From a virus: a stretch of DNA of 22,809 nucleotides. The notes below the pieces were generated by a model. The model had not been told where the DNA came from. It saw only the letters and a list, made by a program, of their open reading frames with translations, and did not search any database. Shown here one piece after another: positions 1 through 22,809 of this stretch (position 1 is the stretch's first letter; each line of letters starts with the position of its first letter). Where the stretch lies: positions 1 through 22,809 of IMG/VR virus record IMGVR_UViG_3300014962_000045. The stretch is one strand, 5' to 3'. Position numbers and translations under genes: made by a program.

Positions 1-74
1 TAGGCTACAAAGTGCGGGTGCTTCATTAACTCAATGTGGCATCTTTCAATGCGTTGTTCTGCGGTTAGTGCCAT
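1..74 (-). CDS. Partial CDS, N-terminus only; possible metallopeptidase/VWA-type partner of the MoxR ATPase
   Basis: Leftward gene cut by the window edge; only the first 24 codons are visible (begins MALTAEQRIERC, then HIELMKHPHFVA). The start is well supported: AAAAGG, then the GTTTAAAC box at 75-82, then ATG. The TAA stop of the preceding gene lies inside the same box, so the two are probably translationally coupled. The N-terminus (RIERCHIxLMKHP) resembles, from memory, the start of phage-encoded COG3864-like predicted metallopeptidases that often sit beside MoxR ATPases, and such an ATPase is encoded at 652-1731. The assignment rests on about 20 residues and on context, so it is tentative. 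That a gene starts here is much surer than what it encodes. Confidence 0.55.
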   Translation of the reverse strand, partial: MALTAEQRIERCHIELMKHPHFVA

Positions 75-76
75 GT

Positions 77-253
77 TTAAACCTTTTCTATATCATATAC
101 TTCAATTTCAGATTCGCTATTGTTTTCCAATACATCGAATTCCGACATTATCATTCGTTCAATATCTTCCATATCATAATTTTCTGAATCATCTACTTCA
201 ATCATAATGGTTTGATATGTTCTTTGAACCACAATACCCTTATATGTTGTCAT
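77..253 (-). CDS. Small acidic protein of unknown function (58 aa)
   Basis: I chose the ATG at 253 (MTTYKGIVV) because GGAGG lies just upstream, within the end of the preceding gene; an upstream GTG two codons earlier is less likely. The product has a short beta-like N-terminal half (KGIVVQRTYQTIMIEVDD) and an acidic C-terminus (ENNSESEIEVYDIEKV). No family is recognised. The stop is the TAA of GTT TAA AC, which is the GTTTAAAC junction box preceding the next gene at 74. It belongs to the leftward operon of tiny genes. Confidence 0.7.
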   Translation of the reverse strand: MTTYKGIVVQRTYQTIMIEVDDSENYDMEDIERMIMSEFDVLENNSESEIEVYDIEKV

Positions 254-255
254 GT

Positions 256-444
256 TCACACCTCCACAACTCTAATTCTATCGCCCTCAATCACTACTTT
301 GGCTTTACCCTCGCCAATTAGTGTTAAGCCCATTTGTTGCATGAATACCGCCATTTTTAACTTCGTGGCGATGTGTTTAAACACAATGGCTAGGACTGTG
401 GCAAGCATAGCCCATGCCAATAAAAACATTTCACTCAATTCCAT
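256..444 (-). CDS. Small single-pass membrane protein of unknown function (62 aa)
   Basis: The start at 444 (MELSEMFLL) is favoured because GAGG lies 6 bases upstream; it overlaps the end of the preceding gene by 14 bases. Residues 6-22 (MFLLAWAMLATVLAIVF) form one hydrophobic segment, followed by a basic stretch (KHIATKLK) and a short beta-like tail rich in Val/Ile. This suggests an inner-membrane anchor with a small cytoplasmic domain. Function is unknown; a holin-like or superinfection role cannot be told from sequence. A GTTTAAAC copy at 375-382 lies inside the gene, read as Val-Phe-Lys-His, within a perfect 14-base palindrome TGTGTTTAAACACA (372-385). Confidence 0.65.
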   Translation of the reverse strand: MELSEMFLLAWAMLATVLAIVFKHIATKLKMAVFMQQMGLTLIGEGKAKVVIEGDRIRVVEV

Positions 445-646
445 AATATTCCTCATAAGTTTTGTATGGTTTACGCACCTCGCCAAAAATATAAAACAAG
501 GGATTTGCTTCGGCTACCACTTCTCTCTTTTCAGAGAGTGTGGTCGCTTGTGTAATCCGATGTTGCATGGATTTTTGGTATGCTTCCTCAATCTGCTTCG
601 CTCTGCGTGTGCGATTGTGGTGCATGGATAATGGGTTGCGGTTCAT
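431..646 (-). CDS. Small basic protein of unknown function (71 aa)
   Basis: I placed the start at the ATG at 646 (MNRNPLSMHH), five bases after the TAA of the MoxR ATPase gene; that TAA lies in the GTTTAAAC box at 650-657. A longer reading would invade the ATPase gene. The N-terminal half is His/Arg-rich (HHNRTRRAKQIEEAYQK) and the C-terminal half is Tyr/Glu-rich (KPYKTYEEYYGIE). It looks helical and soluble. No family recognised. The Shine-Dalgarno is weak (AGAG), so expression may depend on translation of the upstream ATPase gene. Confidence 0.6.
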   Translation of the reverse strand: MNRNPLSMHHNRTRRAKQIEEAYQKSMQHRITQATTLSEKREVVAEANPLFYIFGEVRKPYKTYEEYYGIE

Positions 647-651
647 AGCGT

Positions 652-1731
652 TTAAACACTCTGTGCGAATAGGTAGTTGTTTGCGGTAGCCCATTTGATA
701 AACCCTTGTGATGTGCCAACTGTTGTCTTTTTACTTGTTCGCATTACCGATGTAGCAAAAAGTCCCTGTGCTTCTTTGGACAATCGTTCCATGTATTGAA
801 CCCACTTGTTGATATTGTCCTTTTCTACTTGTTGAATAGCTGAATATACAAGCATACAAACCGCACTAGCCGAATCAGGCACTTTGGTTTTGGTTGGCTC
901 TTTAATGATTTGTTCCCATGTTGGCAACTCATCTGTAAGTTGAATAATAGAGAGCATATCGTAGGTGGCTCGGTTGCCAATCGTGCCTTTAAGTGCGTGT
1001 GCCATAACTTCTATTCCTAATGGCTTAGACTTTTTAATAATATCACTCGCTCTGTTTAAACTGCGTGGTGTGCAAAATGCGGGTCTTGGTGTGCGTGGGT
1101 CATAGATGTATTCATTGTCCGATGCGTTGGAATAGTCCTCGAATGAAGCAAGCATCTGTGGAAATTGTTTTACAGTCATTAAAACTTCGGGGCTAATCTC
1201 ATTGTCCAATGCCCATTCAATCCACTCATCGCTTGATGGTTTACGCACCTTGACTACGCTAATGCGGTTTCTAGCGTGTGGGGGTAAGTTGTCCCCGATT
1301 GCTTCATTGGCTAGATTGGTTGTAGCGAACACAATAGAACCCTGTGGTAGGCTATATGTGCCTAGTTTGCGTTCTAGCATCAATCGCAAGCAAGCGTTCA
1401 TAACTGCTTTTGATGCCTTGCCAATCTCATCAAGCATTAAAACAATGGGCTTATCGTGGTGAAAGCCAAATTCCTCATTAGGAATAAAACTGCAAACTTC
1501 GGTGTCGTTTAAACTGCGTATCTTAGGGACTAGGAAATCGCCTACATCTTTGGTAGTCATATCGCCATAGCAATAGTGGTAGGAATCGCCTAGTCGTTGC
1601 TTAATGATGGAAAGAATTGAAGATTTGCCTATCCCCATCTCACCTTGTGCTAATACTGTTGTGGTATCCCCAACTGCGAGAATTAGGTTTGCGGTATCTG
1701 CAAGGGATAGCGATTTGTATAAGTCAGTCAT
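652..1731 (-). CDS. MoxR-type AAA+ ATPase
   Basis: A 359-residue AAA+ ATPase. Walker A is GEMGIGKS at residues 30-37, Walker B is VLMLDE at 97-102, a sensor-1-like ATTN is at 136-139, and arginine-finger candidates follow in HARNRIS (152-158). The layout fits MoxR-family ATPases, which usually act as chaperone-like partners of VWA-domain or metal-dependent peptidase proteins and remodel protein complexes using ATP. The truncated gene at 1-74 may be such a partner. AAAGG about 9 bases before the ATG supports the start. The C-terminal third (from about residue 260) is divergent and helical. The stop TAA lies in a GTTTAAAC box (650-657). Two more copies occur inside the gene (1054-1061 and 1507-1514), both read as Ser-Leu-Asn. 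The phage-specific role is unknown. Confidence 0.85.
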   Translation of the reverse strand: MTDLYKSLSLADTANLILAVGDTTTVLAQGEMGIGKSSILSIIKQRLGDSYHYCYGDMTTKDVGDFLVPKIRSLNDTEVCSFIPNEEFGFHHDKPIVLMLDEIGKASKAVMNACLRLMLERKLGTYSLPQGSIVFATTNLANEAIGDNLPPHARNRISVVKVRKPSSDEWIEWALDNEISPEVLMTVKQFPQMLASFEDYSNASDNEYIYDPRTPRPAFCTPRSLNRASDIIKKSKPLGIEVMAHALKGTIGNRATYDMLSIIQLTDELPTWEQIIKEPTKTKVPDSASAVCMLVYSAIQQVEKDNINKWVQYMERLSKEAQGLFATSVMRTSKKTTVGTSQGFIKWATANNYLFAQSV

Positions 1732-1750
1732 TTTTGTTGCCTTTCGTTGG

Positions 1751-1963
1751 TTAATAATTGTAAATACTCTCTAAAATACTACTTACTGCGGGGTCTATTT
1801 TGGTAAGACTTTCAGGTTTGACCCATTCCCTAAAAACTTCGTTTTCGTATATTTTGGATTGCCCCTCTATTAGCAATCTTCCCGCCTTGACTGCCCCATG
1901 TATGCGGACATACTGACCCCGCAACATAGCCCAATCTGTGTCTAATGCTTCGCTAATTAACAT
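1751..1963 (-). CDS. Small protein of unknown function (70 aa)
   Basis: The ATG at 1963 (MLISEALDTDW) is preferred; an in-frame TTG further upstream would add nine hydrophobic residues that are already coded in another frame by the preceding gene. The start overlaps the stop of that gene (AGT TAT GTT AAT TAG against ATG TTA ATT AGC), implying coupling. The product has no membrane segment and a plausible beta region (GQYVRIHGAVKAGRLLIEGQSKIYENEVF). No family is recognised. Confidence 0.6.
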   Translation of the reverse strand: MLISEALDTDWAMLRGQYVRIHGAVKAGRLLIEGQSKIYENEVFREWVKPESLTKIDPAVSSILESIYNY

Positions 1964-2051
1964 AACTAGGAATATATAGGTCAGGTGCAAAACAATATAT
2001 CAGGAATAACCCTATAAGTAATAAAGTGCATAAAAAGTCGTCTTTGGTCAT
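1953..2051 (-). CDS. Very small membrane peptide (32 aa), unknown
   Basis: A 32-residue ORF (MTKDDFLCTLLLIGLF, then LIYCFAPDLYIPSYVN). It starts three bases after a GTTTAAAC box (2055-2062) that also holds the stop of the preceding gene, with GGAGT in front. Residues 6-22 form one membrane-spanning segment. It was found by reading across the operon gap: the stretch is otherwise unoccupied, has an SD and is tightly packed with both neighbours. Function unknown. Confidence 0.5.
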   Translation of the reverse strand: MTKDDFLCTLLLIGLFLIYCFAPDLYIPSYVN

Positions 2052-2056
2052 GGTGT

Positions 2057-2197
2057 TTAAACACTCCTTAAATGTTTGATATTAACTATTGTGGTGGTGT
2101 GGGTGTCATCAAAGCGAATCGTTGCCCATTCGCCATTGATTTGTTCGATTGTGGCGGGGTCAAAACCGCACCATAAAACCTTATCGCCTACGCTCAT
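2057..2197 (-). CDS. Small protein of unknown function (46 aa)
   Basis: A 46-residue ORF beginning MSVGDKVLWCGFDPATIEQ and ending IKHLRSV. Its ATG overlaps the stop of the 23-residue membrane peptide (ATGA), typical of translational coupling. The sequence resembles a small SH3-like or KOW-like beta barrel (VGDKVLWCGFDPATIEQINGE), but this is an impression only. The stop TAA lies in the GTTTAAAC box at 2055-2062, and GGAGT just before the stop serves as SD for the next gene. Confidence 0.6.
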   Translation of the reverse strand: MSVGDKVLWCGFDPATIEQINGEWATIRFDDTHTTTIVNIKHLRSV

Positions 2198-2265
2198 AGT
2201 GTTGTCCCCCATAAAATAATGGCGATTAAAACAAGGGCTAGAATAAGGGCTTTTAAGTGTGTCAT
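2194..2265 (-). CDS. Tiny membrane peptide (23 aa), unknown
   Basis: A 23-codon ORF (MTHLKALILALVLIAIILWG, then TTL) that is essentially one transmembrane helix with a basic N-terminus. It has a strong start context: GGGGAGC, GTTTAAAC (2266-2273), ATG. It ends by a 4-base ATGA overlap with the next gene. The start signal and tight fit argue that it is translated; it could be a regulatory membrane peptide or merely a coupling leader. Confidence 0.5.
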   Translation of the reverse strand: MTHLKALILALVLIAIILWGTTL

Positions 2266-2267
2266 GT

Positions 2268-2426
2268 TTAAACGCTCCCCTGTGGATTTGTTTCGGTTGA
2301 ATAATGCCCTTTGATGTAATCGCCTAGAATATTGGTCAATCTATCCGAATCTAAATATGACCACCCATCTTGGTCTATATACCCTAATAAATCCTCAAGG
2401 GCTTTAAATTCTTCGTATGTCATCAT
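2268..2426 (-). CDS. Small acidic protein of unknown function (52 aa)
   Basis: The start is at 2426 (MMTYEEFKALEDLLG), directly after the GTTTAAAC box 2427-2434 and GGGAGC; the second ATG at 2423 is an alternative. The product is helical, acidic and aromatic (YIDQDGWSYLDSDRL). The stop TAA lies in the next GTTTAAAC box (2266-2273). No family is recognised. Confidence 0.65.
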   Translation of the reverse strand: MMTYEEFKALEDLLGYIDQDGWSYLDSDRLTNILGDYIKGHYSTETNPQGSV

Positions 2427-2439
2427 GTTTAAACGCTCC

Positions 2440-2616
2440 CTATTCAAAGTGCAAACCATAATTGGCTAATTCTTTAATCGCCAACTTATCCCCCATAAGT
2501 GCGGACTGTATGATTTTCCGCACCCTGTGGACTTGGTTGTCCCCTATCCAGTTTGCTAGGTGATTGACTGCCACCCCCTGTGGTATTGGTCTATTGTTCA
2601 GATAAAATTGGGTCAT
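2440..2616 (-). CDS. Small protein of unknown function (58 aa)
   Basis: The start at 2616 (MTQFYLNNRPIPQGVA) follows GGAGG and the TAA of the preceding gene by two bases. The product ends with a helical stretch (VRKIIQSALMGDKLAIKELANYG). Unlike most neighbours it ends in TAG, with GGGAGC and a GTTTAAAC box immediately after. A small helix-turn-helix-like fold is imaginable but not supported by a clear motif. Confidence 0.65.
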   Translation of the reverse strand: MTQFYLNNRPIPQGVAVNHLANWIGDNQVHRVRKIIQSALMGDKLAIKELANYGLHFE

Positions 2617-2617
2617 G

Positions 2618-2785
2618 TTAAAAACCTCCATCATTGGTGTCGATAATGTCTTGCTTCATTTGTTCTACTTCATACTCACCATTTGCCAATTCGTAAAGTA
2701 TCTCAATAATCCCACTTCTAAGAGTATCGCTACCCACCCAATAATCTACCATTGCCATTGTAATTTTTGGTTTGTTGTCGCTCAT
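2618..2785 (-). CDS. Small acidic protein of unknown function (55 aa)
   Basis: The start at 2785 (MSDNKPKITMAMVDYW) is chosen for GGAGG plus the GTTTAAAC box (2789-2796) ending three bases before it. The product is mostly helical and acidic (LYELANGEYEVEQMKQDIID). Its last codons GGT TTT TAA supply the region just before the next ATG. No family is recognised. Confidence 0.65.
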   Translation of the reverse strand: MSDNKPKITMAMVDYWVGSDTLRSGIIEILYELANGEYEVEQMKQDIIDTNDGGF

Positions 2786-2790
2786 GGTGT

Positions 2791-2958
2791 TTAAACCTCC
2801 TCTATCTCTATTTCGGAACAATTCTCATTTATGAATTCGGGGCTTTCGTTGCGGAAAATCTCCCTAGCATCATATTTGTCAAACCCGCTATAAGTCATAA
2901 AGTATTCCTCCGCATCGTCAAAGGTGGCGGGGCTTCCCTCAATAAAATATGTTCTCAT
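2791..2958 (-). CDS. Small acidic protein of unknown function (55 aa)
   Basis: A 55-residue ORF: begins MRTYFIEGSPATFDDAEEYF and ends NCSEIEIEEV. The start follows GGGAGT-GTTTAAAC directly (box 2959-2966), and the stop TAA lies in the next box (2789-2796), so it is framed on both sides by the same junction element. It is strongly acidic with aromatic residues in the first half. No family recognised. Confidence 0.65.
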   Translation of the reverse strand: MRTYFIEGSPATFDDAEEYFMTYSGFDKYDAREIFRNESPEFINENCSEIEIEEV

Positions 2959-2960
2959 GT

Positions 2961-3206
2961 TTAAACACTCCCTAGTAGATTGTCAAAATAGTCTTGTGGT
3001 TGTTCGGTTGCCTTTACACCATCTAGCCATTTGTTTATATGGCGGGTTGTGGTCATAGACCACTTTTTAGCGGTGCGGTAATAAGTATGTGTTGCCTTAT
3101 CGTAGCTTGCTACGGGTGTGGCATAGCTGAATAAAACCAAATAATCATTGGTGTCTATCAGGTTCATATTTGAAGCGATTGGTTTAAGTTTAAGTGTGTT
3201 TGTCAT
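2961..3206 (-). CDS. Small protein of unknown function (81 aa)
   Basis: I chose the ATG at 3206 (MTNTLKLKPIASNMN), which lies just beyond the end of the preceding gene and has AAAAGG about 11 bases upstream; a longer reading would overlap that gene. The product appears to be alpha/beta, with a basic centre (YRTAKKWSMTTTRHINKWLDG). The stop is inside the GTTTAAAC box 2959-2966 (GTT TAA AC ATG). The 3207-3220 leader shares the GGTGTTG(x)TCCTTTT pattern, read on the plus strand, with the leaders at 3410 and 3744. Confidence 0.65.
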   Translation of the reverse strand: MTNTLKLKPIASNMNLIDTNDYLVLFSYATPVASYDKATHTYYRTAKKWSMTTTRHINKWLDGVKATEQPQDYFDNLLGSV

Positions 3207-3220
3207 GGTGTTGTGTCCTT

Positions 3221-3409
3221 TTAAACTGATTCGATTAAAAATTGATTTATAGCATTGTCCCAAAATGCCTGTTCAATTCGTTCTAACATCTTGCTACCCA
3301 TTGGCAAATCTGTCAAATATTCCACAAACAATAGCTTGTCCTGTGTTTGTGCGTATTCCCTCAAATTGTCGGGTGTCATATATTCGGCTAGGTATTGGCT
3401 TAATCTCAT
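3221..3409 (-). CDS. Small protein of unknown function (62 aa)
   Basis: The start at 3409 (MRLSQYLAEYMTPDNL) follows a copy of a repeated hairpin-plus-SD leader (3410-3461) carrying AAAGG. The product is helical throughout, amphipathic and slightly acidic (RIEQAFWDNAINQFLIESV). No family is recognised. It lies in the leftward operon between two other small unknown genes. Confidence 0.65.
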   Translation of the reverse strand: MRLSQYLAEYMTPDNLREYAQTQDKLLFVEYLTDLPMGSKMLERIEQAFWDNAINQFLIESV

Positions 3410-3461
3410 GGTGTTGTTTTCCTTTGTTGGTTGTGTGGCGGGGTTGCCCCCGCCTGTTGGT
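3410..3461 (-). promoter_or_regulatory. Repeated intergenic hairpin-plus-SD leader, copy 2
   Basis: Intergenic leader with a perfect 7-bp GC stem (GGCGGGG 3437-3443, CCCCGCC 3448-3454) and a shared AAAGGAAA ribosome-binding stretch. It is nearly identical to 3744-3803 except that it lacks eight bases (TTTAAACA). There is no U-tract after the stem on the transcribed strand, so it is not a classical terminator; a transcript-stability or translational element is more likely. Confidence 0.6.
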
Positions 3462-3743
3462 TTAATCGTATCGTGTCCCGCACAATTCGCACATCAGGGG
3501 GTTATAGGTGTGGTCGGCAACTGTGCACTCAGGCTCACAATCTAGCACAATCATAGCCCACCCCACAATGTCCCCCGCTTTGTTGCGGAGTCTTAATTCT
3601 GATACATCAACTGATTCAATAGCATCTTTAATCGCTTTGTAGCTAGTTGCCCGCTTTACTTGCCATTCTTCGCTATCCCAAACTGATATTGTCAGGTCTT
3701 TGGCTAGTGCATTGTTGATTAGGTCTAAATATGCTTTTCTCAT
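3462..3743 (-). CDS. Conserved-looking phage protein with Cys pairs (93 aa), unknown
   Basis: A 93-residue protein starting MRKAYLDLINNALAKDL with AAAGG about 11 bases upstream. It has an alpha/beta N-terminal region (TISVWDSEEWQVKRATSYKA). The C-terminal region holds four Cys (DCEPEC at about 69-73 and MCELC at about 84-87) plus a His in between, compatible with a small zinc site. I have the impression of similar proteins in environmental phages but know no function. It is flanked on both sides by the repeated hairpin leader. Confidence 0.7.
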   Translation of the reverse strand: MRKAYLDLINNALAKDLTISVWDSEEWQVKRATSYKAIKDAIESVDVSELRLRNKAGDIVGWAMIVLDCEPECTVADHTYNPLMCELCGTRYD

Positions 3744-3803
3744 GGTGTTGGTTTCCTTTGTTGGTTGTGTTTAAACATGGCGGGGACTTGCCCCGCCTGT
3801 TGG
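3744..3803 (-). promoter_or_regulatory. Repeated intergenic hairpin-plus-SD leader, copy 1 (with GTTTAAAC)
   Basis: Stem GGCGGGG (3779-3785) and CCCCGCC (3791-3797), then a GTTTAAAC box (3769-3776), then AAAGGAAAC before the ATG at 3743. Apart from a few substitutions it equals the 3410-3461 leader plus an eight-base TTTAAACA insertion. It sits directly after the SprT-like gene's stop. Confidence 0.6.
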
Positions 3804-4391
3804 TTATTCTTCGCTAGATTGGGCAAACATATCACCAAGATAGTCCGCACAATCGGGGTTAGGGCATCGTGGCAATGCCACTTCAATCCACTTGCGGGAG
3901 GTGTAAACCTGATAATCGCAACTAGAACATACGCACTTAATTTGTCGTGTTGTTTGCTTTTTAATGCCCGATTGGGTCAAAGGTGCATGGGGATATTGAC
4001 CCGCTTCGGCTACCCATTCGCCAATCATGGCTTTTAATTCAGCATTGGCACTAGCTGACCGCATCTGTCCCTCAAGCCCTACGGCTAAGGCACATTGTTT
4101 AAACACCTTGCCATGCCCCGCTTGGTTGCCAACTGTCGCATGGACTAACTCATGGATTAAAATGTCAATAACTTCTACGCTATCAGCTACCTTTGGCGAA
4201 ATGAAGATTTCAAAATGGTTATCTTCACTTGCTACGCTTGACCAACATTCGCCAATATGTTTCCTTGTGCTAGTTAGTGAGCATGACATACGCACATTTT
4301 GGGGGATTGTATAACCCGCTTTGGCGAAATGGTTGCGGATATATGTATCTGTAATGTAGTTTAAATATGCTTCTCTGTTTAATGTTTGCAT
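3804..4391 (-). CDS. SprT-like zinc metalloprotease
   Basis: A 195-residue protein with the SprT/SPRTN-type catalytic motif HELVH (His80, Glu81, His84) followed by a third ligand candidate in AGHGKVF (His93). A C-terminal zinc-ribbon-like region follows: Cys153/155/158 and Cys176/181, the last pair in CPNPDC. This order (HExxH core, then treble-clef or ribbon) matches the SprT family, whose eukaryotic member SPRTN cleaves DNA-protein crosslinks; bacterial and phage roles are poorly defined. The start at 4391 has AAAAGGA about 8 bases upstream. It is the first gene of the leftward operon, so it may be expressed early. A GTTTAAAC copy (4097-4104) lies inside it, coding Val-Phe-Lys just after the active site. 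Substrate in the phage cycle is unknown. Confidence 0.85.
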   Translation of the reverse strand: MQTLNREAYLNYITDTYIRNHFAKAGYTIPQNVRMSCSLTSTRKHIGECWSSVASEDNHFEIFISPKVADSVEVIDILIHELVHATVGNQAGHGKVFKQCALAVGLEGQMRSASANAELKAMIGEWVAEAGQYPHAPLTQSGIKKQTTRQIKCVCSSCDYQVYTSRKWIEVALPRCPNPDCADYLGDMFAQSSEE

Positions 4392-4410
4392 TGTTCTATT
4401 CCTTTTCGGC

Positions 4411-4439
4411 TAGTTATCATGGCTTGATTGCCATAACTA
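4411..4439. repeat. Inverted repeat in the leader of the leftward operon
   Basis: TAGTTAT (4411-4417) and GGC (4421-4423) pair with GCC (4430-4432) and ATAACTA (4433-4439). This is a 10-bp stem with a 3-base bulge and a 6-base loop, 20 bases ahead of the SprT-like start codon. It could be an operator or an mRNA leader structure. Confidence 0.45.
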
Positions 4440-4515
4440 AAACTATACGCTCATTTTGGGCTTGTGCTTACCTTGCCACCTATCGCTTTCCCTAATAGGG
4501 TAAACCCTAATATCC

Positions 4516-4574
4516 GCAAACCCGTATATCTATTGGGTTTGCATGGTGTTGCCCCTTGTATCTATTGGGTTTGC
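4516..4574. repeat. Direct repeat and inverted repeat cluster (TATCTATTGGGTTTGC)
   Basis: A 16-base perfect direct repeat TATCTATTGGGTTTGC at 4527-4542 and 4559-4574. The spacing is 32 bases, about three helical turns. GCAAACCC (4516-4523) is an inverted match to the end of both copies. A short CCCTAATAGGG inverted repeat lies nearby at 4490-4500. It looks like a binding-site pair. Confidence 0.5.
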
Positions 4575-4748
4575 TGTCGGTTTCTGCCCGCTAACCCGCA
4601 TGGTTGATGGATTCCTAGCGATTGCATGGTGTCCCTTGTGCTAGTATCAACTCACCCCAAAATGGCTAAAAAGCCCCTTAAAACCCCTGTAAATCGATTG
4701 TCATTTTAGCGGGTAGTTTCTTTGGATTTATTCGGGGTGCGTATTTGA

Positions 4749-5023
4749 TGCGGTGCAATATCTCGCCCTCCAACCCGCTACGCTCTCGCACCCGCATAGC
4801 CACATTGCGTTTAAACGCTTCAATCCCTTTCAGCCATATTGCGGTGCAACATATTGCCTAGCCCCAATGTTGCGGTGCACCATATTGCCGAGTTGCCATG
4901 TTGCGGTGCAACAATGTTGCAATGCACCATATTGCCGAGTTGCCATGTTGCGGTGCAGCATTTCACATTGTGAGATTCAATTTCATAATGCGGAATAGGG
5001 GGTAAAAAGCATATTGCGATGCA
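4749..5023. repeat. Iteron-like TTGCRRTGCA cluster
   Basis: The motif (T)TGCRRTGCA recurs at about 4749, 4840, 4870, 4901, 4918, 4948 and 5014. A perfect 35-base direct repeat occupies 4876-4910 and 4923-4957. The core is partly palindromic (TTGC ... GCAA or TGCA). A GTTTAAAC copy inside a 12-base palindrome GCGTTTAAACGC lies at 4807-4818. The cluster is typical of iterons or a multi-site operator. Confidence 0.6.
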
Positions 5024-5124
5024 CCATTTTGCAGACCCCCGTGGCCGCGGTCCGAGGCTCAGCCCATAAGCAAGCTCGTTAAATCCCGCTCACCTAAAAT
5101 TTTTTTATTTTTTTGTAAAATTTT

Positions 5125-5345
5125 ATGCACCGTTTTAGTGCATCCTGACTACTGTTGCTTTAACTATCGTTCGTAAGTCATTGATAGTTCGTAAAATTTG
5201 TGTAACGAATCGCTTGTAAGTCCTTGATTGTCACAGTAGTCATAGTAGTCACCCTTATTTTTTATTATTTTATTATTTTAAAAAAATAAAAAACGTAGTG
5301 GCGGGTAAAACTGGAATAGACCCTGACTACTGTGACTACTGTGAC
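5125..5345. repeat. GACTACTGTGAC site array with AT-rich tract
   Basis: TGACTACTGT occurs at 5146-5155. Its inverted form GTCACAGTAGTCA is at 5230-5242, and the forward form TGACTACTGTGAC is at 5324-5336, with a second overlapping GACTACTGTGAC at 5334-5345. A hairpin ATGCAC/GTGCAT lies at 5125-5143, and a near-perfect direct repeat GTAAGTCMTTGAT at 5173-5185 and 5216-5228. An A/T-only run of about 35 bases separates the inverted sites. It resembles an operator array around a meltable tract. Confidence 0.55.
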
Positions 5346-5399
5346 AAAAAGGGACAGAGTCGAACTATATTCACTGGAACCAGGGCGCTAGCAACACCA

Positions 5400-5418
5400 T
5401 TTTTGCATTAGTAGGATT
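5400..5418 (+). promoter_or_regulatory. GCATTAGTA element, copy 1 (candidate phage promoter)
   Basis: TTTTTGCATTAGTA at 5400-5413, then GGATT and the ATG at 5419. It shares TTTTGCATTAGTA with three other gene-block starts. If it is a promoter the transcript would have almost no leader; AGGA just before ATG could also serve as a very close SD. Confidence 0.5.
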
Positions 5419-5727
5419 ATGAGCGAATACGTGTACCAAATCCAAGGTGCGTTAGAAAATGCGCAGGGCCAGTTAAAAGGTCTGCGAGTTTTGGTATGTG
5501 ACGCTTATAACATGGACATTGTGGATGCGCCGATAGAAATACTGGATAACGAAACAGCTAGGTTCTTGCAATTTAGGCTCAAAGTATCCAAACAAGCGGT
5601 CAACATCCAAAACTTGCCATTCTCTGTCCAAAATAAAATACGCATGCCGTTAGGGCGATGGCTGGACCAATGGGTCCGAGAAAATTTTCATGGCGATACT
5701 AGCAAACGAAAAAGTATTAACACTTGA
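5419..5727 (+). CDS. Unknown protein at the start of the packaging module (102 aa)
   Basis: A 102-residue protein (MSEYVYQIQGALENAQGQLK) with an alternating beta-like middle (GLRVLVCDAYNMDIVDAP) and a helical basic C-terminus (RWLDQWVRENFHGDTSKRK). It is the first gene after the control region and directly follows a GCATTAGTA element. Its last 38 bases overlap the intein-like ORF in another frame. Position suggests a packaging-related role, such as a small-terminase substitute, but no terS signature is seen and I do not assign one. Confidence 0.65.
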   Translation: MSEYVYQIQGALENAQGQLKGLRVLVCDAYNMDIVDAPIEILDNETARFLQFRLKVSKQAVNIQNLPFSVQNKIRMPLGRWLDQWVRENFHGDTSKRKSINT

Positions 5728-6682
5728 CTACTGGAAACCAGCCCGGCTGTTAAAGGTGGGCGACTACGTATTTGACCGAACTGGCAATCTGGTTAGGGTT
5801 AAACTGGTACAAGAATACCGAGCGCAGCGTTGCTACCAGGTGCGGTTCTCTGACAACCTGACTATGTCTGGTGATGAGAACCTTGGATTCCCCTCCGAGA
5901 ACCAAGTGCACCGCTCAAGGATCCGCGAATACAAGCAAGTTAGGCAATTTAAGCGCAAACTTAGGCCCATCAAGGTAAAACAACTGCTTGAGTTACCGTT
6001 AAAGTTTCGGCCAGACGAGTACACCTACTCAGTTCAGACAACTCCCCCACTGGAATTACCCCACCAAACCCTACCGGTCCCGCCGTTTGTGTTTGGCTTT
6101 TGGTTTTTTAACCGCAAAACCAACAAAAGAATGACGCCACCCAAGGGATTTTCCCAGGATGTGCACGAAGAATTTAAAAACGCTGGTTACAAACTGACAG
6201 AGCATTGGTTATCCGAATCAGGTGAGCGAGAATTTTCCACCGCCCCCACCATTGAGTCGCATCTGTTACCAAACATTCCGCATAAAATCCCAAACAACTA
6301 CTTGTTGGCGGACAAAGACCAGCGTATTGACCTGCTGCGTGGTATAATTTATTCAAAACCGCAGCAATACAACGTTAAAACAGATAAATTTAGATTTTCT
6401 AGCAAGAATTTGTCAGTAATCCAGCAGGTTCAGTTCTTGGCTGAGTCACTGGGTCACAAAACAAACATCTTGCACAACGAGCCCAACCAGACTTACACGC
6501 TTTTCTTTAAAAGCCGGCTAAAACTTATATCAAACCAGGTATCTCCTCCGTTAAAAATTGTATACGGTAGGAGACATATACACGAAATTGAGGAAATACC
6601 ACCGCAATTGTGCGTCCACGTTGAGACCACAGCGCCAGACAATACCCTGTTAGTAGGGGAAGGATTCATTTCTACATGTTAA
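5690..6682 (+). CDS. Intein-like (Hint plus degenerate LAGLIDADG) protein, splicing and nuclease residues missing
   Basis: A 330-residue ORF with the architecture of a full intein. The N-terminal Hint block is ANEKVLTLDYW then LLKVGDYVFDRTGN (residues 5-32). The first endonuclease-like block is LPVPPFVFGFWFFN (128-141), the second IPNNYLLADKDQRIDLLRGI (200-219) followed by a RFSSKNLSVIQQVQFLAESLG stretch (235-255). The C-terminal block is VETTAPDNTLLVGEGFIST (311-329). Key residues appear lost: the position of the splicing nucleophile is Ala, the block B His is absent (SGDEN, 60-64), acidic residues expected at the ends of the two LAGLIDADG motifs are replaced (WFFN, YSKP), and the ORF stops where His-Asn would stand. 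It overlaps terL by 7 bases (ATGTTAA). Hint identity is fairly sure; its function is unknown. The start at 5690 is the only ATG after an in-frame stop at 5651; its SD is weak. Confidence 0.75.
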   Translation: MAILANEKVLTLDYWKPARLLKVGDYVFDRTGNLVRVKLVQEYRAQRCYQVRFSDNLTMSGDENLGFPSENQVHRSRIREYKQVRQFKRKLRPIKVKQLLELPLKFRPDEYTYSVQTTPPLELPHQTLPVPPFVFGFWFFNRKTNKRMTPPKGFSQDVHEEFKNAGYKLTEHWLSESGEREFSTAPTIESHLLPNIPHKIPNNYLLADKDQRIDLLRGIIYSKPQQYNVKTDKFRFSSKNLSVIQQVQFLAESLGHKTNILHNEPNQTYTLFFKSRLKLISNQVSPPLKIVYGRRHIHEIEEIPPQLCVHVETTAPDNTLLVGEGFISTC

Positions 6683-8118
6683 CACCAAAACAAGAGCTTA
6701 TTCTTAAGAAGTTCGCTGAAAACAACAAGCATTGGCCTAAACAGCAGCTTGATGCCGCCATTTGGCAGGTCAAATGGTCACTGCAGGCCCTACCGCATCA
6801 AAGAGAACCAGAAGATGGAGAATACGACACGTTCCTCATGCTTGCCGGTCGTGGATCGGGCAAGACTCATACCGCGTCTCATTGGATTGGCATTCGTGCT
6901 TGGAAGTATGACAACACACGCTGGCTTGTTACCGCCCCAACCTCCAATGATATACGCGCAACTTGTTTTGAAGGAGACTCCGGACTTCTTAATATCATCC
7001 CCAAGTCACTTATACGCGATTACAACAAGTCCCTCTTTGAGATTACCCTCACCAACGGATCAATTATCCAAGGAATCCCAGCCTCCGAGCCAGAACGTTA
7101 TCGTGGTAAACAGTATCATGGAGCTTGGTTCGACGAGTTGTGTGCGTTTGATTACATCGACGATGCCTACGACGGCGTACAGTTTACCCTCCGTCTTAAA
7201 GACCCACGCATCCCCCGGGTGCAGCAGATTATTACCACCACTCCAAAGCCAAAAGAGCTTATCGTTGACCTTAACGAAGGAAAAATTGGTGGCGACGTCT
7301 ATGTAGCCAACGCATCCTCATACGACAACCGAGCCAATCTATCAGAAACCTTCTTCAAACAGCTCGAGACGTACGATGGCACCGACTTAGGTCGTCAGGA
7401 GATTTACGGTGAGATCCTGGATCCGGAAGCAGCCGGTATCATCAAACGTAAACATTTCAGACTGTGGCCAGCTCACAAACCAACACCTGAACTGGAATAC
7501 GTTATTGCCTCATACGACCCAGCTACCAGCGAAAAAACAACCAACGACCCAACGGCTTGCACTGTTTGGGGTGTGTTTGAGCAGCTTGATGCGGGTACAT
7601 CCATCATTTTGTTAGATGCTTGGGATGCACACATGTCGTATCCGGAGCTGCGCCGTAAAGTCATCGAGGACTTCAAGGAAGTCGTGTACGGTGCGGATAA
7701 TGACTTCGGTAAGGGGCGTAAAGCAGACCTGATACTGATGGAAGACAAATCCGCTGGTATCTCCCTGATCCAAGAACTACAGGGCGCTGGTGTGCCAGTG
7801 CGCGGATACAACCCAGGTCGCGCCGATAAGGTGCAGCGTGTTAACATTGTGGCACCCCTGGTAGCTAAGGGTAAAGTTTACATACCGGAGGACACCAAGC
7901 TCAAAGGCGACTTTGCAGACTGGGCCAAACGGTTCATCCGGCAGGTATGTTCGTTTCCTGAAGCCGGCGGTCATGATGACTATGTAGACTCCCTGTCCCA
8001 GGCACTTCGCGTCCTGCGCGATTCTGGATGGGTTCGTTTGGACCCCCTGCCAGCTAGGGACTATGATTACGCTGACGACGAGTACAAAAAGAAATTCTTT
8101 AATCCGTATGCCCAGTAG
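6676..8118 (+). CDS. terL: Terminase large subunit
   Basis: A 480-residue packaging motor ATPase/nuclease that translocates DNA into the prohead and cuts it. Walker A is AGRGSGKT (57-64), Walker B is GAWFDE (149-154), and the coupling motif TTTP is at 187-190. The RNase H-like nuclease domain shows Asp281 (ASYDPAT), Glu356/Asp357 (LMEDKSAG) and GGHDDYVDSL (431-440) as the acidic cluster. The length is normal for the family. The ATG overlaps the stop of the intein-like ORF, so translation is probably coupled. The protein appears complete without any N-extein, which argues that the upstream Hint ORF is now a separate gene. A weak hairpin plus T-run (8116-8139) follows. Confidence 0.95.
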   Translation: MLTPKQELILKKFAENNKHWPKQQLDAAIWQVKWSLQALPHQREPEDGEYDTFLMLAGRGSGKTHTASHWIGIRAWKYDNTRWLVTAPTSNDIRATCFEGDSGLLNIIPKSLIRDYNKSLFEITLTNGSIIQGIPASEPERYRGKQYHGAWFDELCAFDYIDDAYDGVQFTLRLKDPRIPRVQQIITTTPKPKELIVDLNEGKIGGDVYVANASSYDNRANLSETFFKQLETYDGTDLGRQEIYGEILDPEAAGIIKRKHFRLWPAHKPTPELEYVIASYDPATSEKTTNDPTACTVWGVFEQLDAGTSIILLDAWDAHMSYPELRRKVIEDFKEVVYGADNDFGKGRKADLILMEDKSAGISLIQELQGAGVPVRGYNPGRADKVQRVNIVAPLVAKGKVYIPEDTKLKGDFADWAKRFIRQVCSFPEAGGHDDYVDSLSQALRVLRDSGWVRLDPLPARDYDYADDEYKKKFFNPYAQ

Positions 8119-8139
8119 GGCGGAAAGCCTATTCTTTTT
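8116..8139 (+). terminator. Weak hairpin plus T-run after terL
   Basis: TAGGGC-GGAAA-GCCTA forms a short stem with one bulged G, followed by TTCTTTTT. It overlaps the terL stop and runs straight into the next GCATTAGTA element, the same terminator-then-element order as at 11218 and 15190. It is weak on its own. Confidence 0.4.
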
Positions 8140-8157
8140 GCATTAGTAGTTATAGGA
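8135..8157 (+). promoter_or_regulatory. GCATTAGTA element, copy 2 (candidate phage promoter)
   Basis: TTTTTGCATTAGTA (8135-8148) followed by GT-TATAGGACA. The TATAGG end and the roughly 17-base body before the GG resemble the general layout of single-subunit phage RNA polymerase promoters. It lies 30 bases upstream of the portal gene, which itself lacks a clear SD. Confidence 0.55.
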
Positions 8158-8186
8158 CAAAGACATCCACCGAATTCACATAATCT

Positions 8187-11000
8187 ATGGCAAATCCACA
8201 AATACCGATCCAAATGGGCGCTAATCTGCCTGGTCTCGAAAGAGAAGAAGACGTAAAGCTAGCGGCGCAGCAAGATGCCGAGATGGATCATTACGAAGAA
8301 GTTTTGGGTTTAGAGCCCGGTGAAGTCGAGCAGGAAGTCATTGAATTAGACGATGGTTCCGTTATTGTTAACTTCCAAGAAAAAAGCGGCCCACGTAAAG
8401 ATCCTGAGTTTTATGAAAATTTAGCAGAAACGCTAGATGAGAGTTTCTTAGATCAATTAGCAAGCGATTACCTTGACTTAATTGACGAAGATAAAGAAGC
8501 ACGTAAAGAACGAGATAAACAGTACGAAGATGGTCTTCGTAGAACTGGCTTAGGTAAGGACGCACCCGGCGGCGCGACATTTGATGGGGCTTCCAAAGTC
8601 GTCCACCCTGTTATGGCTGAGGCATGCGTTGATTTCGCTGCGTCATCCTCCAAAGAACTGTTGCCACCAGATGGTATTGTTAAGTCAAACATCAAAGGCG
8701 CAGCAGATCGCATCAAACAAGAAACTGCAGATCGTAAGGTATCATTCCTTAACTGGCAGCTTACTGAACAAGTACAAGAGTACCGTGATGAGATGGAGCA
8801 GTTGCTCACTCAGTTACCACTTGGTGGTTCACAGTACCTCAAATGGCGCTATGACTTAGAACAAAAGCGCCCAATGTGTGAATGGGTTCCCATTGACAAT
8901 CTTTTACTCCCATACGCATCCACTAACTTCTATACTTCAGCACGTGTTACTGAAGTACAAGACATCACAGAAGACATTTTCCAACAACGTGTTGAACAAG
9001 GCATCTACCGCGACATAGACGATTCTTACACGTCTGATGCTCCGATCGATGACATGACTGGCTCACAAAAAGCCAACAACAAGATCGAAGGCAAAAACAG
9101 CTCAGGTAAAAACGTTGACGGTTTACGCCGTGTGTATGAAGTAACATGCTTCATGCGCATGGAAGAGGATGAGCTTACCGGTGGTCGTCGTGCTCCGTAC
9201 ATTTTGACTATTGATGAGTCATCTAGTAAAGTATTGTCTTTGTATCGTAACTGGGAAGCAAACGATGAGAAATTGGAGAAGCTCGACTGGTACGTTGAGT
9301 TTAAATTCATACCTTGGCGCGGCGCTTATGCTATTGGCCTACCTCATCTTATTGGCGGTTTGTCTGCCGCTCTTACTGGCGCTCTACGTGCTTTGTTGGA
9401 CGCAGCTCATATTAACAACAGCCAAACACTCCTTAAGCTCAAAGGTGGACGCATTGGTGGACAAAGCGACAGAATTGAACCCACTCAAGTAATTGAGATT
9501 GAAGGTGCTCCAGGTGTTGACGATGTGCGTAAACTCGCCATGTCTATGCCATTTAACCCACCATCTTCAGTACTCATGGAGTTGCTCGGTTGGTTAACTA
9601 ACGCCGCTAAAGGTGTAGTTACAACTGCTGAAGAGAAGATTGGTGATGTTAATGCGAACACACCAGTTGGTACAACACAAGCGCTCATCGAACAAGGCGC
9701 TAAAGTATTCTCATCCATTCACGCTCGTCTGCATCGCAGCCAAGCTAAGTCTTTAGCAATTGTCTCTCGTCTAAACCACTGGTACTTAGATGAGATGGAC
9801 AATCAGTCCGGTCAAGAGATTGAAGTCCGTGACTTTGCGTACAACAACGACGTACGCCCAGTATCAGACCCTAACATTTTCTCTGAGACACAACGTGTTG
9901 CTCAGAACCAGGCTCTCTTACAGATGGCCACTTCTGCGCCTCCCGGAATGTTTGACATCCGTGGCGTGTACCGTAGAATTTTACAGCAACTTAAAGTTCC
10001 CGCCATTGAAGAAGTGTTGCCAAACCCACTGGGTGCTAAAGAGTCTAATCCTGCGTTAGAAAACGTAGCAATGACCATGGGTCGTCCAGCTGCAGCCTAC
10101 CCAGACCAAGATCATATTGCTCACTTGAAGATTCACTTAGAGTATGCTAACAACCCAGCTTACGGCGGCAACCCAGTAATTGGTCCGGTGTTTGCGCCGC
10201 ATGCTTTAGAGCATATCAAGCAGCATTTAACATTGCACTATCTGCAATCCATGCGTGGTTATGTTGCGCATGCAGCCGGCGGTCATGATTCACTTGAGCT
10301 GCACCAAGAAAAACCAATGGACCAAGAAGCACAACAAGCGTTGGCAATTGCGTCTCAGATGGTTAACGAAGATTCTCAGCAACAAATGATGCCGTTTGTA
10401 CAGCAGATCCAAGCATTGGCTCAGAAAGTACAGCAAGCTGCACAACAGAAACAAGAAGCTGCGGCAATGGCAGATCCACAAGCTGCTGCGTTCCTTAAAA
10501 CTCAGATGGCTGAGACCGAGCGTAAAGCTAAGGAAGCACAAGCCAAGATGCAAGCTGATTTGCAAAAATCACAGCAAGACTACGAGCTTAAGATCAAAGA
10601 AATGGAACAACAGGTTCAAGAGCTTGTTGCTAAATACCAGACACAATCTGACATTGATAGCCAGCGTAATGCTAAAGACATTGCTATGGCAAACATCAAC
10701 AATGCAGCAAAAGAGCGTGTTGCTATGATCCAGGCTAATGCTCAGTTAAATCAACAGCAAGCTCAGTTAATGCACGAACAAAATAAATCTGCTTTTGAAG
10801 CCACTCGTGCGTCTGAGCAGGACATCCGTCAACACGGTATTGCGGTGCAACAACAATTTTTCCAAGCACAAGCCGATCAGCAAAAACAACAGCTTGAGTT
10901 AGAAAAGCAAGCGTTACTGGCAGATCAACAGCATAGACAAGCATTAGAACAACAAGCACTAGCACCACAACCAACGATACCCCCAACAGGAGCACAATAA
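8187..11000 (+). CDS. Portal protein
   Basis: A 937-residue protein. It is assigned as the dodecameric head vertex through which DNA passes, based on position directly after terL and on the portal-like core (for example FDGASKVVHPVMAEACVDFA, followed by KELLPPDG). The core is followed by alpha/beta and stem regions to about residue 650. From about residue 711 to the end the chain is Gln/Ala-rich and strongly helical (coiled-coil-like, no Cys), matching an unusually long barrel or tail extension such as that of P22-type portals. There is no Shine-Dalgarno before the ATG at 8187 (ATAATCTATGG), unlike most genes here. Its stop overlaps the next start (TAATG). Portal identity is well supported; lineage is not. 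Confidence 0.88.
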   Translation: MANPQIPIQMGANLPGLEREEDVKLAAQQDAEMDHYEEVLGLEPGEVEQEVIELDDGSVIVNFQEKSGPRKDPEFYENLAETLDESFLDQLASDYLDLIDEDKEARKERDKQYEDGLRRTGLGKDAPGGATFDGASKVVHPVMAEACVDFAASSSKELLPPDGIVKSNIKGAADRIKQETADRKVSFLNWQLTEQVQEYRDEMEQLLTQLPLGGSQYLKWRYDLEQKRPMCEWVPIDNLLLPYASTNFYTSARVTEVQDITEDIFQQRVEQGIYRDIDDSYTSDAPIDDMTGSQKANNKIEGKNSSGKNVDGLRRVYEVTCFMRMEEDELTGGRRAPYILTIDESSSKVLSLYRNWEANDEKLEKLDWYVEFKFIPWRGAYAIGLPHLIGGLSAALTGALRALLDAAHINNSQTLLKLKGGRIGGQSDRIEPTQVIEIEGAPGVDDVRKLAMSMPFNPPSSVLMELLGWLTNAAKGVVTTAEEKIGDVNANTPVGTTQALIEQGAKVFSSIHARLHRSQAKSLAIVSRLNHWYLDEMDNQSGQEIEVRDFAYNNDVRPVSDPNIFSETQRVAQNQALLQMATSAPPGMFDIRGVYRRILQQLKVPAIEEVLPNPLGAKESNPALENVAMTMGRPAAAYPDQDHIAHLKIHLEYANNPAYGGNPVIGPVFAPHALEHIKQHLTLHYLQSMRGYVAHAAGGHDSLELHQEKPMDQEAQQALAIASQMVNEDSQQQMMPFVQQIQALAQKVQQAAQQKQEAAAMADPQAAAFLKTQMAETERKAKEAQAKMQADLQKSQQDYELKIKEMEQQVQELVAKYQTQSDIDSQRNAKDIAMANINNAAKERVAMIQANAQLNQQQAQLMHEQNKSAFEATRASEQDIRQHGIAVQQQFFQAQADQQKQQLELEKQALLADQQHRQALEQQALAPQPTIPPTGAQ

Positions 11001-11212
11001 TGGCAAATGACAACAACTTAAAAGGCTTTCGCCAAGTGTACCAAGAGACTGGTCACTTATCAAGCGGCGGCGGTCCTGGCGAAAAAAACCTTGATGCAGG
11101 TCCATCTGGATCCAAGCGTCCTAACAATGCAGTGAAGGGCAAACCTGCTCGTTCAAGCAAAGTTGGCCCAGGTAAGAACTTAAAAGATATTGGCGGCGGT
11201 AATTTTTATTAA
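11000..11212 (+). CDS. Small basic Gly-rich protein of unknown function (70 aa)
   Basis: It starts within the portal stop codon (TAATG), with AGGAG in front. The sequence is low-complexity, Gly/Lys/Ser-rich and basic (GGGPGEKNLDAGPSGSKRP; KGKPARSSKVGPGKNLKDIG), hence probably disordered and perhaps DNA- or capsid-binding. It is retained between portal and the hairpin/GCATTAGTA element at 11218. No known family. Confidence 0.75.
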   Translation: MANDNNLKGFRQVYQETGHLSSGGGPGEKNLDAGPSGSKRPNNAVKGKPARSSKVGPGKNLKDIGGGNFY

Positions 11213-11217
11213 TGTTT

Positions 11218-11240
11218 AGGGCGGAAATCTCTGCCCTTTT
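11218..11240 (+). terminator. Intrinsic terminator-like hairpin
   Basis: AGGGCGGA (11218-11225), loop AATC, TCTGCCCT (11230-11237). This gives an 8-bp stem including one G-U pair, then TTTT that is shared with the following GCATTAGTA element. Confidence 0.55.
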
Positions 11241-11254
11241 GCATTAGTAAAATT
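11237..11254 (+). promoter_or_regulatory. GCATTAGTA element, copy 3 (candidate phage promoter)
   Basis: TTTTGCATTAGTA (11237-11249), AAATT, then ATG at 11255. The spacing of five bases to the start codon equals copy 1 at 5400. There is no SD, so this gene would be leaderless if transcription starts within the element. Confidence 0.5.
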
Positions 11255-11446
11255 ATGAAGGACTTTATCAGTGAAATTATCGGTCGTGTAAAGACTGAGC
11301 GTAGTAACCTAGCGGACAACGTTACCGCAGGGATGAATGTAAATACATTTGAAGACTATCAGCGCCTAGTTGGGCGTTACGAAGGTTTCACAATTGTTTT
11401 GGACATCATCGAATCAATTTTAACGGAAGACGACGAAGAAGTATAG
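11255..11446 (+). CDS. Small protein of unknown function (63 aa)
   Basis: A 63-residue acidic helical protein (MKDFISEIIGRVKTERSNLA; C-terminus SILTEDDEEV). I recall similar short proteins (EIIGRVKTER ... YQRLVGRYEG) next to head genes in environmental phages, without known function. The start codon is placed immediately after a GCATTAGTA element. It sits 13 bases before the co-chaperonin gene, so it is probably co-transcribed. Confidence 0.7.
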   Translation: MKDFISEIIGRVKTERSNLADNVTAGMNVNTFEDYQRLVGRYEGFTIVLDIIESILTEDDEEV

Positions 11447-11459
11447 AAAGGATTGCCGG

Positions 11460-11900
11460 ATGGCGATTGATTTTAAGCAGCAGGACGAACCTGATCTACG
11501 TAGCGAGCAGGAATGCTTTCCAGAAATAGATCCGGGGGTAGAAATCCTAGGCGACAGAGTACTGGTGCAATTGCGCCGGGAAAAAGTGACTAGTAAAGGT
11601 GGAATCATCTTAGTTGATGAAACCAGACAAACTTTACGCTTTAATGAAACGGTAGCTAAAGTACGTGGCATTGGTCCACTGGCATATAAAAACCCAGATG
11701 ACCTCTCTCCATGGCCAGAAGGTCCATGGTGCCAAGTTGGCGATTTAGTTCGCACAATCAAGTACGGCGGTGATCGTTATGTTGTGCAGCCTGACGATGA
11801 CGGCGCTCCTGTGGTGTTTATTACACTACAAGCCCGTGAAGTAATCTCCAAGATTAAATCGTTTGAAGCAGCGCAGAAAATGAAAGCGTTTGTAGATTAA
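11460..11900 (+). CDS. GroES-like co-chaperonin
   Basis: A 146-residue protein with a Cpn10 fold signature. It has the opening strand VEILGDRVLVQLRRE (27-41) and a mobile-loop-like stretch TSKGGIILVDET (44-55) whose GGIIL (47-51) corresponds to the GGIVL contact of GroES. The rest is WCQVGDLVRTIKYGGDRYVV and a final ITLQAREVISKI. By analogy with T4 gp31, such proteins cap the host GroEL, or a phage chaperonin, to fold capsid proteins. Its location between portal and scaffold/capsid genes fits capsid folding. It has about 25 extra acidic residues at the N-terminus and a helical C-terminal tail compared with the roughly 95-residue GroES. AAAGGA lies upstream of the ATG. Confidence 0.85.
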   Translation: MAIDFKQQDEPDLRSEQECFPEIDPGVEILGDRVLVQLRREKVTSKGGIILVDETRQTLRFNETVAKVRGIGPLAYKNPDDLSPWPEGPWCQVGDLVRTIKYGGDRYVVQPDDDGAPVVFITLQAREVISKIKSFEAAQKMKAFVD

Positions 11901-11918
11901 CTTTGTAGAAAGTAGAGC

Positions 11919-12914
11919 ATGGCAGAAAATGAAAAAGACGTTCCCATAAAGGAACAAGAAGACGGTTCGGTATTGGCCAGGGTAGAATTACCTGAAACAA
12001 TTGAAGACGAAGTAGAAGTCAAAGTAGAAGCATCAGACAATCAGAACGAAGAAAACCATGATCAAGAGGAAGAACAAGATCAAGGTTCCGACGAACAAGA
12101 AGCTGATGAAGAAACTGATGAGGACCGCGAAAGAATTCGTGAAGCCCGCAGAGAAGAACGCAAGCTAAAGAAAGAACTAGCTAAGCAACGCGAGGCATCA
12201 GCAAAACATAAAATCAGTGCGCTTGAAAAGCGTAATGAAGAACTTGCAAGGCGATTAGCCGCTGTAGAAGACGCAGCAGCATCATACCAATTTGCGCAGA
12301 TCGATAAGGCCCTCGAAGATGAGGCAACCCGTGTTGAGTATGCCAAGATGAAAATGGTGCAGGCAGCTCAAGAAGGTGACATTAACGCCCAAATGGAATA
12401 TTTGGAGCAGTTAACAGAAGCCAAACAGCGCTTAAATCAGGCCCAGCATTACAAAAAAGAACAGCTCGAAAAAGCTAAGGCACCAAAACAAAACGTTCCT
12501 AACCCAATCACTACTGAAGTTCAGCAAAATGCTACTCAGTGGTTGAAAAAGAACGCTTGGTTTGATCCTCAAGCTCGAGACACAGATAGTAGAATTGCAA
12601 AAGTAATTGACCAAGAGCTCGTCGCCGATGGTTGGGATCCAGCTGATCCTGAGTATTGGGACGAATTAGATAATCGTTTATCTGCTCGTTTACCACACCG
12701 CTACACAGCAAAAGGTGGTATTAACCAACGACGCTCAGCAGGCCCAACACCTTCTAGCCGAGTTGCAAATACAGCATCGACAAAACCTGGAACAATCACA
12801 CTAAGCCGTGAGCGTGTACAGGCAATTAAAGACGCCGGTGCTTGGGACGATGTACAGAAACGAAACAAAATGATCCGTGCATACGCACAATATGATCGCG
12901 AAAATAAAGGTTAA
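11919..12914 (+). CDS. Scaffolding-like protein
   Basis: A 331-residue protein with a very acidic disordered N-terminus (EEENHDQEEE-type runs, residues about 40-72), then long charged coiled-coil helices (about 72-190), and a basic C-terminal region with GTITLSRERVQAIKDAGAWD. This composition, and the location just upstream of capsid genes, is typical of phage head scaffolds, which drive procapsid assembly and then leave. Assignment is by architecture and context rather than by a motif. The stop overlaps the next gene (TAATG). Confidence 0.75.
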   Translation: MAENEKDVPIKEQEDGSVLARVELPETIEDEVEVKVEASDNQNEENHDQEEEQDQGSDEQEADEETDEDRERIREARREERKLKKELAKQREASAKHKISALEKRNEELARRLAAVEDAAASYQFAQIDKALEDEATRVEYAKMKMVQAAQEGDINAQMEYLEQLTEAKQRLNQAQHYKKEQLEKAKAPKQNVPNPITTEVQQNATQWLKKNAWFDPQARDTDSRIAKVIDQELVADGWDPADPEYWDELDNRLSARLPHRYTAKGGINQRRSAGPTPSSRVANTASTKPGTITLSRERVQAIKDAGAWDDVQKRNKMIRAYAQYDRENKG

Positions 12915-12919
12915 TGAAA

Positions 12920-13474
12920 ATGGCAAATCCAAGAATTAAACGTGACTTAGATGACCGCTTAGCGGATCGAGTACAAGAGACAAAAGAGCGGATCGCAGCA
13001 GAAGATCCTACAAACAAAAGTAAGCGCGAACGTGCAGAGGCGTTCAGGGATAGATGGCAAAATAGCGCATTGCCTGACCTACCGGAGGGAATTATTCCGG
13101 GTATGCACTTGTGCTGGTTATCCACCACAAATAATTATGACAGTATCGACAAACGTATGGCATTGGGATATGAGCCAGTGAAAGCCAGTGAATTAGGTAA
13201 AGGCTTTGAAAATCTAGGCAAAATGAGCTCGGGCAAGTTTGAAGGCTGTATTAGCTGTAATGAAATGGTTCTTTTCAAGTTACCAGAAGAAATCTATCAA
13301 GAAGTGATGCGCATGATGCACCTAGAGGATCCACTAGCCCATCAGCAAAATATCACCGCGCAGGTTCGGAGCACGGCTCAAGAAGGCAAAGGTGGCAGAT
13401 CAATCTTGGAAGGTGGCATTTTGGAAATGGAAAAAGAACAAGCCAAGGCGAATGCTAACATTCGTTTTGATTAA
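12920..13474 (+). CDS. Unknown head-module protein (184 aa)
   Basis: The start is at 12920 (MANPRIKRDLDDRLADRV) because AAAGG is 9 bases before it; an in-frame ATG at 12914 overlapping the scaffold stop is also possible. It is a charged helical N-terminus with a middle region MHLCWLSTTNNYDSIDKRM, a CISC pair (GCISCNE) and a Lys/Glu-rich C-terminus. It sits between scaffold-like and capsid genes. No family recognised; a head-assembly role is inferred from position. Confidence 0.7.
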   Translation: MANPRIKRDLDDRLADRVQETKERIAAEDPTNKSKRERAEAFRDRWQNSALPDLPEGIIPGMHLCWLSTTNNYDSIDKRMALGYEPVKASELGKGFENLGKMSSGKFEGCISCNEMVLFKLPEEIYQEVMRMMHLEDPLAHQQNITAQVRSTAQEGKGGRSILEGGILEMEKEQAKANANIRFD

Positions 13475-13506
13475 TATACTTCAATAAAAACAAAGGAAAG
13501 TAACTA

Positions 13507-14175
13507 ATGTCTACAACATTAAAACCCTTTGGTCTGAAGCCTGCATTCCATCCAAGTGGTTTGGACCGTTCGACTCCGTTCGCCGGCACAAACAGCTACG
13601 TAACCGGAACTTCTGGTTATTCTGCTGGTTATACACTTGCTTCTGGCGCAGCTTTCTACCAATACCAGCCTGTGGCGATTGAAGCCGCAACTGGTAATCT
13701 TCAGATTGCTACTACAACAGCTGGATCACGTATGTTCGGTTCTTTCGACGGTGTCGAATTTACTGACTCACAAGGTCGTCGCTCTGTAGCAAAATGGATT
13801 TCTAAAGCAGCTTTGGATGCTTCTACCGACGTAGTATTCTGGATCTTCTCTGATCCTCAGTTGGTTTATGAAATCCAAGCAACTGGCCCAATGGCTGCCA
13901 ACACAATTGGTGGCGAGTACAACTTCTCCGCAACTGCAGGTTACACACCTTCTAGCGGTCAAACTATCGGCACTTCTGGTGGCGCTGGTTTCTCTACAAC
14001 TGCTTTGAACCCATCTGGCGTTGCCGCTGGTACTCAAGGTCAAGTTAAAGTAGTTGGTCTCGGCCGTGAAGTTGCATACCCAACTGGCGAATTGAACGCT
14101 TGGGGCGATGCTTATACCATCGTTCAAGTACAAATCGCTAATAGCCAACTCGTTGCTCCATCGGTAGCGATCTAA
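13507..14175 (+). CDS. Capsid-associated structural protein (222 aa), possible decoration protein
   Basis: Gly/Ser/Thr/Ala-rich beta protein (MSTTLKPFGLKPAFHPSGLD), no Cys, no membrane segment. I recall similar proteins just before the capsid gene in related environmental phages, where they are annotated as structural; a decoration or head protein is a reasonable guess. AAAGGAAAG is upstream. Its codon use is strongly optimised-looking, like that of the capsid gene, suggesting high expression. Confidence 0.65.
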   Translation: MSTTLKPFGLKPAFHPSGLDRSTPFAGTNSYVTGTSGYSAGYTLASGAAFYQYQPVAIEAATGNLQIATTTAGSRMFGSFDGVEFTDSQGRRSVAKWISKAALDASTDVVFWIFSDPQLVYEIQATGPMAANTIGGEYNFSATAGYTPSSGQTIGTSGGAGFSTTALNPSGVAAGTQGQVKVVGLGREVAYPTGELNAWGDAYTIVQVQIANSQLVAPSVAI

Positions 14176-14199
14176 TTAACGAAAGAAAGGAACTAACAC

Positions 14200-15117
14200 A
14201 TGGCAACCCCAATGCGTAGTACAGACTTTCGTGCGGTAGTCGAACCGATTATCAACGAAGTCTTTGATGGCGTTTATGAACAACGCGCTGACGAGTGGAA
14301 AGGTTTTGTAGAACAAATCCAAGGTATTCCACGTAATTATCATGAAGAAGTAATGCTTTATGGTATGAATGCAGCTCCTGCGATGCCTGACGGCACTCCA
14401 GTTAGCTATGATCAAGGTGGTACATTGTACATCACCCGTTTCATCTACCAAATCTATGGCTTAGCATACGCTTTGACCAAAGTTTTGATGGAAGACGGCG
14501 ATCACATCCGTATCGGTAGCACTTTCGCTAAGCACTTAGCTCAGTCTATGATTGAAACTAAGGAAACACTTTGCGCTAACCTTTTGAACTTCGCGTTCAC
14601 AACTGGTTACGTTGGTGGCGACGGCGTTACTTTGATCAATACAGCTCACCCTGTAGCTAACGGTTTGACATACAGCAACAAGCTCACAACAGCTGCTGCA
14701 TTGTCACAAACTTCTGTTGAGCAAATGCTCATCCAGATCCGTTCTGCTATCGACAACAACGGTAAGCGTATCCGTTTGAAAGCTGAGCAGTTGGTTGTTC
14801 CTCCAGCACTCGAGTTCCAGGCAGAGGTTATCCTCAAGTCTGTTCTCCGTTCTGGTACAGCTGACAACGATTTGAACCCAATCAAGTCTACTGGCATGTT
14901 GCCAAAGGGCACACACGTTGTGACCCGTTTGAGCTCATCCAAAGCTTGGTGGATTCAGACCGATGCTGAAAACGGTTTGATGCTCGTAATGCGTCGTCCA
15001 ATGGAAAAATCCATGGAAGGCGATTTCGAGACCGATTCTATGCGTTACAAGGCTACCGAGCGCTATGCGACCGGCTGGCACGATGCACGTAACGTCTACG
15101 GTACTCAAGGCGTTTAA
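14200..15117 (+). CDS. Major capsid protein
   Basis: A 305-residue protein. Key stretches are FRAVVEPIINEVFDGVYEQR, RFIYQIYGLAYALTKVLMEDG and LINTAHPVANG. It resembles HK97-fold capsid proteins of the Mu gpT-like group (inference from overall sequence feel). It is preceded by AAAGGAAC and followed immediately by the strongest intrinsic terminator of the window, as expected for a highly expressed last gene of the head operon. Confidence 0.85.
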   Translation: MATPMRSTDFRAVVEPIINEVFDGVYEQRADEWKGFVEQIQGIPRNYHEEVMLYGMNAAPAMPDGTPVSYDQGGTLYITRFIYQIYGLAYALTKVLMEDGDHIRIGSTFAKHLAQSMIETKETLCANLLNFAFTTGYVGGDGVTLINTAHPVANGLTYSNKLTTAAALSQTSVEQMLIQIRSAIDNNGKRIRLKAEQLVVPPALEFQAEVILKSVLRSGTADNDLNPIKSTGMLPKGTHVVTRLSSSKAWWIQTDAENGLMLVMRRPMEKSMEGDFETDSMRYKATERYATGWHDARNVYGTQGV

Positions 15118-15145
15118 TCAAAGTTCCGCCAAAAGCGGTATTTGG

Positions 15146-15176
15146 AACCCCAGAGGTAAAATCTCTGGGGTTTTTT
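15146..15176 (+). terminator. Strong intrinsic terminator after the capsid gene
   Basis: CCCCAGAG (15148-15155), 7-base loop, CTCTGGGG (15163-15170), then TTTTTT. It is a perfect 8-bp GC-rich stem, 30 bases after the capsid stop codon. Confidence 0.9.
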
Positions 15177-15183
15177 GCTTTTT

Positions 15184-15206
15184 AGGGCGGATTAATTCGC
15201 TTTTTT
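15184..15206 (+). terminator. Weak hairpin plus T-run before promoter-like element
   Basis: AGGGCG, loop GATTAATT, CGCTTT with G-U pairs, then T-run shared with the next element. It repeats the AGGGCGG-hairpin/GCATTAGTA pairing at 8116 and 11218. Confidence 0.35.
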
Positions 15207-15224
15207 GCATTAGTAGGTATAGGA
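15201..15224 (+). promoter_or_regulatory. GCATTAGTA element, copy 4 (candidate phage promoter)
   Basis: TTTTTTGCATTAGTA (15201-15215), then GG-TATAGGAAG. It follows the capsid terminator and lies about 90 bases upstream of the next gene at 15312, the position expected of a promoter for the fibre module. Confidence 0.6.
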
Positions 15225-15311
15225 AGATTTATCCCATTCTGACCGCCGACACTTCCCGGATGGACGACTCAGAGACAGCTTGGGATACCCACTGAGAATT
15301 GGAAACAAAAC

Positions 15312-15773
15312 ATGTCTAGTACATTTACCGTACCCCTCCGTCTGAATACACGTCAGACAACCAGCAATGATGGCACAATTTCTGCCGATACAACTGGTGC
15401 TTCAATGATTTCTAAGCAGACTCCTATTGTTGCCGCTACTGCAGCTACAATCGTAATCCCAGCTGGCTCTATCATTCACTCTATCGATGGCTACTTGAAC
15501 GTAGTTGGCGCAGCTTCACGTGCTGTTAGCCTAACCGTAAACGGTACAACTACTTCTGTTGGTACATTGACAACTACCGCTCTTGGTAAAGTTGCTGTAT
15601 CTTTCACAGCTTCTGCTGCTGTAGCTAACTTGTTGGCTAACGTAGGTGCTTATGACTGCACAATCACTTTAGCTTCCGAAGCTGCTTCCGCTGGCACATT
15701 GTCAGTGCAGTACACAGGTCGCAATTCTGATGGCACAATCACTCCTTACGGTTCTGGCTACACAAATAACTAA
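15312..15773 (+). CDS. Ala/Thr/Ser-rich structural protein, unknown (153 aa)
   Basis: A beta-rich protein (MSSTFTVPLRLNTRQTTSND; IHSIDGYLNVVGAASRAVSL) almost lacking charged residues, with a single Cys. Composition fits a virion surface or fibre-associated protein. It is the first gene downstream of the copy 4 element, with a leader of about 90 bases. No family is recognised. Confidence 0.65.
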   Translation: MSSTFTVPLRLNTRQTTSNDGTISADTTGASMISKQTPIVAATAATIVIPAGSIIHSIDGYLNVVGAASRAVSLTVNGTTTSVGTLTTTALGKVAVSFTASAAVANLLANVGAYDCTITLASEAASAGTLSVQYTGRNSDGTITPYGSGYTNN

Positions 15774-15786
15774 TTAGGAGCCGACC

Positions 15787-16110
15787 ATGCGTCAAGTAAC
15801 AGTGACGGCCGATATTGATGATGGATCCGGTGGTTTTAACACCGTTCCAGTCATTCTCGACCAATACCTAACACCATTCCAAGTTACATACACAACAAAT
15901 TCCGGCGCTACCGGAACAGTTAAAGTAACCGCTACGGATCCGTATCCAGTGGTTAACCAAGACTTTGTTGAGGCAACTTTTGAATGGGTTGCAGCTCCTA
16001 CAACTGGACCAAGCATAGCTGGTTTCCTCGGTCAGCCTTTCCGTGCAATTTATTTGGAAAGTGCTACTGAAGGTGATACACTAACAGTAATCCAGTCCGG
16101 AGATAAGTAA
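15787..16110 (+). CDS. Small beta-rich structural protein, unknown (107 aa)
   Basis: MRQVTVTADIDDGSGGFNTV start with TAGGAG SD. Alternating beta-strand pattern (PFQVTYTTNSGATGTVKVT) ending LTVIQSGDK. Its stop overlaps the next start (TAATG). Probably a virion component by position and composition; no family recognised. Confidence 0.65.
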   Translation: MRQVTVTADIDDGSGGFNTVPVILDQYLTPFQVTYTTNSGATGTVKVTATDPYPVVNQDFVEATFEWVAAPTTGPSIAGFLGQPFRAIYLESATEGDTLTVIQSGDK

Positions 16111-16733
16111 TGCCGGTTTACCTCGATACTCGAGGTAATTCCGTACTTTCTGTTGCAGTGTGTGATCGCTGCAACAGAAAGTTCCCCTATGTCGACCTCA
16201 TGCCAGACCCAAACTTCCCTGGCATGCGAGTCTGTAAAGATGATTTAGACAACTTTGATCCGTGGCGTTTACCTGCCCGTCAAACAGAAAACATTTCGTT
16301 GCGATTCCCAAGACCCGATGTTAATATCGCACTCGCTCCGAATTTAATTAATACTCAAGGTTCACCCAATACATTTATCCAGTACGATAACTTGTATATT
16401 GATGGTGCTCCTTATGGGCAAGCTGGTGCCCCAGGTGATTTGAATTTAAACAGTACATTCGTTGCTTCACCCCCACCACTTAGTCCATTTATATACAATA
16501 CGGCTCCTGCAAGTGGGCCACACACTGGCGGTACGACCGTCACTATTAACGGTGCTAACTTAGGCAACGTGACAACTGTTCGGTTCGGCGGTACAGTCGC
16601 AGCATTTACTATTGTAGATGAATTGCAAATTATTGCGACATCCCCAGCGTATGCGATTACTGGTGTAGTAGATATTACTGCATCATCTACTTACGGAACT
16701 GCAACGGCGCACGGTGCCTTTACTTATACTTAA
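16110..16733 (+). CDS. Zinc-finger plus IPT/TIG-domain structural protein
   Basis: A 207-residue two-part protein. The N-terminus has CDRC (Cys18, Cys21) and Cys42 in MRVCKDD, a short zinc-binding unit as often seen in phage proteins with NFDPWRLPARQTEN after it. The C-terminus from about residue 127 to 207 is an IPT/TIG Ig-like domain (GGTTVTINGANLGNVTTVRF ... GTATAHGAFTYT). Such Ig-like domains on phages usually decorate virions and bind carbohydrate surfaces weakly. It is translated right after the preceding gene (TAATG overlap) and directly before the collagen-like fibre, so a fibre- or baseplate-linked role is plausible. Confidence 0.75.
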   Translation: MPVYLDTRGNSVLSVAVCDRCNRKFPYVDLMPDPNFPGMRVCKDDLDNFDPWRLPARQTENISLRFPRPDVNIALAPNLINTQGSPNTFIQYDNLYIDGAPYGQAGAPGDLNLNSTFVASPPPLSPFIYNTAPASGPHTGGTTVTINGANLGNVTTVRFGGTVAAFTIVDELQIIATSPAYAITGVVDITASSTYGTATAHGAFTYT

Positions 16734-16738
16734 AATAA

Positions 16739-19696
16739 ATGGCAAACTTATCGATAACCCAACTGCCCGTCGCGCTAGAACTTAGCGGCAATGAGCAGTT
16801 ACCGTTAGTACAAAATGGTGTTACTAAGCAAGCAACTGTATCTCAGATTGCTAACGTAGTAATCCCCGGTAAGTTTATTACCAATGTAGCGTATGACAAC
16901 GCTACATACATGATCATCATCTATTACAGTGATGGCTCATCACAAATGATCGGTCCGGTGCCCGGATACAAAAATGCTTATATTCAAAACGGCAATTTGT
17001 ATTTGGTTAGTACTAGCAATGTTACTTACAATTTAGGTAACGTAATTGGACCATCGGGATATTCTGGTTACTCAGGATATTCTGGTTTGGGTTTATCTGG
17101 CTACAGCGGTGTCAGTGGTTATAGCGGTTACTCTGGCTACAGCGGTATCAGTGGCTACTCAGGCATCAGTGGCTACAGTGGCGAATCTGGCTACAGTGGC
17201 TTTTCTGGTATATCTGGTTACAGCGGTTCTGGTGTATCGGGTTACTCTGGCTATAGTGGCGAATCTGGCTACTCTGGTTACAGCGGCACATCGGGCTTTA
17301 GCGGCTACTCCGGTATCAGCGGTTACTCCGGTATCTCTGGATACAGCGGCGAATCTGGTTACAGTGGCTATAGTGGTTATAGCGGTTTTTCTGGTGCGAG
17401 CGGTATCTCTAGCACATTCTACCCATACACTACCAACACCACTATCCAAAGCGGTGATCCTACCAGCGGTAAGGTACTGTGGAATAATGTAACACAGATT
17501 AGTGCAACTGAAATTAATGTCAGCAAGCTGACATCCGATGGTGTTGACATTAGCGTATTTATTGCGTTGTTGGAAACGACTGAAGAATTTGCAATTCAAG
17601 ATCAGTCTAACAGCGCAAACAATCAAACTTGGTTAGTCACAGGCACACCAGTAGAGTTTAGTACTTACTGGACAATTCCAGCGTCTTTGATTAGTTCTGG
17701 CGGCACTGGCACAACCAATTTTGCAAACAACTTACCAATTATTTTTGCTGTTGTTAACGGTATTTCTGGATTCTCAGGATTTAGTGGATACTCAGGTTAC
17801 AGCGGCTTCTCCGGTATCTCTGGCTATAGCGGCACTTCAGGCTTTAGTGGCTACAGTGGAACCTCTGGTTTCTCTGGCTACAGCGGCGAGTCTGGCTATA
17901 GTGGTTATAGTGGTATCTCTGGCTACAGCGGTGACTCAGGTTATAGCGGTATCAGCGGTTACAGCGGCGACTCTGGTATCAGTGGCTATAGTGGCTTCTC
18001 TGGTATTTCTGGCTATAGTGGCTTCTCTGGTATCTCTGGTTACAGCGGCACTTCTGGTTTTAGTGGCTACAGTGGCGAGTCCGGATACAGTGGTTACTCT
18101 GGTATCAGCGGCTTTTCTGGCTACAGCGGTATCTCTGGCTATAGTGGCGATTCTGGTATCTCTGGCTACAGTGGCGATTCAGGTATTTCTGGTTACAGTG
18201 GTTTCTCTGGTATTTCTGGTTACAGCGGCACTTCAGGTTATAGCGGTACCAGTGGTTACAGCGGCTACAGTGGCACATCAGGTTACTCTGGTATCAGCGG
18301 TTACAGCGGTATTTCTGGCTACTCTGGTTTCTCTGGCCAACCGGGCGCGGGTGGTACAACAGCGCAATATGGTGTGTTCTATACCAGTTCTACACAAACA
18401 GCCGGTGCGCTAAACACCGGACAGCCAGTACAGTTATTAACCGCTGCAGAACAGTATAACGTTAGTATTGTAAGTAACAGCCAAATTACTGTAGTTTCTG
18501 GTGGTGTGTTTGATTTGCAATTCTCTGCCCAAATACAAGACACTGGTGGTGGTGGTTCTGGAACCGACGTTAATATTTGGTTGCGTAAAAACGGCGTTAA
18601 TGTAACCGAATCAGACACTAAAGTTAGTTTAACTAACTCTTCTAAATACTATGTTGCTGCGTGGAACTGGGTAATTACATTAGCAGCTGGCGACTACTTA
18701 GAAATTATTTGGTCAACTAACAACACTGCTATCCAGTTAGTTGCCGAACCAGCGTCCGCTTTTGCGCCAAGTATTCCATCTGTTATTGCGACATTAACGC
18801 AAGTAACTTACACCCAATCTGGCTATAGCGGTATTTCTGGATTTAGTGGTTACAGCGGTATCAGTGGTTACAGCGGTGATTCTGGTATTAGCGGCTATAG
18901 TGGCTCCGGTATTAGCGGTTACAGTGGTTTCTCCGGTATTTCTGGTTACAGCGGTGAGTCTGGCTATAGTGGCTACTCAGGTTACAGCGGTGAGTCTGGT
19001 TACAGTGGCTTCTCAGGCATTTCTGGTTACAGCGGTGATTCCGGTATAAGCGGCTACAGCGGTATCTCTGGCTACTCTGGTTACAGTGGTGTTGACGGTA
19101 CAGTTGGCGTCAGTGGATACTCAGGTTATTCTGGTATCAGCGGCTACAGTGGCTTCTCTGGTATCAGCGGTTTCTCTGGTATCAGCGGTGAGTCTGGCTA
19201 CTCAGGCATATCGGGTTATAGCGGTATCTCTGGCTATAGCGGTGCAAACGGCTCAGCTGGTGCATCAGGTATTAGCGGTTACAGTGGTTTCTCAGGCTAC
19301 AGCGGATCTGGTATCAGCGGCTTCTCTGGCTACTCTGGCTCTGGTATCAGTGGTTACAGCGGTTTCTCAGGCTACTCTGGCAGCTCTGCGGCAAGTATCT
19401 CGATTACCAACGATACAACTACCAACTCTAGCCTGTATCCAGTGTATGTGACTGCCACAAGCGGTACAGCGAGCACCATTTACACCAGCAGTCCAAAGTA
19501 CACTTACAATCCATCCGTAGGTACTTTGACAGCACCACAGATTTATGCAAGTAACGGTTTGTTGTTAAACGACCAAAATGTAAGCACTAGCTACTCTATA
19601 CCATCTGCAGATAATGCCCTTTCAGTCGGCCCAATGACTGTCGCATCTGGCGTTACTGTAACAATTCCAAGTGGAAGCCGCTGGTTAGTATTGTAG
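16739..19696 (+). CDS. Collagen-like tail fibre/adhesin with Gly-X-Ser repeats
   Basis: A 985-residue protein. The N-terminal about 100 residues (ITQLPVALELSGNEQLPLVQ) are an attachment-type domain. Then come three Gly-X-Ser repeat blocks at 17048-17407, 17759-18345 and 18818-19388 (GYSGFSGISGYSG type). Between them lie two globular beta domains; the second (AQYGVFYTSSTQTAG ... NIWLRKNGVNV) has a C1q/TNF-like look. The last about 30 residues carry SGVTVTIPSGSRW, shared with the fibre at 21794. X is mainly Tyr, Phe, Ile, Glu, Asp or Thr, and proline is almost absent, unlike ordinary collagen. It is probably a trimeric fibre on the virion. There is no clear SD before the ATG. Confidence 0.85.
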   Translation: MANLSITQLPVALELSGNEQLPLVQNGVTKQATVSQIANVVIPGKFITNVAYDNATYMIIIYYSDGSSQMIGPVPGYKNAYIQNGNLYLVSTSNVTYNLGNVIGPSGYSGYSGYSGLGLSGYSGVSGYSGYSGYSGISGYSGISGYSGESGYSGFSGISGYSGSGVSGYSGYSGESGYSGYSGTSGFSGYSGISGYSGISGYSGESGYSGYSGYSGFSGASGISSTFYPYTTNTTIQSGDPTSGKVLWNNVTQISATEINVSKLTSDGVDISVFIALLETTEEFAIQDQSNSANNQTWLVTGTPVEFSTYWTIPASLISSGGTGTTNFANNLPIIFAVVNGISGFSGFSGYSGYSGFSGISGYSGTSGFSGYSGTSGFSGYSGESGYSGYSGISGYSGDSGYSGISGYSGDSGISGYSGFSGISGYSGFSGISGYSGTSGFSGYSGESGYSGYSGISGFSGYSGISGYSGDSGISGYSGDSGISGYSGFSGISGYSGTSGYSGTSGYSGYSGTSGYSGISGYSGISGYSGFSGQPGAGGTTAQYGVFYTSSTQTAGALNTGQPVQLLTAAEQYNVSIVSNSQITVVSGGVFDLQFSAQIQDTGGGGSGTDVNIWLRKNGVNVTESDTKVSLTNSSKYYVAAWNWVITLAAGDYLEIIWSTNNTAIQLVAEPASAFAPSIPSVIATLTQVTYTQSGYSGISGFSGYSGISGYSGDSGISGYSGSGISGYSGFSGISGYSGESGYSGYSGYSGESGYSGFSGISGYSGDSGISGYSGISGYSGYSGVDGTVGVSGYSGYSGISGYSGFSGISGFSGISGESGYSGISGYSGISGYSGANGSAGASGISGYSGFSGYSGSGISGFSGYSGSGISGYSGFSGYSGSSAASISITNDTTTNSSLYPVYVTATSGTASTIYTSSPKYTYNPSVGTLTAPQIYASNGLLLNDQNVSTSYSIPSADNALSVGPMTVASGVTVTIPSGSRWLVL

Positions 19697-19705
19697 TATA
19701 ATTTG

Positions 19706-19719
19706 AGCTCGTACGAGCT
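19706..19719. repeat. Perfect 14-base palindrome before the glycosyltransferase
   Basis: AGCTCGTACGAGCT, just upstream of the SD (AGGAAAAAC) of the next gene and after the fibre stop. It may be a binding site or a small hairpin; TATAAT lies at 19697-19702 without a matching -35. Confidence 0.4.
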
Positions 19720-19731
19720 TAGGAAAAACAA

Positions 19732-20379
19732 ATGGAATATAGCATTGTTATACCAACGTATAACCATTGTGAAAAGTATTTAAAACCGTGCATTGAGTCC
19801 ATTGCCAAATATACAGACATGGACAAGGTGGAGTTGATTATCTCTGCCAACGGGTGCACGGATAACACATGGGAATATTTGAACTATTTAGCCACTGTGC
19901 TCAAGTTTAAGTTGGTGTGGAATGACAAGCCATTAGGTTATCCTAAAGCAGTAAACGAAGGGCTCAAAGTAGCAACTTGCAACAAAATCGTGTTGTTAAA
20001 TAACGATACGGTATTGTTGGACCAAGCAAAGAATACTTGGTTAGAGCGCCTAGATGGTCATGATATTTCTGGTGTGTTGGTAAATTACTCACCAGAAACC
20101 AAACAAAAGTTTGCAGTGTTCTTTTGTGTCATGATTAATCGAAGAGTACTCAGCCATGTTGGTTTACTCAATGAAGAGTACGGCGTAGGTGGTGGCGAGG
20201 ATATTGAGTTTTGTGCTAAAGCCCAAGAAATGGGTTTTGAATTGCACGATGAAGGTTGGAGAAATGATTTCCCAATCTACCATGTTGGTGAAGGAACTGT
20301 ACACGATACAGAACTGGTAGAAGATTACCTTACCAGCTTTAACAACAATATGCAGAAATTGGCGGCGAAGTATGAGTAA
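19732..20379 (+). CDS. Family 2 glycosyltransferase
   Basis: A 215-residue GT-A fold glycosyltransferase. It has the nucleotide-binding start YSIVIPTYNHC (3-13), ISANGCTDNTWEY (37-49), the metal/sugar-nucleotide motif LLNNDT (88-93) and GGGEDIEFC (153-161) near the acceptor site. It transfers a sugar from a nucleotide-activated donor; donor and acceptor cannot be told. AGGAAAAAC precedes the ATG, and the end overlaps the next gene by 8 bases. Placed between two fibre genes, it may glycosylate a virion protein or alter host glycans (inference). Confidence 0.88.
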   Translation: MEYSIVIPTYNHCEKYLKPCIESIAKYTDMDKVELIISANGCTDNTWEYLNYLATVLKFKLVWNDKPLGYPKAVNEGLKVATCNKIVLLNNDTVLLDQAKNTWLERLDGHDISGVLVNYSPETKQKFAVFFCVMINRRVLSHVGLLNEEYGVGGGEDIEFCAKAQEMGFELHDEGWRNDFPIYHVGEGTVHDTELVEDYLTSFNNNMQKLAAKYE

Positions 20380-21358
20380 AGTACTGTGCTCCGTTGCTAC
20401 AAGAGGTCGTTATTTTACGACTCTGCCGTTAGTGTTAATGGCCATTTTGAATCAAAGTAAACTACCAGATAAGCTGGTGATTTACGATGATAATGATGAC
20501 CCACAGGACATGCGAAAAGAGTTTTTGTATCAGCACTTTTTTCACATGCTCTCCATTAAAGGTGTTGCTTGGGAGTGGTTGTATGCGACAAGAAAAGGTC
20601 AGCATCACATTCACCAGCGAGCAAACCAAAAAGCGGTTCGTGAAGGATTTGAATGGGTTTGGCGCGTTGATGACGACGCAGTACCAGAACCCAATGTATT
20701 AGAAGAGTTGTATCGCTGGACAACCCAGTGGCCACAGTTAGGTGCAGTAGGAAGTCATATTTGGACACCACCAAACATTCCTACTACAGCTGGTGTAACA
20801 GGACGAATTGGTAACATCGATTCAGAGCCTAACATCCAGTGGGGTAAGTTTAATGTAGCGCAAGAAGTTGATCATTTACATTGCTCCTTCTTGTATCGTG
20901 CAGGTGTTGCGGATTATAACACTGGGCTATCCAGAGTAGCGCACCGTGAAGAGACATTGTTTACGTACCAGCTAGTACAAAAAGGATATAGTGTTTTAGT
21001 AGTGCCAAAAGCAATCACATGGCACTTAAAAAATCCCCAAGGTGGGATTCGCAGTGAAAACAAGATTGAAATGTTTGCTCATGATGAGCGGATTTTTAGA
21101 AATATTTTAGATCACCGCGCCCAGACCATTGTGGTGCTAAATTGCGGATTAGGTGATCACTTGGTGTTTAGTAAAGTGTTGCCAGATGTGCGTAACCCAG
21201 TGGTGTTTACGTGCTATCCAGAAGTCGTACCGGGTCGCAGTATTGCAGAAGCCCAGCAGTTGTTTGGTAGTTTAGAGCCATACAACATCTACGGCAAAAT
21301 GGATCTGTGGAAGTGGAAAGGCACACTAGAAGAAGCATTTAGGAAGTTGTACGTATGA
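20372..21358 (+). CDS. GT2 glycosyltransferase fused to the N-terminal half of a GT9-like domain
   Basis: A 328-residue protein. Residues 1 to about 245 are GT-A/GT2-like, with SVATRGRY, then VIYDDNDDP (36-44), the DXD-type motif WRVDDDAVPE (97-106) and a HREETLFTYQL acceptor-side stretch (191-201). From about 251 the sequence switches to VVLNCGLGDHLVFSKVLPDV, which looks like the N-terminal Rossmann domain of GT9 (heptosyltransferase-like) enzymes. The matching C-terminal Rossmann half is encoded separately in the next gene, joined by a 4-base ATGA overlap. So two polypeptides may form one GT-B enzyme attached to a GT-A enzyme. Donor and acceptor are unknown. Confidence 0.78.
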   Translation: MSKVLCSVATRGRYFTTLPLVLMAILNQSKLPDKLVIYDDNDDPQDMRKEFLYQHFFHMLSIKGVAWEWLYATRKGQHHIHQRANQKAVREGFEWVWRVDDDAVPEPNVLEELYRWTTQWPQLGAVGSHIWTPPNIPTTAGVTGRIGNIDSEPNIQWGKFNVAQEVDHLHCSFLYRAGVADYNTGLSRVAHREETLFTYQLVQKGYSVLVVPKAITWHLKNPQGGIRSENKIEMFAHDERIFRNILDHRAQTIVVLNCGLGDHLVFSKVLPDVRNPVVFTCYPEVVPGRSIAEAQQLFGSLEPYNIYGKMDLWKWKGTLEEAFRKLYV

Positions 21359-21789
21359 TTATCATTGCACCGTACGCACAAAAACTTCGCACAGGGGACA
21401 ATAACCCCAAAAACTATCCGTATTGGAAAGAGTTGATCAGTATGATTGACGAGCCAATTGTCCAAATTGGGGTAGAAGGTGAGGAGCAGTTGGTGAAAGA
21501 TTTTAGAAAGAATCTGCCACTACCAGCATTAAGAGAGTTATTGTGGCAGTGTCGCACATGGGTTGGAGTAGATAGTTTCTTCCAGCACTTTGCGTGGATT
21601 GAAGGTGTAAAGGGCATTGTCCTATGGGGGCCTTCCGATCCGTTAATCTTTGGACACCCCGAAAACACGAATTTATTAAAAGATCGAGCGCTACTAGCCC
21701 CTAATCAGTTTTTGTGGTGGGAGCAAACAGAATATAAGAGCGAGCGGTTTGTAGAACCAAATGAAGTCATAAAACATTTAAAGGCGTAA
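21355..21789 (+). CDS. GT9-like C-terminal domain (split heptosyltransferase-type half)
   Basis: A 144-residue protein matching only the second Rossmann domain of GT9/heptosyltransferase-type GT-B enzymes: IIIAPYAQ start, VQIGVEGEEQLV (36-47), WVGVDSFFQHFAW (69-81) and VLWGPSDP (89-96). Complete members are usually over 300 residues. The missing N-half appears at the C-terminus of the preceding gene. The ATGA overlap implies coupled synthesis. A stand-alone activity is unlikely unless it pairs with that domain. Confidence 0.72.
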   Translation: MIIIAPYAQKLRTGDNNPKNYPYWKELISMIDEPIVQIGVEGEEQLVKDFRKNLPLPALRELLWQCRTWVGVDSFFQHFAWIEGVKGIVLWGPSDPLIFGHPENTNLLKDRALLAPNQFLWWEQTEYKSERFVEPNEVIKHLKA

Positions 21790-21793
21790 AATT

Positions 21794-22543
21794 ATGGCAC
21801 AACCCGGAGCGTATACTCCAGTCGTACTCTACCATAGCACCACACCCAGTGCTTTGCCCCTTGCTGCCAACTTACAGGCTGGCGAGCTGGCACTGAACAT
21901 TGTTGATGGTAAGCTGTACTACAACGACGCAGGCACCATCAAGGTATTGGCAAACGCCAATGTGGATAACCACCTCACTTGGGATGCCACCAATAACACG
22001 CTGATTGTTGATGCAACGGGCGCGTTGCAAGTAGCCACTGGCACCACTGGTCAGCGTCCAGCAACACCGGCATTAGGCGATATTCGCTACAATACAACGA
22101 CTAAAGGCTTTGAAGGCTACCAGACACTCGCTGGTGTGGCAATCGGTACACTGACCAACTCCACCACCACAGCCACCGCAGTAACCAACCAAGTGCATGG
22201 TTTGACAACAGGTCAAACCATTGTGATGACAGGTTGCACACCGTCAGACTATAATGGCACGTTCACTGTGACGGTTGTGGACACCACAACTTTCACGTAT
22301 ACTATGTTGGCTGATCCGGGTGGTTCTGCTTCTGTCATTGGTTCGTACACTTACAGCGGTTGGGGCTCAATTGGCAGTGGATCAACTAGCATCGTTGGTG
22401 GCCCAATTATTGAAAACAATCAGGTAGTTGCGGTAAACTACACCATGCAAGCTACTAATAACGGCGAGTCTGTCGGTCCTATTACCGTTGATTCTGGCGT
22501 AACAGTTACTATTCCAACGGGCTGCCGTTGGGTAATTTTATAA
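21794..22543 (+). CDS. Tail fibre protein with Mtd-like N-terminal domain
   Basis: A 249-residue protein. The N-terminal PLAANLQAGELALNIVDGKL then YYNDAG pattern (22-47) fits the N-terminal domain of major-tropism-determinant-like and other phage fibres. A GQRPATPALGDIRYNTTTKG linker (85-104) follows, then an Ig-like beta domain (HGLTTGQTIVMTG ... FTYTMLADPGG). The last residues (SVGPITVDSGVTVTIPTG, then CRW) repeat the C-terminus of the large fibre at 16739. AAAGG precedes the ATG. It is likely a receptor-binding or fibre-adaptor protein. Confidence 0.8.
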   Translation: MAQPGAYTPVVLYHSTTPSALPLAANLQAGELALNIVDGKLYYNDAGTIKVLANANVDNHLTWDATNNTLIVDATGALQVATGTTGQRPATPALGDIRYNTTTKGFEGYQTLAGVAIGTLTNSTTTATAVTNQVHGLTTGQTIVMTGCTPSDYNGTFTVTVVDTTTFTYTMLADPGGSASVIGSYTYSGWGSIGSGSTSIVGGPIIENNQVVAVNYTMQATNNGESVGPITVDSGVTVTIPTGCRWVIL

Positions 22544-22552
22544 GGAAACATT

Positions 22553-22809
22553 ATGGCATACGGCACAGTCAATGCTGACGTAATACAATCTAGCGTGTCA
22601 GGCGTCTCCCTTGGCGCCGGTAACGCAACCGTTTTTAAGAACCGCATTATCAACGGCGATATGCGCATTGACCAGCGTAATGCTGGTGCAAGTATTACAA
22701 TTACAAGCACAGCAGACACCACCTACACATTAGACAGATGGTTTGGTTTTGGTTCTGCGGCGTCAAAATTCAGCGTTCAACAAAATGCTGGTTCAGTTAC
22801 TCCCCCAAC
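22553..22809 (+). CDS. Partial fibre-like protein, N-terminus only
   Basis: Runs off the right edge; 85 codons are visible, starting MAYGTVNADVIQSS, with AAGGAA upstream. It contains the motif FKNRIINGDMRIDQRNAGAS and then TYTLDRWFGFG, which I recognise from phage fibre proteins with a carbohydrate-binding-like domain. Probably a third fibre or receptor-binding gene of the locus. Confidence 0.75.
   Translation, partial: MAYGTVNADVIQSSVSGVSLGAGNATVFKNRIINGDMRIDQRNAGASITITSTADTTYTLDRWFGFGSAASKFSVQQNAGSVTPP

Follow-up and report, generated by a model that had tools for sequence, protein, structure and literature searches.

The window, that is, the whole 22,809-nt stretch of viral DNA analysed here, contains a leftward early operon that bears an array of the 8-bp box GTTTAAAC, together with the gene for a SprT-like protein (Table 1). 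All thirteen boxes counted by an earlier, sequence-only reading stand where that reading had placed them, against 0.71 expected from dinucleotide shuffles of the window, none of 100 of which reaches 13; the remainder of the window and the additional 2.75 kb of the 25.6-kb record contain zero further copies, and the reversed pattern, used as a control, has 0 matches. Neighbouring sites of this early-region array lie about 250-350 bp apart, more regularly than chance would place them (CV 0.50, P 0.011). The in-gene copies do fall in differing frames, as that reading held, and the four of them compare with 0.68 under codon shuffle (shuffle maximum 3). A megablast search of the window against phage records gave no match.

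Table 1. The box array, the SprT-like gene and its motif codons (window coordinates)
Feature	Position	Strand	Context
Leftward early operon bearing the box array	72..4391	-	
GTTTAAAC box	75..82	.	gene junction; upstream TAA within box, next ATG abuts
GTTTAAAC box	375..382	.	within gene 256-444, reads V-F-K
GTTTAAAC box	650..657	.	junction; contains ATPase gene stop
GTTTAAAC box	1054..1061	.	within ATPase gene, reads S-L-N
GTTTAAAC box	1507..1514	.	within ATPase gene, reads S-L-N
GTTTAAAC box	2055..2062	.	junction
GTTTAAAC box	2266..2273	.	junction
GTTTAAAC box	2427..2434	.	abuts ATG of gene 2268-2426
GTTTAAAC box	2789..2796	.	junction
GTTTAAAC box	2959..2966	.	junction
GTTTAAAC box	3769..3776	.	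leader of gene 3462-3743, directly after GC-rich inverted repeat
SprT-like zinc-metalloprotease-fold protein, 195 aa, proposed box reader	3804..4391	-	Pfam, AlphaFold2/Foldseek, box association
Codons for conserved KKQTTRQIKCVC (residues 144-155)	3927..3962	-	presence and variants track box
GTTTAAAC box	4097..4104	.	within SprT-like gene, codons 96-99, V-F-K
Codons for HELVH active-site motif (residues 80-84)	4140..4154	-	
GTTTAAAC box	4809..4816	.	control region separating leftward and rightward operons

The SprT-like protein of the window meets the SprT-like domain profile (Pfam PF10263, 31.3 bits; cut-off 25.6), and its AlphaFold2 model (pLDDT 88) has as best PDB match in Foldseek human SPRTN (6MDW), with which it shares the order of a protease fold and, after it, a zinc-binding domain; an NCBIfam scan of four SprT-like proteins assigned no family. 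The zinc site is present (H80, E81, H84, H93); HExxH and the third histidine are invariant in an alignment of 49 sequences, as are C155, C158 and C176 in the alignment, and the C-terminal ribbon is folded in the model, its nearest structural neighbours being MCM zinc ribbons, at low Z. Active-site residues are intact in 101 of 115 distinct proteins; HELVH is lost in 11-14 of the 115, in relatives that retain boxes, and proteins lacking these residues, from several lineages, keep the array (1.09 vs 0.86 boxes/kb). Human SPRTN cleaves proteins on or near DNA without sequence specificity, and to our knowledge has no sequence preference; the phage proteins, in contrast, track an 8-bp site, and some do so without catalysis.

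The box is restricted to elements that carry SprT. Among contigs selected by the box, SprT occurs in 55 of 80 dense ones vs 2 of 39 sparse ones. Where loci are chosen solely by the SprT motif, 72 of 77 are box-enriched (609 boxes vs 18 expected; reversed-sequence control, 31 vs 42 expected), and GTTTAAAC is the top 8-mer in 65 of the 77; control loci selected by portal have 14 boxes vs 18.3 expected, and 0 of 74 have at least three. SprT loci of genomes and plasmids hold 167 boxes vs 5.4 expected. The pairing spans phages of cyanobacteria, of alpha-, beta- and gammaproteobacteria and of actinobacteria, as well as plasmids, including conjugative ones; exceptions are three motif-bearing loci with few or no boxes (G033, L326 and L337). 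Across unrelated phages, SprT is the one gene family that the box-bearing isolates have in common; no other reaches beyond 6 of 10 of them, and DNA polymerase, which comes next, occurs in box-less isolates too. No repressor family is common to the box-bearing phages and no methyltransferase stands among the families shared by box-bearing elements; a modification site, as which the box might also be read, finds no support.

Three other candidates were dropped. A phage sigma factor confined to the box clade, with sigma regions 1.2-3 but lacking region 4, at first looked like a reader of the T4 gp55 kind; it was abandoned because isolates without this factor have the box and because the sites lie too close to starts for promoters. 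An 82-residue 'TTRHINKWLDG' protein, present in 29 of 29 box-bearing relatives, was set aside once wider sampling singled out SprT. A regulator of drifting specificity that the box clade would share with its box-less relatives was rejected: these relatives have long palindromes of their own and ribbon-helix-helix genes, and thus a separate system.

Within SprT, the box follows a C-terminal motif and the residue next to it. Among 20 isolate phages, boxes occur in 13 of 13 with the motif K-Q-x-T-R and in 0 of 7 without it. Actinophages carry the half-site variant GTTTACAC, which is non-palindromic and found on both strands, and locus L304 and a Pseudomonas plasmid have a second half-site variant, GTGTACAC. 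Of 9 GTTTACAC lineages, 8 show V directly after the motif, these V153 lineages being few and partly related; of 125 GTTTAAAC rows, 114 show C or A there. Two rows with V after the motif carry GTTTAAAC. This covariation can also stem from linkage. Phage Crosby has the asymmetric box only, on both strands, so that a simple symmetric dimer would be no more than a candidate.

The boxes keep an even spacing, mostly without regard to gene borders (CV 0.34-0.6, P 0.04 to <1e-4 in box-bearing phages). In the window's clade they are limited to the early region; in several other phages they lie genome-wide, about 3-5 kb apart. In-gene boxes again exceed codon shuffles (9 vs 0.02 in Pan1, 11 vs 0.06 in Dinoroseobacter phage R26L, 14 vs 0.38 in Arthrobacter phage Reedo). 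A box lies within 53 of 61 viral SprT genes vs 18.6 expected, and the position of window box 4097 is likewise boxed in most phage and plasmid SprT genes. In actinophages, boxes abut or overlap TTGCG-type promoters (4 of 5 in Reedo, 3 of 5 in Percival). A box stands within 160 nt upstream of SprT in 10 of 13 box-bearing isolates (in Percival, as measured from the conserved Met), and Escherichia phage ECO1230-10, with 5 boxes, has one at +1 of its SprT promoter. That SprT regulates itself through a box immediately preceding it was nevertheless dropped as a general rule, with 7 of 70 vs 5.3 expected in environmental phages, and no plasmid locus (0 of 36) has a box near the SprT promoter.

Since the box occurs in unrelated phages and plasmids that carry SprT, and tracks the SprT motif, the two probably form one control system of mobile DNA, as yet undescribed. 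On these comparisons the SprT-like protein is very likely the reader of the box, with GTTTAAAC as the binding site of the protein encoded in the window. With moderate confidence we would go further and propose that the C-terminal zinc ribbon mediates this binding and that the protein works as a distributed-site regulator. The layout would comprise a Spartan-type zinc-protease fold, then a basic linker, K-K-Q-x-T-R, then the ribbon; linker and ribbon would recognise the eight bases, at sites set at regular intervals across the controlled part of the element. Sites overlapping a promoter would be operators for the bound protein; at in-gene sites, that in the SprT gene included, the protein would be a roadblock to RNA polymerase. 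Here direct binding, with reduced transcription as its outcome, is what we infer; the even coverage of coding DNA is also expected from a DNA-organising function, and most SprTs retain catalytic residues, which a plain repressor does not need, and both points count against the regulator.

The retained residues are what a sequence-guided protease would explain. The SprT-like protein would dock at the evenly spaced boxes and cleave proteins located on the element's own DNA or close to it, candidate targets being host silencers, stalled polymerase, and crosslinked or defence proteins. The active site, invariant in the alignment of 49, the match to SPRTN and a spacing suited to regular coverage all speak for it; phages and conjugative plasmids would then carry a Spartan-type protease recruited by a repeated 8-bp address to destroy bound host proteins, be they silencers, polymerase or defence factors, and in some lineages decayed to a pure DNA-bound roadblock. 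We consider this unlikely, as the dense arrays are kept in several lineages without catalytic residues (which this account must take for later derivatives), the actinophage promoter overlap indicates transcription control, and no substrate is known.

Organisation, partition or anchoring of the element by SprT at spaced sites, in the manner of ParB or KorB, would suit the even spread across gene borders, and SprT adjoins parA and rep genes on sphingomonad plasmids; it is nonetheless improbable, given that no ParA partner was identified in the box-bearing phages here, that the sites of the window's clade are confined to the early region, and that actinophage boxes overlap promoters. The box might instead be read by a host protein or by some other protein of the phage, with SprT only linked or a downstream partner. 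Most genes in these phages that could encode such a DNA-binding protein are uncharacterised; however, the pairing holds across phages of widely different hosts and on plasmids, no other family is shared as SprT is, and box presence and variant follow residues inside SprT itself, so that we hold this to be most improbable.

The closest known parallels share some of these features. The ParB-family protein KorB has about a dozen palindromic O_B sites scattered over plasmid RK2, with long-range effects; the boxes resemble these as palindromic sites scattered over an element, with one element-encoded protein as the likely reader, but that protein is SprT-like only, with no ParB/KorB domain. We know of no sequence-specific DNA reader in the Spartan family, of which the SprT-box pair would be the first, nor of any role for phage SprT-like genes, often annotated 'SprT-like protease' or 'transcription elongation protein SprT'; they would gain a testable one, pairing with one specific 8-bp site throughout the genome. 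One protein-site pair would thereby be common to conjugative plasmids and to phages whose hosts differ widely, and natural experiments (site variants that follow a single residue, dead-protease versions, and motif-less versions without sites) make the mechanism quickly testable. The literature search, which covered an open-access library, turned up no account of the pairing there, and nothing on the motif, SprT regulators or plasmid SprT; PMC8758107 only mentions a shared gene. The stoperators of cluster A mycobacteriophages are asymmetric 13-bp sites of an L5-type HTH immunity repressor, in one orientation relative to transcription, and when bound they halt transcription elongation (PMC9283540). 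Like them, the box is one short exact site with many copies across a phage genome, partly in promoters and in many cases within transcribed DNA, with variants that differ by phage group together with the reader; unlike them, it is 8 bp long, palindromic or nearly so, found in either orientation and mainly within genes rather than in short intergenic spaces, it also occurs on plasmids, and its reader would be Spartan-like, not an HTH repressor. Cluster K mycobacteriophages, whose genomes encode a SprT relative too, have Start-Associated Sequences of 13 bp, asymmetric, essentially in one orientation and only at starts (PMC3203893). Like these, the box is repeated close to start codons within the non-structural half, but it is palindromic and mostly in genes.

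The sequence-only reading had taken the box for a modular gene-junction element, analogous in idea to start-associated sequences. Its six junctions with the upstream TAA in the box and the next ATG 0-3 nt off (75, 650, 2055, 2266, 2789 and 2959) are as it described them, and in the window's clade an ATG lies no more than 7 nt from one or both sides of 277 of 490 boxes (57%). That the box is a stop-restart or start-associated cassette working in mRNA is nevertheless scarcely credible, for in SprT-bearing phages generally only 43 of 498 boxes (9%) lie at starts and 341 of 498 (68%) inside genes, in-gene boxes surpass codon shuffles, and the asymmetric GTTTACAC lies on both strands relative to genes and also in promoter spacers. 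Moreover, the box is entirely absent from relatives that have these same early genes, an outcome that the sequence-only reading had itself named as refuting a junction element. Of that reading's further proposals, selection not on protein holds, the level being DNA, and a regulator-binding site was among its options; termination-reinitiation is contradicted by the in-gene majority. Junction placement is a trait of the window's clade, not of the box; junctions are probably just a cheap location for a site of which one of the three reading frames includes a stop.

The 13 copies of the palindrome GTTTAAAC (the box) lie where the sequence-only reading had placed them, against 0.71 expected, and its claim that the box is absent beyond this span holds for the remainder of the 25,560-base IMG/VR record, which contains none. 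The array sits in the phage's leftward early operon. The phage's portal is distantly related to those of Caulobacter, Roseobacter, and Pelagibacter phages; among its early genes, the clearest code for a MoxR-like ATPase and for a SprT-like protein.

Features of the window and of related contigs and loci (L and G handles)
Feature	Contig or locus	Position	Strand	Remarks
Box array	window	75-4816
GGCGGGG...CCCCGCC hairpin	window; L007, L020, L023, L026; many relatives	3777-3803 (window)		adjoins boxes in intergenic leaders
SprT-like gene	window	3804-4391	minus	195 aa
Codons of conserved stretch with KQxTR motif	window	3927-3962
Box in SprT-like gene	window	4097-4104
Tandem imperfect repeats	window	4820-5030		TTGCGGTGCACCATATTGCC type, in the divergent control region; origin- or regulator-like
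Separate gene preceding terminase large subunit	window	5690-6682		partial match to intein-sized terminase profiles; product resembles Hint/intein-type domain ('VLTLDYWKPARLLKVGDYVF')
Sigma-70-like protein (L132)	G009	22433-23005	minus	~190 aa; regions 1.2, 2, and 3, without region 4
Clade palindrome AATCCCTATSATAGGGATT	L031, L034, L035, G011
Clade palindrome ATTCGGGACWGTCCCGAAT	L033, L037, L040, G015
Clade palindrome TTGTTATCANNTGATAACAA	L041
Clade palindrome TTATTAACANNTGTTAATAA	L042, L043
Clade palindrome CTAACAWTGTTAG	L047

Viral contigs scanned for SD-box-ATG yielded more than 119 stretches from many phages (GC content 26-61%), many with dense arrays. Gene clustering of these box-picked contigs, with genes here as in the other contigs called by a simple home-made caller, picked out the SprT-like gene, which is present in 55 of 80 contigs with at least four boxes vs 2 of 39 with fewer. 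The reverse test is independent of the box: 77 new loci, retrieved solely by the peptide K[KT]Q[STG]TRx[IL]K, hold 609 boxes vs 18 expected (72 loci enriched), where expectations, here and below, are based on first- or third-order composition and related contigs are non-independent. The reversed-sequence control of these loci gives 31 vs 42 expected, and portal-picked contigs from the same collection 14 vs 18.3. SprT-picked bacterial and plasmid contigs hold 167 vs 5.4 expected; the gene occurs in 70 plasmid records, 41 of them conjugative.

Presence of the box covaries with a short motif in the protein. In a set of 20 isolate phages that encode a SprT homologue, the C-terminal motif [KP]KQxTR occurs in 13, each of which has 4-42 boxes; the other seven have another sequence at this position and at most one box apiece (Fisher's exact test on 13/13 vs 0/7, ~1e-5, uncorrected for relatedness). 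The box takes the form GTTTACAC in actinophages; two apparent exceptions, the locus L304 and a Pseudomonas plasmid, use GTGTACAC, and a further one, the contig G036, uses GTTTACAC, so that the box family as a whole reads GTKTAMAC. Directly after the motif, eight of the nine GTTTACAC cases have V, and 114 of the 125 GTTTAAAC cases have C or A. One motif-bearing fragment of 30.5 kb (G033) has no box of any form.

In the AlphaFold2 model (pLDDT 88; top PDB match in Foldseek, human SPRTN), a SprT protease domain is joined to a C-terminal ribbon by a low-confidence linker, in which KKQTTR lies. H80, E81, H84, and H93 are invariant in a 49-sequence alignment; in the box-rich set, at least one of them is scored missing in 14 of 115 distinct homologues, one or two of which may be alignment or frame artefacts, and the clear losses read AMLCH, SQLCR/AQLCR, and HELCR. 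Box density is not lower in these cases, and the link to the box thus does not require proteolysis. The SprT-like gp83 of mycobacteriophage LHTSCC is listed as bactericidal and as causing filamentation on expression in mycobacteria (PMC7474061).

Across SprT loci, 68% of boxes are in genes and 23% are intergenic; starts account for 9% (background 3.3%). In-gene boxes are far above codon-shuffle expectation in the isolates Pan1, R26L, Reedo, Percival, and Crosby, in the contigs G002 and G009, and in Mica. In actinophages, boxes abut or overlap TTGCG-type promoters (Reedo 4/5, Percival 3/5). Of the 13 box-bearing isolates, 10 have a box in the 160 nt preceding SprT (Percival counted from the conserved methionine); this position is not enriched in environmental loci (7/70 vs 5.3 expected). 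The SprT gene itself holds a box in 53 of 61 environmental loci (18.6 expected), mostly at V-F-K codons past the active site, and nearly all plasmid loci have one box within it; the window matches this pattern. Junction placement in the window's clade is probably explained by economy, since the SD-ATG spacer is non-coding and the box has a stop codon in one of three frames.

Among 46 loci retrieved by ATPase search, the box is abundant in 27 (7-40 copies per 8-21 kb), where GTTTAAAC is usually the top enriched 8-mer; L050, a remote ATPase match, has two copies, and 18 have none (6.1 expected), despite ATPases up to 75% identical. One-mismatch versions are rare in relatives (no more than 74 with both strands counted, vs 649 exact). 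Boxes in G009 and G002, two long contigs, are dense in the promoter-proximal early region and sparse in the rightward late genes; within the early region, long genes included, their spacing is even (CV 0.34-0.6; P 0.04 to <1e-4).

The array, its partner gene, their covariation, and the placement of the boxes are most simply accounted for if the SprT-like protein reads the box and the spaced sites spread its effect: reading would proceed via the C-terminal part, presumably by direct binding, and the spaced sites would extend the effect across the DNA stretch. As the outcome, transcription control is favoured because boxes overlap promoters; a site-directed protease is also in play, as the active site is conserved.

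Box-less relatives have clade-specific long palindromes of their own in the same early region (3-10 copies), often 9-40 nt upstream of starts. A ribbon-helix-helix-like gene adjoins the control region in G011 and G015 and is a candidate reader of these palindromes. The sigma-70-like gene lies just past the box-rich early region and has homologues in 22 box-bearing relatives. The top enriched 8-mer of the whole window is TACAGCGG (24 on both strands vs 1.2 expected), and GGTTACAG is also high (20 vs 1.0); L063, related to the window phage, has very many CTGTAACCAG copies, all three probably being repeats inside structural genes.
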